Origin: Bdellovibrio svalbardensis
Lineage (GTDB): Bacteria > Bdellovibrionota > Bdellovibrionia > Bdellovibrionales > Bdellovibrionaceae
Direction: 5' to 3'
DNA length: 64,000 nt
Assembly: GCF_029531655.1 (NCBI RefSeq)
Contig: NZ_JANRMI010000001.1
Location: 124,001-188,000 of the forward strand
Below, piece by piece: positions 1 to 64,000 of this stretch. Position numbers and translations under genes: made by a program. A model generated the notes under the pieces. The model was given only the letters and a program-made list of their open reading frames with translations, had not been told where the DNA came from and did no database searches. How positions within the stretch are numbered: position 1 is the first letter of the stretch; every line of letters begins with the position of its first letter.

Positions 1-1336
1 ATTGCGCATTCCACTGTGCTTTAATCAAAGCGGAATTTTTTTTAACCTTTAAAAGCTCTTCGACAATGTCCGACGCATTTTCCAAAGAATGAGCACTTTC
101 GAAAAGAGGCACCACCGGCAGTTGCGCTTGGCCTAAATATTTCTCAACAAGCCGAATGCCCGCGACAATATCCTGGGCTGATTCGGTTTGGCTAAGTACA
201 AAGCCTCGCACATAATTTCGGGGATCATGCTGAGGGGAAATTTTCGCCAGCTTATCTAACATCCGCGATATATTCATTTTCTTGCGAGCATCTTTAAGAG
301 CTTCATGGACCAAAGAGGAATCTTCGCGAATCTCTAACGGAACGACCAAGGCTGGAAAAACCTTATAGATCTCCAAGGCGCGCGAAAGATACCTGCTCGT
401 CCCCGTCGTGTTTTCTAGAAAGGCTTTTTCGAGTTCCAATAGATTTTGTCGCAGCTGATGAACTTTCTGCGAATCCTTTTCCAGAATCACTTTTAACTTC
501 GGCAAGTTCCGTTTCAAATCTTTGGTTGCCGCTACCAATTCGCGGAATTGCTTGCGATCCACCGTTGCTGACTTTGCCACAGGAGTGAGTTCGCCCAAGA
601 ACAAATCCAAGGAATGCATCAGCCAAGTTAAGATCATCGCCCGAGAACGCTGCAAACTTCCCAGCATTGTTTTTTCATCAACACCGGGATGGCCATCTTT
701 ATCTCCCCCAACCCAAGTACGAATATAGAATGGCAACTTTGCTCTTCTTTGCTGAAGATACAAATTAATAGACTCATTCTGCAGGGCGAGAGAATAGACA
801 TAATCGGCCTCGTCCATAACCGTGGGTTTGCGTTGTTTGGAAATTGGAATCTTCCACGCCAGACAAAGATTTTTATGCAGCTCCGAGGCATCCTGTGGCG
901 TTGGATTTTTAAGATGCTCGACCAGCAGATTTTGAATTTTTTTAAAAAAGAAAATGATATCAGGATTGCGTGATTCTGTAGGGTGCGCCGTCAACACGTG
1001 AATGATTCGGCCAAAATTGTGTTGTTCTTTATCCGGTGTGAACTCTTCCTGCAGCCTGTGGATGCGATAAGCCGCCTCACAGGTATTGATCACTTCCAAC
1101 ATCAAGGCAAAGGCATGAGCGATATAGAATTGCTCAGTGGAATCAAGTTTTGCAAGATCCGCCTTCAGCTTAAGAAGGCCCCGCAAGCTATTGCCTTCAG
1201 ATGATTTTATATAACGACGGATTTTTTCAATTCGATAAAAAGACTTTTTTCCAAGTTCAGATTGTATCACCCGCCCCAGCTCGGTAACGGACCAATCCAC
1301 AAGATGGGTAAACTCGGGGGATAACTTCTTTTGCAT
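1..1336 (-). CDS. ppc: Phosphoenolpyruvate carboxylase, N-terminal part, cut by the left edge
   Basis: Cytoplasmic anaplerotic enzyme making oxaloacetate from PEP and bicarbonate. The minus strand is open from the ATG at 1336 to the window edge, giving about 445 residues of a family that is usually 850-950 long, so the C-terminal half with most active-site residues lies outside. Family motifs seen: LTAHPTES with the conserved His at residue 118, VGGDKDGHPGV near residue 205, VPLEIREDSSL near 325 and PLFESAHSLENA near 415. A GAGGG Shine-Dalgarno lies 6-10 nt before the ATG but is inside a hairpin (1341-1370). The gene starts 47 bp after queF stops on the same strand, so co-transcription is possible. 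The identification rests on motifs; the family is clear. Confidence 0.93.
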   Translation of the reverse strand, partial: MQKKLSPEFTHLVDWSVTELGRVIQSELGKKSFYRIEKIRRYIKSSEGNSLRGLLKLKADLAKLDSTEQFYIAHAFALMLEVINTCEAAYRIHRLQEEFTPDKEQHNFGRIIHVLTAHPTESRNPDIIFFFKKIQNLLVEHLKNPTPQDASELHKNLCLAWKIPISKQRKPTVMDEADYVYSLALQNESINLYLQQRRAKLPFYIRTWVGGDKDGHPGVDEKTMLGSLQRSRAMILTWLMHSLDLFLGELTPVAKSATVDRKQFRELVAATKDLKRNLPKLKVILEKDSQKVHQLRQNLLELEKAFLENTTGTSRYLSRALEIYKVFPALVVPLEIREDSSLVHEALKDARKKMNISRMLDKLAKISPQHDPRNYVRGFVLSQTESAQDIVAGIRLVEKYLGQAQLPVVPLFESAHSLENASDIVEELLKVKKNSALIKAQWNAQ

Positions 1337-1340
1337 ACAC

Positions 1341-1370
1341 GACCCTCACAAACAAATTTTGTCGAGGGTC
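1341..1370 (-). promoter_or_regulatory. Hairpin enclosing the ppc ribosome binding site
   Basis: A 7-bp perfect inverted repeat (GACCCTC at 1341-1347, GAGGGTC at 1364-1370) continues inward as a second 5-bp stem (ACAAA/TTTGT) past one bulged base. Read on the minus strand, the stem contains the GAGGG ribosome binding site of ppc. No T-run follows it, so it does not look like a queF terminator. Control of ppc translation is inference. Confidence 0.5.
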
Positions 1371-1383
1371 TCCATGCGGACCC

Positions 1384-1908
1384 CTAGTAGAGCTTACTAA
1401 GTTCCATTGAATATTTGCCAGGCGCAAACTCACTCAAACGTTTTTGCCAAAGATCTTGATAGAATTTCTCTTTATTGCCGTAACTCGCATAAGGGAAGAT
1501 GGCAATACCACCGCGCGGGGTGAACTCTCCGACCACTTCCAAATACTTAGGCTTCAAGAGCTTTACGAGATCATCACAGATTGTTTGCACGCAATCTTCG
1601 TGGAAATCACCGTGATTACGGAAGCTGAAAAGATATAGCTTTGCTGATTTAGATTCGACCATCTTCTTATCAGCAATATAGTTGATAAAGATTTTTGCGA
1701 AATCAGGCTGTCCTGTCTTAGGACACAAAGAAGTGAACTCTGTGCAAACAAAAGTCGTCCAGGCGATTTTACCAGGATTCTTATTATCGAAGGCCTCTAG
1801 AACTTCTGGTGCATAAGTCTGTGGATAATCGGTTTTGGTCTCCCCCAAAGCGAAGTCTTTAAGTTCTTTAGTGTCTCTGCCCGTTTGCTTTTTCAAATTC
1901 TTTTTCAT
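1384..1908 (-). CDS. queF: NADPH-dependent 7-cyano-7-deazaguanine reductase QueF
   Basis: Reduces preQ0 to preQ1 in queuosine tRNA-modification synthesis, in the cytoplasm. The 174-residue length fits the short (unimodular) QueF type. The motif FTSLCPKTGQPD carries the nucleophilic Cys at residue 62 and the catalytic Asp at 69. The substrate and NADPH-binding signature ESKSAKLYLFSFRNHGDFHED-type stretch follows near residue 85. queE of the same pathway lies in this window at 41678, not adjacent. No Shine-Dalgarno precedes the ATG; instead a sigma70-like promoter ends 6 nt before it (see 1915-1943), so the mRNA may be leaderless. ppc follows after 47 bp. Confidence 0.95.
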   Translation of the reverse strand: MKKNLKKQTGRDTKELKDFALGETKTDYPQTYAPEVLEAFDNKNPGKIAWTTFVCTEFTSLCPKTGQPDFAKIFINYIADKKMVESKSAKLYLFSFRNHGDFHEDCVQTICDDLVKLLKPKYLEVVGEFTPRGGIAIFPYASYGNKEKFYQDLWQKRLSEFAPGKYSMELSKLY

Positions 1909-1914
1909 AGCGGT

Positions 1915-1943
1915 TTTCTATCTGATTGAAATGTGAATATCAA
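1915..1943 (-). promoter_or_regulatory. Predicted promoter of queF, leaderless geometry
   Basis: Minus-strand -35 TTGATA (1943-1938), 17-nt spacer, -10 TAGAAA (1920-1915), then only 6 nt to the queF ATG. Transcription would begin at or beside the start codon. No Shine-Dalgarno is visible, which fits. The prediction is from consensus matching only. Confidence 0.45.
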
Positions 1944-1948
1944 TGACC

Positions 1949-3988
1949 TTATTTAAGATTGGGAACTTGGGAGTAACGAGCCAGCCAATAGGCATAGAGG
2001 TAATCTATTCCAGAATACTCGACACCCTTGCTACGCCCCCCTTTATAGAGGAAAGCTCCGTCCTTCCAGATGAAGTTACTATCAAATGCCGCTTTCTCAA
2101 AAACCGGATAATCGTAAAGTCCTTGATAGAAATACTCCATGGGAGGTGTGGGCTTGCTGAAAGCCTTCCAGAACATGCGCGGAAGGGGCGAGACACTCCA
2201 ATCAGGTCTCTGTGAATGATCATACTGCACATCAAGGTTAGGGCGAGGATAAGGAATCTCGCGCAAACCCCATACTGCTTGCCCTAGTGCAGCTCTAAAC
2301 TTTTCATCGTTGCTATCCGATCTGAAGTTGCCGCCACGAGTTCCTTGCGAATAAGCGAAGCCATAAGCAGCCAAAGTGACCAGATGACGTTGTGCTGGCG
2401 AATAAGTGACCCAAGAATCCATCAACCGTTCACGCAGCTGATCGCGAATCTTGGTTTCACCCAAACGATCGGCAATAGTAATATCCGTGATATCACCGAC
2501 GACTCCCAGATTGATCCCGCTCCAGTCGGCACTGCCGTGCCAATAGAAGCTGGTGTCAAAAGAATATCCAGAGGCCTTCACCTTCAGTGAATTATAGCTT
2601 CGGACATACTGCTCTTGCAGATTTTTATCTTTGTTAATGAATGCCGCCAACCCCAAAACCGCGGGACGATTCTGTGGTTTGTCCTCGATCACTTTCAGAT
2701 CCATCAAGCGACGCGATTTTTCTTTCAAGTGTCCCCAAATTTCTTTTTCGCTTTCAGGAATAACCAAGCTAGCCCACAAGAAACCATGAGTGAGACCCTT
2801 CAACATGTCATTGTTGCCACCTTCCAGCCAAATAATATTTTGGAAGGGGCCGGTCCCTTGATGCCATTTATCTGGAATCGGTTGACCCGGTCTATAGGAG
2901 ACCAATGTCCGTGCGAACTCTCTGCTGTTTCCAGTAATATCCATCATAATGAAAAGACCTTTGAGGGACTTCTTCACATTTCGCAAAGCCTCAGGATCTT
3001 TGGTTGCAAGATAGCGCATAGCTTGAGAACCCACATACATCCCGGTCCACAATCCAGCGTCGCCATCGTTCTCATAATTTACAAGTTTTCCCTCTTCATT
3101 CACAGTGGCAATCGCCGCCATCCCCTGATCATTAATGTGATGATCCACGGTATTGCGCTCATAACCTTGCTGTTTTTCCTGCAAGGTCGGCGAGTAAGCA
3201 TTTCTCTTAACTGAAGACTCGGTGATGCTGATGTCATCCGTGATTTTATTTACAACACGAATAACATCTTTGTTTTCACGATAGAAATCGAAATCAGTCG
3301 GATCGAAAACGATAGACGGTCTTTCATCTTCAAATTCTTTGCGATTTTTGAAAGATCGGACAAAAGGATCTTTGTCATAACCGATTTTCATTTTGAACGC
3401 GCCAATGATTGCTCGAACGGCGACTGGAATATTGGGGCCTTTTGCATCAATATTGCGACGCTCATTCACCCATAAAGACTGAGACTCAAGATTACGACGA
3501 GTGGTCAGCCATTCATTATAATTGGAAGCTTTACGATCCGAGAATTGAGTCGCCAGTCCTTTTTCAGAAGGAGAAAATCTTTCCACGACAGTAATGCTAT
3601 TTTTAAAATCACCAGTCTCGCGTGAATGCTCTCCCAAGCGGGTAATAAAATCCGCTTGCTTGAGGTCATAGCTGACTGTCAGAAAATTTCCTTCAGCAAC
3701 GGCTTTGCCTGTCCAAACTTCCTGAACTTTAAGACCGTCGTAAAAGTAGTTAATGTAGGTCGCAACACGAATAACACTGTAAGTTCCGTCGTTATTTTTG
3801 CGAAGCTCCAGCTCTCCATTGTAAGGTCCGCGTGTGGAACTTGTACCCTGCAGGAACCAAATCCCCTCAACGCCGTTATTCATTTGCAAAGATGCGATAT
3901 CGCGAGGAATGAATTTCTCTTTAGTGGCACAGGATGAAATTAGGAAAACGCTCAAAAATAAAAAGAGGAATGAAAATATCTTTTTCAT
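1949..3988 (-). CDS. Large lipoprotein of unknown function, possibly alpha-toroid fold
   Basis: I do not recognise the family. The 679-residue product starts with a lipoprotein signal peptide ending in the lipobox ISSC (Cys at residue 20), so it should be anchored in the envelope. Residues 35-135 look beta-rich. The remainder is helical and aromatic-rich with repeated G/W-containing loops such as GLWTGMYVGSQAMRYL and GSADWSGINLG, reminiscent of (alpha/alpha)n toroid glycosidase-like proteins; that fold is inference. An AGAGGA sequence abuts the ATG directly, an unusually short spacing. Stops 40 bp before queF on the same strand. Confidence 0.75.
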   Translation of the reverse strand: MKKIFSFLFLFLSVFLISSCATKEKFIPRDIASLQMNNGVEGIWFLQGTSSTRGPYNGELELRKNNDGTYSVIRVATYINYFYDGLKVQEVWTGKAVAEGNFLTVSYDLKQADFITRLGEHSRETGDFKNSITVVERFSPSEKGLATQFSDRKASNYNEWLTTRRNLESQSLWVNERRNIDAKGPNIPVAVRAIIGAFKMKIGYDKDPFVRSFKNRKEFEDERPSIVFDPTDFDFYRENKDVIRVVNKITDDISITESSVKRNAYSPTLQEKQQGYERNTVDHHINDQGMAAIATVNEEGKLVNYENDGDAGLWTGMYVGSQAMRYLATKDPEALRNVKKSLKGLFIMMDITGNSREFARTLVSYRPGQPIPDKWHQGTGPFQNIIWLEGGNNDMLKGLTHGFLWASLVIPESEKEIWGHLKEKSRRLMDLKVIEDKPQNRPAVLGLAAFINKDKNLQEQYVRSYNSLKVKASGYSFDTSFYWHGSADWSGINLGVVGDITDITIADRLGETKIRDQLRERLMDSWVTYSPAQRHLVTLAAYGFAYSQGTRGGNFRSDSNDEKFRAALGQAVWGLREIPYPRPNLDVQYDHSQRPDWSVSPLPRMFWKAFSKPTPPMEYFYQGLYDYPVFEKAAFDSNFIWKDGAFLYKGGRSKGVEYSGIDYLYAYWLARYSQVPNLK

Positions 3989-4058
3989 TCCTCTATTGTT
4001 CCAAGGAAGTAGTGTCCGTTGGAGTCCTATTATGTTTACTGGGCTTTAGTACAGATGC

Positions 4059-4526
4059 CTAGTATGGAACCTTGTCGACTTTGTGTTGCCACTCTTTAAA
4101 AACTTCCAAAGCTTCTGTGTGACCACATTGGATCATAGGAACCTTGCGATCTTTAATGTCCTTGGGAATTTCCTGATAAAGGAAGTCATCATCGAATTCA
4201 ATATCAGCAGCATCTTTACGAGTATTGCCATAGTAAATTTTGCTGATACGTGACCAGTAAATTGCTGACAAACACATAGGGCAGGGTTCACAGCTTGTGT
4301 AAATTTCAGCGCCCTCTAAAGAGAAGTTTTTAACTTTACTGCAAGCATCGCGAATCGCAGTGACTTCCGCATGAGCCGTAGGATCATTCGATGACGTTAC
4401 TTTATTCCATCCTTCGCCGATGATTTTTCCGTCTTTAACGATGACAGCACCAAAAGGGCCGCCAGCTCCGTCTCGCATATTGATTCTTGAAAGCTCGATG
4501 GCTCTTTGCATGAATTCGTGTTTCAT
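4059..4526 (-). CDS. guaD: Guanine deaminase-type nucleoside/purine deaminase
   Basis: Cytidine-deaminase superfamily enzyme, most like the small bacterial guanine deaminase that converts guanine to xanthine in purine salvage. It has 155 residues, the usual size for that group (about 156). Zinc site: TAHAE (His52 ligand, Glu54 proton shuttle) and the CEPCPMC motif (Cys79, Cys82). The C-terminal KVDKVPY tail resembles the domain-swapped tail of the Bacillus enzyme. tRNA adenosine deaminase (TadA) is the main alternative, but the C-terminal half argues for guanine deaminase. Single gene, flanked by unrelated lipoprotein genes on the same strand; no clear Shine-Dalgarno. Confidence 0.82.
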   Translation of the reverse strand: MKHEFMQRAIELSRINMRDGAGGPFGAVIVKDGKIIGEGWNKVTSSNDPTAHAEVTAIRDACSKVKNFSLEGAEIYTSCEPCPMCLSAIYWSRISKIYYGNTRKDAADIEFDDDFLYQEIPKDIKDRKVPMIQCGHTEALEVFKEWQHKVDKVPY

Positions 4527-4613
4527 AGGGAGCCCAAGTTATGGGTCTGAATAACAATAGTCAAGCAGGGATGGCTCACTTAAGAATACTTAAGATTATG
4601 GTGCTAAAAGCGC

Positions 4614-5633
4614 TTATTTTAGAGGTGGCATTGGAAGCTTCGGATATGCGCGACTTTTCAACACCTGCTCCGCTTTCGCTCCGATAATTTTTGCATAGGG
4701 CACCTGAGTTTTCATATCTTCAAAGCGCAATTTTCTAAACGGATTCTGACTGTCTCTCCAACTTAAGAAACCAGAGTAAAAGTCAAAACGACCTTTGCCA
4801 TTAATTCCGCGTCCCTGATCGCGCACAATAAAATATCCATTGTGAGTTGTACCATCAGGCAACTTCAAACCAACTGCTGCAGGGACATAAATAACATCAC
4901 CTGGTTTATAGATGTCTAAATCTGCTGCCACTGTATAGAAAGGATCCAGGCACGCGCTTCTCACACCATAGCCATAACGGCATTCTGTATTCGTCATTTC
5001 AAAGTAGCGATCTTGTCCTCTGATGCGATCAGAAATATTGAAACTGCGACGAACACCTTTTTGAATAACGGCACATGAACCTTGAAGGCCACACGAATTC
5101 AGAGTGCTCGGGCAGACGTTGATAATTTTCTCACCGCTCGTACCATGCAAGGTTCTAACTTCGTCTTTATCACAAAGTTTTTTGTCTTCGTTAAAGACTG
5201 GGAAATAGTAAACCGTCGGTTTGATCACGCCTGACTCTGCAACTTGATGCTCGGGCTCCGTAGGCTTCGTCGGAACTTTCGGATTGGAATCAGTAGATTT
5301 TGGCTCGGCGGTCGGTTCGTCCTTAGGAGTCTGCTCTGAGGAAGGTTGCTGTGCTTGGAACCACTCATCCAAGGCATCCGGCTCTTCCATTTCTGCAAAA
5401 GCTTGATATTCACTGGCGCCGAGGTCGTGCAGAGGCATCGTCTCTAAAAATTCATTTTGGGTCTGATCTTGTTGTTGTTGTTGTTGCTCTTGTTTTTGTT
5501 GCTGCTGGAATACAGACGGGGAAGTGGAGCTGATCTCCGCAGAAAGATTTCCACAGGCTGTTAATGCAGTCACTAGCGCAGAAAGCGAAATAAAATAAAC
5601 TGAATTTTTGAATTTCGCGCTTAACATCTTCAT
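4614..5633 (-). CDS. Lipoprotein with poly-Gln linker and C-terminal 3D domain
   Basis: Predicted envelope lipoprotein (339 residues) ending in a 3D (Asp-Asp-Asp) beta-barrel domain, the fold shared with the C-terminus of lytic transglycosylase MltA. Supporting motifs are LPDGTTHNGYFIVRDQGRGI and GRFDFYSG near residues 255-285, preceded by the VIYVPA strand. The lipobox is LTAC. A Gln-rich run follows, then a Pro/Glu/Ser-rich linker to about residue 140. The longer ATG at 5648 is rejected: GGGAG lies 6 nt before the ATG at 5633, and the signal peptide is better from there. No complete MltA catalytic domain is visible, so enzymatic activity is uncertain; a murein-binding or murein-modifying role is inference. 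Confidence 0.8.
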   Translation of the reverse strand: MKMLSAKFKNSVYFISLSALVTALTACGNLSAEISSTSPSVFQQQQKQEQQQQQQDQTQNEFLETMPLHDLGASEYQAFAEMEEPDALDEWFQAQQPSSEQTPKDEPTAEPKSTDSNPKVPTKPTEPEHQVAESGVIKPTVYYFPVFNEDKKLCDKDEVRTLHGTSGEKIINVCPSTLNSCGLQGSCAVIQKGVRRSFNISDRIRGQDRYFEMTNTECRYGYGVRSACLDPFYTVAADLDIYKPGDVIYVPAAVGLKLPDGTTHNGYFIVRDQGRGINGKGRFDFYSGFLSWRDSQNPFRKLRFEDMKTQVPYAKIIGAKAEQVLKSRAYPKLPMPPLK

Positions 5634-5745
5634 AGAAGACTCCCTCATCAGAGTCCTCAGAAAGATATCAAGATTTACAGGTATTTGAGATGGTTTTGAG
5701 GCCCTTGGAAAATTGGAAAAATCCAGGGCCGAAGAACGTCACTTC

Positions 5746-6381
5746 TTAAGAGCGCGTGCCAAAACGGCTTTTGATCCATGGAACCAGCATCGGGATCAAA
5801 GATACGAAAATTACTCCGAAAATCACGATGTGGAAGTTGCGTTTGACCACCGGAAGATTGCCAAAATAGTGCCCAGCTAGAATAAAAATGAAGACCCACG
5901 CAATGGCGCCCGCAACGTTGTAAGCCAGGAACTTTTTGTAGTTCATAGTGCCAATTCCCGCCACAAACGGAGCAAAGGTTCTAACGATCGGTGCAAAGCG
6001 GGCCGCTACAATCGTAAAGGCTCCCCATTTCGCATAAAAGCCTTGAGTTTGCTCGAGGTATTCTTTTTTAAATATACGGCTTTTAGAATCGAAGACCTTA
6101 GGACCTAGGTATTTTCCGATATGGTAGTTGCAGGTGTCGCCCAAAACCCCAGCCAAAGTAAGCGAGCCCAGAAGAATCCAAAGATTTAACCCATTCTCAA
6201 CGCTGGTCAAAGCCCCCAACGCAAACAGCAAGGAGTCCCCCGGCAGGAAAGGCGTTACCACCAAACCGGTCTCACAGAAAATAATCAGGAACATGATCAC
6301 ATAGACCCAAGGACCGAAGTACGCGAGCCATTGCACAAGATGTTGATCAAGATGAAGAATGATATCCATGAACATTGCCAT
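5746..6381 (-). CDS. DedA-family inner-membrane protein
   Basis: Polytopic inner-membrane protein of the DedA/VTT superfamily, whose members act in lipid-carrier recycling and membrane homeostasis. Its 211 residues are typical. Motifs seen: FCETGLVVTPFLPGDSLLFA (the conserved E and FLPGD loop), DTCNYHIGKYLG, and the Arg-containing RFAPIVRTFAPFVAGIGTM re-entrant segment followed by NVAGAIAWV. The ATG at 6381 has AGGA 9 nt upstream. The gene lies downstream of the tRNA-Ser gene, separated from it by a terminator hairpin at 6418-6447. Confidence 0.92.
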   Translation of the reverse strand: MAMFMDIILHLDQHLVQWLAYFGPWVYVIMFLIIFCETGLVVTPFLPGDSLLFALGALTSVENGLNLWILLGSLTLAGVLGDTCNYHIGKYLGPKVFDSKSRIFKKEYLEQTQGFYAKWGAFTIVAARFAPIVRTFAPFVAGIGTMNYKKFLAYNVAGAIAWVFIFILAGHYFGNLPVVKRNFHIVIFGVIFVSLIPMLVPWIKSRFGTRS

Positions 6382-6417
6382 AATGCCGATTCCTGAAAAT
6401 AGGGTGGGCTTAAAAAC

Positions 6418-6447
6418 AAAAAAGCGACCTCAATGGGTCGCTTTTTT
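6418..6447 (-). terminator. Terminator downstream of tRNA-Ser
   Basis: Stem GCGACC (6424-6429) / GGTCGC (6436-6441) flanked by A and T runs on either side, so it can work in both directions. It follows the minus-strand tRNA-Ser gene by about 25 nt and separates it from the DedA gene. Confidence 0.8.
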
Positions 6448-6471
6448 AAAATTTAAAACCATTAGTTAAAA

Positions 6472-6561
6472 TGGCGGAGAGCGAGGGATTCGAACCCTCG
6501 AGGCCCGCGAAGGCCTGCCAGTTTTCAAGACTGGTGTATTCAACCGCTCTACCAGCTCTCC
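6472..6561 (-). tRNA. tRNA-Ser (anticodon TGA)
   Basis: A 90-nt class II tRNA on the minus strand. Acceptor stem GGAGAGC/GCTCTCC, discriminator G and genome-encoded CCA. The anticodon stem-loop is CCAGT-CTTGAAA-ACTGG, giving anticodon TGA. A long variable arm (GGCC...GGCC) and a T-arm GAGGGTTCGAATCCCTC are present. The gene lies just downstream of serS on the same strand, so the synthetase and one of its substrates sit side by side. Confidence 0.97.
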
Positions 6562-6629
6562 GTCGACCGTTTTATGGGTTTTGACCGGAGACATCAAGCA
6601 GTTCCTCAAGTTAACGCACCGTAGACACT

Positions 6630-6675
6630 AAAAAGTGCCTGCCGTCTTTTCGGAAAAAGCGACAGACACCTTTTC
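6630..6675. repeat. Copy 1 of a GTGCCTGCC palindromic repeat, at the 3' end of serS
   Basis: Left arm AAAAAGTGCCTGCC (6630-6643) pairs, with G-U pairs, to right arm GACAGACACCTTTT (6661-6674). Between them lies a second small palindrome (CTTTTCGGAAAAAG). It begins 14 bp after the serS stop. A near-identical copy sits at 62378-62424 after another minus-strand gene, so this is a dispersed element probably serving as a terminator. Confidence 0.7.
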
Positions 6676-6689
6676 GGGATGAACTTGAG

Positions 6690-7982
6690 TTAGCGGATTT
6701 CTGTTCTGCCGCCCATATAGCTTTGCAAAGCTTTCGGAATTGCGACAGAGCCGTCTTCGCGCTGATAGTTCTCTAGGATCGCCACCAAGGTTCTTCCTAC
6801 CGCCAAAGCTGAGCCATTGAGGGTGTGAACGAACTGAGGCTTCCCACCTGCTGTGCGGAAACGAATATTTGCACGACGTGCCTGGAAGTCTTCAAAGTTA
6901 GAGCATGAGCTAATCTCACGATACGCATTCTGTCCCGGAAGCCAAACTTCCAAGTCATAAGTTTTCGCAGATCCAAAGCCCATGTCCCCCGTGCACAAAA
7001 GCATACGACGGAAAGGAAGCTCCAAGTTCATCAATACCTGTTCAGCATGAGACGTTAAGGCCTCATGAGTTTCATGCGATTTGTCAGGATGACAGAAAGT
7101 CATCAACTCCACTTTGTCGAACTGATGTTGGCGGATCAAACCCTTCGTATCTCGGCCCGCACTTCCTGCTTCTGAACGGAAGCAGGGAGAGTATGCGCAG
7201 AAACTTTGTGGAAGATCTTTCTCGTCCAAAATCTCGCTATTATAATAATTCGTCACAGGCACTTCTGCCGTCGGAATCAAATAAAGATCAGACCCCTCAA
7301 GGTGGAACACATCTTCTTTAAATTTCGGGAAGTTCCCTGTTCCCAGCAAGCTATTGCTGTTCACCATGAATGGCGGAATCATCTCTGTGTAGCCGTGCTT
7401 CATAGAGTGAAGATCCATCATGAACTGAATCAAAGCGCGCTCCATTTGCGCCGCCGCCCCTTTTAGAAAGGCAAAGCGTGTTCCTGTGGTTTTACCCGCG
7501 CGTTCGAAATCGATGATGTTCAAAGATTCGCCCAACTCCCAATGTTCTTTTGCTTTAAAAGAAAATTTAGTCGGAGTTCCGAAAACTTTAATCTCTTTGT
7601 TTTCGTCAGCAGAAGAACCCACTGGCACTGAAGAGTGAGGTTTGTTGGGAATGACCAGAGCCAGGTTTGTAACTTCTTGATCAGCTTCAGCGGCTTTCAA
7701 TTCCAGTTCTTTAACTTGTCCCTTGATCGCGTCAACTTCGCTTAAAAGCGCTGAGGCATCTTTGCCTTCGCGTTTTAATTTTCCAATTTCGCCGCTTAAT
7801 TTATTTTGATTCGCTTTCGCAGATTCCGCCTGAGCGATCATCTCTTTGCGTTTTTTATTCAAATCCATGATTTGATCAAGGATCTCGGAGTTGCCACCGC
7901 GATTGATCAAGCCTTGCTTGTATTCATCGAAGTAAGAAGGTCCGTTTTCAGCTTTTTTCTCAAGAAGTTTAATATCGATCAT
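6690..7982 (-). CDS. serS: Seryl-tRNA synthetase
   Basis: Class II aminoacyl-tRNA synthetase charging tRNA-Ser (and selenocysteine tRNA where present). The 430 residues match the family. The N-terminal 110 residues form the predicted antiparallel coiled-coil arm that reads the long variable loop. Motif 2 lies in [20 protein letters not shown] and motif 3 in [16 protein letters not shown]. The start at 7982 has AGGA about 10 nt upstream. The tRNA-Ser gene follows 129 bp downstream on the same strand, beyond a repeat-type hairpin. The preceding gene (8000) ends 17 bp upstream. Confidence 0.98.
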
Positions 7983-7999
7983 GTTCCGAAATCCTAAGT

Positions 8000-8308
8000 T
8001 TAAGGTGCGACAAGAATATACATTCGAAGCAGCATGCCGACAAGAACCACGATCAAATCAAAAATGAAAATTTGGCCGAAGCTCCACGCAGAAAGCAGTT
8101 TCATCACGACCGCAAGAACTACGATCGTTGCAAAAATGAGAGCAAATGTTCCGTAACCGATCAATTCTTGACCAATCAACGCCAACGTCAACCCAACTAA
8201 AAATCCTGTAATCAAACGCAAACAAATATGAAAGAAGGAGAGTGTCGAAGATTTCACCCCATCCTGTACGTTTGTTGCAAGTCCTCTCATTTTATCGCTG
8301 ATTCCCAT
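8000..8308 (-). CDS. Small membrane protein of unknown function
   Basis: 102 residues, not assigned to a family. A short polar N-terminus is followed by three hydrophobic segments (roughly residues 24-46, 53-73 and 78-100), so a small integral membrane protein is expected. The ATG at 8308 has AAGGGA upstream at good spacing. It ends 17 bp before serS on the same strand, so the two are probably co-transcribed; nothing links it functionally to tRNA charging. Confidence 0.75.
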
Positions 8309-8380
8309 GACTTTGTCCCTTCTTCACTAACGTTCTACAAATAACAAACTTTAAATTCTTTCGCAGGCTGCTCACCTGCC

Positions 8381-8393
8381 CCGACGAAGTCGG
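8381..8393. repeat. Short CCGAC-GAA-GTCGG hairpin
   Basis: CCGAC (8381-8385), loop GAA, GTCGG (8389-8393), between the TPR gene stop and the start of the small membrane protein gene. It resembles the ACTCCGGC-type hairpins found after other genes in this window and may be a degenerate member. Confidence 0.35.
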
Positions 8394-8410
8394 AATGCAA
8401 GCCAACCGTT

Positions 8411-11326
8411 TTAATTGCCGAGTCGACCAATTCTCGCTTCTATTTCAGCACGATCCGGAGCATTTGGGGAGAGGCCTATATATTTATTGTAAGCCGTTGC
8501 CGCAGAGCGAGCATCCCCTTTGGTTTCATAAATCGCACCCTGCTCGCGGTAAATATCCGCATAACCACTTTCACGGGCCGCCGCCAAGGCCAGCATGTCT
8601 TCCGCCACATCCAACGAGCCGGACTGGCGATAGCACTGAGCCGCCTTCACATAAATCTCAGCCCCTTGGGGACGTAATTTCATGGCCTGAGAGTACTCCC
8701 CGGCACACTCCTGATACTGACGACGAGTCGTAAAGATTTCGGCCGCCAAGATATAAGAATCTGCTAGATTTGGGTTCAATCTTTTCTCAGCCTTCGTTGC
8801 TTCCATGGCGCCATTCAAGTCGCCGGAAGAAAAGGCCGCCTTCCCGATATAATAGTTCGTACGCGGGTAGTTAGGATTCAACCTTTGCACGCGGCGGAAC
8901 TGTTGAATCGCCTCTTCAAAGCGACCTGTTTCAAAATACAATTTACCGGCCTGGAAAAGAGCTTCGCCGTCTGTTGGGTCAAGAACTGCCGCCTGCAAGA
9001 AAGCTTTCAAAGCCTTATCATTCAGACCAATCGCTTTACTGCTTTCGCCCAATCCCAACCAAGCTTTCTTATTTCTTGGATCGACTTCCACAACTTTTTC
9101 GTAAATATCCCGAGCCTGGGTGTAACGATCCTCAGATTTATAAACTTCAGCCAGGGCCACACGATAATCAAGGGTATAAGAAAAGCGTTTTATCAATTCG
9201 TTCAGGTAGGTAATACCCGAATCCACACCATTGGTGGCTGCCAGCGTTTTTGCATAAGTGATCTGCGCTTCAGGATTGGTCGCATCGATTTCCACCGCTT
9301 TGGTTGCATAGCGAACAGCATCCTTGGCAGCATTTTCTTTGCGTTCTATTTCCTTTTTATTAAGCGGCATAATCGACTGAGCCAGAACTCCATTCGCCTT
9401 TGATAACAAAATGAAGGTCTCAATATCGCCGTCGTAAACCTTTACCGCGCGAGTCGCGTAGTTGACGGCACCACCCATGTTGTTCTTGCGGAATTCCATT
9501 AAGGCCAGCCCGCGCAGAACTTCATAGTTATTAGGAGCAATACGAGTTGCATTTGTCAAAGCCGCCATGGCACCGGCAAAATCATAGCGTTGGGACATAT
9601 AATCCGCCTGAAGAACATAGGCTGAAACCAATTTCGGCTCCGCACGCATTGCTTTACCCAACCACTCGATGGCCTCAAAGCTTTGATTCAGTTGCCACAA
9701 ACATTTTGCCGCCTTCATTGCGGCTGTTCCACTCTTCGGATCCATTTCAAAAGCCGCTTTGAATTCAGCTTGAGCTGCGAGGAAATCACCCTGTCGCACA
9801 TATTGATCTCCCAAGAATAACAATTCGTTATTTTGAGATTTGTCGTTCTTCACCTTATCTGAACCGCCCAAGCGGACAACCAGTTGGCGAAGATCGTTAT
9901 TATTCGGATTCAAAGAAAACGCTCTCTGTGCAAACTCAAGAGCTTTCTTTTTCTCATTACGGAAAACATAAATCTCTGCCAGGGCATGCAGACCCTGCGC
10001 TTCTGATAAGGGCGGAACACGCACTTTGGAATCCACGGCCGCAGACAAAAGGGTGAAGGCGGTGTCTGATTTTTTAAACCCACGATACTCTACAACTCCA
10101 AGCAGTAACTTTGCTTCGCGATGTTTTGGATTTCTCTTAAGAACATCCTGCAGGATCCGGGAGGCATCCGAGAATTTCTGTTGCTCATAATACAAATTGG
10201 CAAGCTGCACTTGAGGGTGCAGCCACTTGTCCCAAAGTTGGATAGCTTTTTCATAATAGGGAACGGCATTTACTAAATCTTTTTCTCCCTCAAGCAGTTC
10301 CGCCTTGTATCCGTACAAAACCGGCAGCAAAGAAAACGGCTCGGTGCTTTCCAAAATTCCTTCAACGGTTCCACGCGCTTCGCGATACCTGCCAGAAGTA
10401 AGAAGTTTAACCGACTCACACACTTGACCTAGTGGACTGACCACATTCAAAGCCCGGGTCGCTTGGGTGACCATCGCAATGGTCCTCACATCTTGAGCAT
10501 CCTGCTTGGCATAAGGCCAAAGCTCTCGATACACCATGCATAAAAGGGCCCGCACCTCAATATTGGTCGGCGATCCTTCGACAATTGTTACAAGTTTATT
10601 CTGCGCCTCTAGATACGAATCAAAAGTGTCTTGCTCGATCGCAAACAAAGATTCATTCAACTTGTCGCGAACCTGAGTTTCTGAAAGGGGAGCACTCGCT
10701 TTACCAGGTGCGAGCAAATGAATTTTGTCGCCCTTGGCTGGGCCGGTATCCCACAGCAAGAAGAAGCCGACTAAAGCCACTACTAACAGAATAACAATTG
10801 GCCCGCGCATCGCCGACAGCATTTCTCCCTTTTCCATATTCTTCAGATTTGAAAGCTCGATCACTGAATCTTTGCTTTCGTTCGAAGAGACATTCGGAAT
10901 TGGAATCGTTGCCGGCGCAACTTGTGCGGGAGCCTGATACAAGTCAATTGCGGGAAACTTACCATTCTGTGGTTGCGACGATCCTAGGTTTTCAAAACTT
11001 GGAAGTTTTGGTTTCGCTTCCGTGTTCGTATTTTGAGTATTTCGCGAAGGTGATGGGGGAGGACGCATGATCACGGTCTCCGCTTCCATCTTGTGCGCTT
11101 TCTTGGGATCAACTTCGACAACACCCTCTAAGGCTTCAAGAAGTTTGTCATAGAAAGCTGTCTCTTTGGAAATCAAAGTCCACTGACCATCAGGCAGTTT
11201 TGAGATCATCTCTTGGCCAGAAAATACACCCTCACCAATCATTCGAAGAATGGCTTCAGTAGAGTAAGGTCCTTTGACCTGACCCGTTTTAGTTTTCACA
11301 ACCCAAGTAACCTGAATGCGTGACAT
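8411..11326 (-). CDS. Membrane protein with N-terminal GYF_2-like domain and long TPR array
   Basis: 971 residues. Residues 5-65 resemble a GYF_2 domain (GPYSTEAILRMIGEGVFS, then PDGQWTLI). A Pro/Asn-rich linker runs to about residue 170 and a single transmembrane segment covers roughly 175-192. From about 220 to the end are many tetratricopeptide repeats, with typical W-LG-Y-A-F-A-P spacing, for example AWLGLGESSKAIGLNDKALKAFLQAAVLDP. The topology suggests a cytoplasmic GYF module and an extracytoplasmic TPR scaffold. GYF and TPR domains also occur together in some gliding-motility proteins of Myxococcus (Glt/Agm), but equivalence is inference. No Shine-Dalgarno; a TACAAT box ends 9 nt before the ATG. 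Confidence 0.85.
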   Translation of the reverse strand: MSRIQVTWVVKTKTGQVKGPYSTEAILRMIGEGVFSGQEMISKLPDGQWTLISKETAFYDKLLEALEGVVEVDPKKAHKMEAETVIMRPPPSPSRNTQNTNTEAKPKLPSFENLGSSQPQNGKFPAIDLYQAPAQVAPATIPIPNVSSNESKDSVIELSNLKNMEKGEMLSAMRGPIVILLVVALVGFFLLWDTGPAKGDKIHLLAPGKASAPLSETQVRDKLNESLFAIEQDTFDSYLEAQNKLVTIVEGSPTNIEVRALLCMVYRELWPYAKQDAQDVRTIAMVTQATRALNVVSPLGQVCESVKLLTSGRYREARGTVEGILESTEPFSLLPVLYGYKAELLEGEKDLVNAVPYYEKAIQLWDKWLHPQVQLANLYYEQQKFSDASRILQDVLKRNPKHREAKLLLGVVEYRGFKKSDTAFTLLSAAVDSKVRVPPLSEAQGLHALAEIYVFRNEKKKALEFAQRAFSLNPNNNDLRQLVVRLGGSDKVKNDKSQNNELLFLGDQYVRQGDFLAAQAEFKAAFEMDPKSGTAAMKAAKCLWQLNQSFEAIEWLGKAMRAEPKLVSAYVLQADYMSQRYDFAGAMAALTNATRIAPNNYEVLRGLALMEFRKNNMGGAVNYATRAVKVYDGDIETFILLSKANGVLAQSIMPLNKKEIERKENAAKDAVRYATKAVEIDATNPEAQITYAKTLAATNGVDSGITYLNELIKRFSYTLDYRVALAEVYKSEDRYTQARDIYEKVVEVDPRNKKAWLGLGESSKAIGLNDKALKAFLQAAVLDPTDGEALFQAGKLYFETGRFEEAIQQFRRVQRLNPNYPRTNYYIGKAAFSSGDLNGAMEATKAEKRLNPNLADSYILAAEIFTTRRQYQECAGEYSQAMKLRPQGAEIYVKAAQCYRQSGSLDVAEDMLALAAARESGYADIYREQGAIYETKGDARSAATAYNKYIGLSPNAPDRAEIEARIGRLGN

Positions 11327-11413
11327 AGATAGCTGATTGTACTGAGGTTTTTATGGAAGAACTATGCGTCTGAGTGTCTAACAACAAGGTCTGTGCTTTA
11401 GTCCAATCAAATG

Positions 11414-11470
11414 GTTCCAGAATAGAACCCCCGTTCCATTCTGGAATTACCAAAAAGTTCCGGAATGGGT
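11414..11470. promoter_or_regulatory. Long inverted repeat plus partial direct repeat in the divergent promoter region
   Basis: TTCCAGAAT (11415-11423) and ATTCTGGAA (11438-11446) are perfect inverted copies. Inside them GAAC (11425-11428) pairs with GTTC (11433-11436), giving a 13-bp stem with one mismatch and a CCCC loop. The motif GTTCC-GAAT-G recurs at about 11458 with a TTCCGGAA palindrome. It lies between the divergent TPR gene and the 11587 gene; an operator or RNA structure is possible. Confidence 0.5.
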
Positions 11471-11586
11471 ATTGAACCCAAAGTTCGTCTCTCAAATCGA
11501 ATGTATAGCATCTGAGGACTGTCTCAGATTGGCACACCGTTTGCTTTATGGGAGAGTGTCGTTGATTTTTTGAGGAGACGGAAACA

Positions 11587-11982
11587 GTGATCAGAAACGC
11601 ATTGATTGCAATTTACATCTTGGTAGTTCTAGCGATTTCAGCAGTGGCTCGCGCAGGAGTTTTACCAAACAATGCAACTCAAGGCGAAGAGATTACTTCA
11701 TCTGAACTTCAAAACTACAACTTCAAGACACACGTAGGTGATGTTGTGGCTTTGGCTGATGGTTCACTTGTCTTGGTGATCGATCAACAAAACATCTTGG
11801 TTCTCAAGTCACAAATGGATCTTACTCCTTTCGTTGGTTCTAAAGTTATGATGAGCGGTATTGAACTAGATCAGCAACTTGCCCCTTCATATGGGTTTGA
11901 CTCTGTGGATCCCCTCCCTGGAGTCAACTCGAGTGGCAACTCAGTTACATTCTTCGTGTTTGGTATCTCTGAGGTTAGATAA
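11587..11982 (+). CDS. Small secreted protein of unknown function
   Basis: 131 residues, family not recognised. Starts at GTG (11587) with a strong GAGGAG about 9 nt upstream. An N-terminal signal peptide (hydrophobic residues 5-19, ARA cleavage site near 23) predicts export. The mature 108 residues are beta-rich and acidic (VGDVVALADGSLVLVID, PFVGSKVMMSG), compatible with a small OB-like barrel; that is inference. Followed by a strong terminator at 11999-12042, so it is a single-gene unit. Diverges from the TPR gene. Confidence 0.75.
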   Translation: MIRNALIAIYILVVLAISAVARAGVLPNNATQGEEITSSELQNYNFKTHVGDVVALADGSLVLVIDQQNILVLKSQMDLTPFVGSKVMMSGIELDQQLAPSYGFDSVDPLPGVNSSGNSVTFFVFGISEVR

Positions 11983-11998
11983 TAGCCTTTGGTCATTA

Positions 11999-12042
11999 AG
12001 TCTCAGCCCCAATCCCCTCCGTGGGCTGAGACTGTTTTTTTT
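11999..12042 (+). terminator. Strong rho-independent terminator of the 11587 gene
   Basis: An 11-bp perfect stem AGTCTCAGCCC (11999-12009) / GGGCTGAGACT (12023-12033), followed by G and eight T. Confidence 0.92.
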
Positions 12043-12050
12043 AATTCCCT

Positions 12051-12090
12051 AAAAAGGTCAGCGGATCCCCTCCTTGCTGGCCTTTTTCTT
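12051..12090. terminator. Second terminator-like hairpin
   Basis: AAAAAGGTCAGC at 12051-12062 pairs with GCTGGCCTTTTT (one mismatch), flanked by A and T runs. It is the middle of three hairpins stacked between the convergent 11587 gene and murA. Confidence 0.7.
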
Positions 12091-12108
12091 TTTTAAAACC
12101 TACAAAAT

Positions 12109-12140
12109 AAAAAAGGAGAGCTTTTGGCTCTCCTTTTTTT
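12109..12140 (-). terminator. Terminator of murA, bidirectional
   Basis: GGAGAGC (12115-12121) / GCTCTCC (12127-12133) with a six-A run before and seven T after, so it works for the minus-strand rpmE-murA operon and backs up the plus-strand gene. Confidence 0.88.
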
Positions 12141-12159
12141 ATTTCTTTAAATGTCTTGG

Positions 12160-13413
12160 CTATTCAGTTCTACGAATTTTTGCGCCCAAGCTTGAAAGCT
12201 TGTCTTCCAATTTTTCATAACCGCGATCCAAATGGTAAATACGGTTCACTACCGTTTCACCCTCAGCGACCAAGCCCGCCAAAACCAGCGAGGCACTGGC
12301 ACGAAGATCTGTCGCCATCACAGGCGCCCCAGTCAGCTTGCCGGGCATACCACGAACAACAGCCACGCGAGTTTTTGGCGTGATGTCAGAACCTAGACGA
12401 GTCAACTCCGTCACGTGCATAAAACGATTTTCAAAAACTGTTTCGCTGATCACGCTCGTACCATGAGCCACTGTCATCAAAGCCATGAATTGAGCCTGAA
12501 GATCCGTCGGGAACAAAGGATGTGGAGCTGTCGTGATATCAACCGCTTCCCACTTATCAGCAGGGAAGATAGTCATAGAATCTTTGGTTGTTTCAATTTT
12601 GAAACCCGCTTCACGCATTTTCAAAATCAAAGCTTCTAAGTGAGCTGGCACACATTTCGTCACAGTGACCTGACCTTTAGTGATCGCACCCGCAATCAAC
12701 AAAGTTCCAGCCTCGATACGATCGGCCATGATTGTATGTTCAGCAGGCTTCAATTTAGAAACCCCTTCGATACGAATCACGCTGGTACCTTGACCAGTGA
12801 TCTTAGCGCCCATCTTATTCAGATAGTCTGCAAGATCCACGATCTCAGGTTCTTTCGCGGCATTTTCAAGAATCGTCACGCCGTCAGCAAGAGTTGCTGC
12901 CATCATCACGTTCTCTGTTCCACCCACAGTCACAGTCTCAAACAAGAAAGTGGCACCTTTTAGCTTCGGAGTCGCTGCGTGGACATAACCTTCTTTTTGC
13001 GTAACGGTCGCGCCCAGGGCTTTGAAGCCCTCAAGATGAAGATCAATAGGGCGGCTGCCAATCGCACAACCACCAGGCTGAGAAACAACGGCTTCACCGT
13101 ATTTCGCCAGCATCGGGCCCATACACAAGAAGCTTGCACGCATTTTACGAACAAGATCATAAGAAGCTTCATAAGATTGAAGAGGGCTTACGACAACTTT
13201 AAAAGTGTCACCATCCCAACGCGTTTCGCAGCCAAGGCTTTGCAGCAACTCGGCCGTAGATTCAATGTCTTTTAGCTTTGGAACATTTTTGAAAACGTGT
13301 TCGCCTTCAGCCAACAAAGTCGAAAACAAAATCGGAAGAGCCGCATTTTTTGCGCCGCTTGCTGCGACAGTTCCACGAAGAGGGCCATTGCCCGTCACTA
13401 CCATTTTATCCAT
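12160..13413 (-). CDS. murA: UDP-N-acetylglucosamine 1-carboxyvinyltransferase MurA
   Basis: First committed step of peptidoglycan precursor synthesis: transfers enolpyruvate from PEP to UDP-GlcNAc in the cytoplasm. The 417 residues match the family. The catalytic Cys is Cys116 in [15 protein letters not shown] (so the typical fosfomycin-sensitive Cys form), with [13 protein letters not shown] near residue 22. The start overlaps the prmC stop by 8 bp, and GGAG inside the prmC end precedes it, so translation is coupled. Last gene of rpmE-prfA-prmC-murA. Confidence 0.97.
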
Positions 13414-14287
13414 GCTTCACTCCGTAAATTACTCTGTCATGTCCCGAAAGATCTTTCACAACACGAACACTTTTAAATATTTTTAAATTTTCAAAATGGC
13501 TTTTCATCGCCATACCCTGGCTCATTCCCATCTCCATCAGCATCACTGCTTCAGAGGATAGATATGGAGCATAATCTTTTGACCACTTTTTCAGAAGGGC
13601 CAAACCTTCTTCGTCAGCATAAAGTGCCGAGGAGGGTTCGTACTTTTTCACATTCTCTTCCACCGATGGGTCATTGGCGGCGATGTAGGGCGGGTTTGAC
13701 AATAGTACGTCCACAGTATCCTGTCCCATGAAGTCTTTGAAAGATGACATTACAAGATCGACATTCCCGGCATCTGAATGCACAAATTGAACGCGATCGG
13801 CCACCTCAAGAGTTTGCGCATTTCTTTGTGCCACCTCGAGGGCCTTGTCAGATAAATCAACGGCAATAAGACGCGCTTGGGGAAGCTGTTTCAACAGACT
13901 TAATCCGATGCAGCCGGAACCACATCCCAAGTCGATCATGGTCCATGGTTTTTCTTTATCAGCAGTCCACTTAACAACTTCTTCAACAATATGTTCTGTT
14001 TCTGGACGGGGAATAAGGGTCGCCGAATTCACCTCAAAACGATAACCGTAAAAATCACGGTATCCCAAGATATATGCAACCGGCTCACCCTGTACTCTGC
14101 GACGGACTAGTTCGCGCAAGCCTGCCAATTCAGTTTCCTGAAGAGGCTGATCAAATTTCATATAGAGTTGAATGCGTTCGAGTTTAAGATAATGAGCAAA
14201 CAAAAGCTCAGCATCGAGGCGTGGAGTCTCGATTTTCTTATCTTTGAAGAAAGCGATGGTTATATCGAGTACTTCTTTGAGTTTCAT
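13406..14287 (-). CDS. prmC: Release factor glutamine N5-methyltransferase PrmC
   Basis: Methylates the Gln of the GGQ motif in peptide release factors, using S-adenosylmethionine. 293 residues with an N-terminal helical release-factor-binding domain, the SAM motif DLGCGSGCIGLSLL near residue 125 and the catalytic NPPY motif (LSNPPYIA) near residue 200. It lies directly after its substrate gene prfA, with 5 bp between stop and start, and overlaps murA by 8 bp. Confidence 0.95.
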   Translation of the reverse strand: MKLKEVLDITIAFFKDKKIETPRLDAELLFAHYLKLERIQLYMKFDQPLQETELAGLRELVRRRVQGEPVAYILGYRDFYGYRFEVNSATLIPRPETEHIVEEVVKWTADKEKPWTMIDLGCGSGCIGLSLLKQLPQARLIAVDLSDKALEVAQRNAQTLEVADRVQFVHSDAGNVDLVMSSFKDFMGQDTVDVLLSNPPYIAANDPSVEENVKKYEPSSALYADEEGLALLKKWSKDYAPYLSSEAVMLMEMGMSQGMAMKSHFENLKIFKSVRVVKDLSGHDRVIYGVKHG

Positions 14288-14292
14288 TCAAC

Positions 14293-15366
14293 CTAAGCTG
14301 AGGTCTGTTTTTTAAGAGCCTCTGCTTGGAAGTTAGCAACGAGTGGATCAATCAGCAACCCAAAAGATCCGGCCATGACTGAATCCAGCTGATGGATCGT
14401 CAAACCGATACGGTGATCCGTAATACGAGTTTGCGGGAAGTTGTAGGTGCGAATACGCTCTGAACGATCCCCTGTGCCGATTTGCTCAAGACGAACATCA
14501 GAAGCTTCTTTACGGGCCTTATCATCTTCAATTTGTTGAAGTTTAGCGTAAAGAATCTGGAAGGCACGGTCTCTATTGGCGTGCTGAGATTTACCCTCTT
14601 GGCACTTCACGTCGATTCCTGTCGGAATATGCACGACACGAACTGCAGATTCAGTTCTATTGACTGACTGACCGCCCGAACCTTGAGAACGCATCGTCTC
14701 AATACGAACATCAGACATCGGGATTTTAACTTCATTGATTTCAACTTCAGGAATCACCGCAACTGTGACAGTTGAGGTATGAATACGACCAGCGGCTTCA
14801 GTTTTAGGAACACGCTGTACGCGATGAACACCTGATTCGTATTTCAATTTGCTGTAAACAGAGTCGCCGGAAACACTCGCGATAATCTCTTTAGCTCCAC
14901 CCACGTTGCCTTCAGAGAAAGAAAGCATTTCAACTTTCCAACCTTGAGAAGAAGCATAGTGAACGTAACCACGGAACAGCTCGTCGGCGAACAAAGAAGC
15001 TTCATCACCACCGGCGCCCGCACGGATCTCTAAGATGATATTTTTATCGTCATTAGGATCTTTCGGGATCAAAAGAATTTTCAACTGATCTTCCAAGCTA
15101 GGAAGTTCCGCTTCAAGCTCTTTGATTTCCTCACGAATCATTTCGCGCATTTCTGGATCTTGTTCAGCAGTGAAAAGTTCTTTGCTGTCTTTAAGATTCG
15201 CAGTTTTCTTTTTGAAATCACGATAAACCAAAACAATCTTCTCTAGGCTGCCAAGTTCCTTCATCAATGCGCGATACTGCGTTTGGTTCGAAGCGATGTC
15301 GGGCCTTTGAAGAGACATATTGACTTCTTCATAGCGCGATTCAACTTCTGCCAATTTTGAGAACAT
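14293..15366 (-). CDS. prfA: Peptide chain release factor 1
   Basis: Releases the nascent chain at UAA and UAG codons. 357 residues. The peptidyl-transferase motif is [15 protein letters not shown] near residue 230. The codon-recognition region reads [16 protein letters not shown], so the tripeptide is PKT where many RF1 proteins have PAT or PVT. The RF1-type [15 protein letters not shown] follows. GGQS rather than GGQH is used. AGGAG lies about 9 nt before the ATG. Together with prmC and rpmE it makes a translation operon. Confidence 0.96.
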
Positions 15367-15446
15367 GGGAATTGCTCCTAGAACTGATGCTGTGGATTCT
15401 GAACTGCTAACATTATAGCAGTCTTTTTGATGATGCTCAGAAAAGA

Positions 15447-15475
15447 AAATGCGGTTCGAAAAGTGAACCGCATTT
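15447..15475 (-). terminator. Hairpin between rpmE and prfA
   Basis: An 11-bp perfect stem AAATGCGGTTC (15447-15457) / GAACCGCATTT (15465-15475). Only a broken T-run (TCTTTT) follows on the minus strand, so it may be a partial terminator that lowers prfA expression relative to rpmE, or an mRNA-stabilising hairpin. Confidence 0.65.
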
Positions 15476-15510
15476 CATGCAAGACGTTCCTCCAGACGGA
15501 GGTATGCAAT

Positions 15511-15756
15511 TTACTTTTTGCCGTAACGTTTTTTGAAACGATCGATACGACCTTCAGTGTCCATTACACGCTGTTTACCAGTGAAGAATGGGTGAGAAGC
15601 AGAAGAGATCTCTACTTTTACCAATGGATACTCTTTACCGTCTTCCCATTTTACCATCTCGTTAGAGTGCAAAGTGGAAGTTCCCAAGAACTGGAAATCA
15701 CAAGAGATATCTTTGAATACCACTGTGTTTACTTTTGGATGCAAGTTTTGTTTCAT
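15511..15756 (-). CDS. rpmE: 50S ribosomal protein L31, type B (zinc-free)
   Basis: Large-subunit ribosomal protein of 81 residues. The sequence follows the type B (C-minus) pattern: [43 protein letters not shown] and [11 protein letters not shown]. The CxxC zinc pairs of type A L31 are absent, with a single Cys at residue 20. In many bacteria type B is induced by zinc limitation; here it heads the prfA operon, so it may be the housekeeping copy. No other L31 gene is in the window. Confidence 0.95.
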
Positions 15757-15952
15757 GACCTGGTTCCTTCTAAAATAATCAAACTATTTTGGTCTTAAGC
15801 TAAAAGGGTTTAACACAGTGACCCCCCTGTGTCGAGAAAAAATCGCTGCTTTTTTTGGCAACAAACAGCTTGAAAACAGGGGCCTCTGGTTCGAGAATAA
15901 CCTCATGTTTACCGTACTTTAGCCTAACTGATGGCTGTCTGGAGTTAGCCTT

Positions 15953-16660
15953 GTGAAAACCAGCTCAATTGTTGAAATTCAGGACTTTAGAGGGTTCTCC
16001 CCCGAGGCTTTTCGCTTCCTGAGGTCTCTAAAAAGGAATAATCGCCGCAATTGGTTTCAGCCCCGCAAAGAGACCTATGACGAACTTTTACGCCTCCCCA
16101 TGATGGCTTTGATTTGCGAAATTGGTGAAGAAGCTCGAAAATTTGCACCTGAAATTCGCTTCGATCCAAAACATGCGGTCTTGCGCGTTTATCGCGATAC
16201 TCGGTTTAGCAAAGACAAGACGCCCTACAAAACAAATATCGCTGCCAGTTTGCCGTTTGGAACTTATGGAAAGAATATGGACAGCCCTGGGCTCTATCTT
16301 CATATAGAACCTGGAGAAATTTTTGTCGGAGGTGGGTTGTATATGCCGAACTCCCAACAGCTTCGTAAAATACGCGAAGCTATTGTTCAACATTCAGATT
16401 CATTTTTGGAAATCATCGAAGATCGTAACTTCAAAAAACATTTCGGAGATATTTCCGGTGAACGTCTGAAGACAAATCCACGCGGCATCTCTCCCGATCA
16501 CGAGATGATCGACTATCTTCGCCTCAAACAGTTCTTCGTCTCAAAAACCTTCGACGATTCCATCGCCCTCAAAAAAGATTTCCCAAAGAAAGTCGCAAAA
16601 GAATTCGAACTTATGATGCCTCTTCTACGCTGGCTCAATAAATCCCAAAGCCTCTGGTAA
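15953..16660 (+). CDS. DUF2461 (TIGR02453) family protein
   Basis: Conserved bacterial family of unknown function; 235 residues, typical. Characteristic segments are FRGFSPEAFRFLRSLKRNN near residue 9, RNWFQPRKETYDELL, VLRVYRDTRFSKDKTPYKTN near residue 80 and GGGLYMPNSQQLRKIREAI near 125. Start is GTG at 15953 with GGAG 10 nt upstream; no ATG fits better. Single gene transcribed away from rpmE, ending at a bidirectional terminator shared with rho. Confidence 0.9.
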   Translation: MKTSSIVEIQDFRGFSPEAFRFLRSLKRNNRRNWFQPRKETYDELLRLPMMALICEIGEEARKFAPEIRFDPKHAVLRVYRDTRFSKDKTPYKTNIAASLPFGTYGKNMDSPGLYLHIEPGEIFVGGGLYMPNSQQLRKIREAIVQHSDSFLEIIEDRNFKKHFGDISGERLKTNPRGISPDHEMIDYLRLKQFFVSKTFDDSIALKKDFPKKVAKEFELMMPLLRWLNKSQSLW

Positions 16661-16729
16661 AGAAGTACGCCGGTCCCACCAAACGTGGGCTCGAGCAACT
16701 TTTGAGGCTCCAGACATTATCGCCAAAAT

Positions 16730-16760
16730 AAAAAAGGGAGTCTTAAGACTCCCTTTTTTT
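16730..16760. terminator. Bidirectional terminator between the DUF2461 gene and rho
   Basis: A palindrome with stem GGGAGTC / GACTCCC and central TTAA (16736-16753), with A-run before and T-run after. The stops of the two convergent genes lie on either side. Confidence 0.9.
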
Positions 16761-16781
16761 GTTCTTACATTTTAAATCAGC

Positions 16782-18617
16782 TTAGTTTCCCGGGCCCGAC
16801 ATCGCTTTCAAGAAGTCCGTGTTTGACTTCGTGTTGCCCACTTTGTCGATCAAGAATTCCATCGCATCGATGACGTTCATCGGAGCCAGGACTTTTCTGA
16901 GGATCCACAAGCGGTTCAAGTCAGCGCGGTCGATAAGAAGATCTTCTTTACGAGTTCCTGATTTGTTGATGTCCATGCAAGGGAAGATACGTTTTTCCAT
17001 AAGCTTACGATCCAAGTGGATCTCGGCATTACCAGTACCTTTAAACTCCTCGAAGATAACCTCATCCATACGAGAACCTGTGTCGATCAATGCTGTTGCG
17101 ATGATCGTCAAAGATCCGCCCTCTTCGATATTACGAGCAGCACCGAAGAAACGTTTTGGTTTGTGAAGAGCATTTGAGTCCACACCACCTGACAAGATTT
17201 TTCCAGAAGGAGGAACAACCGTATTGTAAGCACGAGCAAGACGAGTGATAGAATCCAGCAAGATGACCACGTCATGTTTGTGTTCAACCAAACGTTTTGC
17301 TTTTTCAATAACCATCTCTGCAACTTGAACGTGGCGAGTTGGTGGCTCATCGAATGTTGACGATACAACTTCACCTTTTACGGTACGTTGCATGTCAGTC
17401 ACCTCTTCCGGACGTTCATCGATCAAAAGAACGATCAATTTTACTTCCGGATGATTTGTCGTGATCGCATTGGCAATTTGTTGCATCAAAACTGTTTTAC
17501 CAGTTCTTGGTGGGGCAACGATCAAGGCACGTTGACCTTTTCCAAGTGGCGCCATCAAATCAACCACACGTGTTGTGTAGTCACCTGGATTGTGCTCAAG
17601 CTTCAAACGCTCATTTGGATAAAGCGGCGTCAAGTTGTCGAAAAGGATTTTATCTTTACCTTTTTCAGTCGTCTCGAAGTTTAGAGAATCAACTTTCAAA
17701 AGTGCAAAATAGCGTTCGCCTTCTTTTGGAGGACGAACAGTTCCCGTCACAGTATCACCCGTTCTTAAACCGAAACGGCGAATTTGTGATGGAGAAACGT
17801 AAATATCATCCGGACCTGGAAGATAGTTAAAGTCTGGAGAACGCAAGAAACCGTAACCATCTGGCAGGATTTCAAGAACACCAGAACCATAAATGTCCTG
17901 ACCAAGTTTTGCAGCACGTTTCAAAATTTCGAAAATCATATCCTGACGGCGAAGACCGGCAGCGTTTTCAATTTTTAGTTTAGTTGCAAGCTCAGTAAGT
18001 TGCGTGATGTTTTTTGATTTCAAATCCTTTGATGAAAGCCATGTTTTCTCTTCATCAGTTAATTGAATATCTGAAACGTCTACGTCTTGAGCCTGTTGAG
18101 GCATATTTGAATGTTCATCACCGCTTGGTTGAGAATCTTCATTGCTTCTTCCGTAAGGACGGAAATCACGACGTTGACCGCCACCGCCGCCATGACGATC
18201 ACCGCGATCGCCTCTGTCACCACGGTCACCCCGATCTCCACGATCGTTTCTGTCGTTGCGATCATGACGATGTCCACCGCCGCCGCCACGGTCATTTCTA
18301 TCTCTGTTATCACGATTGCTTGGACGGAAATCGCGACGAGGTTGTTGGTGTTGTGGACGATCTTGTCTTGTATTTTCGCGAGGCTCTTGTTGTGGAGCTT
18401 GGCTTTGAGTTGCAGCGGCTGGTGCGCCTTCTGCTTTAGCTTCAGTTGGGGCAGAAGTTTGAGGAGCCGCTACGGGCGCTTCTGCTGCAGGTTTTGGAGC
18501 GGGTGCTGGTTTTTCAGCCGGGGCCGCTTGTTGTGTTGAAGCTTCTTCAGTCGCTTTGGTTGTGCGAGTGCGCTTTTTTGGTGCTTCAACGCCGGGTTGA
18601 TCTTTTGGTTCAGACAA
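16782..18617 (-). CDS. rho: Transcription termination factor Rho with long disordered N-terminus
   Basis: Hexameric RNA helicase that terminates transcription. The core from about residue 186 equals a normal Rho in length. It has an RNA-binding domain ([21 protein letters not shown]), a P-loop reading [12 protein letters not shown] instead of the common APPKAGKT, Walker [16 protein letters not shown], and the Q/R-loop region [15 protein letters not shown]. Residues 1-185 are extra: first Ala/Pro/Lys/Glu-rich, then Arg/Asp/Gly repeats such as [15 protein letters not shown]. The start is TTG (18617) with AAGGAG 7 nt upstream. Monocistronic by position, with a long upstream region. Confidence 0.97.
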
Positions 18618-19238
18618 ACTGGAACTCCTTGTGGGATATAATAAGAGAGAAAGATCGGTACATAATGAAGTTTGATCCGACTGGACCCAAACTGTGTGCT
18701 TGCCCTAACTTTCCTAGAAATTGGGATATCTTGTCAATCGAAAATCTTTTTGGCCTCCGCAGGGCCTTTCTTGCAATGGATTGATTTAATGTAAGTTGCT
18801 GTAAATATTAACTAATTTTCAACTAAACAAATGGTCGCCAAGTATTAAGTTTGTGATTTATTCCTTCTAGGACACTTAAAATGGGACTCGCCAACAATGA
18901 ATTTCAAGTTTGAAACCTAAACAACTATTGATTCCCTTGGCACTGGCGCTACTTTTTTATAGAAGATCGAAAGAGGCAAAAACTTCGACAGATTTCTAAA
19001 CTTTCTGATCCCAAAGAGAGCCGCAGCTCTTCAGAAACACCTCTATCATGTGCTCGGTCTAGTTGATATTCAGTTTAAACAATTTCCCGCTATTTCAACA
19101 CGTTAAGTATCGATTCAAGACGTCCGGTTTTTCCGGGTGCTATCATTTTTTGCAAAATTACCTCTAACAGGTATTAATTTTTGCCAAGCAATACCGAAAC
19201 GTAATTATCGCACACTTATAAGCACAAGGAGATCAAAA
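18618..19238. other. Gene-free region upstream of rho and the PilZ gene
   Basis: About 620 bp between two divergent starts. On the minus strand a TTGACA hexamer lies at 18737-18732 but no good -10 box follows at 16-18 nt. A small AGAGC/GCTCT hairpin is near 19017-19030. Translation of all frames gives no ORF with a ribosome binding site. A long rho leader would be consistent with the autoregulation known for rho in other bacteria, but no specific structure is identified. Confidence 0.4.
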
Positions 19239-19607
19239 GTGGAGGACACGATTAATGTTCCGGCACCAAGAACCCCTCTGAACCTCGAGGTATCTTTCAA
19301 GCGCAACTATGCGCGTGAAGAGACACTGGGCACGCTTAAAAATATCAGCATCACGGGAGCCTTCTTAGAGTTCGCAGGCGGAGATGTTCGCGCCAATGAA
19401 AAACTCAACTTAATGTTTGTCGTCGCAGGACGAGAAAGAAAAATCGCAGCTCATGTGATTTGGATCAATTCTGCTGGCTGTGGCATCAAGTTTATGCCAA
19501 CCAACAACAGAGACGTTCAGATTGTCGATGACTTGATTTACTTCGTAGAGAACGGTCGCTCTGAAGCCCGCTCTGTTATGAACTCGATCTTTAAAAAGGT
19601 CGGATAA
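19239..19607 (+). CDS. Single-domain PilZ protein (predicted c-di-GMP binding)
   Basis: 122 residues from GTG at 19239, which has AAGGAG 7 nt upstream; an ATG 102 nt further up has no ribosome binding site and adds an unrelated N-terminus. The c-di-GMP-binding signatures are intact: RNYAR (residues 22-26, RxxxR) and NISITG (35-40, NxSxxG), followed by beta-strand segments FLEFAGG, LNLMFVVAG and HVIWINSAGCGIKF. As a stand-alone PilZ domain it probably acts by binding a partner protein. Ends at a bidirectional terminator. Confidence 0.9.
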   Translation: MEDTINVPAPRTPLNLEVSFKRNYAREETLGTLKNISITGAFLEFAGGDVRANEKLNLMFVVAGRERKIAAHVIWINSAGCGIKFMPTNNRDVQIVDDLIYFVENGRSEARSVMNSIFKKVG

Positions 19608-19644
19608 GTTTTAATTGAGATATCAACGATCCAACGATTAAAAA

Positions 19645-19673
19645 AGAAAGGGCGCCTCAAGCGCCCTTTTTCT
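19645..19673. terminator. Bidirectional terminator between the PilZ gene and the LysM lipoprotein
   Basis: GGGCGC (19650-19655) / GCGCCC (19661-19666), extended by AAA/TTT, followed by T-runs on both strands. Confidence 0.88.
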
Positions 19674-21029
19674 TTATGTTCCGACGTGGGTGTGTTCCAT
19701 CGCCTGCTGTTCAGCTTCTTTTTGTTTTCTTTTCTTTCTCATAACGATGAGACCTGCAAGACCCGCGGCCGCCAAACCAACAACTGCCAAAGCAAGAGTT
19801 GTATCGTTATCCATTCCACCAGCTGGAGCTTCCTCCATTTGATGCTTTTTCTGCGGAGGTGGTGGTGGATTGATAGCTTCCGCTGGAGGAGGTGGTGGTG
19901 GCGGAGCCATTTGGTTTTGTGCCATATCTGGAGGCGGCGGAGGTGGCGCCATCTCTGGAGCTTGCTCAGGCATTGGCGGTGGTGGTGGAATTTCCGCTTG
20001 AGCTTGATGTGGAGCTTCTCCTAGAGGCGCTTGCCCTGCAAGTTCAGTTGGTGCAGCTGGCATTTCCTGCGCAGGAGGTGGAGCCATTTGCATATCCGGT
20101 TGTGCCGGAGCAGCAGGTGCTGCGGCTACGTTGCCACCTTTCCAGAAATGCAATTCAGTACCTTCTGGAATTGCATCTTTAGAGTCGATAGAGTTTGTAG
20201 CCCAAACTTCTTTCCATGCATTTGGATATCCCAAAAGATTTTTTGAAACTTTACGGATATTATCACCTGATTTCGCCACGTAAACTTCAGGAGCGACACC
20301 ATTGTCCTCGTAGAAGGTAATCATTCGTGCAGAATCATCAGGACGATGTGGCGAATTGTAGTAAACTTTGTCGCCCGGTTTTACAGAACGACTTTTGAAA
20401 GTTGCGTTCCCTTTTTTTAGTTCAGCAGTTTTATCAGCACCATAAATCATTTGAGAGATGCTTGCCAATGAATCGCCAGGACGTGCGAAGTAAACTGTAT
20501 TGAACCAGGTTTTTCCAACCTTCCAAGGAGCCGTTGCCACCTTTTGAAGTGAGGCAGATGCCTTCTTAGGAGCCGGAGTTTCAACCGTTGTTGTTGTTGT
20601 CGTACTTTCAAGCATTGGAACAGACTCAGGAGTCGTTGTGGTTCCGCTGTCTACAATTGTTGTATTCGACTCAGCAGGTGGAGGTGCAATTTCAGCCGCC
20701 GCTGTATTTTCTGCGAATGGATCTGCAGGTAGAGCTTCATTTGAAGTTGTTTCAACAGGAGCTGGAGTTGCCGGCGCTGCAGCGATCGCTTGAGATTCAG
20801 CCTTTGGAGCCGATTCACCCAATGCATCTTCAGGAAGTTGATCGCTTGCCAACGAAGAGTTGTCAGCAGCCAAAAGCGCTTCATCGCCTTCAAGCTTTTC
20901 GAGATCGGCGGAATCTACGTCAGCGGTTACTTCTGCGTCGGATTTATTTTCGCTGCTGAATAGACTGCAGCCACTAAGCTGTACGGCCAGTCCAAGAGAA
21001 GCGATTAAGACAACGAGCTTTTTCATCAT
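19674..21029 (-). CDS. LysM-type lipoprotein with Pro-rich region and C-terminal membrane segment
   Basis: 451 residues. Lipobox LSGC (Cys21). Residues 22-165 are acidic, Ala/Pro/Thr-rich and disordered. Residues about 170-225 and 240-300 look like two LysM-like modules (YFARPGDSLASISQMIYG, VYVAKSGDNIRKVSKNLLG), which bind peptidoglycan glycan. A Pro-rich stretch with PPPPP runs follows to about 405. The C-terminus has a hydrophobic segment (LALAVVGLAAAGLAGLIVM) followed by RKKRKQK and a short polar tail. A lipid anchor at one end and a membrane helix at the other is unusual. AAGGA precedes the tandem ATGs; which one is used is uncertain. Confidence 0.82.
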   Translation of the reverse strand: MMKKLVVLIASLGLAVQLSGCSLFSSENKSDAEVTADVDSADLEKLEGDEALLAADNSSLASDQLPEDALGESAPKAESQAIAAAPATPAPVETTSNEALPADPFAENTAAAEIAPPPAESNTTIVDSGTTTTPESVPMLESTTTTTTVETPAPKKASASLQKVATAPWKVGKTWFNTVYFARPGDSLASISQMIYGADKTAELKKGNATFKSRSVKPGDKVYYNSPHRPDDSARMITFYEDNGVAPEVYVAKSGDNIRKVSKNLLGYPNAWKEVWATNSIDSKDAIPEGTELHFWKGGNVAAAPAAPAQPDMQMAPPPAQEMPAAPTELAGQAPLGEAPHQAQAEIPPPPPMPEQAPEMAPPPPPPDMAQNQMAPPPPPPPAEAINPPPPPQKKHQMEEAPAGGMDNDTTLALAVVGLAAAGLAGLIVMRKKRKQKEAEQQAMEHTHVGT

Positions 21030-21135
21030 TTTTTCGTCCTTGAGTGATGCTACGAAACATACTGTTTCGGTAAAGCGTTATTAACAATCTAAAGCCAAGA
21101 TGGAAGGCTGGCAAATATTTCCGCCGCCACTGGAC

Positions 21136-21585
21136 TTAGGGGTGTATCTTCAATTTCGAACCCAGTTTGATTTTGTTCTTATCAAACCATCCCTTATTCA
21201 TCTCTAGTGCATATTTCGCGGGTTTCGCACTCGCATAAGAAGGAAGGTTTGCATCACTGATATTTTGTCCTGATTTCATCTCCTGGACATCGACTAAAGT
21301 TTTATCTTTGTCAAAAAACCCAATTGAAAGATCAATCAAAGTATTTTTCATCCAAAAAAATCGAGTCTCTTCATTTTTAAAAATAAAGAGCATGCCTTGA
21401 TCTTCATCGAGTTTATTTACAAACATTAAACCGCGCTCATGCTGAGGCATGGTTTCAGCCACTTCCACGACAAAAGTCTTGGAGCCCAGTGTGACTTTCT
21501 TTTTTGTAAATTGAAGAGCCGCGAATGAGTTCGCAGAAAAACTAAGAACGAGAGCTACTACGAAGCATCTCAAGAGCGACACCAT
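21136..21585 (-). CDS. Secreted DUF192 protein
   Basis: 149 residues: signal peptide (cleavage near SFA-A, residue 22) and one DUF192 domain of unknown function. Family features: MPQHERGLMFVNKLDEDQGMLFIF and FFWMKNTLIDLSIGFFD, then the C-terminal NKGWFDKNKIKLGSKL. The start lies 44 bp inside the ppx 3' end, with GGTGAG just upstream; no later start preserves the signal peptide. Last gene of gatC-gatA-gatB-ppx-DUF192. Confidence 0.88.
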   Translation of the reverse strand: MVSLLRCFVVALVLSFSANSFAALQFTKKKVTLGSKTFVVEVAETMPQHERGLMFVNKLDEDQGMLFIFKNEETRFFWMKNTLIDLSIGFFDKDKTLVDVQEMKSGQNISDANLPSYASAKPAKYALEMNKGWFDKNKIKLGSKLKIHP

Positions 21586-22462
21586 ATCTCACCCCTTTAG
21601 TGGATACACAGATACCATCCATGTTAAGAGCTTCCACGACATTTAACAAAATAGAAGCCCCCGCAAAGATAATATCGGCTCGACCACCAAGTTGGTACTT
21701 TGTTCGCTTTTCCTCGACAGAAGTTTGGGAAAACTCATGAACCCAAAATTTCAGACGTTCTTTTGAAAGAAAGAAGCCGTCAACTTTCTTTTCGTCAAAA
21801 CCGCCCACCTCAATGGCAACAATCGACGTGGGAGTTCCCGCCACTGCAATAATTTGATCCAGCTTATTTTTCTGCAGATCTGGAAGAATCTTTTGAATCT
21901 GCTCATTTATATATTGAGAAAGTTGTTCCTGCTCGCGCGGAGAAACAGGCTGTTGAGTAACAAACTTTTCGGTAAGACGAACGCCCCCGATATTCAAGCT
22001 TTCGCCAAAAAGAATCTCTTCTCCGCGTCCCACAATAAGTTCTGTTGAACCACCGCCGACATCCACGACAAGATTTGTTTTGTTTGGCTCAATGACTCCA
22101 CCAGTAGCACCTTGATAGCTGATGCGAGCCTCATCCTCACCAGGTATAACCTCTATGGGAATACCCAGCTCCTTGCCGATATCAAAAAGCTCTTGGCCAT
22201 TGCGAGCGTCGCGAGCGGCCGATGTAGCCATCGCAAGAATCTTATCGACATGATGCTTGTCGATTTCCTTTTTGAATTCAGTAAGGCATTTGCGTGCACG
22301 GTCGAGAGCTTCATCCTGAAGCTCTCCGGTCTTGTCGACTCCTTGGCCTAATCGAACAACCTCCACCAAGTCTTTATGAACTTTGGTTATCCCGGTCTCA
22401 TTGCCTTCAGCAATCAGACAAAGAAAAGTATTTGTTCCAAGATCAAGGGCCGCCACCTTCAT
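21542..22462 (-). CDS. ppx: Ppx/GppA family phosphatase
   Basis: Actin-like ASKHA-fold enzyme acting on inorganic polyphosphate or pppGpp. Its 306 residues correspond to the short form without the C-terminal HD-like domain. Motifs: ALDLGTNTFLCLIAE at the N-terminus, LAMATSAARDARN, the Glu-containing PGEDEARISYQGATG, and VVDVGGGSTELIVG. It starts 1 bp after the gatB stop and overlaps the next gene by 44 bp, so it is part of the gat operon. Which of the two substrates is used cannot be told from sequence alone. Confidence 0.9.
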   Translation of the reverse strand: MKVAALDLGTNTFLCLIAEGNETGITKVHKDLVEVVRLGQGVDKTGELQDEALDRARKCLTEFKKEIDKHHVDKILAMATSAARDARNGQELFDIGKELGIPIEVIPGEDEARISYQGATGGVIEPNKTNLVVDVGGGSTELIVGRGEEILFGESLNIGGVRLTEKFVTQQPVSPREQEQLSQYINEQIQKILPDLQKNKLDQIIAVAGTPTSIVAIEVGGFDEKKVDGFFLSKERLKFWVHEFSQTSVEEKRTKYQLGGRADIIFAGASILLNVVEALNMDGICVSTKGVRYGVALEMLRSSSRS

Positions 22463-22463
22463 A

Positions 22464-23897
22464 TTATTTCAATTTCTCCAGCAAGATTTGGTTCACAAGT
22501 TCAGGATTCGCCTGTCCTTTTGAAGCTTTCATTACAGCACCCACGAAAAAGCCAAAGAGATTTTTCTTTTTACCTGACTTATGGTCTTCAACGTTTTGTG
22601 CATTCGCAGCCAGAACCTCATCGATGATCTTTGCGATCGCCGCCGGATCCGTGATTTGCACAAGTCCTTTTTCTTTAACGATCACTTCTGGATCTTTGCC
22701 TGACTGCCACATTTCCTGGAAAACTGTTTTTGCAATTTTTCCAGAGATCGTGCCGTTATCAATCAAAGCCACCATGCGACCCAATTGTTTTGGTTTGATC
22801 GGCGAATCAGTGATGTCCTTATTTGCATTATTAAGTTCACGCAAGAGCTCAGTCATGACCCAGTTAGAAGAAGCTTTAAAGTTTTTAGACTCTTTCGCTG
22901 TTTCTTCATAGAAATCTGCCAAAGCTTTTTCAGTCGTCAAAACCAAAGCATCGTATTCCGGCAAGCCTTGTTCCGCTTGGAAGCGCTTCGCACGGGCAAT
23001 CGGCAACTCCGGCAACTCTTTGCGGAAACCTTCAACCATGGCTTCTGTCACGATCAGTGGCAAAAGATCCGGATCTGGGAAGTAGCGATAGTCTTGGGCA
23101 TCTTCTTTAGCACGCATTGAAACCGTACGGTTTTTATCCGGATCCCACAAGCGGGTTTCCTGAACAATTTTTTCGCCACGCTCAAGAGCGTCGATTTGGC
23201 GTTCAATTTCATATTCGATCGCTTTTTCAACGAAACGGAATGAATTTACGTTTTTGATTTCCACTTTCGTTCCGAATTGAGGTGCGCCCACTTTGCGAAC
23301 GGAAACGTTGCAGTCACAACGCATCGATCCTTCTTCAAGATTTCCATCGCACACATCCAGATAGCGAACGATTTGGCGAACAGCTCTGCCGTACTCTGCA
23401 GCTTCAGCAGGAGTGCGCATATCCGGACCCGTCACGATCTCAAGAAGTGGAATGCCTGCGCGATTCAAATTGATCAAAGTGTAGTCACCAGAGTGATTTG
23501 ATTTACCAGCATCTTCTTCCAAGTGGGCTCTGGTGATACTCACAGTTTTATCCACACCATCTACCTTGAAAGTGATCGTACCACTTTCGCAAATTGGCTG
23601 ATCGTACTGAGAGATCTGGTAGCCCTTAGGAAGATCTGGATAGAAATAGTTTTTACGAGCAAAAACTGATTTTTTGCGGATTTCGCAACCCAATGCCAAA
23701 CCTGTTTTGATCGCGTACTCGATTGCTTTTTTATTCACAACCGGCAAAGTACCCGGCATTCCGGCGCTGATGGGCGAAACGTTTTCGTTATCTCCAGCAT
23801 CAAACGTCGTAGGATCCGCACAGAACATTTTACTTTTCGTACTAAGTTGTACGTGAATTTCGATACCAATTACTGGTTCATAACCTCTAGATGACAT
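22464..23897 (-). CDS. gatB: Asp/Glu-tRNA amidotransferase subunit B
   Basis: Kinase/tRNA-binding subunit of the GatCAB complex, which converts misacylated Asp-tRNA-Asn and/or Glu-tRNA-Gln to the amide form. 477 residues. Family signatures: GIEIHVQLSTKSKMFC at the start, the PGTLPVVNKKAIEYA stretch, DLPKGYQISQYDQPI, RAGIPLLEIVTGPDMR, and the C-terminal YqeY-like tail. It overlaps gatA by 11 bp. Confidence 0.97.
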   Translation of the reverse strand: MSSRGYEPVIGIEIHVQLSTKSKMFCADPTTFDAGDNENVSPISAGMPGTLPVVNKKAIEYAIKTGLALGCEIRKKSVFARKNYFYPDLPKGYQISQYDQPICESGTITFKVDGVDKTVSITRAHLEEDAGKSNHSGDYTLINLNRAGIPLLEIVTGPDMRTPAEAAEYGRAVRQIVRYLDVCDGNLEEGSMRCDCNVSVRKVGAPQFGTKVEIKNVNSFRFVEKAIEYEIERQIDALERGEKIVQETRLWDPDKNRTVSMRAKEDAQDYRYFPDPDLLPLIVTEAMVEGFRKELPELPIARAKRFQAEQGLPEYDALVLTTEKALADFYEETAKESKNFKASSNWVMTELLRELNNANKDITDSPIKPKQLGRMVALIDNGTISGKIAKTVFQEMWQSGKDPEVIVKEKGLVQITDPAAIAKIIDEVLAANAQNVEDHKSGKKKNLFGFFVGAVMKASKGQANPELVNQILLEKLK

Positions 23898-25365
23898 GTG
23901 GATTTTTTCCTTTCACCGGAGAAACGCTCTCAAGAGCGGCAGCAACGTTGAGCATTTTTTGCTCTTCAAAGTGGCTCGCAGTCAGTTGGATGCCGATAGG
24001 CAAGCCGGCCTTAGACATTCCAAAAGGAACGCTCATGCCAGGAAGGCCCGCCAAGTTTGTTGAGGTTGTGAAGATGTCATTCAAATACATCGTCAATGGA
24101 TCATTCACAAGTTCACCAATTTTGAAAGCTGGAGACGTTGTGACCGGGCTAACAATAGCATCACATTGCTTGAAAGCCGCTAAATATTGATTCGTTAGAA
24201 GACGACGAACTTGGCCTGCCTTATTGTAGAAAGCATCATAGTAGCCGCTTGAAAGACAATAAGTGCCAAGCATAATACGGCGCTTTACTTCATTACCAAA
24301 TCCTTCGCCACGTGTCTTTCCATAGAAATCTTCAAGATCGATAGACGACAAGTTTTTGAATTCCGAACGATAACCGAAGCGCACACCATCATAACGAGCT
24401 AAGTTAGAGGAAGCTTCGCTGGTCGCTACCAGATAATAAATTGGTACGGCAAACTCTGTCATTGATACTGAAACTTCAACGATTTCAGCACCCATTTTTT
24501 TTAGCGTTTCCAAAGAATCATCGAAAGTTTTTTGAACATCAGCGTCCAAGCCACCTTTCATGTATTCTTTAATAACACCAATTTTCATACCTTTGATATT
24601 GGTAGAAATATTTTTGCTCCATTGTGGAACTGCTTTTTGTGAGGTTGTAGAGTCCATCGGGTCATGGCCACAAATTGCTTCCATTGTAAGTGCCGCATCT
24701 TGCACAGAACTTACCATCGGACCCGCTTGATCCAAAGAAGAAGCAAAAGCGATAATGCCGTAACGGCTTACACGACCATACGTTGGCTTAACGCCCACGA
24801 TACCGCAAAAACTTGCTGGCTGACGAATCGATCCACCTGTGTCGGTTCCAATAGTACCGGCCACCAAGCGCGCCGATTGCGCAGCTGCCGAACCACCTGA
24901 AGAGCCCCCAGGAACTCTTTCCAAGTCCCATGGATTTTTAACATTGCCATGAAAAGATGTTTCGTTCGAAGAGCCCATAGCGAACTCGTCTTGATTCAAT
25001 TTTCCCATCACAACCACGCCGGCTTGCTTCAAGCGAGCCACTACAGTTGCGTCGTAGGGAGGAACGAAGTTGCTAAGCATCTTTGATCCCGCGGTAGTCG
25101 TAAGACCTTTTGTGCAAAGCATTTCTTTGATGCCAAAAGGAACACCCGCCAATGCGCCCACATTTTCGCCTTTAGCGATGCGAGCATCAATAGCTTCCGC
25201 ATCTTTCAAAGCGTCTTGATTTAAAGATGTAAAAGCATTCAACTTTGGATTCAAAGCCTGAATGCGGGATTGAAAGTGCGCCGTCACTTCTTTCGCACTG
25301 ACCTTCTTAGATTTAACGGCGTCAGAAATTTCACTCAATGAGGCAAATGTTAATTCCATATTCAT
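23887..25365 (-). CDS. gatA: Asp/Glu-tRNA amidotransferase subunit A
   Basis: Amidase-signature subunit that releases ammonia from glutamine for GatB. 492 residues. The Ser-cisSer-Lys triad is visible: Lys80 (VPFGIKE), cis-Ser155 (PGGSSGGSAAA) and nucleophile Ser179 (TDTGGSIRQPA). gatC lies 5 bp upstream and gatB overlaps its end, giving a gatC-gatA-gatB operon. The N-terminus has two close ATGs (MNM); the first is kept. Confidence 0.97.
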   Translation of the reverse strand: MNMELTFASLSEISDAVKSKKVSAKEVTAHFQSRIQALNPKLNAFTSLNQDALKDAEAIDARIAKGENVGALAGVPFGIKEMLCTKGLTTTAGSKMLSNFVPPYDATVVARLKQAGVVVMGKLNQDEFAMGSSNETSFHGNVKNPWDLERVPGGSSGGSAAAQSARLVAGTIGTDTGGSIRQPASFCGIVGVKPTYGRVSRYGIIAFASSLDQAGPMVSSVQDAALTMEAICGHDPMDSTTSQKAVPQWSKNISTNIKGMKIGVIKEYMKGGLDADVQKTFDDSLETLKKMGAEIVEVSVSMTEFAVPIYYLVATSEASSNLARYDGVRFGYRSEFKNLSSIDLEDFYGKTRGEGFGNEVKRRIMLGTYCLSSGYYDAFYNKAGQVRRLLTNQYLAAFKQCDAIVSPVTTSPAFKIGELVNDPLTMYLNDIFTTSTNLAGLPGMSVPFGMSKAGLPIGIQLTASHFEEQKMLNVAAALESVSPVKGKNPHVI

Positions 25366-25370
25366 AATCC

Positions 25371-25652
25371 TTATACAACCGGTGGTACTTTAAAGAGGTT
25401 GCCCGTGCGAGATGGAGCATTTGCAGTCATCTCTTCTGCGGTGAAGTCTTTTTTTGCTTCGTCATCGCGCCAGTAAGCTTCAATTTCGGTAGGGGTGATC
25501 AATGGTTCAACACCAGCTGTGTCGACCTTTGCGATTTGTTCAAAGTTATGAAGAACTTTTTCAAGTTGAGCGCTGTACTGAGCTGCTTCCGCTTCGGTGA
25601 TATGCAGGCGAGCAAGTTTGGCAATATGCTCGATGGTTTTTTTATCAATCAC
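25371..25652 (-). CDS. gatC: Asp/Glu-tRNA amidotransferase subunit C
   Basis: Small helical subunit that wraps GatA and GatB together. 93 residues, with the family pattern IEHIAKLARLHITEAEAAQY and the C-terminal LFKVPPVV tail. Starts with GTG at 25652 and AGGAG 8 nt upstream. First gene of the gat operon and divergent from ligA, with 143 bp between. Confidence 0.95.
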   Translation of the reverse strand: MIDKKTIEHIAKLARLHITEAEAAQYSAQLEKVLHNFEQIAKVDTAGVEPLITPTEIEAYWRDDEAKKDFTAEEMTANAPSRTGNLFKVPPVV

Positions 25653-25714
25653 GACAATCTCCTATTTTTCGAATCTGGCATTTATGGAGTGATCCATGGG
25701 GATTTAACGCTTAA

Positions 25715-27865
<2,151 letters not shown>

Positions 27866-27874
27866 GAATTACAA

Positions 27875-27908
27875 ATAAAAAAACCCACAGCAAAACTGTG
27901 GGTTTTTT
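27875..27908. terminator. Bidirectional terminator between ligA and the histone gene
   Basis: CCCACAG (27884-27890) / CTGTGGG (27896-27902) flanked by A7 and T6, usable on both strands by the two convergent genes. Confidence 0.9.
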
Positions 27909-27956
27909 GTTCTTTAAGGAATTGAAAAATAAGAAGACCTACTTTTCAAAAACTAA

Positions 27957-28151
27957 TTAAAGATGATCAATAACGATATCACGAGCCATTACTGTTTTGC
28001 GGCCATCAGCTTTAGCGCTGTCTACGCCTTTCAAGCAAAGTTGCTCAATAGCTTTGCTAAGTACGTCGATAGTCTCAGCTGAAGTGTTCATGCCACCTTT
28101 TTCTTTGATCAATTTTTTTACTTTGCTAGTTACTACAAGAACTTCTGTCAT
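27957..28151 (-). CDS. Bacterial histone (Bdellovibrio Bd0055/HBb type)
   Basis: A 64-residue single histone fold with no tails. Helix alpha1 spans roughly residues 8-18 (TSKVKKLIKEKG), the long alpha2 about 23-49, and alpha3 about 55-63. The hallmark GRKTVMARDI places Arg51 and Asp58 as the R-D clamp, with the R-K-T turn as in archaeal histones. It closely resembles Bd0055 of B. bacteriovorus, an abundant nucleoid protein reported to bind DNA as a dimer in an unusual end-on way rather than by wrapping. The ATG at 28151 is chosen: GAGAGG lies 6 nt upstream, whereas the ATG at 28166 includes this site. Monocistronic. Confidence 0.95.
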   Translation of the reverse strand: MTEVLVVTSKVKKLIKEKGGMNTSAETIDVLSKAIEQLCLKGVDSAKADGRKTVMARDIVIDHL

Positions 28152-28277
28152 GTTGAACCTCTCCATGCGTGATTAAATGTAACATTAAAAGGTTTGCATA
28201 GGGTCTAGGAATTGACAAAGAAAAATCATTTTTGCGGCGCACTAAGTTGAGATGCGCCTTAACCTCATCACGCTATT

Positions 28278-29738
28278 TTAACGCGCAGATGGATTCACAA
28301 CTTCAGATTTTCCTTCGAGGAATCGCATCAATTCAGCCTGTCGAACGTTATTTTCTCCGGGAGAAATCCACACAAAAGTCTTTTGATCCAGAGGTTTTGT
28401 GCACTCAACATCTAGGAATGCAGGAGACCAGCATCCGCTGTTCAGATGTTCCACCGATCCAATAATTTCATGGCGAGTGATATGGGTGTGTCCATATATA
28501 ATTCGCTTCACCTTCGTGATCGCGCTGGCCATAGCGAGCACACGATCATCCGGCTCTTTGTAGCTTGAAACCAAAGAGCTGATTGATTTGCTATAAAACA
28601 AAAAGAACGGCAGCAAAGCAAATAGGGGAATAAACGCCCAGAAAAATGAAGCTTCATATACCGATCGCACAAAGACCATCAGTTGGAAAATCAAGAAGAA
28701 GGCAATAAATACGATGAACGCCCGATCCAACCATAATTCACGCGCCAGGAGCATGGGCTGACTCGCGGCTGGGTCCGAAAACAACTCCTTCAACTCACGC
28801 ACCATTCGATCTTCCGCATTGGCCTTTCGTGCGATAAGCGACACACGGTCTTCAATGCTTAAGGGATTGCGAATTGGAGCCGACAAACGGTCAAAAGAAG
28901 CGTGAATTAAGGTCGCAAGCGAGCCCCAAAACCAGGTAAAAACCAGCCCCGGCTGCGCCTTCCAAATATATTTGAAGAAGAACTTAATATACTCGGACAG
29001 GGTCATAATATAGTTCGTGTCCACATGAGGATTGAAAAATCCCATACCATTCGAAATGTACCGCGAAGCCAAATTTCCAAACGGAAGCTTCAATGAGACA
29101 TAATTATATCCTCGAACATAGGGATTGATCGGGTCTTCGCACATGCAATATGGGTCATACTGATTGCCGTGCTCAATCAGAGTGTCTTGATTGGAGATAT
29201 AAAACCATTCGACAAAACGTATTTGCTGAACTTTATCTTCGGGCAGATTTAAAGACCGAAGAATTTCCTCTTGCACCGCCGGAAAATGAAGTTCGAGATC
29301 GTGATTGCCTGTCACAAATATGACTCGATGACCACGCAATACAAATTCACGCAACGATTTCATAAAATCAGCATGATCTTTAAGAATTTTTTCGATCTTA
29401 AATCGTGAACGCTCTTGGCGCGGGAAGAGGCCGCGATGACGTTCTAACCAGCTAACATGAAAAGCCGGCTGCTCAGGCAGGGCCATAACACTGTCAAAAT
29501 CAAAGATATCGCCATTAAGAATCAACTCGATGGGAGCGCCTTGAGCTTTTTCTTCGATATGTTTAAGAAAGGTTTCAAAAACATCATCAAAGAAGAATTG
29601 CCTCGTTTTAAACTTCTTCCACAATGGGAAGCGGATATTCACAGGCTCTGCCTCTGATAAATGCAAATCACTGATCACCGCTGTGTACTGCGCCGATCGA
29701 AAGTCCGTACCTGTGTTATCAAAAAAAGAAGTGGGCAA
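28278..29738 (-). CDS. Membrane-associated calcineurin-like metallophosphoesterase
   Basis: 486 residues. Dinuclear metal-site motifs in order: ISDLHL (residue 23), NGDIFDFDS (about 70), VTGNHDLELHF (about 143), HGNQYDP (about 195) and IYGHTHITRH (about 425). Two hydrophobic segments near residues 345-395 (VFIAFFLIFQLMVFV, FFWAFIPLFALLPFFLFY) are inserted before the final GHTH motif, so the catalytic domain is completed after a membrane hairpin. The substrate is unknown; LpxH- or lipid-type phosphoesterases are possible. The start is TTG at 29738 with GGGAGG 5 nt upstream. Divergent from murD with almost no spacer. Confidence 0.85.
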   Translation of the reverse strand: MPTSFFDNTGTDFRSAQYTAVISDLHLSEAEPVNIRFPLWKKFKTRQFFFDDVFETFLKHIEEKAQGAPIELILNGDIFDFDSVMALPEQPAFHVSWLERHRGLFPRQERSRFKIEKILKDHADFMKSLREFVLRGHRVIFVTGNHDLELHFPAVQEEILRSLNLPEDKVQQIRFVEWFYISNQDTLIEHGNQYDPYCMCEDPINPYVRGYNYVSLKLPFGNLASRYISNGMGFFNPHVDTNYIMTLSEYIKFFFKYIWKAQPGLVFTWFWGSLATLIHASFDRLSAPIRNPLSIEDRVSLIARKANAEDRMVRELKELFSDPAASQPMLLARELWLDRAFIVFIAFFLIFQLMVFVRSVYEASFFWAFIPLFALLPFFLFYSKSISSLVSSYKEPDDRVLAMASAITKVKRIIYGHTHITRHEIIGSVEHLNSGCWSPAFLDVECTKPLDQKTFVWISPGENNVRQAELMRFLEGKSEVVNPSAR

Positions 29739-29760
29739 ATCTGCCTCCCACGAATATGAT
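29732..29760 (+). promoter_or_regulatory. Predicted murD promoter, leaderless geometry
   Basis: -35 TGGGCA (29732-29737), 17-nt spacer, -10 TATGAT (29755-29760), then 7 nt to the ATG at 29768. The promoter overlaps the start and ribosome binding site of the divergent phosphoesterase gene. Consensus-based prediction. Confidence 0.45.
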
Positions 29761-29767
29761 CCTCGAG

Positions 29768-31072
29768 ATGAACGAATTTATCAAGAACCTCAAGACACCA
29801 ATTGCAATTGTCGGTATGGGAAAAAGTGGTGAAGCAGCTAAACGCCTGCTTCTAGCCGCCGGGGTCTCCGCAAACGCTATCAAATGCTTTGATGGAAAGT
29901 TAGCGACCGCAGACTACAATGATCCGAGTAAACTCATGTCTGAGGTCCAACCGAAAACCCTCGTCGTCTCTCCAGGCGTTCCCCTTGCTTCCCAATGGAT
30001 CCAATCGGCTCGCCAACATGGTATTGAGGTCACCAGTGAGATTTCACTTTCATGTTCATTTCTTACCACTGAAAAATTGATTGGAGTTACTGGGTCCGTG
30101 GGAAAAAGCACCACAGTATCTCTTCTGCAGGCAGGTCTAGCCGCATTTTCAAAAACCGCTTTTGTGGGCGGAAATTTAGGAACCCCTTTTGCTGAATATG
30201 CCGCCGACTTAGTCGAAGGCGTTCGTAAACCTGCCGATTGGGTTGTTTTAGAACTTTCGAGCTATCAACTGGAAAATTGCGATGGTCTTTTCTTGGACCT
30301 ATCGGCCATTACCTTCCTAACTTCGAATCATCTTGAACGTTACGAAAATCTTCAGCACTACTACGAAACAAAGTGGAAGATCCTTTCTATCACAAAAGAC
30401 AAAATGCTCCTCAATAGTGAGGGTGGGGATCTTGTCGAATATGCAAAGACCATGAATCACTCTGAGCAAGTTCGCTTTATTTCAAGAAATGATACAGAAT
30501 TAAAATCTTTGCAACTTGATAAGGCTCTATTAATTGGTCAGCACAACCAAGACAACCTCGCCTTGGCGGCAACCCTGGCTCTTGAAGCGGGATGGCCACA
30601 CTCTGCGATTGAGGCCATGAAGAACTTTACCGGACTTTCTCATCGACTTGAAAATTTAGGCACTTCTAAAGGCATTCGCTTCATCAATGACAGTAAGGCC
30701 ACGGCAATAGACAGCGTTCTAATAGCCGCGACGGCCGCTTTTGACACATTAGTTCCCGGTGGAAAATTATTTTTACTTTTAGGGGGCCGGGATAAAAATC
30801 TGCCATGGGAGCAACTGAAAGTCTTAGCTGCCTTCATTGATATCGAGTTCATCTTTTTCGGTGAATGCCGGGAGATCGCGCAAAAGAAATCTGAACTTGA
30901 TGGGGTTAGCTTTTCAAGATTAGACGAGGCTTTGACATATGCCTTTGATCACGCCAAAAGCGCAGATACAGTGCTACTCAGTCCTGGCGGAACCAGCTTG
31001 GATGAATTTAAATCCTTCGAAGATCGCGGAAATTTCTTTAAGAAAAAAGTAGAGGAATTTTCTTCAAAATAA
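29768..31072 (+). CDS. murD: UDP-N-acetylmuramoylalanine--D-glutamate ligase MurD
   Basis: Mur ligase that adds D-Glu to UDP-MurNAc-L-Ala in the cytoplasm. 434 residues from ATG 29768 (an in-frame ATG at 29756 adds four). Domains: N-terminal Rossmann (AIVGMGKSGEAAKRLL), ATP-binding P-loop GVTGSVGKSTTVS near residue 115, central motif FLTSNHLERYEN, and C-terminal domain with HRLENLG and NDSKATAIDS. The start is chosen because a -10 box (TATGAT) ends 7 nt before it and no ribosome binding site serves either ATG. It converges on the 713-residue gene. Confidence 0.95.
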   Translation: MNEFIKNLKTPIAIVGMGKSGEAAKRLLLAAGVSANAIKCFDGKLATADYNDPSKLMSEVQPKTLVVSPGVPLASQWIQSARQHGIEVTSEISLSCSFLTTEKLIGVTGSVGKSTTVSLLQAGLAAFSKTAFVGGNLGTPFAEYAADLVEGVRKPADWVVLELSSYQLENCDGLFLDLSAITFLTSNHLERYENLQHYYETKWKILSITKDKMLLNSEGGDLVEYAKTMNHSEQVRFISRNDTELKSLQLDKALLIGQHNQDNLALAATLALEAGWPHSAIEAMKNFTGLSHRLENLGTSKGIRFINDSKATAIDSVLIAATAAFDTLVPGGKLFLLLGGRDKNLPWEQLKVLAAFIDIEFIFFGECREIAQKKSELDGVSFSRLDEALTYAFDHAKSADTVLLSPGGTSLDEFKSFEDRGNFFKKKVEEFSSK

Positions 31073-31093
31073 TTCCGCGAACTACTCGCGGAA
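31073..31093. terminator. Hairpin shared by convergent stops
   Basis: TTCCGCGA (31073-31080) / TCGCGGAA (31086-31093) starts at the murD stop codon and includes the stop codon of the opposite gene in its loop and stem. No T-run follows, so intrinsic termination would be weak. Confidence 0.5.
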
Positions 31094-33223
31094 AGATAAC
31101 ACCGACAAGGAATTCGGATCGACCGGAAGAACTCGAGAGTAAATCTTTTGAGTTCTGCTTCCCACAACCACAATTTCATGAGTGTCTTCAGGAACATTAT
31201 AAAGAATAAAGCCCCCGCCACTCATACCCTTGCGATTCTGTAAGATGCGCCCCTGCATATCAAAATATACGACATTATGCGGATTAAAATTATCGTAGCC
31301 CGCAATATAAACTTCAAAATCTTCGTCCGGCACAAATCCAACGATGATGGCGCCACTTGGTGAATCATCAATCTTTAAGAACGACTTGATTGCGCTCAGC
31401 CAGCTAAATTGAACCAACGGTACGTGAATGAACTCTTCATTGTCATTATAGATGTAACGAGCTGGAATGTAATCCGCCCCCTCTGGATGAACTCTCATTA
31501 AACCAAGACGATTCAAATGAGGAAGCATCAAAGATTGAGTTCCGTTTTCAACATTGAGCTCATCCTGAAGACTCTGCATGGTTACGGTCGCCGCTCGGGC
31601 TTCGCCGGTAAAGGCATCATAGACCTTTAATGGAACCGGCTCAGATTTAATCGTAGAATCAATATCACCCTGAGCAACAGTACCTTCTTCGGCCACCACA
31701 TTTACGTAGCCAAAAATTGAATCCGAACGGGTCGCCAGCAATGAGTGGAATCCAGGATTCACGTCAACGAAAGCAAACAAACCATTCTCGCTGGTTGTTT
31801 TGAGTTGCGGATCTGGAATCATGAATGAGTTGAAATAGACCGGCTGCAATCCTGGGTTTGATTCCACAGAAACATCAATACCTGCCAAAGTTTTTCCATC
31901 GAGGGCAACTCGTCCCCAGATAATTGTAGGCTCACCATCGAAAGACAAGGCTCTCTGTTGCGCGACGATGTCCTGCAGGGCTTTAATCATAGAGGAAGGG
32001 TACAGAGATGTTTTGAATTCCTGACCTGAAACGATAATTTGCGTGGTCTGTAAATGCTTCGGTGCTGCCACTCTCATGACAGTAGTCGAACCCTTGGCCA
32101 CGTTATCCATGGCGACAAGGCCATCTTTTTTTACCGGAACATCACTAACGCCTTTTACAAAAGTCACCCGCGTCTGAGCTGGAGCCACTTCGGTTGGCTT
32201 AGGATTGTAGGCGCTGGTCACAATTCCTGAGAAATCCGCATGCGGCTCAACCTTCAACTTCGGACCCTGCAGATAATTGGTATTATTTGTGGCGACTCGG
32301 TTCAGGCGGAAGCTTCCTTCACCCAAGGTCTTCCCATCTTTATCCACCAAACGAGCGACCACAGATCCTGAAGTCTCTTCGACATCTATATTATAAGTAC
32401 CCTGAACAAGATCGACTCTTCCAAGTTCTTTGAGAATGCCTTCGTCATTACGGCGAATTTCAATATGATGTTCATTTGTAACTGCAAGACCGCCGGTAAT
32501 TTCAATCGGTCCAACAATTCGGCGACCACGCGCTTGCTCTTCTTTAGAAGGCACCAGACTTTGCTCACCCAAGGTGCGTGTTACAGAAGGGTGGCCGGTT
32601 TCAACTGATGGACGGGGCGGTTCAGAACGAGTGTGCCCATTTGCGTCCGTCGAAGCGACATAAATTTTATTGTTGGGAACAGATCCTCGAATTGAATTTC
32701 CAACCAAGACACCTGATTTCTCAAGTACCTCTTGGGCTTTTTCGGAGAAGCTTGCTTCCTTCCATTCCTGATTCAACACTTCAGAGCGATACTGAGCCTC
32801 TTGCACGCGTTTTCTTTCAGACGGTGAAAGTTGGTCGACCCACGAGCTGTCAGTGATGGACTCACTTGCCGTCAGGCGCCCTGGAGCGGCGCTGGCGGCG
32901 GGAATCGGTTCCGGTATTTTCTTTAGAACCATTTCCGAAAGAACAATTCTTTGCGCGAACAACGGCGCAAAACTTTTGCCAGAATCTAAATGTATCGCAG
33001 TCTTATTTTGAATTTGCTCCCACTCAGAGGCGGGTTTTCTGGTTTCAATTAACTCTTCGAACGCGACATAAGCTGGAGAATTTTTTTGAGCTTTAATTGT
33101 GAGGGCTTCGTAAATAGGAATGAACTTCACGCCGCCAATATTACTTGACCACGCAAAGCATCCTGCTACGACTGCGATCGGCAAAAGCCGTCTGAGCTGC
33201 ATTCCTCGCAACGTCCACCTCAT
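31082..33223 (-). CDS. Large exported protein with carboxypeptidase-regulatory-like beta domains
   Basis: 713 residues; no named family recognised. The N-terminus has a signal-anchor-like hydrophobic stretch (LLPIAVVAGCFAW, residues 13-25). Residues 40-230 are charged and low in structure. From about 240 on there are successive beta-sandwich-like segments; IIWGRVALDGKTLAGIDVSVES and GLFAFVDVNPGFHSLLAT resemble carboxypeptidase-regulatory/CNA-B folds. An extracytoplasmic, possibly surface-exposed structural role is inference. GAGGAG lies 26 nt before the ATG, separated by a small hairpin (33228-33248) that could bring it near. Last gene of a long minus-strand series. Confidence 0.75.
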   Translation of the reverse strand: MRWTLRGMQLRRLLPIAVVAGCFAWSSNIGGVKFIPIYEALTIKAQKNSPAYVAFEELIETRKPASEWEQIQNKTAIHLDSGKSFAPLFAQRIVLSEMVLKKIPEPIPAASAAPGRLTASESITDSSWVDQLSPSERKRVQEAQYRSEVLNQEWKEASFSEKAQEVLEKSGVLVGNSIRGSVPNNKIYVASTDANGHTRSEPPRPSVETGHPSVTRTLGEQSLVPSKEEQARGRRIVGPIEITGGLAVTNEHHIEIRRNDEGILKELGRVDLVQGTYNIDVEETSGSVVARLVDKDGKTLGEGSFRLNRVATNNTNYLQGPKLKVEPHADFSGIVTSAYNPKPTEVAPAQTRVTFVKGVSDVPVKKDGLVAMDNVAKGSTTVMRVAAPKHLQTTQIIVSGQEFKTSLYPSSMIKALQDIVAQQRALSFDGEPTIIWGRVALDGKTLAGIDVSVESNPGLQPVYFNSFMIPDPQLKTTSENGLFAFVDVNPGFHSLLATRSDSIFGYVNVVAEEGTVAQGDIDSTIKSEPVPLKVYDAFTGEARAATVTMQSLQDELNVENGTQSLMLPHLNRLGLMRVHPEGADYIPARYIYNDNEEFIHVPLVQFSWLSAIKSFLKIDDSPSGAIIVGFVPDEDFEVYIAGYDNFNPHNVVYFDMQGRILQNRKGMSGGGFILYNVPEDTHEIVVVGSRTQKIYSRVLPVDPNSLSVLSFRE

Positions 33224-33259
33224 GAAGAATAGTCAGTACTTGACTACTCCTCATGGTAT

Positions 33260-33700
33260 TTAGAATGAGCGGAAGTCGTCAATAACGTTACGGGAGTCAC
33301 GACTTTGGTTAAGTGCTTTTTTGATCTTTTCCGCAATGGCAGCGGCTTTGTCGTCATCGCGGTCAGTGAGTTCAAATCCACCTTCAGTATCGCGATCTTC
33401 GATTAAAACCTGGACCTGAATGTCATAAGGACGACGATCCCCGAGGATCGTCACACGCGTAGAGTAGCGCTCCTTGGCCATATCCATCTTCGCGATTTCC
33501 TTGCCTTTTTTATCATAGTACTTTGAAGCCATCTCTCGCCCGTTTTCGCTAACCATGCGTGGCTCACCGATAACTGACACAATGACTTTTCTTGTTTCGC
33601 TGACGTTTAAAGGAGTTTCACGAAGAACAATCCCTCCGGTGCGGCAGCTAGACAAAAGCAGTGCTGAACTACAGATAAAAAGGCTAAGAAGTCGTTTCAT
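33260..33700 (-). CDS. Small lipoprotein of unknown function
   Basis: 146 residues. Lipobox LSSC (Cys19). The mature part mixes beta segments (KVIVSVIGEPRMVS, RVTILGDRRPYDIQVQVLIED) with a charged helical C-terminus (DDDKAAAIAEKIKKALNQ). No family recognised. Its ATG overlaps the transaldolase stop by one base (TAATG), showing translational coupling; the next gene follows 36 bp later. Confidence 0.8.
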   Translation of the reverse strand: MKRLLSLFICSSALLLSSCRTGGIVLRETPLNVSETRKVIVSVIGEPRMVSENGREMASKYYDKKGKEIAKMDMAKERYSTRVTILGDRRPYDIQVQVLIEDRDTEGGFELTDRDDDKAAAIAEKIKKALNQSRDSRNVIDDFRSF

Positions 33701-34347
33701 TATTTCTTTTGACCTTTATTCCAGTCATCCATGAACTGCTTGATGCCCTTATCAGTCAATGGATGAGAGGTCATTTGCTGCATCACTTTGAATGGAATTG
33801 TCGCAATATCGGCGCCCATCTCTGCAGCAAATTGCAAATGCATAGGACCACGGACACTTGCTACCAATACTTCAGTCGCGAAATCGTACTGGTCATAAAT
33901 TTGAATAACCTGACTAACCATCGCCATGCCGTCTGATCCAATGTCATCCAAACGACCTACGAAAGGTGAAACCATAGTTGCACCAGCTTTCGCCGCCAAC
34001 AAAGCCTGAAGGGGAGAGAATACCAATGTGACGTTGGTCTTGATGCCTTCAGCAGTCAGTTTTTTAACTGCGATCATACCATCTTCACACATCGGAATTT
34101 TCACAACGACGTTAGAAGCAATCTTCGCAAGCTCTTTACCTTCGCGTACCATTTCTTCATGCTGAAGGCTGATTACCTCAGCGGAAACAGGACCCGGGAT
34201 CTCTTTGCAGATTTCGCGGATGATATCGTGAAAAGGGCGGTTCTCTTTTGCAATCAAAGAAGGATTTGTAGTAACACCATCAACCCAACCACGAAGATTG
34301 GCTTGTTTAATTTCTTCTAGATTGGCTGTATCGATAAAAAACTTCAT
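33700..34347 (-). CDS. tal: Transaldolase, small TalC/FSA type
   Basis: Pentose-phosphate-pathway enzyme transferring a dihydroxyacetone unit. The 215 residues match the short decameric class. Motifs: [25 protein letters not shown] near residue 24, Schiff-base Lys83 in VVVKIP, the conserved [19 protein letters not shown], and [11 protein letters not shown]. The fructose-6-phosphate aldolase alternative cannot be excluded but is less common. The start at 34347 is preferred to an upstream ATG at 34374, because AGGGAG lies 5 nt before it. Downstream of the dap genes. Confidence 0.92.
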
Positions 34348-34410
34348 GGGAACTCCCTGACTGATATGTGGCAATTTAATCTTACATAGAAATTTGTACG
34401 TCGCCTGATA

Positions 34411-34917
34411 TTAAAAATCAACCAGGCTTTTACCTTGAATATAAAACTCAGCCATTCGGGCTGGAGCTGCTGTCCGCGAAATTTCACTGAGGGTTTTCTG
34501 AAAGATCGGGTGCTCGTATTGACCCCAGGCTTCCGCAGCACATCGGATTATGAGTGGATCTGTATGCATCTCTGGATAGGGCAGAGTCAGACGTGGAGAC
34601 ATCAAGATTGCGTTATCATACGAGAGCAGAATCAATTCAGCATGACTTTTTTGGCTTAAACCTTGCGAACCTTGCTCGCACATAGACAAAACCATGTGCA
34701 AGCATTGATCAACACTCATCACCGTTTCAAACCGGATAACAAATTCCATGCGAGCGTTAAGATCCACTCGCGCATCCGTAAGATACCTTTTATAAACCGA
34801 AGAAATAGATACAATTTCGCCGCATTCAAGGATCTTGGCCAATAGATCTTTCGCCTTGGCATCGCCACCGACTAAATCCAAGGCTACAAATATCAGCGCA
34901 TTATGCGGTTGATTCAT
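34411..34917 (-). CDS. Degenerate HPPK (FolK)-like protein
   Basis: 168 residues with the layout of hydroxymethylpterin pyrophosphokinase: EIVSISSVYKRYL near residue 34, ILLSYDN, and PRLTLPYPEMHTDPL near 108. However, the two Mg-binding aspartates of the family (the LDLDLL motif) are replaced in SHAELILLSYDN by Glu and Ile, and the N-terminal ALGSN-type loop reads ALDLVGGD. It is therefore probably not an active FolK, or is a divergent relative with another role. It overlaps dapB by 4 bp (ATGA), so it is translated with the lysine/DAP genes. Confidence 0.7.
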   Translation of the reverse strand: MNQPHNALIFVALDLVGGDAKAKDLLAKILECGEIVSISSVYKRYLTDARVDLNARMEFVIRFETVMSVDQCLHMVLSMCEQGSQGLSQKSHAELILLSYDNAILMSPRLTLPYPEMHTDPLIIRCAAEAWGQYEHPIFQKTLSEISRTAAPARMAEFYIQGKSLVDF

Positions 34918-35600
34918 GCTTTCTTTCCGAAAAGAACATCACGAATCTGATAGAGACCAGGTTTTTGTTTTGCCAACCAAGATGCCGCACGAACCGCGCC
35001 TTTTGCAAAAACAGTTCTATTTAGGGCGCTGTGTTCGAAAGTTAAAACCTCTTCATCACTCATCGCAAAGATTTTGTGAACACCGAAAACACCACCACCT
35101 CGGATTGCTAGGGGCTCAGGAATTGTTTTACCAACGGCTTTAACCAGGTTTTCCTGTAATGTAATGGCGGTCCCAGAGGGCTTATCTTTCTTTCGATTAT
35201 GATGAATCTCTTCAATCTGAAAATCAAAATTTGAAATTGCAGACAAAGACTTCAATGCTTCGTTAAGTACCGCAACACCCATACTCATATTGGAAGCCCA
35301 CAGCAGCGGAATCTTCGATCCGTATTTTTTAAGCAGTGCTTTTTCTTTTGCTGTGAAACCGGTCGTTCCACAAACAACCGGAGTGTTATACTTTGCCGCC
35401 ATCTTTAAAACACCCGCGAATGCTTCCGGGGTGGAAAAATCAATCCACACGTCGACTTTAGAGGCTTTTTTCGGATCAACCTTCTCATCACGAAGAAGGG
35501 GATAAAATAATTCGCAATCGGCACCCTGCTCGAGAACTGAAGCAATCTCTTTACCCATGCGACCACCGGCGCCAACCAGGCCGATTTTCAGTTTCTTCAT
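34914..35600 (-). CDS. dapB: 4-Hydroxy-tetrahydrodipicolinate reductase DapB
   Basis: Reduces HTPA to tetrahydrodipicolinate in the DAP/lysine pathway. 228 residues. NAD(P)-binding GLVGAGGRMGKEI at the N-terminus, DFSTPEAF, VCGTTGF, and the catalytic EIHHNRKKDKPSGTA near residue 135. ATGA overlaps with dapA upstream and the HPPK-like gene downstream. Confidence 0.96.
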   Translation of the reverse strand: MKKLKIGLVGAGGRMGKEIASVLEQGADCELFYPLLRDEKVDPKKASKVDVWIDFSTPEAFAGVLKMAAKYNTPVVCGTTGFTAKEKALLKKYGSKIPLLWASNMSMGVAVLNEALKSLSAISNFDFQIEEIHHNRKKDKPSGTAITLQENLVKAVGKTIPEPLAIRGGGVFGVHKIFAMSDEEVLTFEHSALNRTVFAKGAVRAASWLAKQKPGLYQIRDVLFGKKA

Positions 35601-36481
35601 GCCAGAACTCCAACTTTGGTCATTTCCGCTTTGAGTTTTGCCGAGTGCTCTTCACCCAGTTCAACCAAAGGAAGGCGCATCTCTGCGGAATCAATAAGGC
35701 CCATCAACTGAACCGCTTTTTTAACCGGGATAGGATTTGCTTCAACGAACAGCAGGTTAATCAGGTCATTGTACTTCGCGATGTCTTGGCGGGCTTTATC
35801 CATTGCACCTTCAGCCGCCCAAGCTTTCCACTGAGCCATCTGCTTTGGAATAACATGAGTCGCGACTGAGATCACACCATGACCGCCAACACCCAAGAAT
35901 TCGACATAAGTGCCGTCGTCACCAGAAAGCATCACAAATTCTTTGCCACAGGCTTTGATAATCTCTTCTGCGAAATCAACTTTTCCGGTTGCCTCTTTAA
36001 TACCAATGATGCCAGGCACTTTGGAAAGATCACGAATTGTCTCCGTCGCCAATGAGGTGATTGTGCGCCCCGGAACGTTATATAGAATCGTCGGAATCTT
36101 TACAGATGATGCAACCGCCTTGAAGTGCTCGTACAATCCGCGTTGTGGAGGTTTATTGTAATAGGGGACAACAACCAGAATTGCATCGGCACCAAGACTC
36201 TCTGCCTTTTTTGAATCTTCAATGGTCTTCGCCGTGTCATTGGATCCCGTTCCCATAATCAGCGGAACTTTGTCCCCGACCATTTTGCGAACGTATTTAA
36301 AAAGTTCAACTTTTTCAGTTTCAGTTAAAGTCGGGCTTTCCGCTGTGGTGCCGTTGATAACAAATCCATCCACGCCATTTGCAAGCTGATGTTTTACCAA
36401 ACGGTCAATAGAACCAAAATCAATTTTGCCATTCTTAAATGGTGTCAAAAGAGCCGTGAACGTACCTTTAAAATTTTTCAT
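35597..36481 (-). CDS. dapA: 4-Hydroxy-tetrahydrodipicolinate synthase DapA
   Basis: Condenses pyruvate with aspartate semialdehyde, the first step of the DAP branch. 294 residues, TIM barrel. Motifs: GTFTALLTPF, NGTTAESPTLTETEK, the Tyr of ILYNVPGRT and the Schiff-base Lys in GIKEATGK near residue 160, SGDDG. Overlaps dapF and dapB by 4 bp each. Confidence 0.97.
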   Translation of the reverse strand: MKNFKGTFTALLTPFKNGKIDFGSIDRLVKHQLANGVDGFVINGTTAESPTLTETEKVELFKYVRKMVGDKVPLIMGTGSNDTAKTIEDSKKAESLGADAILVVVPYYNKPPQRGLYEHFKAVASSVKIPTILYNVPGRTITSLATETIRDLSKVPGIIGIKEATGKVDFAEEIIKACGKEFVMLSGDDGTYVEFLGVGGHGVISVATHVIPKQMAQWKAWAAEGAMDKARQDIAKYNDLINLLFVEANPIPVKKAVQLMGLIDSAEMRLPLVELGEEHSAKLKAEMTKVGVLA

Positions 36482-37332
36482 CTAACCACCTCTAGATTGT
36501 ACAGAAAATCTCCCACAAATACCGCCTCCCCCGTCATCAACGGGTGAGTGTCGCCTTCAACAAACTGAATCATCATAATTCCGCCAGGCATTTGCACTTC
36601 AATGCTTTTCTCTTTGCTTTCTTTGGAATGAACCAATGCGGCTGCTACCGCACCTGTTCCACAAGCCAAAGTATAATCTTCCACTCCGCGTTCAAAAGTC
36701 ACAGCTTGGATTTTTTTTGAATTTTCAATTGTATAAAATGTTACATTTGCACCAGCGGGCTTCAAGTCCACATGCGAACGGCACTCACGCGCCATCTCTT
36801 TCAAATTTTCAACATCTTCCATCGTATGAATTTTTTGAACCAGATGAGGGACACCGGTATTAACCAAGGCAAATGTTTCTGTCGAGCTGGATTGAGTCTT
36901 CAGTTCAATACTCTCACGCACGTATTTAGCCTCTGGCATGCGAACCCGAACACGACCATCACCAAGAATCTCCGCGGTCACCAATCCAGCGCCCGTCTTA
37001 AAACGAATGCTCTTAAGTTCATTAGCCAGGTTTTCCTGACAATAGCGAGCGGCACAGCGAGCCGCGTTTCCACACATCTCTGCGGTCGACCCGTCGTTGT
37101 TATAGAAATCCCAATTGAAATCAAAGCCGTCAGAGCCAGTTTCAATCAAAAGTAGTCCATCCGTTGCAACACCCAATACAGTGTCACAAACTTTTTTTGC
37201 AAATTCTGGTCTGGAGATATGCAGATCTTTTTCCACATTCTTCCATACCGAAGAATCACGGGCGTCAATCAAAGCAAAAGTATTTCCTGCTCCCGACATC
37301 TTCGTGATTCGAACTGGCAAAAAAGAACTCAC
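36478..37332 (-). CDS. dapF: Diaminopimelate epimerase DapF
   Basis: Interconverts LL- and meso-DAP, supplying the peptidoglycan cross-linking residue. 284 residues. The two catalytic cysteines are visible in MCGNAARCAARYC (about residue 86) and LACGTGAVAAALV (about 223). Starts with GTG overlapping the stop of the small lipoprotein gene (GTGA). Confidence 0.97.
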   Translation of the reverse strand: MSSFLPVRITKMSGAGNTFALIDARDSSVWKNVEKDLHISRPEFAKKVCDTVLGVATDGLLLIETGSDGFDFNWDFYNNDGSTAEMCGNAARCAARYCQENLANELKSIRFKTGAGLVTAEILGDGRVRVRMPEAKYVRESIELKTQSSSTETFALVNTGVPHLVQKIHTMEDVENLKEMARECRSHVDLKPAGANVTFYTIENSKKIQAVTFERGVEDYTLACGTGAVAAALVHSKESKEKSIEVQMPGGIMMIQFVEGDTHPLMTGEAVFVGDFLYNLEVVR

Positions 37333-37559
37333 AAACCCTCCTGATTATCGGAGGCTGGAGTCTCTTCCAGGTCTTCATTCTTATATTTCTTTTTATCTTT
37401 GGAGGATTTTTTTGTTGTCTCTGAATACGTTGGTTCGCCACGACCCAGCGGCGCCGGGGTTAGGGGAGGAAGCGGCATGCCCTTCACTCCACAACCAGAT
37501 AGCAAGGCTCCAATAACAACAGCAAAAAAATATTTTGAAAATTTATTCAGCAATTCCAT
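37329..37559 (-). CDS. LptM/YifL-like small lipoprotein
   Basis: 76 residues. Lipobox LSGC at residue 23, then CGVKGMPLPPLTP, the CGxKGPxxxPP pattern of the LptM (YifL) family. In E. coli LptM helps assemble the LptD/E lipopolysaccharide transporter and its gene also sits beside dapF, which is the position here. The C-terminus is a charged linker (KKSSKDKKKYKNEDLEE). It overlaps dapF by 4 bp and the upstream TPR gene by 17 bp. Confidence 0.75.
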   Translation of the reverse strand: MELLNKFSKYFFAVVIGALLSGCGVKGMPLPPLTPAPLGRGEPTYSETTKKSSKDKKKYKNEDLEETPASDNQEGL

Positions 37560-38430
37560 TTGACCCCTTAAGATCTGCCTCTACCTCAACGACATGGCGG
37601 CAAAGCATGGGGTCTATCATATACTGTCTATACTGGTTGGCTGAAATGTTTTTGCAGGTAATCACATATTTCTGTGCATCTTCCAAGCCCGGCTTCTTAG
37701 CCACTTGCACCAACTTCCATGACCAATATGAAACTTCAGGGTATTTCCCATCAATTTTCTTCAAGTTCGCGGCAATTTCCTGTGCTTTGGTGTAATTCTT
37801 GGTCTTAAAGTAGCGGTCGACTTCAAGAATAAGCCAAAATTTTTGAAACGGGGACTTACGAACCTCATTGCTGTCATATATTTTGCCATATTCGACCCAT
37901 GCAGACTGACATACATAGGCTTGGGCTGCGGTCAGCTTCAGCTCCTCGTCGTAGGGCAAAAGCTTGGCTTGTTTGCTCATCAAATCTTGCGCCCCAGAGC
38001 AATCACCCTTCGCTATCATGGTCCGCGAAAGTTCACTTAGAATTGCCGTATTGTCAGGTTCCAAACGAGAAGCCTCATTTAATTTACCCAGAGCTTGGGT
38101 CAAATCTGTTTTTCGCAACGAAATTCCCGCTTCAAACATTTGCTGGGCTTTATCACTGATAAAAACATGGGCCACATCATTAATGGCCTTGCGCAGATCG
38201 GCCACGGGTTGAGGGCGATTTTCCTTCTGCAAGGCTGCTATCAAAATATTCAGAGCCTGTTGACGGTCTTTTTGCAGACTCAAGTTATAGGCTTTTTCAA
38301 TAATGTCTTTATAGGTTTCAGATTTATTTGCAATTGCTTTGCTTTGAGAGAAGGCCGGGGAAGAGAACATTTGGAAGGAGAGGAAAGCCGCAAAGAATGC
38401 GGCTTTCAAAAAACTAAAATTCAATTTCAT
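37543..38430 (-). CDS. Exported TPR-like protein
   Basis: 295 residues with a signal peptide (cleavage near AFS-Q, residue 29). Helical throughout, with tetratricopeptide-like segments around residues 50-200 (ALGKLNEASRLEPDNTAILSELSRTMIAKGDC). A Cys-containing C-terminal part has Cys near residues 260 and 278. No named family. It starts 3 bp after the preceding exported protein and overlaps the LptM-like gene, so it is in the dap operon; a periplasmic scaffold role is inference. Confidence 0.8.
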   Translation of the reverse strand: MKLNFSFLKAAFFAAFLSFQMFSSPAFSQSKAIANKSETYKDIIEKAYNLSLQKDRQQALNILIAALQKENRPQPVADLRKAINDVAHVFISDKAQQMFEAGISLRKTDLTQALGKLNEASRLEPDNTAILSELSRTMIAKGDCSGAQDLMSKQAKLLPYDEELKLTAAQAYVCQSAWVEYGKIYDSNEVRKSPFQKFWLILEVDRYFKTKNYTKAQEIAANLKKIDGKYPEVSYWSWKLVQVAKKPGLEDAQKYVITCKNISANQYRQYMIDPMLCRHVVEVEADLKGSNGIAE

Positions 38431-38433
38431 CGA

Positions 38434-39012
38434 CTAATTCTTCTTAAAAGATTTCAAAGTTAATGTCATTGTTCCAAACTGAGTTGGAGCTGTTTGCTTC
38501 AGCGTCCCGCCCACTGGAACCACCTGTGGGTTTAACCAAACGTTGATTTCACCCTTATCACTAGAAGCTTTATCACGAGCAGTTACATGAATGCTATCAA
38601 ATGTTCCTGCTGGCACTGTGATTTTTTCTTCTTTCGTATCAATGATTTCCAGGTCCTGCTTAGGAACTTGTTGCTCTTGACCATTAGCGATGACCTTTTT
38701 GATTTCTCCGGTATTTGCATCAATCAGGGTTTGAATCTTTTGTTTTCCAGCGAAGCCAAGATCTGCGTCCTGATTCATCCAAATTCCATCAGCACCTATA
38801 GAGTCGACCGACATCACCATCGATCCTTTAATAAAGCCACCAATGTTCAGATCGTAGTTTGACGTGTCGCCAACCTTCCAATCCAAACCCATTGTTTGGG
38901 CTTCCATAATAACATTGGCCTGAACATGAACCAGAGTATCCTGAATAGACGGGGCAGCCTGAGCGTTGAGTGCGAATGCAAATCCGAGAACCGCGATAAG
39001 AGTCTTAAACAT
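38434..39012 (-). CDS. Exported beta-rich protein of unknown function
   Basis: 192 residues. Signal peptide with cleavage near AQA-A (residue 19). The body alternates strands and turns (WKVGDTSNYDLNIGGFIKGSMV, ITVPAGTFDSIHVTARDK, VVPVGGTLKQTA), resembling DUF3108-like or lipoprotein-binding barrels; this is only a resemblance. The start is set at 39012 because AAGGAGGAAGT precedes it; an upstream in-frame ATG at 39072 has none. First gene after ftsK, 100 bp away, with the ACTCCGGC hairpin between. Confidence 0.78.
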   Translation of the reverse strand: MFKTLIAVLGFAFALNAQAAPSIQDTLVHVQANVIMEAQTMGLDWKVGDTSNYDLNIGGFIKGSMVMSVDSIGADGIWMNQDADLGFAGKQKIQTLIDANTGEIKKVIANGQEQQVPKQDLEIIDTKEEKITVPAGTFDSIHVTARDKASSDKGEINVWLNPQVVPVGGTLKQTAPTQFGTMTLTLKSFKKN

Positions 39013-39090
39013 ACTTCCTCCTTGAATGGTTTGGTGTGTTCCTAATGAAAACACACCCGCAAAGAGGGTCAATATGCCATTCTACGGTCT

Positions 39091-39109
39091 ACTCCGGCAG
39101 AGCCGGAGT
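39091..39109. repeat. ACTCCGGC/GCCGGAGT hairpin after ftsK
   Basis: ACTCCGGC (39091-39098), loop AGA, GCCGGAGT (39102-39109). It begins 4 bp after the ftsK stop. The same 8-bp stem recurs at 55547 and, with changes, at 48498 and 42691. Confidence 0.7.
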
Positions 39110-39112
39110 GCA

Positions 39113-41521
39113 TTAGGTTTCGCTATAGCTAGAAACCAAAACCTGTCGCGGCTTACTGCCATTTGCAGGGCCCACAACACCTTCTTTTTCAAAGACTTCA
39201 ATCATGCGCGCCGCACGAGGGTAGCCCAAGCGGAATTTACGCTGAATCAAAGAGGCAGAGATTTCTTTTTGGCTAGAAGCCCAAGAAAGAATCTCATCGT
39301 ATCTCTCATCGTATTCCTCGTCGCCAAATCCTCCGCCGTCACCACCATCGCCGCCAGATTCAGAATCGCCACCCGCAAAGCCTTCAAGGGCTCTCATCGC
39401 AAGTGGGTCATATTCCGGCTCAGCTTGATCTGACCAATGCTTTACGACATTCGCAATTTCTGAATCCTTCATATAAGGACCGTGATGGCGCGTCGGTTTA
39501 CCAATACCAGGAGCTTGGAATAACATGTCCCCATTCGGAAGAAGACGTTCTGCACCCGAATCATCAATGATAATTCTTGAGTCCATTTTCGAAGCAACTT
39601 TTAAGGCCACACGGCCTGGGATATTTGTTTTAATCAAACCCGTCACAACATCTTTACGCGGTGACTGTGTCGCAAGAATCAAATGAATACCGCAGGCGCG
39701 GGCTTTTTGCGTCAGGCGTTGAATCGGCTCTTCGATGTTTTGCTTTTCAACAATCATCAAGTCGGCAAGCTCATCCACCACGATAACAACATAAGGAAGC
39801 GGCTGATAATAGTACTGATCCAGTTTGGCTTTGCCTTCTTCAAGAGCGATATTGTGGCGTTCATGTTCATCAACATCAGCTTTGGACATTTTCGCGGTTT
39901 TCTCGTTGAACAATTCGATCTTACCAACGCCGAACTTCGACAAAGACTTATAGCGTTTTTCCATTTCGCGCACGGCCCACTTCAAAGCTGTCGCAGCCTT
40001 CTTCGGTTCTGTGATGTGGGGAAGAGCCAGGTGAGGAACTCCGGCGAATGGTGCTAAGTCGACCATTTTCGGGTCAATCAAAACCAGACGCAAAGTTTTC
40101 GGCGAATGTCTGAACAACAATCCAGAAATAATTGAACCCACGAAGACGGATTTACCAGAACCTGTTGTACCCGCGATCAACAGATGCGGCATCTTGCGCA
40201 AATCGACAATCTTAGGTTCGCCGTCAACCGCACGGCCTACGGCCATCGGCAACGCCAAGTCCTCACTCCAGAAGGTATCTTCCGCAATCAAGTCCTTGTA
40301 ATAAACAGTTTCGCGCTTCAAGTTCGCGGTTTCAATACCAACCACATCAGTTCCCGGAATGTGACCGACCACACGCACGGATTCTGACGACAGAGCCAGC
40401 GACAAGTCGTCTTCAAGCTCAGAAATTTTTGAAATTTTCACGTCAGCATTAGGCTTAAACTCATACATCGTAACCAGCGGGCCGGGCTTGGCATCAGTGA
40501 TCTGGCCTTCGATTGAAAAGTTCTTAAGCTTTTCAACCAATGAGTCCGCTTTTCTTTGGATTTCCGCCTTGTCGATTTTAATTCGCGATGCCGGTGGATC
40601 TTCCAACAAAGAAAGTTTTGGCATTTCCCAATTTTCAATACGACGTGGAGGCTTTGCCTTCATCACAACTTTGCGTTTTTGAGCCAAGCGGACTGCAGGA
40701 ACTTCTTCTTCGTCATCCTCTTCTTCAGTCTCGTCTTCGGCGTCGGCCGCTAAAATTGCTTCCAAATCCTCATCTTCTTCTTCGTCTTCAGCATCTTCTT
40801 TAAATTTTTTATCAGAGAGAGGGAAAACCAATTGCTGCGCCTTGCTCATATCGCGCTTTTCTTCTTTTTCTTCCTTCTTCTCTTTTTTCACTGGTTTTGC
40901 TTTTTTAGCGCCTGAATCCCCAACAAACATTCCAGAAAAGAAGCTGCCTATTTTGTCAGAATATTTCTTCTTTTTCCAATCAGCGAAAAATTCTTGAGGA
41001 ATCTCCGCCAGCTCCTGCAAAGTTTTTTCTGAATAGAAGACCACCAAAACGGCCATAAACGACCACAGGATGACCTGCACCCCCGCCGACGCAAAAGCAC
41101 GCATTAGGGCCTGAGCGACGCCAAGTCCAAGAAGTCCACCCAAATAGATCTGGTTCTGGAAAAGCTTCGTATTAGGCAAATAAAGCGATAAAAGGGCGGC
41201 CACATTGATGATCAATAAGAGGGCCCAGACAAAGCGAATATTTTTTAAATTCAAAGATTCGCCTTTAAAGCTCGCATAGGCCATTTTCAACAGGCTTCCG
41301 ACCAGCACCCAAGCAGCTAAGCCCAGGAACTGATAAAGCATATCTGCAAGGAAACTGCCGACGATTCCGCAGTAATTTGCAGCTTTTAAGCCTTGGCCAA
41401 TGGAGTTCAATGAAGGGTCGCGGGGGCTGTAGCTGATAAGAGCTAAGGCGAGGAAAAGTCCTAGGCCTAAAAAGCCGATTGCGATAACGTCCTGACGAAA
41501 CTTTTTAAGGAATTGGTTCAT
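39113..41521 (-). CDS. ftsK: DNA translocase FtsK/SpoIIIE
   Basis: Septum-anchored motor that clears chromosomal DNA during division. 802 residues. Four to five membrane helices occupy residues 13-170. A Lys/Glu-rich acidic linker follows (about 200-290). Then comes the RecA-like motor with P-loop IAGTTGSGKSVFVG near residue 455, Walker B PYVVIVVDELADLM, and the C-terminal gamma winged helix (SLIQRKFRLGYPRAARMIEVFE) that reads polar DNA motifs. No Shine-Dalgarno; a -10-like TAAATT ends 6 nt before the ATG. Confidence 0.96.
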   Translation of the reverse strand: MNQFLKKFRQDVIAIGFLGLGLFLALALISYSPRDPSLNSIGQGLKAANYCGIVGSFLADMLYQFLGLAAWVLVGSLLKMAYASFKGESLNLKNIRFVWALLLIINVAALLSLYLPNTKLFQNQIYLGGLLGLGVAQALMRAFASAGVQVILWSFMAVLVVFYSEKTLQELAEIPQEFFADWKKKKYSDKIGSFFSGMFVGDSGAKKAKPVKKEKKEEKEEKRDMSKAQQLVFPLSDKKFKEDAEDEEEDEDLEAILAADAEDETEEEDDEEEVPAVRLAQKRKVVMKAKPPRRIENWEMPKLSLLEDPPASRIKIDKAEIQRKADSLVEKLKNFSIEGQITDAKPGPLVTMYEFKPNADVKISKISELEDDLSLALSSESVRVVGHIPGTDVVGIETANLKRETVYYKDLIAEDTFWSEDLALPMAVGRAVDGEPKIVDLRKMPHLLIAGTTGSGKSVFVGSIISGLLFRHSPKTLRLVLIDPKMVDLAPFAGVPHLALPHITEPKKAATALKWAVREMEKRYKSLSKFGVGKIELFNEKTAKMSKADVDEHERHNIALEEGKAKLDQYYYQPLPYVVIVVDELADLMIVEKQNIEEPIQRLTQKARACGIHLILATQSPRKDVVTGLIKTNIPGRVALKVASKMDSRIIIDDSGAERLLPNGDMLFQAPGIGKPTRHHGPYMKDSEIANVVKHWSDQAEPEYDPLAMRALEGFAGGDSESGGDGGDGGGFGDEEYDERYDEILSWASSQKEISASLIQRKFRLGYPRAARMIEVFEKEGVVGPANGSKPRQVLVSSYSET

Positions 41522-41527
41522 TTAAAA

Positions 41528-41556
41528 AATTTACGAGATTCCGATGAGTTAGTCAT
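41528..41556 (-). promoter_or_regulatory. Possible ftsK promoter, leaderless geometry
   Basis: Minus strand -35 ATGACT (41556-41551), 17-nt spacer, -10 TAAATT (41533-41528), then 6 nt to the ATG. Both hexamers match consensus at four of six positions, so this is a weak prediction. Confidence 0.35.
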
Positions 41557-41677
41557 GCGGATGAAGCGCTTACTTGACTTAGGACTGGCGGTGCAGGACA
41601 AATGCGGCACGTTACTGCCGACGTCAGAAACGCCAAGACTTTAGAGCGCAAGAAATCAAGACAAAGAGCCAGTTAAA

Positions 41678-42316
41678 ATGCTTAAAATAAATGAGATTTT
41701 TTATAGTATCCAAGGTGAAACCAGTTATGTGGGAAATCCCACGGTTTTTGTGCGCACTACAGCCTGCAACTTGCGCTGCACCTATTGCGATACAAAATAC
41801 TCATATTATGAAGGCGAGATGCAGTCCCTTGAGGCCATCATGCAGGAGATTGATTCTCATCAAGCTCCTTATGTTTGCGTTACTGGTGGCGAACCCTTGC
41901 TGCAAAAAGAAGTTCACACCTTGATGAAAACTCTTTGCGATCGCGATTACAAAGTTTCTTTGGAAACAAGCGGATCAAAAAGCATTGAGGCTGTTGACCC
42001 ACGCGTAAAAATTATTTTGGATGTGAAAACTCCAGATAGCGGTGCTGCCGATTCCTTCCTTATGGAGAACATCGGCTTTTCCACGCCCAGCACGGAATAC
42101 AAGTTTGTGATTTGTTCAGAAGAAGACTTCGATTGGTCTGAAAATTTCTGCCGTCAACACAATTTGTTCGAAAAATTTATGGTTTTATACAGCCCATCAT
42201 ACGGCCAAGTGTCTGAACGCTGGTTGGCAGAAAAAATTTTGCAGAAAAAATCATCTGCACGGTTGCAATTACAGCTCCATAAGTATATTTGGTCTGCAGA
42301 AACACGCGGAGTATAG
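41678..42316 (+). CDS. queE: 7-Carboxy-7-deazaguanine synthase QueE
   Basis: Radical-SAM enzyme forming the deazaguanine ring of queuosine precursors. 212 residues. The cluster motif is CNLRCTYC (CX3CX2C) near residue 31, preceded by FYSIQGETSYVGNPTVFVR and followed by YVCVTGGEPLLQ. queF of the same pathway is at 1384 in this window. Stands alone; fis follows 64 bp later. No good ribosome binding site is seen (weak AGAG). Confidence 0.95.
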   Translation: MLKINEIFYSIQGETSYVGNPTVFVRTTACNLRCTYCDTKYSYYEGEMQSLEAIMQEIDSHQAPYVCVTGGEPLLQKEVHTLMKTLCDRDYKVSLETSGSKSIEAVDPRVKIILDVKTPDSGAADSFLMENIGFSTPSTEYKFVICSEEDFDWSENFCRQHNLFEKFMVLYSPSYGQVSERWLAEKILQKKSSARLQLQLHKYIWSAETRGV

Positions 42317-42380
42317 GCTTACACTTCGGTTGCACTGAAGTAGACCACTCCAAACCTAAGCCGACATTTTTGGGAGTTCC

Positions 42381-42680
42381 ATGACGCCGAACCTGAACAG
42401 TTCTGATAATCTTTTTGTCGCCAACCTTCAGTCAGTAAGTTTGGAGAAGCTAGTTAAGAGCAAACTTGAAGTTCTTTTTGCTCAACAAAAAGAGGCACAA
42501 GTTGAATTGAACGGTCTATATAACGTCGTTATTGAACAAGTAGAAAAACCTCTTCTAGAGCTAGCTCTGCGCGCCTACAACGGCAACCAAGTTAAAACGG
42601 CACAAATGCTTGGCATCAATCGCAATACTCTTAAGAAGAAAATTGACAACTACAAGATTAGAGTCAAAAAACTAAACTAA
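42381..42680 (+). CDS. fis: Fis-family DNA-binding protein
   Basis: 99 residues, the length of nucleoid protein Fis. The C-terminal helix-turn-helix is GNQVKTAQMLGINRNTLKKKI, preceded by the Fis core YNVVIEQVEKPLLELALRAY. The N-terminal 40 residues form the variable arm. Fis dimers bend DNA. GGGAG lies 4 nt before the ATG. Its presence with the histone gene means two nucleoid-type proteins are encoded here. Followed by a CTCCGAC/GTCGGAG hairpin. Confidence 0.88.
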   Translation: MTPNLNSSDNLFVANLQSVSLEKLVKSKLEVLFAQQKEAQVELNGLYNVVIEQVEKPLLELALRAYNGNQVKTAQMLGINRNTLKKKIDNYKIRVKKLN

Positions 42681-42689
42681 ATTCTTACT

Positions 42690-42708
42690 ACTCCGACCTC
42701 GTCGGAGG
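42690..42708 (+). repeat. CTCCGAC/GTCGGAG hairpin after fis
   Basis: CTCCGAC (42691-42697), loop CTC, GTCGGAG (42701-42707), 10 bp after the fis stop. A variant of the ACTCCGGC hairpin family seen after ftsK and in the secreted-protein operon. Confidence 0.6.
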
Positions 42709-42849
42709 GTAGACAAGATCACACAAAGTTTTGCATCAGCGGGCCACCTCGAACCACCACCACGCGTAAGGTCCGCAACTTTACTTCGCTAAAATCGAAG
42801 TGTAAAATATGTTTCGTCCGATTAATTTCGTGTCTCGAGAGGGGTTCTA

Positions 42850-44265
42850 ATGAGCACGCGAATTCCGCCTCAAAATCTAGAGGCTGAACAATCTATTCTC
42901 GGCGGTCTAATGCTAGACCGCGAAGCTTTGGATCAAATCGGTGACCTTTTGTTCGCCGAGGACTTCTATAAGCCGGGTCATCAAAAGATCTATGCTGCTA
43001 TCAAGGAATTGCATAGCAAAACTCAACCTATTGACATCATCACCGTGACCAACGTTCTTCAAGCTGAAGGAACACTGGAGATGATCGGCGGTCCTGAGTA
43101 TTTGATTAGCTTGCTTGATAAAACTATTTCGTCAGCCAATATTGCGTCGCACGCCAAGATCGTTCGCGAAAAAAGTTTGCTTCGCAAAATGATCCTTACG
43201 AACAGTAAGTTGATTGAACGCGCTTATGATTCTGACTTCGTGGACGTTGAATCCTTCATGGACTCAGCGGAAAGCGAAATTTTCAAACTCAGTGAAAATA
43301 AAACCCAAACGGGCCTTGTTGGCTCTATGGAAATCGTTAAAGCGTCTATCCAAAAGATCGAAGAGCTTTACAAGCGCAAAGCCGATGTCACAGGCCTTGC
43401 GACAGGTTTTACCGAGTTGGACAAAATGACTTCAGGCCTTCACCCAGGTGAGATGACGATCATCGCCGCTCGTCCGTCGATGGGTAAAACAGCCTTCTCT
43501 CTGAACGTTGCACAGCACATCGCCCTTCGCGGTAAGAAATGTATCGCTTACTTCTCTCTCGAGATGGGTAAAGAGTCGATGATGATGCGTATGTTGTCTG
43601 CCGAAGCACGTGTGAATATGGGTGAGATCAGAAATGGTAAAATCCAGGATTCAGCTTGGCCGAAGTTAATCAACGCGGCCAGCGCGCTCAGCGAAGCATC
43701 CATCTTTATCGATGATACTCCGGGTATGTCGCCATTTGAAATTCGTTCTCGTGCCCGCCGTTTGAAAGCAGAACACGGCCTTGATTGCATCATGATCGAC
43801 TACTTGCAGTTGATGAGCATGAAACAAAAATTCTCTTCGCGTGAGCAAGAGGTTGCGGAAATTTCCAAGAACTTAAAAGCGATCGCCAAAGAATTGCAAA
43901 TTCCGATCATCGCACTGGCGCAGTTAAATCGCGGTGTGGAAGGTCGTTCGGATCGTCGTCCAATGCTTTCAGATCTTCGTGAGTCCGGATCTATCGAACA
44001 AGATGCCGACGTTATCATGATGCTTTATCGTGATGACTACTACGACAAGGAAGATCCAGATAAGCAAGGTCACGCTGAGGTCATTGTGGGCAAACAGCGT
44101 AATGGTGCCACAGGTACAGTGAAACTTCGTTTCGATGCGAAATACAATCGATTCAGAGATGCTGATAATGAGGGTGGCGCGGTGAATCCGCTTCCTCCTC
44201 CACAGGCACCACCACCTATGCCAGGTGGCAGACCAAAAAACTTTGCTCCTGGAGCTCCCTCCTAG
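42850..44265 (+). CDS. dnaB: Replicative DNA helicase DnaB
   Basis: Hexameric fork helicase. 471 residues. N-terminal domain PQNLEAEQSILGGLMLD, linker, RecA-like domain with P-loop AARPSMGKTAFSLN near residue 210, Walker B LDCIMIDYLQLM, and the arginine-finger region KQRNGATGTVKLRF. A Pro-rich C-terminal tail (NPLPPPQAPPPMPGGRPK) is extra. No intein. GAGAGGGG precedes the ATG. Its terminator hairpin contains the start codon of the next gene. Confidence 0.97.
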   Translation: MSTRIPPQNLEAEQSILGGLMLDREALDQIGDLLFAEDFYKPGHQKIYAAIKELHSKTQPIDIITVTNVLQAEGTLEMIGGPEYLISLLDKTISSANIASHAKIVREKSLLRKMILTNSKLIERAYDSDFVDVESFMDSAESEIFKLSENKTQTGLVGSMEIVKASIQKIEELYKRKADVTGLATGFTELDKMTSGLHPGEMTIIAARPSMGKTAFSLNVAQHIALRGKKCIAYFSLEMGKESMMMRMLSAEARVNMGEIRNGKIQDSAWPKLINAASALSEASIFIDDTPGMSPFEIRSRARRLKAEHGLDCIMIDYLQLMSMKQKFSSREQEVAEISKNLKAIAKELQIPIIALAQLNRGVEGRSDRRPMLSDLRESGSIEQDADVIMMLYRDDYYDKEDPDKQGHAEVIVGKQRNGATGTVKLRFDAKYNRFRDADNEGGAVNPLPPPQAPPPMPGGRPKNFAPGAPS

Positions 44266-44272
44266 GATAATC

Positions 44273-44295
44273 AAGGCCACTTATGTGGCCTTTTT
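44273..44295 (+). terminator. dnaB terminator overlapping the SDR start codon
   Basis: AAGGCCAC (44273-44280), loop TTAT, GTGGCCTT (44285-44292), ending in a T-run to 44295. The ATG of the following SDR gene (44283-44285) straddles the loop, and its AAGG ribosome binding site is the 5' end of the stem. Confidence 0.75.
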
Positions 44296-45209
44296 CATTT
44301 CGACATCACCTCAAGAAAGCCGATCAAAATTTTAAGCCCGTGATCTTGGTCACTGGCTGCTCTTCAGGTATTGGACTTGCGCTGGCAAAAATGCTTCACG
44401 CGCACAGTGAATATCGTGTCGTCGTCACGGCTCGTGAAAAAAGCATCGATAAAGTCCGCAAAGAATTCCAAGAAGATGATCGTTTTTTGATTCGCGTTCT
44501 TGATGTCACCTCCGAAGATGATCGACAGCGTTTAATCGCCGACATTCAACGTGTTTGGGGTGGCGTCGATGTTCTCGTGAACAATGCTGGCATCTCTTAT
44601 CGCGCTGTCGTGGAGCACATGACAGCCAAAGATGAGCTCTTGCAGATGGAAACAAACTATCTAGGGCCGATTGGACTTATCCGGTTGGTGCTGCCACATA
44701 TGCGCGAAACGGGAAGAGGGAAGATCATCAATATTTCTTCGGTAGCCGGAATGCTCGCAATGCCAACTATGTCTTCTTATTCCGCCTCCAAGTTTGCTCT
44801 GGAAGGCGCTTGCGAATCCCTCTGGTATGAAATGCGACCCTTCGGTGTCACCGTATGCATGGTTCAACCCGGATTCATACACTCCTCCTCATTTCAAAAT
44901 GTCTATCACACTGACAAATCTGACCCGACACGCAACTGGAGCGGTCCTTACAAAGACTTTTATCAAAACATGACTCCCTTCGTAGCCAAGATGATGAATA
45001 TGTCTCTAACCACTCCGGAAAAAATTGCCAAGATCATTATTGAGGTCATCGAGAAGGAACGCGCACCCTTATGGATTCCATGCACCTTGGATGCGAAGCT
45101 CTTTTACTATATCCGCCGAGCCTTCCCACGCAGACTTCTTCTGCCATTCCTTTATTGGTGCCTTCCCAAAGCCCGCACCTGGGGCAAGGAATACTCACAC
45201 CGACGTTAA
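44283..45209 (+). CDS. SDR-family short-chain dehydrogenase/reductase
   Basis: Classical NAD(P)-dependent oxidoreductase of 308 residues; the substrate is unknown. Cofactor motif TGCSSGIG near residue 25, NNAG at about 100, and the active-site Ser and YxxxK (SSYSASKFALEG near residue 160). The C-terminal 60 residues are hydrophobic/aromatic, as in lipid- or retinol-type SDRs. The ATG lies within the dnaB terminator loop. An alternative GTG about 48 nt downstream would begin just before the Rossmann motif but lacks a ribosome binding site. Confidence 0.9.
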   Translation: MWPFSFRHHLKKADQNFKPVILVTGCSSGIGLALAKMLHAHSEYRVVVTAREKSIDKVRKEFQEDDRFLIRVLDVTSEDDRQRLIADIQRVWGGVDVLVNNAGISYRAVVEHMTAKDELLQMETNYLGPIGLIRLVLPHMRETGRGKIINISSVAGMLAMPTMSSYSASKFALEGACESLWYEMRPFGVTVCMVQPGFIHSSSFQNVYHTDKSDPTRNWSGPYKDFYQNMTPFVAKMMNMSLTTPEKIAKIIIEVIEKERAPLWIPCTLDAKLFYYIRRAFPRRLLLPFLYWCLPKARTWGKEYSHRR

Positions 45210-45308
45210 ATCACGCCCAGTCCCTTTCGCTGGACCAAGGCCTAATTCGAGCGATTCCCATTGTGTTCAAATTAACCTCTTGATTGAGTGGAAGAGTCGA
45301 ATGATTAA

Positions 45309-45331
45309 GAGGTGCAAGATTTTTGCACCTC
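45309..45331 (+). promoter_or_regulatory. Hairpin in the leader of the 70-residue protein gene
   Basis: GAGGTGCAA (45309-45317) / TTGCACCTC (45323-45331), loop GATTT, ending 26 nt before the start codon and 15 nt before its ribosome binding site. No T-run follows, so it is more likely an operator or RNA element than a terminator. Confidence 0.5.
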
Positions 45332-45357
45332 AAATAGACACGCACGGAGGCGGGCCT

Positions 45358-45570
45358 ATGGAATCAGAGTCAGGACTTTTACAGACAGTTGTTGAAGCGA
45401 CGGGTTTACCAGAAAGCCCCGTATACAACGAGCTCAATGCACTCATCACAAAAAATGGTTTCAATCCTGCTGATTTAAATCTCGAAGAATTGCGCGAAGT
45501 GATGGCTGAATATCTAAATTTGGTTTTTCTGGAAATGGCTGAGGCAGAAAAGAACTCTGCTTCCGCTTAA
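45358..45570 (+). CDS. Small acidic helical protein of unknown function
   Basis: 70 residues from ATG 45358, which has GGAGGCGGG just upstream; the longer frame upstream lies across the end of the SDR gene in another frame and is not real. Acidic, predicted mostly helical (LLQTVVEATGLP, NLEELREVMAEYLNLVFLEM), without a signal peptide or Cys. Function unknown. Its stop codon directly adjoins the stop of the opposite trypsin-like gene. Confidence 0.7.
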   Translation: MESESGLLQTVVEATGLPESPVYNELNALITKNGFNPADLNLEELREVMAEYLNLVFLEMAEAEKNSASA

Positions 45571-46410
45571 TTAAGGGCGAAAGCCCAATTTTATCAGGGC
45601 AGAATCGATAAACTCATGCTGCGAGTTGATTTTGGTATAAACACCATTCGAGTTGCAATTGTCATCGCCCAAGCCACGACTGATCACTCCCCACAAGAAC
45701 AAGGAACCTTTGATCGTCACGAAGGCTGGGCCGCCAGAGTCTCCATGACAAGCGCCCTTTCCATTTGATTGATCCAAGATAATCTCGGTGTCGCCAAATG
45801 ACTGGCCCAGGATCACATCAACTTTACGCAATTGATTGTCAGTGGCCTTAGTGATGCCGTCATTCAAACCATAGCCAGCCAATGTCACGGTCAACTTCGG
45901 CTTTAAAAGCGAATCATTAGGAAGCAATCGAGCCGCGCGATAACCTTGTGGGAAAGATCCTGGATACTTTAATAATGCAATGTCATTTGAATCTTCGCCC
46001 ATAGGTCCACTTTGACCAAACTTGGGATGAACCACTTGATCAGTCACAAGGCGAATATCGCTGTCTGAAAGGTTGTCCAGATCAGAAGTGAACACAACAT
46101 ACATGCGAGTATCATAGTGCTTATCCGAAGGTGGCACACAGTGCGCGGCCGTAAGAATAACTCCCGAGCGAAGTAAAGAGCCCGTGCAGAGATATTGAGA
46201 CTCAACATGATTGCGATCGAAGCTGGATATTAAAATCGCAACAGTAGTTTTACTGATCAGATCTGAAGAGATTACTTTTGCCCCGCCAACAATAGCGGAA
46301 CTGATCAATTTTGGATTTACTTCCCGCGATGATGGAGAACCCGAACAGGCCGACAACATAAACAAGCAAGTAGATACTGCTAGCGATGTTAAGACCTTGT
46401 TAAAACTCAT
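45571..46410 (-). CDS. Trypsin-like (S1) serine protease lipoprotein
   Basis: 279 residues. Lipobox LSAC (Cys22 from this start). Catalytic triad: His in VILTAAHC, Asp in DSNDIALLKYP and Ser in ACHGDSGGPAFV, with S1-type strands SAIVGGAKV near the maturation site. The Asp/Gly-rich pocket suggests trypsin-like specificity, but this is not certain. The start at 46410 is supported by GGGGGA about 6 nt upstream; an ATG 30 nt further up is not. Envelope-anchored, so likely active in the periplasm or at the surface, plausible for a predator. Confidence 0.92.
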   Translation of the reverse strand: MSFNKVLTSLAVSTCLFMLSACSGSPSSREVNPKLISSAIVGGAKVISSDLISKTTVAILISSFDRNHVESQYLCTGSLLRSGVILTAAHCVPPSDKHYDTRMYVVFTSDLDNLSDSDIRLVTDQVVHPKFGQSGPMGEDSNDIALLKYPGSFPQGYRAARLLPNDSLLKPKLTVTLAGYGLNDGITKATDNQLRKVDVILGQSFGDTEIILDQSNGKGACHGDSGGPAFVTIKGSLFLWGVISRGLGDDNCNSNGVYTKINSQHEFIDSALIKLGFRP

Positions 46411-46486
46411 GGATTTCCCCCGGGAGAAAACCTTAAACACTTAAATCAGAGTGGGGGCAATTGAAAAAAGACATCCTAACAAAATT

Positions 46487-46517
46487 AAAAAGGTCCTCGG
46501 TGTAAGCCGAAGACCTC
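46487..46517 (-). terminator. Terminator of the rpsF-DUF2232-rplI operon
   Basis: On the minus strand AGGTCTTCGG and CCGAGGACCT flank a TTACA loop and are followed by TTTTTAATTTT. It begins about 38 bp after the rplI stop. Confidence 0.8.
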
Positions 46518-46554
46518 TAAACAATTTTTAATTGTTATCTAACAATCTGTCGAA

Positions 46555-47001
46555 CTACGCGCGCTCAACAGAGATCTGGATCTTAGCTTCCAAACCTTCT
46601 GCATAACGAACAACCGCTTTGTGTTGACCCAAGAATTTGATTGGCTCTTCCAAGTGGATGTCGCGACGATCTACAGAGTGACCCAATTTTTGAAGCTCTT
46701 TAGAGATATCAGTAGTTGTTACTGTACCGAAAAGCTTGTCTGAATCAGCGCCAGCTTGCAATTTGAATGAAACAGTTGTGTTGTTGATTTTAGCAAGAAG
46801 TGCTTGGCGTTCAGCCAAAGCTTTTTTCTTCTTCGCATCAGCAACGCGTTTCAAGTGATCATACTCTTTTACGCGTTTTTCAGTTGCTTCAGCAGCTAGT
46901 TTACGTGGGAACAAGAAGTTTCTTGCGAAACCTTCAGAAACGTTCACCAATTCACCAACACGACCTACATCCTTAACGTCTTTTTGAAGAATAACTTTCA
47001 T
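46555..47001 (-). CDS. rplI: 50S ribosomal protein L9
   Basis: 148 residues, N-terminal domain [36 protein letters not shown], long connecting helix rich in Lys/Ala, and C-terminal domain [13 protein letters not shown]-like. GGAGAT precedes the ATG. Ends the rpsF operon; rpsR, which usually lies between rpsF and rplI, is not present here. Confidence 0.97.
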
Positions 47002-47043
47002 GTGATCTCCATATCTTCTCTGACTAGGTCAGAGCGAAAAAAT

Positions 47044-47937
47044 CTACTGTTGGTCAGCTCCAGCGATCTTCATTCTGCGAATGCGACCTCTGAAATCAAC
47101 CCAGTAATCGATCAAACCAACGATGCTTAAAATAAGCAGCAACTGGCCGACCAAGATTATGTATGTCAAAACTCGAGTGAAGGTACCGACCTTCAACGAA
47201 TTCAGAAATACCTCCAACACCGCCAAACCCTGAAAGAAATAAAGAACGAGTGCTACGTTCACAATATTCGCTGCGAGGATGGCAATGGCCTTACCGCCAA
47301 AACTCACCATTGTTAGAAGGAAGGCGATCATCGCTACCCAAATAAAAAACTCAGGCACACGATATTCTAACAACTTGAGCTGAGAGGCAATTTTCACGCG
47401 GGGCAAATTGAGCCACGAGAAAACCCTTCTCTCAAAAATTAATCCCACACCTAATGCCAAAATTAACAAGATGACAATGGCTGATGGAATTTGCTGCATC
47501 AGAATTGAAGCGTCTAATTTAACAGCGGGGTTCGCTTGTTGAACCTTCTCTGCAAATTGTTCGACCAACTTCTGAACTTCAGCGTACGTGTTAATCCCGT
47601 TCACTTTGAACGCGCCATAAATACTGATGCTTGCAGCACCGGCACCCAATAGCACACTCAGAATTCCTGAGAGCCACCACCCAAGACCTCTTTGTTCCAT
47701 TTCATTGTATGCGCCTAAAGTCATCCAAACGGAGCCAATGAAAAGAGCAAGCGGTTGAGCGTTGAGGAGCCACGCAGCCCCTGTTACTGACAGTCCAAGG
47801 ATCCAAAAGGCCCAAGGACCGTAAGCCTGGCGTAGCACGCGAAGAAGAGGAGCGCCAAAAATCACAGTTAACATCGACAACAAAATCGAGAGAGATGAAA
47901 TTGTGATGAACTTCTGCGGACTGGCGGTCTTCTTCAT
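47044..47937 (-). CDS. DUF2232-type polytopic membrane protein
   Basis: 297 residues with about eight hydrophobic segments. In place and character it corresponds to the DUF2232 (YybS-like) membrane proteins often found between rpsF and rplI. The C-terminal FFQGLAVLEVFLNSLKVG is typical. Function is unknown. It ends 42 bp before rplI and starts 20 bp after rpsF. Confidence 0.75.
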   Translation of the reverse strand: MKKTASPQKFITISSLSILLSMLTVIFGAPLLRVLRQAYGPWAFWILGLSVTGAAWLLNAQPLALFIGSVWMTLGAYNEMEQRGLGWWLSGILSVLLGAGAASISIYGAFKVNGINTYAEVQKLVEQFAEKVQQANPAVKLDASILMQQIPSAIVILLILALGVGLIFERRVFSWLNLPRVKIASQLKLLEYRVPEFFIWVAMIAFLLTMVSFGGKAIAILAANIVNVALVLYFFQGLAVLEVFLNSLKVGTFTRVLTYIILVGQLLLILSIVGLIDYWVDFRGRIRRMKIAGADQQ

Positions 47938-47957
47938 GAGCTATGCGCCTTTACTAA

Positions 47958-48413
47958 CTATTCGCGATCTGAACGATCAGAACGGTCAGCTTTTGCAGCA
48001 GCAAACGCAGCTTTACGAGCTAGCATTTTAGCTTCGCGCTCTTTTTCACGAGCAGCAGATTCAGAAAGACCTTTTTTGAAGCCTTCCACGAATTTAGCTA
48101 AAGGTACGCGCTCATCAAGGCGAGTATGCATAAAGCGAAGAACTTTGTCGTTGATACGCATAGTTCTTTCAAGCTCAGCAATAGCTTGAGTATCTGCTTC
48201 GAATGTAGAATGGAAGTAGATAGCTTTTTTCAACTTACCGATTTGAGTCGCCAAGTTGCGTTTTCCCCAAGTTTCCAAAGAGTTCACAGAACCTTGGAAC
48301 GATTCAATTGTTCCTTTGTTCTTTTTGAACAGATCTTTTTGTTCTTCGAGAGTTGAATCAGGGTGCATAAGCACAACAACTTCATAAGGTTGTTTTGCGA
48401 TTGTTTTTTCCAT
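47958..48413 (-). CDS. rpsF: 30S ribosomal protein S6
   Basis: 151 residues, longer than the about 100 of the core, because of a charged C-terminal tail with REKEREAKMLARKAAFAAAK and DRSDRSDRE. The core has YEVVVLMHPDSTLEEQKDLF, WGKRNLATQIGKLKKAIYFH and MRINDKVLRFMHTR. The start at 48413 has AAAGGA about 7 nt upstream; an in-frame start 48 nt further up is not supported. First gene of rpsF-DUF2232-rplI. Confidence 0.95.
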   Translation of the reverse strand: MEKTIAKQPYEVVVLMHPDSTLEEQKDLFKKNKGTIESFQGSVNSLETWGKRNLATQIGKLKKAIYFHSTFEADTQAIAELERTMRINDKVLRFMHTRLDERVPLAKFVEGFKKGLSESAAREKEREAKMLARKAAFAAAKADRSDRSDRE

Positions 48414-48497
48414 GTATTTTCCTTTCGGTTTATAGCCCCCACCATACAGGAGCGGGAGCAAGGATGACTTTTATTAACTTTTTAAATACTTGTTTTC

Positions 48498-48517
48498 ACT
48501 CCAGCTTACGCCGGAGT
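48498..48517. repeat. ACTCCAGC/GCCGGAGT hairpin, one mismatch
   Basis: ACTCCAGC (48498-48505), loop TTAC, GCCGGAGT (48510-48517), in the region between rpsF and the FHA gene. Same family as the hairpins at 39091 and 55547. Confidence 0.6.
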
Positions 48518-48563
48518 AGGTAGGGTTTAGCACGGCCAAAGCCCAAGCACAAGTAATAGGCAA

Positions 48564-48592
48564 TTGAATACCCCAGAATCCAGCCCTATCAT
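48564..48592 (+). promoter_or_regulatory. Predicted FHA-gene promoter, leaderless geometry
   Basis: -35 TTGAAT (48564-48569), 17-nt spacer, -10 TATCAT (48587-48592), then 6 nt to the ATG at 48599. No Shine-Dalgarno is visible. Confidence 0.5.
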
Positions 48593-48598
48593 TCAATA

Positions 48599-49288
48599 AT
48601 GGCTACATTTATCGAGATCGTTGAGGGCGCAAATGAAGGATCCAGGATTCAGGTCTCTGAGGGGATGACTCTTGGACGCACCAAGGCCGATATAATCATT
48701 AAGGACCCGAAGGTCTCTAGCACCCACGCCGAGATATCCGTAAACACCAAAGATCAACTGGTTTTGGTCGATTTGGAATCCTCCAACGGCATACATATAA
48801 GTGGTCGCCGTGTAAAAAAAGTGACGTTATTACCGGGAGTTATCTTCGAGATCGGGCGCACTCAGTTTAAAGTCATTGTCGTTGAGGAAGAGCTCGCCAT
48901 TAACTTTGAGGTTTTCGTAACTTGGCGCAGCAAGGTGATCAATGGGGTTCGCCAATCAGCAGTCGTCGACGGCTCGGCAAGCTCAAAACCCGAGAGTTTT
49001 TCACCCGCACTCAAGCTTCAGTTCATTCAAGGCATCCAGACCGATGAGGAAATAATTTTAGGGTATGGTCCACGCCAAGCCGGGGCTGACTCCCTGGATA
49101 TTGAGCTATTGGATGAGGAGGCCCCGCGGGAAGCCTTTGAACTGCTGCCGGGACCTGGGATGGTTAAAATAAAAATCAACGCCGTAGGCAGGGTGACCCT
49201 TAACAAGAAAGCCGTAGATGCCGAAATATTAAAAGATGGAGACTTGATTTCCGTGGGTACAACCCTCATTAAAGTCTCTTATCTTTAA
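48599..49288 (+). CDS. FHA-domain protein
   Basis: 229 residues. N-terminal forkhead-associated domain (residues 5-95) that binds phosphothreonine: TLGRTKADIIIKDPKVSSTHAEISV carries the Gly-Arg, Ser and His contacts, and SSNGIHISGRRV the Asn-Gly. Residues 140-229 look like a second, degenerate FHA-like beta domain (DGDLISVGTTLIKVSYL, DADE/LNKKAVDAEIL) without the GR/SxxH motif. Suggests a link to Ser/Thr kinase signalling; no kinase gene is in the window. The start has no ribosome binding site but sits 6 nt after a -10 box. Confidence 0.88.
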   Translation: MATFIEIVEGANEGSRIQVSEGMTLGRTKADIIIKDPKVSSTHAEISVNTKDQLVLVDLESSNGIHISGRRVKKVTLLPGVIFEIGRTQFKVIVVEEELAINFEVFVTWRSKVINGVRQSAVVDGSASSKPESFSPALKLQFIQGIQTDEEIILGYGPRQAGADSLDIELLDEEAPREAFELLPGPGMVKIKINAVGRVTLNKKAVDAEILKDGDLISVGTTLIKVSYL

Positions 49289-49310
49289 GCGCATCTGAAG
49301 CAAGGGCCTC

Positions 49311-50180
49311 ATGGAGACGATACCAAAATCAACAGGCAGTTTTGAAAGCTTTGACGGCACGCCGATCTATTACGAGGTGCGTGGCGAAGGCGATCCGCTT
49401 GTTCTTATTTATGGCATCGCGTGTCCCATCAATCATTGGCACTATCAAATCGAATACTTTTCCAAAAAATATAAAGTCATCGCATTTGATTTGCGCGGAC
49501 ACCACAAAAGCACACCGATCGCCGACATGAGAAATCTCACCATGGATGCGCTGGGAAAAGATGTCATTGGTTTGTTGGATCATTTGAAAATCAAACGTGC
49601 GCATTTTGCCGGACACAGCTTTGGCGCGCCTTTACTATTACATCTTTATGAAATGAAACCCGAAGTCATTCGCTCCATGATCTTCATCAATGGCTTTGCG
49701 AAAAACCCAATCAAGGGCATGTTTGGCTTAGATGTCATTGAGCCTTTTTTCTATTTCATTAAAGCACAGTACGAACAGCAACCGGATCTGTGGAATACTC
49801 TGTGGAAATTGGCTGTGGATAACCCAATGTCCATGTACCTTGCCGCATTGGCTGGTGGATTTAATTTAAAGGTCACGCACTTCAAGGATATTGAGGTTTA
49901 TACTCGCGGCGTAGCGAGAATGAATCTTGAAGTGTTTCTGAATCTCTTCGAAGAATTAATGAAATATGATGGAGAGTCAGTTCTTACAAAGATTGAGGCG
50001 CCAGTTCTTATTATTTCCGGTGAACGAGACATGGTGACCCCGATCAGATTTCAATATCATTTCAAAGAGAAAATTAAACATTCTGAATTTGTTCTCGTTC
50101 CTTATGGCTCTCACTGCACCCAATTAGACTTCCCAGATTATACCAATCTAAAAATGGAGAAGTTCATCTCAGAGTCTTAG
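49311..50180 (+). CDS. Alpha/beta-hydrolase
   Basis: 289 residues; substrate unknown. Nucleophile elbow GHSFGAP (Ser near residue 103), oxyanion region DLRGHHKS, acid in SGERDMVTP near residue 240 and His in YGSHCTQLDFP near 268, so the Ser-Asp-His triad is complete. No signal peptide, so cytoplasmic. AAGGG lies 6 nt before the ATG, 22 bp after the FHA gene; the two are probably co-transcribed. Confidence 0.9.
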   Translation: METIPKSTGSFESFDGTPIYYEVRGEGDPLVLIYGIACPINHWHYQIEYFSKKYKVIAFDLRGHHKSTPIADMRNLTMDALGKDVIGLLDHLKIKRAHFAGHSFGAPLLLHLYEMKPEVIRSMIFINGFAKNPIKGMFGLDVIEPFFYFIKAQYEQQPDLWNTLWKLAVDNPMSMYLAALAGGFNLKVTHFKDIEVYTRGVARMNLEVFLNLFEELMKYDGESVLTKIEAPVLIISGERDMVTPIRFQYHFKEKIKHSEFVLVPYGSHCTQLDFPDYTNLKMEKFISES

Positions 50181-50517
50181 ATCACCCGAAAGGGTTAGGA
50201 AATTGGTTTAAGAGTATATAAATACTTTCTGTTGTTATTTAACAATGCGACACCATATATAAGAATGGTTTCTGGTTTAATCTGAGGAATATCTCTATTT
50301 TTACTTATACTTAGTGAAAAAATCGATAAGTGCTCCACACTGCTCCGCTTTACCTGCCAAATTACAATAAAAAAATATTTCGTCATTTTTGTGTTAAATA
50401 CTCGTCAATTACAGTATCTCTCTGCCTCATTACAAAAAATGAACCCGGGCGCTCGAGAAAAATTGTACGTACCAGCTTAAATCGACCGCCCAACCAAGGT
50501 AACGGAGAAATTAGAAT
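50181..50517. other. AT-rich region upstream of the secreted-protein operon
   Basis: About 337 bp without a gene, clearly more AT-rich than its surroundings. It contains an AGTAT-ATAA-ATACT palindrome (50213-50226) and several AT-rich stretches, but no promoter that I can call with confidence. It must hold the promoter of the operon that starts at 50518. Confidence 0.4.
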
Positions 50518-51054
50518 ATGAAACTAAAATCCCTCATGGCGATTTTGGCAGCCCTTTGCGTAAATTCAACCGCATTTGCCGATGAGTTCGATGGCGGCAG
50601 CGGTGAGTTCGATCCAAAACCACTTCCAAACTACACTGAAGCAGAAATTCAAAAGAAAATCGCTCAAGAGATGGAAATCGCATGCTCTGGCAACTTGTGC
50701 CGCATTGTTGGCACTGACAGCTCTGGCGAAGGCTGGACTGTTTCTTTCAACGTTGGATACGGCAACGGCAACGGCAACAGCGGAACTTCTATCTACATCG
50801 GTGATAAATATAACAACAATCCAAACGACACGACTTGGAACGCTGGCATCACTGTCACTTACAAAAACTACCATTGCCAATCAAATTTGCGCGTGACTCC
50901 AGCGGTGTACCGCTTCGTCAACACGTACATGTACAACATGGTTAACAGCGACGGATCTACGAAAAGAAATTTCTCTCCTGCAGATCAGACGGTAATTTTG
51001 TTCTACACAACAATGTTGAACAAAGTTGATTCTTGCGCAAACGCGGCTAAATAG
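50518..51054 (+). CDS. Secreted protein, first gene of the unknown operon
   Basis: 178 residues; family not recognised. Signal peptide with cleavage at AFA-D (residue 21). The mature protein is Asn/Gly-rich in the middle (GYGNGNGNSGTSIYIGDKYNNN) with beta-like strands and four cysteines (residues 57, 62, 120 and 174, counted approximately) that could form two disulfides. GGAG lies 11 nt before the ATG. The next gene starts 24 bp later, and seven genes in a row run on this strand. Confidence 0.78.
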   Translation: MKLKSLMAILAALCVNSTAFADEFDGGSGEFDPKPLPNYTEAEIQKKIAQEMEIACSGNLCRIVGTDSSGEGWTVSFNVGYGNGNGNSGTSIYIGDKYNNNPNDTTWNAGITVTYKNYHCQSNLRVTPAVYRFVNTYMYNMVNSDGSTKRNFSPADQTVILFYTTMLNKVDSCANAAK

Positions 51055-51078
51055 ATTTCAAACGACGGGAATATTTTC

Positions 51079-53835
51079 ATGTTTTCCAAATATGCACTCC
51101 TGAATTTCTGGGTTTCTGCATCAACACTGCTGTTCTCGTCGAACTCTATCGCCCAGGTTACAACATCCTCTCAGATGAACAACCTGCGCATAACCAATCG
51201 TGCACAATGTGCGATTGATTCTGATTATCCAACTGCTTCTGCTTTCTTGATCCTAGATGGCTATAACGCCGGCAAGCTGGGCAACTCGTTAGCTAAAAAC
51301 ATCGGTCTTGACGAGGCACAAACCTCACAAGACACGATGAAAGAGTTCCGCCTCTCCGTCAGTCATCTTACTTTAACGATCATCAACAAGATCATGACGG
51401 GCAAACTGCCTCTCTTGCCGATGAATTTGAAAGTGGCGAAACTTTACAATTATACTTCTTTGGCAAATTCATGCGGTGATAAAGTTTATTGCGCAGAACT
51501 ACAAAACCATTTGGCAAAAATCTGGGCGTTATCTGAAAACTCCGCGATTACCTCTGTCAGCCCCGAATGGAAAAAGATCGACAACTTCTCTGCGTCCAAC
51601 TTCATGTCTCAACAAGGCAGTCGTCGCGTCGGATGTTACTACTTAAAAAGGTTTTCACCACTTCAGGGGCAACTTCACAACACGACACTTGATACAGCCT
51701 CTTTGCAGGAAATGGCTGTTGCTTTCCTGGAACAGGAAAAATACATCACCAGCTGCTACGACACCGATGCATCTTTGGACTCTCGCAACGCCGCTCTTCA
51801 AATTGATATCAAAACAGGGGAGCTCGACAGTTGGAATGCAAAAGGTTTTGATTTCTGGAATAGCGTAAAAATTTATCTTTCATGGGCTTGGCGCAATACC
51901 GACGTTGTGAACCACATGAGCCCGCGCTTTGGTGAAGTTTTTAAATCTGTGGCTCTTGAAGAGTCTATGATGCTGATTCCAAACGGATGCAAGAGCATCA
52001 CCAAGCCTTCTTGCGACAGTGAGCATTTGGCTCTTAATAACCTTCGTGAACTTGCTAAACAAGACACAAAAGATTCTGGCTTTAATACGGAAGTTCCACA
52101 AAGCCCTGACAAAACAATGCTTGAGCGCGGTGCTCGCGCAGTGAATAACGACTTCCTCAATACCAAAGGGTATATGTCGGCCGGGGAGTGGGTTGAAAAC
52201 TTCCGCAAAAATTTCGTGCAAACTCGCGGTTCTGCTAAGAATCGCCTGCAAAGTTCCGTTCAATTCATGAATATCCTGGCGGACACGATGACTGCCGATA
52301 CTCTGGTTGAGTTCGTTAAGCCAATTGCTCTTGCCTCAAAACTTTCATCACTTCAGCGGGACGAGCTTTACTATCTTTGCACCGAAGTTCGCCTTGCCGG
52401 CGATAAACGTCTTGATTTTATGAAATCAGATATTGATGGTATCGCTGGGCTTAAGAACATGAATAAGGCCTTGGATAGTTCAAAACGCTCAATTGAGCAA
52501 TTTGTCGCTTACTTTGACGTTGTCTCGAAAGGAATTCTTCCTTACTGCGATCAGCTCGAAAAAACCAATATCTGGCAGGCAGCGGGATACACTGTAAATA
52601 AATCTGGTTTTAAATCTTGGGCGAAAGAAGTTTTAAGTACTCCGACGGAAGAAACTCCTTCAACTTTCCAACCGCAAATTTACGGCGCACCACTTTTAGT
52701 GTGGAATTCTTCATTGGGTGCTCAAGAAGGAAATGTTATTTGTGCTTCTGGTGTTGACTGTGCTCGGGGCGTTATCAAGGCCATGGTAGACCTTTATGCA
52801 GTCGCTCAATATGCTGATGCTTTCCTGCCAATCTCATCAACGGCCGCTTCTCCTGACGTCTTCAATCCTTATTCTGAATTGAAAGCCTGCAAAATCTACG
52901 ATCCTTGGTATCAGTCAAAGCGAGCGAATCGCGTATTCATGGCAGACCTCGCCAGCACAGCCTTGTTTGGCTGGAACTTCATGCCCATTTATATCGACGC
53001 GGACTATACGCCTCCAAAAGTTACTTCGTTCCAACGTTTGCTTAAAGATGGCGTGATTAAGTTTGATGCGAATATCGAAAAGTCGAAGATGGTGGCCTCC
53101 CTCCTTGCTGACTTCGGCCCCCTAACTGGTGCTCCATGTGCAGTTTCGATTGCACCAAATGCAAAGACCTTTAACTTCCTCGCGTTCGACGGAATTTCTG
53201 TCAACTATTGCGACAGCAAATCCACGGGAGGCGCTATTGCCAATGGAGCAAATAATATCTCGACCAATCCAGAGAAGACTCGCTCTTACTGTGGTGGCTG
53301 TTCTATCAATTTTGTGGGTGTTGGATCTGCCGCGTCTGTGACCAGCGCTGCAACTTCATTCAATCCTATTAAAATGGGTGTCTATCTTTTCAGAGCGATT
53401 TACCGTTTTGTTAATGCCAAGAAAGACCCCGTCAATGTGCCGATGTCTTACAATGTTGATTTGGCAAAGGTTGCGGATGCTTATCGCCGCTACGGCACCA
53501 TTCCAAAAGATTGCGTAAATCAATTAGGTCAAGGATTGAAATGCTTCCAAGACATCTGCTCTGCAAAGGCCGCAGATTTCTTTGAACGCCTCACTGGCGG
53601 AAAAGTTACTACGATTTCGATTCAAGATGCCAACGGCCACAATGACAACGGTTTCTCTTCCAACTCATACCAAAGAAGAGCCTGGGTGAAGTCAGATCTT
53701 TGCACAGGCGAAACTGTATTCAATTTCTCATGTAGAGAAAATGGGTCGGGATTCTATGTTGGTGGCACAGACGGAAATATGTGGGGAGCAAGTGGCTCCT
53801 GCAAAAAATATATTAGAGAAGGGCGCTGGAAATAA
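51079..53835 (+). CDS. Large secreted Cys-rich protein, unknown family
   Basis: 918 residues. Signal peptide with cleavage near SIA-Q (residue 25). The mature part is mainly helical in its first 550 residues with scattered Cys. In the C-terminal third Cys is dense: APCAVSIAPNAK, VNYCDSKS, SYCGGCSINFVG, PKDCVNQ, LKCFQDICSAK, SDLCTGETVFNFSCREN, SGSCKKYIREG. A hydrophobic stretch near residue 760 (MGVYLFRAIYRFV) is short of a clear membrane helix. No catalytic motif recognised. GGGAA precedes the ATG; its stop overlaps the next ATG (TAATG). Confidence 0.78.
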   Translation: MFSKYALLNFWVSASTLLFSSNSIAQVTTSSQMNNLRITNRAQCAIDSDYPTASAFLILDGYNAGKLGNSLAKNIGLDEAQTSQDTMKEFRLSVSHLTLTIINKIMTGKLPLLPMNLKVAKLYNYTSLANSCGDKVYCAELQNHLAKIWALSENSAITSVSPEWKKIDNFSASNFMSQQGSRRVGCYYLKRFSPLQGQLHNTTLDTASLQEMAVAFLEQEKYITSCYDTDASLDSRNAALQIDIKTGELDSWNAKGFDFWNSVKIYLSWAWRNTDVVNHMSPRFGEVFKSVALEESMMLIPNGCKSITKPSCDSEHLALNNLRELAKQDTKDSGFNTEVPQSPDKTMLERGARAVNNDFLNTKGYMSAGEWVENFRKNFVQTRGSAKNRLQSSVQFMNILADTMTADTLVEFVKPIALASKLSSLQRDELYYLCTEVRLAGDKRLDFMKSDIDGIAGLKNMNKALDSSKRSIEQFVAYFDVVSKGILPYCDQLEKTNIWQAAGYTVNKSGFKSWAKEVLSTPTEETPSTFQPQIYGAPLLVWNSSLGAQEGNVICASGVDCARGVIKAMVDLYAVAQYADAFLPISSTAASPDVFNPYSELKACKIYDPWYQSKRANRVFMADLASTALFGWNFMPIYIDADYTPPKVTSFQRLLKDGVIKFDANIEKSKMVASLLADFGPLTGAPCAVSIAPNAKTFNFLAFDGISVNYCDSKSTGGAIANGANNISTNPEKTRSYCGGCSINFVGVGSAASVTSAATSFNPIKMGVYLFRAIYRFVNAKKDPVNVPMSYNVDLAKVADAYRRYGTIPKDCVNQLGQGLKCFQDICSAKAADFFERLTGGKVTTISIQDANGHNDNGFSSNSYQRRAWVKSDLCTGETVFNFSCRENGSGFYVGGTDGNMWGASGSCKKYIREGRWK

Positions 53836-54434
53836 TGATCTCTAAAGCTATTCTTGCAGCTGCTATTATTCTGGTTTCTTCTGTTTCATTGGCTTTTTCA
53901 ATCAACAGCCGTTATGCCATCAATGAAAAAGGTGCCTACATCAAAGAAACTCAAGTTCTTTGTGATATGAATGAGGCCGAATATTGTCAGGTACTCTGCA
54001 AACAAGATAACGAGTGTCGCAGAACTGAACCTTATTGCTTAAATTGCGCCGGAACAACCTCCACTGTTTTGAGAACTCTGTTTAGTCAAATTTCTCAAAA
54101 TTATGTTCCCACTCAAACGGAAATTCCAACATCTGCGATTGTTCGATATTTAGCTACTACGAATTATATCTTGATCGGCGCTAAAAGCGTTTACAACTAC
54201 TACAAGCCACTCAACTCTGGAGAGTTCCTAAGTAATCTTCAGGCGCTATGCCCGACGCCTACGGATGATCCTCTTTTGGCAATTAAACTTTCACCGGTGC
54301 AAGAACCGGAAAAAATGAGCTTCATCCTGTGTAAAAGTGCGGATGGAAGAACTCAAGCCTTCGATGTCAGTCCTCGCCAGCCAGGCTTAGGCAATCAAGT
54401 GCTGGGTTCACAAATTAAACTAAGTCTTCAATAG
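53835..54434 (+). CDS. Small secreted Cys-rich protein, unknown family
   Basis: 199 residues with a signal peptide (cleavage near LAF-S, residue 21). Residues 42-75 hold eight cysteines in a compact knot-like cluster (VLCDMNEAEYCQVLC, NECRRTEPYCLNCAG), with later Cys in ALCPTP and ILCKSAD. No family recognised. Its ATG overlaps the stop of the 918-residue gene by one base, so the two are translationally coupled and may form one complex. Confidence 0.75.
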   Translation: MISKAILAAAIILVSSVSLAFSINSRYAINEKGAYIKETQVLCDMNEAEYCQVLCKQDNECRRTEPYCLNCAGTTSTVLRTLFSQISQNYVPTQTEIPTSAIVRYLATTNYILIGAKSVYNYYKPLNSGEFLSNLQALCPTPTDDPLLAIKLSPVQEPEKMSFILCKSADGRTQAFDVSPRQPGLGNQVLGSQIKLSLQ

Positions 54435-54481
54435 GTACGTATTTAATAACAAAACCCCAAAAGGGAAATTAAGGAGAATCA

Positions 54482-55534
54482 ATGAAAAAAATTATGATGA
54501 TGCTCGCGGCAGTTACTATGTTCGCAGCAGCTCAAAATGCGAACGCGATTTCTTTGCGTTTCAAATTCAAAACTTTCAGCTCTGGTCCAAGCATGTACGC
54601 GTGTAACGCGGGTATCATGACTCCGGCTGAAACTAAAAAGGTTTGTTACTTCGAAGGTACTACAAACACTTGTACACCAACTACATGTGATAACACACAA
54701 GCAGTTTGTGACACTCGTTGCGTTTGTACTGGTGCTTCAGGTGGCGACTACTTGATGAACTACGGTAAAGTAGAATATCAAGACTGGAAAGACAATGGTG
54801 ACACTTCTTCTGCTACAGGAGCTGGTTCTACGACTTTCTCTTCTGCTTCACCTAACCAAAACAACTGGACACAAGCTTATGATGATTCAACAGCTTGGGG
54901 CCGTACAATCAAAAATCTTTCTTTCAACTTGGGTTCTGAACTTTATGGCGCGAAATATTTCGTAGACATCTGCTTCCGTGGTCCTCAAATTGAGTACTTC
55001 GAAGACGGTGTTGTAGCTTCTTTCAACTTGAAAGCTCAAGCTAACGCGACTGATTTCTTGGCAACTGGTGTAAATGGTGGCGACAACAATCGTGATGGTT
55101 TGGTTATCCCTGGAACAGTTGACGGCAAAAAATACACTGAACTTGCTGGTTTGAAAGTTCAAGCTTTCGTAGTTTGCGATAAGCAAGGCGAAGGTACTTA
55201 CAAATATGCTCGCAACAACTCTGGTTCTTACAACACAACTATCAACGAAGCGATCTTCGCAGGATTCAACTCTGCAGGCATTCCTTCAACTGGTGGCGAC
55301 TTGTTCGTAGCTGGCTCTCAAGCAACTCTTGGAACTGGTAACGTTTCATTGGTTGATGGCTGGGTAAACCAAAACAACACTCACACTCCACGTTTCTGTA
55401 AAGTTCGTTATGTATTCACAGAATCAAACGCTGCGACTGCAACTCCTAACTTCAGAAAATGGCAACGTCACGGTGCTGAAATGTGTACTTTCACTGATAT
55501 CGAAGAAGGCGCAACTTCTGAAGGTCTTAACTAG
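54482..55534 (+). CDS. Secreted Cys-rich protein, paralogue of the 57172 product
   Basis: 350 residues. Signal peptide cleaved at ANA-I (residue 22). The mature part has 11 cysteines, seven in the first 55 residues (MYACNAG, KVCYF, NTCTPTTCDN, AVCDTRCVC). It shares four segments in the same order with the 57172 product: CNAGI, CVC-T/S, LYGAKYFVDICFRGP and PRFCKVRYVF. Codons are strongly biased to GCT, AAC, ACT and CGT types, suggesting high expression. AAGGAG precedes the ATG at ideal spacing. A major surface or secreted component is inferred. Confidence 0.8.
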   Translation: MKKIMMMLAAVTMFAAAQNANAISLRFKFKTFSSGPSMYACNAGIMTPAETKKVCYFEGTTNTCTPTTCDNTQAVCDTRCVCTGASGGDYLMNYGKVEYQDWKDNGDTSSATGAGSTTFSSASPNQNNWTQAYDDSTAWGRTIKNLSFNLGSELYGAKYFVDICFRGPQIEYFEDGVVASFNLKAQANATDFLATGVNGGDNNRDGLVIPGTVDGKKYTELAGLKVQAFVVCDKQGEGTYKYARNNSGSYNTTINEAIFAGFNSAGIPSTGGDLFVAGSQATLGTGNVSLVDGWVNQNNTHTPRFCKVRYVFTESNAATATPNFRKWQRHGAEMCTFTDIEEGATSEGLN

Positions 55535-55546
55535 TTAGTACATCCT

Positions 55547-55565
55547 ACTCCGGCGAAGCCGGAGT
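55547..55565 (+). repeat. ACTCCGGC/GCCGGAGT hairpin inside the secreted-protein operon
   Basis: ACTCCGGC (55547-55554), loop GAA, GCCGGAGT (55558-55565), 12 bp after the 54482 gene stop and 23 bp before the next start. It could reduce expression of the downstream genes or protect the upstream mRNA. Confidence 0.7.
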
Positions 55566-55588
55566 GAGAACAGGCAAGGAGTTGAAAT

Positions 55589-57172
55589 ATGAAGAACACA
55601 AATTTTAATAAAAGCGTGATCGGAGTTCTCACACTTCTTGCCGTCGTCTTTCATGGCAGCGGGGCTATTGCAGGTTGCAAAATGTCCCGCGACCCTAAAA
55701 TGAACTATTTTATCTCGTATGAAAATAAAGCACTCGGAATGTTTTCTGAAGCTGCTGAGAAGGCTCAAGCTCCTTCTGTTATTGAACGCTGCCAGCTCGA
55801 TTCTGGTAAATTTTTAATGCTTTCACTGGGGGTACGTCGTCCCACTTTGAATTCTGATGTCGCCGACGTGTCATTTGATGGCCAGCTCATCGATACGAAA
55901 TGTTCTATCGAAAATTCTTTTTTTAAAGAGCAACCGGACTACTCTGAGCGCAGTAAAATTATTGAACAGCAGCACAAGGTTTTGCGCACTTGTACTTATA
56001 TGCAAATCTTCGATCTCGATAATAAACCTATCGAGTTTAAACCTGAACAAAGCCATTGCAAAATCACTCGCATGCCGACAGGTTCCCTGAAGGCAGAAGG
56101 TGATTTTTGCTTCGTTCGTATCCGTCCCATCAATCGCTTCGCCGTTTCCACAGTTGTAAAAGATGAGTGCCGCGATGTGAATTTCCTTAAAGCCAACAAT
56201 ATTGCTCCTCAAGATGTTGAGGCAGCGTTAAATGCCTACGTCGTTGGCGACGACAGCGGTCTAAGTACCGAGGTTGATCCTATCGGTTCAACAAAAACTC
56301 GCCTCTACATTGCTCCACACAGCAAGATGCTCAATCTTTCAGATGATTTTGGTGCGGATACGCCACGTTTTCCAACTGAATTCAATGCTGATGTTCATAT
56401 GGGAGAATTGAAAATTCGCGGCTCAAAAGAGACCTTCACCGTTGATATGTCACTTTTGGTGAACAATCGTTCCCAAAAAAGCTGCTATCAAGGAATGTGT
56501 GCAAGTCCAAGTGACTTCGATGTTCCCGTGGTGGGACAGGTTGAACTTTTTGAAGTTCAAAAGGGTGGTAAAGAAAACTACATCGATGCCTGGTGGCATG
56601 CGGGTCTTGCAAATCCAAATTGGCAAGGCCTCATGAAAAGTGGTCCCCACGTTCTGAATGAAACTGAACTCAAACCCGGAACTCACTATCGCATGACTGT
56701 GACATTTGTAGATCCTGCGGAAGACTTTACATTGTTCATCAAAGACATCCAGCAGATGACCATTGATCTTAAAGGACTTCAAGGGACTGCGGGCCTTGAT
56801 TCGATAGCTCCGATCATGGCGCTAACCTCTCTTGTAGGTCTTCCTCCGATGGAAAACCTTCCCTCTATGTCTTCGCCAAATATGGAGGTCGAGATGGAGC
56901 GGGTGTTGAAGACACTGCAAAAACTTGGGCAAGATCGCCAATGGCCTTCTTATTACAATGATGTTTGCAATTCAAAACGCGCCTCATGCATCAAGGCTGG
57001 AAAGTCGAAGTTCTACTCAAAACTAACTCTCGATTTCACGATGGGTGATTTTAATATTGAAACGGGTAGCTGGGATCTCAACAGCTACACGGTGAAACGG
57101 GAATCTCCGGTATTTGGCAATTATACAGTTAATCCGAAGGCATTGCCGACTGTTTCCTGCGAGGTTCAGTAA
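55589..57172 (+). CDS. Exported protein, possible lipoprotein, unknown family
   Basis: 527 residues. Hydrophobic signal (VIGVLTLLAVVF) ending in AIAGC, where Cys30 fits a lipobox (I-A-G-C), so it may be lipid-anchored; cleavage at AIA-G by signal peptidase I is the alternative. The mature part is mostly beta-like with Cys pairs (SHCKITRMP, DFCFVRI, DECRDVN, KSCYQGMCAS, DVCNSKRASCIKAG, VSCEVQ at the C-terminus). Residues about 220-380 read like a beta-sandwich. No family recognised. The stop overlaps the next ATG (TAATG). Confidence 0.75.
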   Translation: MKNTNFNKSVIGVLTLLAVVFHGSGAIAGCKMSRDPKMNYFISYENKALGMFSEAAEKAQAPSVIERCQLDSGKFLMLSLGVRRPTLNSDVADVSFDGQLIDTKCSIENSFFKEQPDYSERSKIIEQQHKVLRTCTYMQIFDLDNKPIEFKPEQSHCKITRMPTGSLKAEGDFCFVRIRPINRFAVSTVVKDECRDVNFLKANNIAPQDVEAALNAYVVGDDSGLSTEVDPIGSTKTRLYIAPHSKMLNLSDDFGADTPRFPTEFNADVHMGELKIRGSKETFTVDMSLLVNNRSQKSCYQGMCASPSDFDVPVVGQVELFEVQKGGKENYIDAWWHAGLANPNWQGLMKSGPHVLNETELKPGTHYRMTVTFVDPAEDFTLFIKDIQQMTIDLKGLQGTAGLDSIAPIMALTSLVGLPPMENLPSMSSPNMEVEMERVLKTLQKLGQDRQWPSYYNDVCNSKRASCIKAGKSKFYSKLTLDFTMGDFNIETGSWDLNSYTVKRESPVFGNYTVNPKALPTVSCEVQ

Positions 57173-58035
57173 TGAAACTCCTCATTTCTCTTTTTGCCTT
57201 TCTTCCTGCCATGTCTTTTGCCACCGTCGTTATTAGACCCTCTGTGAATGAGGGCTTCTTTGTCTGCAATGCTGGCATCGCTCACAAAGTCTCAACTGGA
57301 ACTTCTTGTGTGAACCAACTCACAGGCCTTGCATGCACGAGCAGCGACGAAAGTTCTTGTGTCTGTTCTGATTCGACGGCCGGCGATGATTCACTTGCTG
57401 CAAGCTGGGAAGATCTGACTGTTGCAGCTTCAAGCTCCATGCGCTTCCGCTCCAATATTATTGCTTCAAGTGCATCCGGTGATTTCACAAGTTTGTTTAC
57501 AGATCTAAATGCCTGGAGCAATCAAGTTAATGAAGTTCAAATTAACAGTTCGTCAGAAACTTATGGCACAAAGTACTTTATCGACTTTTGCTACCAAGGT
57601 CCCATTGAGAACATCGTTAAAAAGAAAGACAACTCTGAAGGAATCTATACCCTTACAGCTGGGATCAATGCGCAGAATTTAGCGAATGGTTCATCTTATG
57701 CTGCTGATTCAAATCTTGCGATGAATCTGGCGGTCAATTGCGATCTTCGCAATGTCGGGAAGAATAAAGATCCCCGTAACTCCAATCAGTTTGCACCCGA
57801 AGGTAGCATCCTTGAAAGCGACGTGGACTTCACAACCACTGGATATCCTCGAGCGAATTCTTTAAGTCTTTCTCAAAGAATTAACGGGCAGGTTAAGCTT
57901 GTTCCCAGATTCTGCGTGGTCCGTGCCACTTTCGCAGAAATGGCTAACACCACTTCTGTTAAAGTACGTCCCAACAATGAAACTCCAACTGAATTTACAA
58001 TTGATCTTGATATCACCAATGGTAGTGCGTTTTAA
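57172..58035 (+). CDS. Secreted Cys-rich protein, paralogue of the 54482 product
   Basis: 287 residues, signal peptide cleaved at SFA-T (residue 17). Shares with the 54482 product CNAGI (near residue 27), SCVCSD, ETYGTKYFIDFCYQGP (near 130), AVNCDLRN and PRFCVVRATFAE near the C-terminus, in the same order. Shorter, mainly because of less sequence in the N-terminal Cys region and middle. Eight cysteines in the mature part. Codon use is ordinary, unlike the paralogue. ATG overlaps the previous stop; the next gene starts 3 bp after its stop. Confidence 0.78.
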   Translation: MKLLISLFAFLPAMSFATVVIRPSVNEGFFVCNAGIAHKVSTGTSCVNQLTGLACTSSDESSCVCSDSTAGDDSLAASWEDLTVAASSSMRFRSNIIASSASGDFTSLFTDLNAWSNQVNEVQINSSSETYGTKYFIDFCYQGPIENIVKKKDNSEGIYTLTAGINAQNLANGSSYAADSNLAMNLAVNCDLRNVGKNKDPRNSNQFAPEGSILESDVDFTTTGYPRANSLSLSQRINGQVKLVPRFCVVRATFAEMANTTSVKVRPNNETPTEFTIDLDITNGSAF

Positions 58036-58038
58036 CTT

Positions 58039-59247
58039 ATGAAGCTTCTTGTTCTCGTTTCTTTTCTAATCAGCACCACCGCGAGCGCCTCAGTATGGAA
58101 AGCAAATCGCAGCTGGACAGAACAAGACGAAGTTAAATTTTCGCTGTTCTTGCAAAGCGAGTGGGCGGCAGATGTTTTTGCCAATCCTCAATCTGATTTC
58201 TACGGAATAAAGACTGATTGCGCGGATGCCGTTTATGCGGCCCGTATTGTGTTTTCTGCACGGGAAGGCCTGCCCGTAAAGTTTTCTGACGTCACAAAAT
58301 CGGGAAGCTATTTAACCCAAGAAATGTCCCGTTGGGATGGGCTTTCCCCTTTGGAGCGCATCAAAAGATTTATTTCTTATACAGGAGATCTTGTCTCCAC
58401 CTTGACCTTAGAATCTGACACTTATCCGGTCGCCATCAATAAAGACTTCTTTCGCCCGGGTGTTATTTTCTTAAGCCCAATTCTTTCAGATTTTGAAAAG
58501 CGCGCGACGGGATTCCACGGTGGGCATGCAGAATACGTAAAAAGGATTGATGATATCGGATTTATCGAAGCCATCGCTTCGACTTCACCAAAGGCCGTAA
58601 GAACACTCAGTCTTAATAAAAATCCATATATGGCAGCCTTAGTGACACGCGGTGGATTTCGCAGATGGCGCCAGCCTCAACAGTTCGGCGTCAATGTCGA
58701 GAATCTTACGGGCTATAGTTTAGAACAGTTCAATATTGCTGACTGGGCACCTCTAAAGCTCATTACTCGTAGACAAATATACCAATGGCATGAAGCCATT
58801 CGCAGAACTCTTAGAACACGCGCTCCCTCATTTGATGAGCGTGTGGATATCGTTGTGGATAGCATCTGCAGCCTGCTCACCACTCGTGCTGAACTGGTTC
58901 AACAGGGCTGGAGTGAAGTGACAAAAAATGGGGGTCGATGTCTTTCGGCAGATCTCGCTGATCAATACTCTACGGATAGCCGGGACCAGAGAATTCGCGG
59001 ATCTTATTTCCAATTGGGTGATCTTTATGATTGGAAGAAACGAGAAGACGGGGACGACATCCTGGGATCCGTCGAGGACGCTCAAAGTAAGTTGGAGAAA
59101 TGCCGTATTCAATATTGGCCGGGACGTTTTATGAACACCTGGGAGATCTATCCACGCGTCAGAGACGGCCTGCTTGAGTCATCAGCAAGCTATGCCCCAG
59201 CAGTGCGCTGGGGATTTCGTCCCAAAGGGACCAGAGACTGCCGTTAA
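58039..59247 (+). CDS. Exported protein with a weak NlpC/P60-like Cys-His signature
   Basis: 402 residues. Signal peptide cleaved at ASA-S (residue 18). The segment TDCADAVYAARIVFSAREGLPVKF (near residue 55) resembles the nucleophile region of NlpC/P60-type cysteine peptidases (DCxxxV..), and GFHGGHAEYVKRID (near residue 160) could supply the His, with RPGVIFLSP before it. Residues 210-400 are unassigned, with further Cys. This assignment is a resemblance only. No ribosome binding site; expected to be translated by coupling, 3 bp after the previous stop. Last gene of the operon. Confidence 0.7.
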   Translation: MKLLVLVSFLISTTASASVWKANRSWTEQDEVKFSLFLQSEWAADVFANPQSDFYGIKTDCADAVYAARIVFSAREGLPVKFSDVTKSGSYLTQEMSRWDGLSPLERIKRFISYTGDLVSTLTLESDTYPVAINKDFFRPGVIFLSPILSDFEKRATGFHGGHAEYVKRIDDIGFIEAIASTSPKAVRTLSLNKNPYMAALVTRGGFRRWRQPQQFGVNVENLTGYSLEQFNIADWAPLKLITRRQIYQWHEAIRRTLRTRAPSFDERVDIVVDSICSLLTTRAELVQQGWSEVTKNGGRCLSADLADQYSTDSRDQRIRGSYFQLGDLYDWKKREDGDDILGSVEDAQSKLEKCRIQYWPGRFMNTWEIYPRVRDGLLESSASYAPAVRWGFRPKGTRDCR

Positions 59248-59250
59248 TTT

Positions 59251-59799
59251 TTAATATCCTTCTTTCGGCACTTTGACCGTGAACTTCATAATCGCAGCAA
59301 GCAAGAATGTAATTCCCACCAACAAATGAATTGCATGGTCGGTGGTTCCAAATTCCAATACTTCAGGTATAAATCTCCACAGAAAGCGGTCCTCTACAGG
59401 ATTGGCTACTGAAGCGATCCCGGGAGTCCCGGCAACAAAACCTAATAGCCCTAGGACTGCGTAAAACGCTCCCGCAATATAACAAAATCTTTTCGCTGTT
59501 ATGTTGCGATCGAAGCCAAACCACAAAGCAAGAGTCCCGGTGACAACGTGAATGATGTTATTAGTGTAGCTTAGATGGAAGTTTAAAAAATACGGAATTA
59601 CAAAACCCAGTAACCCCACAATGACGAATGAGAATCCTAAGACAATTGATGTCTCTTGAGCATAGTTCTTTCTGATCGTTTCGAACTGGATATGATCCTC
59701 AGGCTCTTTTCGAAACTCCGGCGGCATTGTTTCAGACTCTTCTTCTGAAGGGCGCTTTTTGGGAACTCTAGGGCGCAGTCGCTCTTTTTCTGGCTCCAT
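59251..59799 (-). CDS. DUF4383 membrane protein
   Basis: 182 residues. A cytoplasmic charged N-terminus (KERLRPRVPKKRPSEEE) is followed by four transmembrane segments. DUF4383 features: NNIIHVVTGTLALWFGFDRN, ITAKRFCYIAGAFYAVLGLLGFVAG and TDHAIHLLVGITFLLAA. Function unknown. GGAGG precedes the ATG. It converges on the secreted-protein operon with only 3 bp between stops. Confidence 0.9.
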   Translation of the reverse strand: MEPEKERLRPRVPKKRPSEEESETMPPEFRKEPEDHIQFETIRKNYAQETSIVLGFSFVIVGLLGFVIPYFLNFHLSYTNNIIHVVTGTLALWFGFDRNITAKRFCYIAGAFYAVLGLLGFVAGTPGIASVANPVEDRFLWRFIPEVLEFGTTDHAIHLLVGITFLLAAIMKFTVKVPKEGY

Positions 59800-59916
59800 A
59801 ATTTCCTCCTGAATAGTCTCAGTATGAAATTTTTAAGGAGTGAAGACATTGATGGTTGGAAAAATACAAACATTCAGACAAGCATCTGGTGTGAAAAAGC
59901 AAAGATGCTAAATCAA

Positions 59917-59946
59917 AAAAGAAAAGCCACCTCATCGGTGGCTTTT
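59917..59946 (-). terminator. Terminator of the subtilisin-like protease gene
   Basis: AAAAGCCACC (59922-59931) / GGTGGCTTTT (59937-59946), followed on the minus strand by CTTTTTT. It lies about 86 bp beyond the protease stop. Confidence 0.85.
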
Positions 59947-60031
59947 CCGCTTTAGAGACCCATCAAGTATTCGACGACAGGCATTCTATCACTAAAATTT
60001 TTGCGATACTCCGATCAAATCGAAGCAGGAC

Positions 60032-61672
60032 TTATCTGTAAGCCGCTTTGTCGATATCCCAACCGTTACGGTTTACGGAATCGTCAGAAGTGAATACCAT
60101 TTTAACGTATTCGCCATCTACAACCGGACCGAATGAATCATCATTCTTACCGCTCATAGTTCCTACAAGCTTACCAGTAGCATCATAGAACTGAACTTTA
60201 TCATAGTCTCTTTCAGTGTCGAAAGTAGAGAAGTGAACTGCTACTTGTTTCGCACCCGGAACACGAACTTCATAAGTCTCATTTGTTTTTCCAGCATATG
60301 GGTGAGCTGAAAAAACACTTACTGACATTGACTGCCATCCAGATGGATCGTTTGGATCAGGTTGTGGAGTTGTGTTCGTCAACATTGCGTATGCGTTTAC
60401 AAATCCAGCAGAAACTTTTCCACGAATTCCAGCAAGTGGGCGAGAAGTCGCGATGATTCTTTGCTTCATTTCAAGGCCAGTAATATTTGGCTCATGAGAA
60501 AGAAGAAGGGCTGCCATACCAGACACATGTGGTGTCGCCATAGAAGTTCCAGACCAAGAATCATAACCAGTGCCCGTGATTGAAGAGAAGATATTCACTC
60601 CAGGAGCTGCTACGTGAACTTTTGTTTTACCGTAGTTTGAGAATGAAGCGATTTGCCCACGGTTATCAACAGCTGCTACTGAAAGAACGTTAGGCACGTC
60701 GTATGTAGCAGGGTAAGTTGGGTTCGAATCATTGTTGTTTGATTCGTTACCAGCCGCTGCGATAAAGATCGCGCCAGCATCATTAGAGCGTTGGATAGCT
60801 TGTTTCAAAGTTTCAGAGTAACCGCCGCCACCCCATGAGTTCGAAAGAATTTTCGCGCCCATTTTGGTTGCGTAGTCGATTGCTTTCAATGCGCCTTCCA
60901 AAGAACCAGAACCGTCTTTGCTCAAGAACTTCACGCCCATGATACGAACATTCCAAGCGACACCTACGATACCTTTGCCATCGTCGCCGCGTGCGCCGAT
61001 TGTACCAGAGCAGTGTGAACCGTGACCATGATCATCCAAGTTATTACCAGTTGGTTTAGCTGCATCAACGAAGCTAGCGCCATAAATGTCGTCAACGATA
61101 CCGTTGTTGTCATCGTCCACACCTGCTTTACCGTTTAGCTCAGCATCATTTGTCCAAAGATTATCTTTAAGATCTGGATGGTTGTAGTTAATACCAGTAT
61201 CGATAACTGCAACGATTGTGTTTTTTGAACCGGTTTCGATATCCCATGCTTGAACCGCACCGATATCTACGCCAGCAACGCCTACTTTGTTTTCAGAGTC
61301 TTTTTGACCAACGTTTTGCATGCCCCACAATTTTCCGAATGAAGGATCATTAGGAACTTTATTGATGCGATAGATGAAGTTTGGTTCAACGATTTCAACC
61401 AAAGGATTTTGCGACATTGTCTTAACAACGCTGTCTGTAAGTTCGAAGACAGGGCGTTTAACTACGACGATACCTTGATCGGGGATTGTAGACTTAACGT
61501 AAGCGCCAAGTTGTTGGCTCAAGATGTTTACAGAAGAGATCGCATAAGTATTCTTAAGCTTTACAACGTACTCTCCAGGAACTGCTTCAGGTTGTGCTGC
61601 AAACGCATTGAATCCAACCAAAGTTAGGCAAATCGCCACAACTTTAGAGGCTCTTTCCATAAGCCCTCTCAT
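60032..61672 (-). CDS. Secreted subtilisin-like (S8) serine protease
   Basis: 546 residues: signal peptide (cleavage near AFA-A, residue 25), inhibitor I9-type propeptide (PGEYVVKLKN...), and the S8 catalytic domain with Asp in VAVIDTGINYNHPDL, His in DDHGHGSHCSGTIG and Ser in SGTSMATPHVSGMAALLL, with AAGNESNNND as oxyanion region. Residues about 440-546 form a beta-rich C-terminal domain (YDKVQFYDATGKLVGTMSG) resembling a CUB/P-domain. AAGGAGGGG lies 6-7 nt before the ATG and codons are strongly biased, both suggesting high expression. Plausible prey-degrading enzyme. Confidence 0.96.
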   Translation of the reverse strand: MRGLMERASKVVAICLTLVGFNAFAAQPEAVPGEYVVKLKNTYAISSVNILSQQLGAYVKSTIPDQGIVVVKRPVFELTDSVVKTMSQNPLVEIVEPNFIYRINKVPNDPSFGKLWGMQNVGQKDSENKVGVAGVDIGAVQAWDIETGSKNTIVAVIDTGINYNHPDLKDNLWTNDAELNGKAGVDDDNNGIVDDIYGASFVDAAKPTGNNLDDHGHGSHCSGTIGARGDDGKGIVGVAWNVRIMGVKFLSKDGSGSLEGALKAIDYATKMGAKILSNSWGGGGYSETLKQAIQRSNDAGAIFIAAAGNESNNNDSNPTYPATYDVPNVLSVAAVDNRGQIASFSNYGKTKVHVAAPGVNIFSSITGTGYDSWSGTSMATPHVSGMAALLLSHEPNITGLEMKQRIIATSRPLAGIRGKVSAGFVNAYAMLTNTTPQPDPNDPSGWQSMSVSVFSAHPYAGKTNETYEVRVPGAKQVAVHFSTFDTERDYDKVQFYDATGKLVGTMSGKNDDSFGPVVDGEYVKMVFTSDDSVNRNGWDIDKAAYR

Positions 61673-61896
61673 ATAATCCCCTCCTTCAATGGGTGATTTT
61701 CAGAACCAACGACTGGGAAATCTTTTCCTAGGTCGCTTGTCTAGTTCCAAAATGGTACCAATGGCGGGGACAAGAGCTAACTATTTTTTTGGTGAAAATA
61801 GGAATTCATGCAGTTCTAGCTTAAAGTCCGGGCAAATATGGAGAAAACCTAGACCTTAGTCTTGCAAATTGATGTTTTGCGCAATAATTCAGTCTA

Positions 61897-62148
61897 CTAA
61901 GAGACAGCTTTTTTTCCAGTCTTCGGCTTTGGTATTTCTTCTTCCACAAATCCAAAACTAAGTTGTTGTGGCGTCTTAAATTGAACGATACGGGTCGGAT
62001 TCTCCTCGATCTCTCGTTTTTCAGAGGGCGTAATCACGTTTACACCTGTCGAGGCCTTGATGAGATGCTTAATAAAAGCTTCTTTCACGCTGTCCGGCGC
62101 ATTTTTGTTAAATCCCAAATCTTGCATTAGCTGATCAATCTTCTTCAT
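61897..62148 (-). CDS. Small protein of unknown function
   Basis: 83 residues without signal peptide or Cys. The N-terminal half is helical (MKKIDQLMQDLGFNKNAPDSVKEAFIKHLIKA) and the C-terminal half is charged and Pro/Lys-rich (VEEEIPKPKTGKKA). AAGGAA lies 7 nt before the ATG. Family not recognised. Confidence 0.65.
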   Translation of the reverse strand: MKKIDQLMQDLGFNKNAPDSVKEAFIKHLIKASTGVNVITPSEKREIEENPTRIVQFKTPQQLSFGFVEEEIPKPKTGKKAVS

Positions 62149-62377
62149 AAGCCATTCCTTGGTCTAGTGATCGGAAGTTTGATGTTCGAGCTTTAGAAGA
62201 AAATCATGATGGATGCCGTCGCTAAGATGTCTCTCAATAAGACAGACCCACGACGCAGAATTTAAAGGTTAAAGCTTTAGGATATTTTCAGCGCAATTAA
62301 ATGCTCGGCGCATTAAGTGCCCGCAACCTTAGGGACTATCAAATACACATCTGGAGAAACGCATAATAAAAAAGAAC

Positions 62378-62424
62378 GAAAAGGTGCCTGCCGCTTTTTC
62401 CGAAAAGATGGCAGGCACCTTTTC
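62378..62424. repeat. Copy 2 of the GGTGCCTGCC palindromic repeat
   Basis: GAAAAGGTGCCTGCC (62378-62392) is the exact inverse of GGCAGGCACCTTTTC (62410-62424), with GCTTTTTCCGAAAAGAT between. It lies 10 bp after the stop of the TIGR02147 gene and, read on the minus strand, ends in a T-rich run. It is nearly identical in design to the copy after serS (6630-6675). Confidence 0.8.
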
Positions 62425-62433
62425 AAACCAGGC

Positions 62434-63255
62434 CTATTTTTTTAAATCAAAGAAGTCCATTGTCAGACAGAAAAGTTGTTCTTCCTTGGATTCCTTAATC
62501 ACAGAAATGCTGTTCTTAATCGATTCCAAAAGAAGATCTTTGATTTTCACTACGTCTTGCGTGGAAAGACTGACGACACCTGAATAGTGCAGTTCATTCA
62601 GACGTTCGCGCTCAAGACTTTGCATCGCTTGCAGACGCCAGTTGGTATGATGCTTAAGAATATAGTGCGAATCTTTACCCAGGCGAATCTCTTGTTGGCC
62701 AGGATGAAATTCGAAGCCTTCTTTTCTTACCAAACCAATCGCTTCAAGATGTTCCAGGGTTTCAACTATTTTCTCTGATGAAACTTGCAGGGCCTCGGCG
62801 ATTCTTTCGACCGTTCTTAGCGTGGGAATTGTGGTCGCAATGTGTACCGCAGAGGGAATCCAACTGGAATAATACCAACTGCGATCTTTATCTTCGAGTT
62901 GTTGAGTCTTCCCCAAGCGCTCGGTCAGAACCAAACGTGATTTTAGAATGTCTTCCATTTGCTTTTGAAAATACTCACGCAAGGTTTTCGTACCGGCACG
63001 GTCTTTCTGAACTAATAGTAAGAAGTAGTGTGCTTCCTGGGTCGTATGCTTAAAAAAGATATTCGCAGCCTCTGCCTGTTCAAGGCTAAGATGCGCACTT
63101 TCCTGAAGTACTTGCGACACATAAGTGGCCTGCACGCCCATGATGATTGCAACCTGTGCCTTGCTGCCACGAGCCCCGGCGGCCTCAAGTCGCGCCCTCA
63201 AATAGGGTCTATAATGTGAAAATTTGAAAACATCTTTTTCCATATATTTCAGCAT
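62434..63255 (-). CDS. TIGR02147 (DUF4423) family protein
   Basis: 273 residues. N-terminal helix-turn-helix-like part (KAQVAIIMGVQATYVSQVLQ near residue 35) and the family pattern YFLLLVQKDRAGTKTLREYF, WYYSSWIPSAVHI, then a winged-helix-like segment (RIAEALQVSSEKIVETLEHLEAIGLVRKEG). These proteins occur in many copies in Bdellovibrio and Myxococcus-like bacteria and are thought to be regulators; targets are unknown. Two starts (ATG at 63255 and at 63243) are possible and neither has a clear ribosome binding site. Confidence 0.85.
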   Translation of the reverse strand: MLKYMEKDVFKFSHYRPYLRARLEAAGARGSKAQVAIIMGVQATYVSQVLQESAHLSLEQAEAANIFFKHTTQEAHYFLLLVQKDRAGTKTLREYFQKQMEDILKSRLVLTERLGKTQQLEDKDRSWYYSSWIPSAVHIATTIPTLRTVERIAEALQVSSEKIVETLEHLEAIGLVRKEGFEFHPGQQEIRLGKDSHYILKHHTNWRLQAMQSLERERLNELHYSGVVSLSTQDVVKIKDLLLESIKNSISVIKESKEEQLFCLTMDFFDLKK

Positions 63256-63400
63256 CTTATCGTCATTTATAAATTTTTACTTAAGTTATTTATGAATAAT
63301 AAAGTTATTTCATCTGGAAGCCTTAGTCACATTGCGTTAAAACTCATCCATCGCAGAGATGCATTACTTTAACGACCCTTTAAAACCTTGGAGGTTTGAA

Positions 63401-63751
63401 ATGAAAAAGACTCTACTTTTGACCCTTGTGATTCTAGCAAGTTCTTTAGCCCAAGCCGAAATTAGCGGTAACTGCAAAAACAGTATGAAAAAAGTGGCTG
63501 TTGGCTATCACGAAACACTGGAAGCCATCAAAACTGGCGACATCACTTCTGAAACCGCACAAGTCCTTCTGGGTGGATGGGAAGATGCGGCTCGTTCAAC
63601 TGCACTTGGTTGTGTCGGAATCATGCAAATCAATATGGAAAGATCGCTTCGCGGAAGAATGGGATTAATCTCTGACAACGAAGTTGAGCGCAAGTCGGCG
63701 CAAACTTATGAAGAAGCAATGTCTTACTACAACTCACTTATCACTAAATAG
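63401..63751 (+). CDS. Small secreted helical protein
   Basis: 116 residues from ATG 63401 (GGAGG 7 nt upstream); an upstream in-frame ATG at 63359 adds a leader with no ribosome binding site. Signal peptide cleaved at AQA-E (residue 18). Two Cys in the mature part (SGNCKNS, ALGCVGI) could form one disulfide. Otherwise helical; family not recognised. The next secreted gene starts 8 bp later. Confidence 0.75.
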   Translation: MKKTLLLTLVILASSLAQAEISGNCKNSMKKVAVGYHETLEAIKTGDITSETAQVLLGGWEDAARSTALGCVGIMQINMERSLRGRMGLISDNEVERKSAQTYEEAMSYYNSLITK

Positions 63752-63759
63752 GAGAATTT

Positions 63760-64000
63760 ATGAAAACATCAAACATCAAAAAACAAATGGTTTCGTTGGC
63801 GACTCTTTTTACTCTTGGAATGACAATGCTTGCTGGAAATTCGGCATTTGCCTCGCAAGAAGTAAGCCCTGGAGTTTCACGCTTTGCTGCTCTTTTCACA
63901 CTTAAAACAATGGTTTCTTCAAGCGCTGAAAGCACTGGAAGACTTGAAGAAAGCGTACAGGAAAACAGCGAGTACTACCAAAGCTTACGATTCTTTCAAC
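63760..64000 (+). CDS. Secreted protein, N-terminal part, cut by the right edge
   Basis: Begins at ATG 63760 with TAGGAG 7 nt upstream, 8 bp after the preceding gene. The first 80 residues are visible: a signal peptide with cleavage near AFA-S (residue 32), then Ser/Glu-rich sequence (VSSSAESTGRLEESVQENS). The frame is open to the window end. No family can be assigned. Confidence 0.7.
   Translation, partial: MKTSNIKKQMVSLATLFTLGMTMLAGNSAFASQEVSPGVSRFAALFTLKTMVSSSAESTGRLEESVQENSEYYQSLRFFQ

Follow-up and report, generated by a model that had tools for sequence, protein, structure and literature searches.

Analysis of a seven-gene operon of Bdellovibrio svalbardensis points to a group of exported proteins, six or seven in number, rich in disulfides and not described before, in Bdellovibrio-related predators, whose pattern would suit a cell-surface recognition device. 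Judged from DNA alignments and gene trees, the first three genes (op1, op2, and op3) are conserved while op4, op5, op6, and sometimes op7 are replaced as a cassette. Much about how Bdellovibrio recognizes its prey is still to be explained, and the operon looks genetically as a further device of this kind might be expected to look: its products are exported and disulfide rich, it is restricted to the phylum in these searches, and one half of it is traded between strains.

Gene layout, export signals, and cysteine content

The window (the whole 64,000-nucleotide stretch of DNA that was analyzed) encodes seven plus-strand genes between positions 50518 and 59247. The open reading frames and the gaps between them (+24, -1, +47, +54, -1, and +3) are exactly those given in the preliminary description.

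50181..50517, plus strand: leader 5' of op1, gene-free, 337 nt, presumed promoter region
50518..51054, plus strand: op1, 178 aa, exported, base module, mature part with 4 Cys, no family
51079..53835, plus strand: op2, 918 aa, exported, base module, 22 Cys
53835..54434, plus strand: op3, 199 aa, exported, base module, 8 Cys
54482..55534, plus strand: op4, 350 aa, exported, predicted beta-sandwich, exchangeable cassette
55589..57172, plus strand: op5, 527 aa, exported, 12 Cys, exchangeable cassette
57172..58035, plus strand: op6, 287 aa, exported, op4 paralogue, exchangeable cassette
58039..59247, plus strand: op7, 402 aa, exported, putative papain-like peptidase or amidase, optional accessory

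The attack-phase FliA motif (TTAAG-N16-CCGATA) scores no better than shuffles 5' of op1 in 22 loci, and the G+C content of the operon shows no deviation.

All seven products begin with an export signal, as had been claimed. In each, the N-terminus is hydrophobic and carries positive charge, and a plausible signal peptidase I site comes after it, as called here by a simple in-house rule and not by SignalP. None of them has a further strongly hydrophobic segment. The Cys richness reported for most mature parts is seen in op1 to op6 (2.6, 2.5, 4.6, 3.4, 2.4, and 3.1%, respectively) and not in op7 (1.3%), the median across the 48 window ORFs of at least 150 aa being 0.98%. The Cys positions of op2 are mostly invariant (52 sequences), and DsbA-like genes are present in the genome. 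The suggestion that one product, op5, might be lipidated is doubtful, as the lipobox is not conserved and the IAGC box of the window is replaced in homologues by FAC, SAAC, or SGGC. All 51 op5 sequences keep Cys30, which is among the 12 Cys of the protein, and this suits a disulfide better than lipidation. Neither a lipobox nor a beta-barrel nor a cell-wall anchor was recognized in the operon products.

A weak peptidase-like signature had been noticed in the last product and is real, with C61 and H163 invariant in 12 homologues. Like NlpC/P60 and papain-like peptidases, op7 has the Cys/His dyad of the class, its D-C-A-D motif and the His both being invariant, and we regard it as a putative papain-like (DC...H) peptidase or amidase. 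It reaches no Pfam family at threshold; its scores with DUF4846 (E-value, 0.00016 to 0.0016; 18 to 22 bits) lie below the cut-off of 37 bits.

Family, profile, and structure searches

The earlier statement that the products belong to no recognized family agrees with our searches, in which none of the seven matched Pfam, NCBIfam, PHROGs, or PADLOC at any credible score (0/7 for the PADLOC anti-phage defense models). Their homologues have no family match either, save the sub-threshold likeness to DUF4846 in some op7 members. A sequence search of the solved structures in the PDB likewise returned no match for any of the seven; a hit of op3 to a PAS sequence spans only 25 residues and was judged spurious. 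The two members described as paralogous are op4 and op6, which are related at a profile-profile (hhalign) probability of 99.95% (E-value, 2e-37), and no other pair among the seven products is related over its full length.

Strong matches to secretion systems or pili already known, which would have argued against an undescribed apparatus, were looked for and not found, nine F-plasmid transfer proteins included. The F-type conjugation proteins TraN, TraU, TraH, TraW, TrbC, and TraF are likewise a set of exported proteins, with 22 Cys in TraN and 11 in TraU, whereas no gene for an ATPase, a pilin, or an inner-membrane component was recognized in this operon. Homology to F-plasmid conjugation was rejected because all seven products, compared with the nine F proteins, gave hhalign probabilities of at most 4.5% for each pair and no Pfam match. 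No recurrent neighbor gene of any kind adjoins the operon in the compared neighborhoods, which are partly annotated and cover the operon flanks. The AF2 model of op2, built with 19 homologues, is of low confidence (pLDDT, 62.6; pTM, 0.40), and this poor fold has no PDB match at an E-value of ≤0.001.

Distribution, gene order, and co-inheritance

Homologues of op2 occur in 17 of the 24 genomes of the genus, at one to three copies each, and in 75 of 369 genomes of the phylum, where they represent 30 of 182 genera. Both op2 and op5 are absent from the other 7 of the 24 genus genomes, so the operon is not needed for life in the genus. Among the 23 loci of the genus, 18 are complete and carry op1 to op6 in one order, 4 are cut by contig ends, and 1 is an orphan op2 in the strain kdesi. 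The recurrence of both order and close spacing in the 18 complete loci excludes chance. In most loci op1 adjoins op2, and the start of op3 abuts or overlaps the stop of op2. The op1 proteins align at 63 to 81% identity across the genus. The op7 gene is found in one group of loci and is absent from those of a second type, referred to here as B-type.

For the core and REARRANGEMENT, 30 more distant loci carry the same families in other orders. These include op4-op5-op4'-op1-op2-op3 in the f12 family, a divergent arrangement of op5-op4 and op1-op2-op3, and another of op7-op5-op4-op1 and op2-op3. Among the 75 genomes of the phylum that hold op2, many have op1 to op5 linked, in several rearranged orders. 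Gene content across these loci indicates that the lasting core is op1 to op5, with op6 as an extra op4-like copy and op7 as an optional member. The pairwise protein distances of op1 to op5 are correlated (r, 0.54 to 0.92), and none of 300 permutations gave values as high, a result that speaks for a single functional unit more strongly than closeness within one genome can. Two distant loci (L101 and L102) have a trypsin-like protease gene inside the operon, between op3 and op4. In lineages with an extra gene at this place, op3 is 423 to 471 aa long (L101:6421-7689, L102:10584-11996, and L092:7188-8546).

A pattern scan of named genomes, based on an alignment, retrieved 35 loci, all by title from Bdellovibrionota-type lineages except one titled only "Proteobacteria bacterium"; the two patterns used miss many known members, and restriction to the phylum is therefore tentative. 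The named matches include B. bacteriovorus kdesi, Halobacteriovorax marinus, Bacteriovorax sp. BSW11_IV, and many Bacteriovoracaceae MAGs.

Collectively, the lack of matches, the conserved order, and the co-inheritance bear out the preliminary description of an exported, Cys-rich operon of no known family that probably encodes an undescribed envelope or secreted apparatus. The role in predation or attachment that it also proposed is conjectural; matches fall among relatives of Bdellovibrio, Halobacteriovorax, and Bacteriovorax, but 7 of the 24 genus genomes do without op2 and op5. That description missed the five-family core, the optional nature of op7, the gain or loss of the operon as a block, and the op4-op6 cassette.

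Exchange of the op4-op6 cassette and gain or loss of the operon

Sharp boundaries are seen at the B-type loci of three genomes that we take to be those of strains HD100, Tiberius, and SSB. Between HD100 and either of the other two, the DNA is ∼82% alike until 45 codons into op4. In the ∼3.5 kb that follow, no more than two or three short stretches can be aligned, and 74 nt past op6 the sequences become similar again (86.6%). The corresponding protein identities between HD100 and Tiberius are 94, 93, 75, 56, 43, and 40% for op1 to op6, respectively. In the op2 tree the HD100 B-type copy groups with those of Tiberius and SSB (support, 100/100), while in the op5 tree it falls in the G011-G021 group (100/96), apart from Tiberius, SSB, and kdesi (100/100).

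A second case is found in the A-type loci of kdesi and HD100, whose op1 and op2 proteins are 93 and ∼74% alike and whose op2 copies are joined in the op2 tree (96/99), while the kdesi op5 and op7 find their closest matches among the window-type versions (identities of 41 and 60%, respectively). The kdesi A-type op5 branch is long, and its exact place in the tree is unsure. Estimates of dN/dS for those pairs in which dS is estimable range from 0.006 to 0.32, indicating purifying selection. The sharp boundaries, together with dN/dS values well below 1, argue for exchange rather than fast drift. Op1-op3 are thus conserved while op4-op5-op6, in some loci with op7, are replaced jointly, as judged from these two events. 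In the majority of close pairs, op6 has diverged more than any other member. Op1 to op3 also diverge between lineages, so the "fixed" nature of the base is relative.

The operon as a whole has been gained or lost as a block, since its insertion site is empty in most genomes of the genus. The left flank consists of genes for ribosomal protein S6, a DUF2232 protein, an FHA protein, and an alpha/beta hydrolase, which in most of the 24 genomes directly adjoin DUF4383 and/or subtilase genes, and the operon is absent there. The site is also empty in G013, the genome with the copy closest to that of the window, which sits elsewhere. Neither phage nor plasmid carriage was found in searches of viral contigs and plasmids, and there is no tRNA at the site. 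The insertion site of the window holds in kdesi a lone but intact op2 (922 aa, 57% identity; L025:8150-10915), where the other six genes have left no trace. This strain has two further copies elsewhere, a B-type with op1 to op6 and an A-type with op1 to op7.

Predicted fold of op4

The AF2 model of op4, built with 49 homologues, is all-beta (pLDDT, 83.1; pTM, 0.82). The prediction is a beta-sandwich that weakly resembles sugar-binding domains and the TasA fiber subunit. The best Foldseek match is the TasA fiber 8aur (E-value, 8e-3; prob, 0.69), which is below significance, and a structural aligner gives a Z-score of 4.8 for the same pair over 163 residues (rmsd, 5.2). That aligner ranks sugar-binding beta-sandwiches at the top (sialidases, Fbs1, SGBP-B, and the FedF lectin domain), with a Z-score of 5.9 at most, below the level separating kin, as values under 8 are common among unrelated beta-sandwiches. 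Nothing significant was found for op4 in a viral fold library.

Ala22 at the cleavage site of op4 is invariant, and the alternating strand that follows ([IVL]-S-[LV]-x-[FY]-x-F-x-[VTI]-x-S-S-G) is conserved, with the first eleven mature residues left unpaired in the monomer model; op6 retains a shorter version of the strand. The donor strand of TasA is formed by the mature N-terminal residues 28 to 38 (PMC9674648). As modeled, op4 would resemble the subunit of the TasA/camelysin fibers of Bacillus, which is likewise exported, folds as a beta-sandwich, and has a conserved strand at its mature N-terminus, a likeness that we take as a lead. In contrast to TasA, op4 has no sequence relation to that family (no match to Pfam camelysin/TasA among 32 op4 homologues at an E-value of ≤0.05) and no significant fold score, and it belongs to a Gram-negative host, is disulfide rich, and has five unrelated partner proteins. 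Carbohydrate-binding modules (sialidase N-terminal domains, CBM61, and SGBP-B) are similar to the op4 model in overall beta-sandwich arrangement (Z-scores of 4.9 to 5.9 over ∼120 to 140 residues), whereas op4 is only 6 to 10% identical to them, has no enzyme attached, contains eleven Cys, and is unmatched in half of its length.

Interpretation and alternative explanations

Our preferred reading, which we judge to have an even chance of being right, is that the operon encodes a Sec-exported, disulfide-stabilized assembly outside the inner membrane, with a fixed base of op1, op2, and op3 and an exchangeable outer part of op4, op5, op6, and sometimes the peptidase op7. The outer part would most likely be exposed on the cell surface, where it may make variable contacts under changing selection, for example with prey surface glycans or bdellophages. 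Mutual binding of the products, their outer-surface location, and a binding specificity set by the cassette are features that we infer, and the exchange could also mark secreted antagonists or antigens instead of recognition parts. More tentatively, the products may form a phylum-specific surface appendage unrelated to pili, MAT fibers, and secretion systems, in which a mobile op4-op6 recognition cassette on the op1-op3 base is traded as a block to change the prey or bdellophage engaged. If true, the appendage would be a candidate for one of the surface fibers or complexes of undetermined composition on these cells. The boundary between the fixed and exchangeable genes leads to immediately testable predictions.

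The closest parallel in logic is the mosaic adhesive trimer (MAT) fibers of Bdellovibrio, in which the shaft is kept and the tip varied and one of which has been shown to bind glycans (PMC10769870). Within the searches made, the operon products show no relation to MAT proteins: none was matched in sequence searches of our PDB copy, which cover MAT entries if present there, or in fold searches with op4 and the low-confidence op2 model. MATs are single-gene trimeric beta-prism fibers, whereas here six or seven different operon-encoded proteins are exchanged gene-wise as a block.

The fold of op4 bears on two other explanations. It is possible, if doubtful, that op4 and op6 are extracellular fiber subunits joined by TasA-like donor-strand exchange. 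In that case op6 would be present in minor amount or as a cap, and the base would consist of op1-op3, either alone or together with op5. The rank of 8aur among the Foldseek matches and the conserved op4 strand, unpaired as a donor strand should be, speak for such fibers, and non-pilus surface fibers have been seen on Bdellovibrio (PMC10482364); however, both fold scores are below significance, sugar-binding domains score equal or better, the Pfam camelysin/TasA search was negative, and the strand of op6 is shorter. The resemblance to sugar-binding beta-sandwiches would instead fit proteins that are released into the prey (bdelloplast) and there bind glycans or take part in digestion, such as a carbohydrate-capturing complex with a peptidase, and a peptidase is often present in the operon (op7 or the trypsin-like protein of L101 and L102), all members of which are exported. 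We consider this explanation unlikely, since op1 to op6 contain no catalytic family, the Z-scores are of a size common among unrelated beta-sandwiches, and nutrient-capture enzymes are, to our knowledge, not usually swapped as cassettes.

The patchy distribution of the operon, with its one to three copies per genome, block exchange, and the orphan op2 of kdesi, could also reflect predator-predator antagonism, kin recognition, or a phage-related system with the cassette as its polymorphic part. This seems improbable, as no toxin, immunity, or defense family was found, no recurrent small immunity-like gene lies beside the cassette, and the operon is absent from the viral contigs and plasmids searched. 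Co-inheritance and block transfer, in turn, need no physical contact, and kdesi retains an intact op2 alone, so the genes might encode co-regulated exported proteins that share no physical assembly and are kept together by block gain and loss. We find this rather unlikely: op1-op5 stay together through rearrangement to divergent orders across distant families and op4-op5-op6 are swapped jointly, not singly, which suggests matched parts.

Neighboring genes and the HD100 context

The A-type copy of HD100 (708.5-717.1 kb) adjoins genes for an FHA-GGDEF protein and an ECF sigma factor, which by content and position are taken to be DgcB (Bd0742), required for predation (PMC6561027), and the ECF sigma factor Bd0743 (PMC3464611). 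With these putative dgcB and sigma factor genes beside the operon, genetics should be feasible in HD100, the standard laboratory strain. No mention was found in the papers searched of the probable HD100 tags Bd0746-Bd0755, estimated from position. The dgcB-like gene, the sigma factor gene, and a gene for a 159-aa protein converge on the A-type operon (L041:578-3090; HD100 705.1-707.6 kb), and the 159-aa protein has a hydrophobic segment and is a possible anti-sigma factor.

A 1,051-aa collagen-repeat protein (L033:12302-15454) is encoded directly 5' of the B-type operon of HD100 (2835.5-2843.1 kb). Two close strains have genes of 941 and 973 aa at this position, and the length and the repeat alignment differ by strain. 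In the window, a trypsin-family protease gene (45571-46440) is located ∼4 kb 5' of the operon, and related trypsin genes are found 3' of the B-type operon in L031, L033, and L034. Genes with doubled CXXCH heme-binding motifs, resembling multiheme cytochromes, flank the operon in two distant genomes, at L102:4905-7126 and 16225-18875 and at L093:12102-12713.
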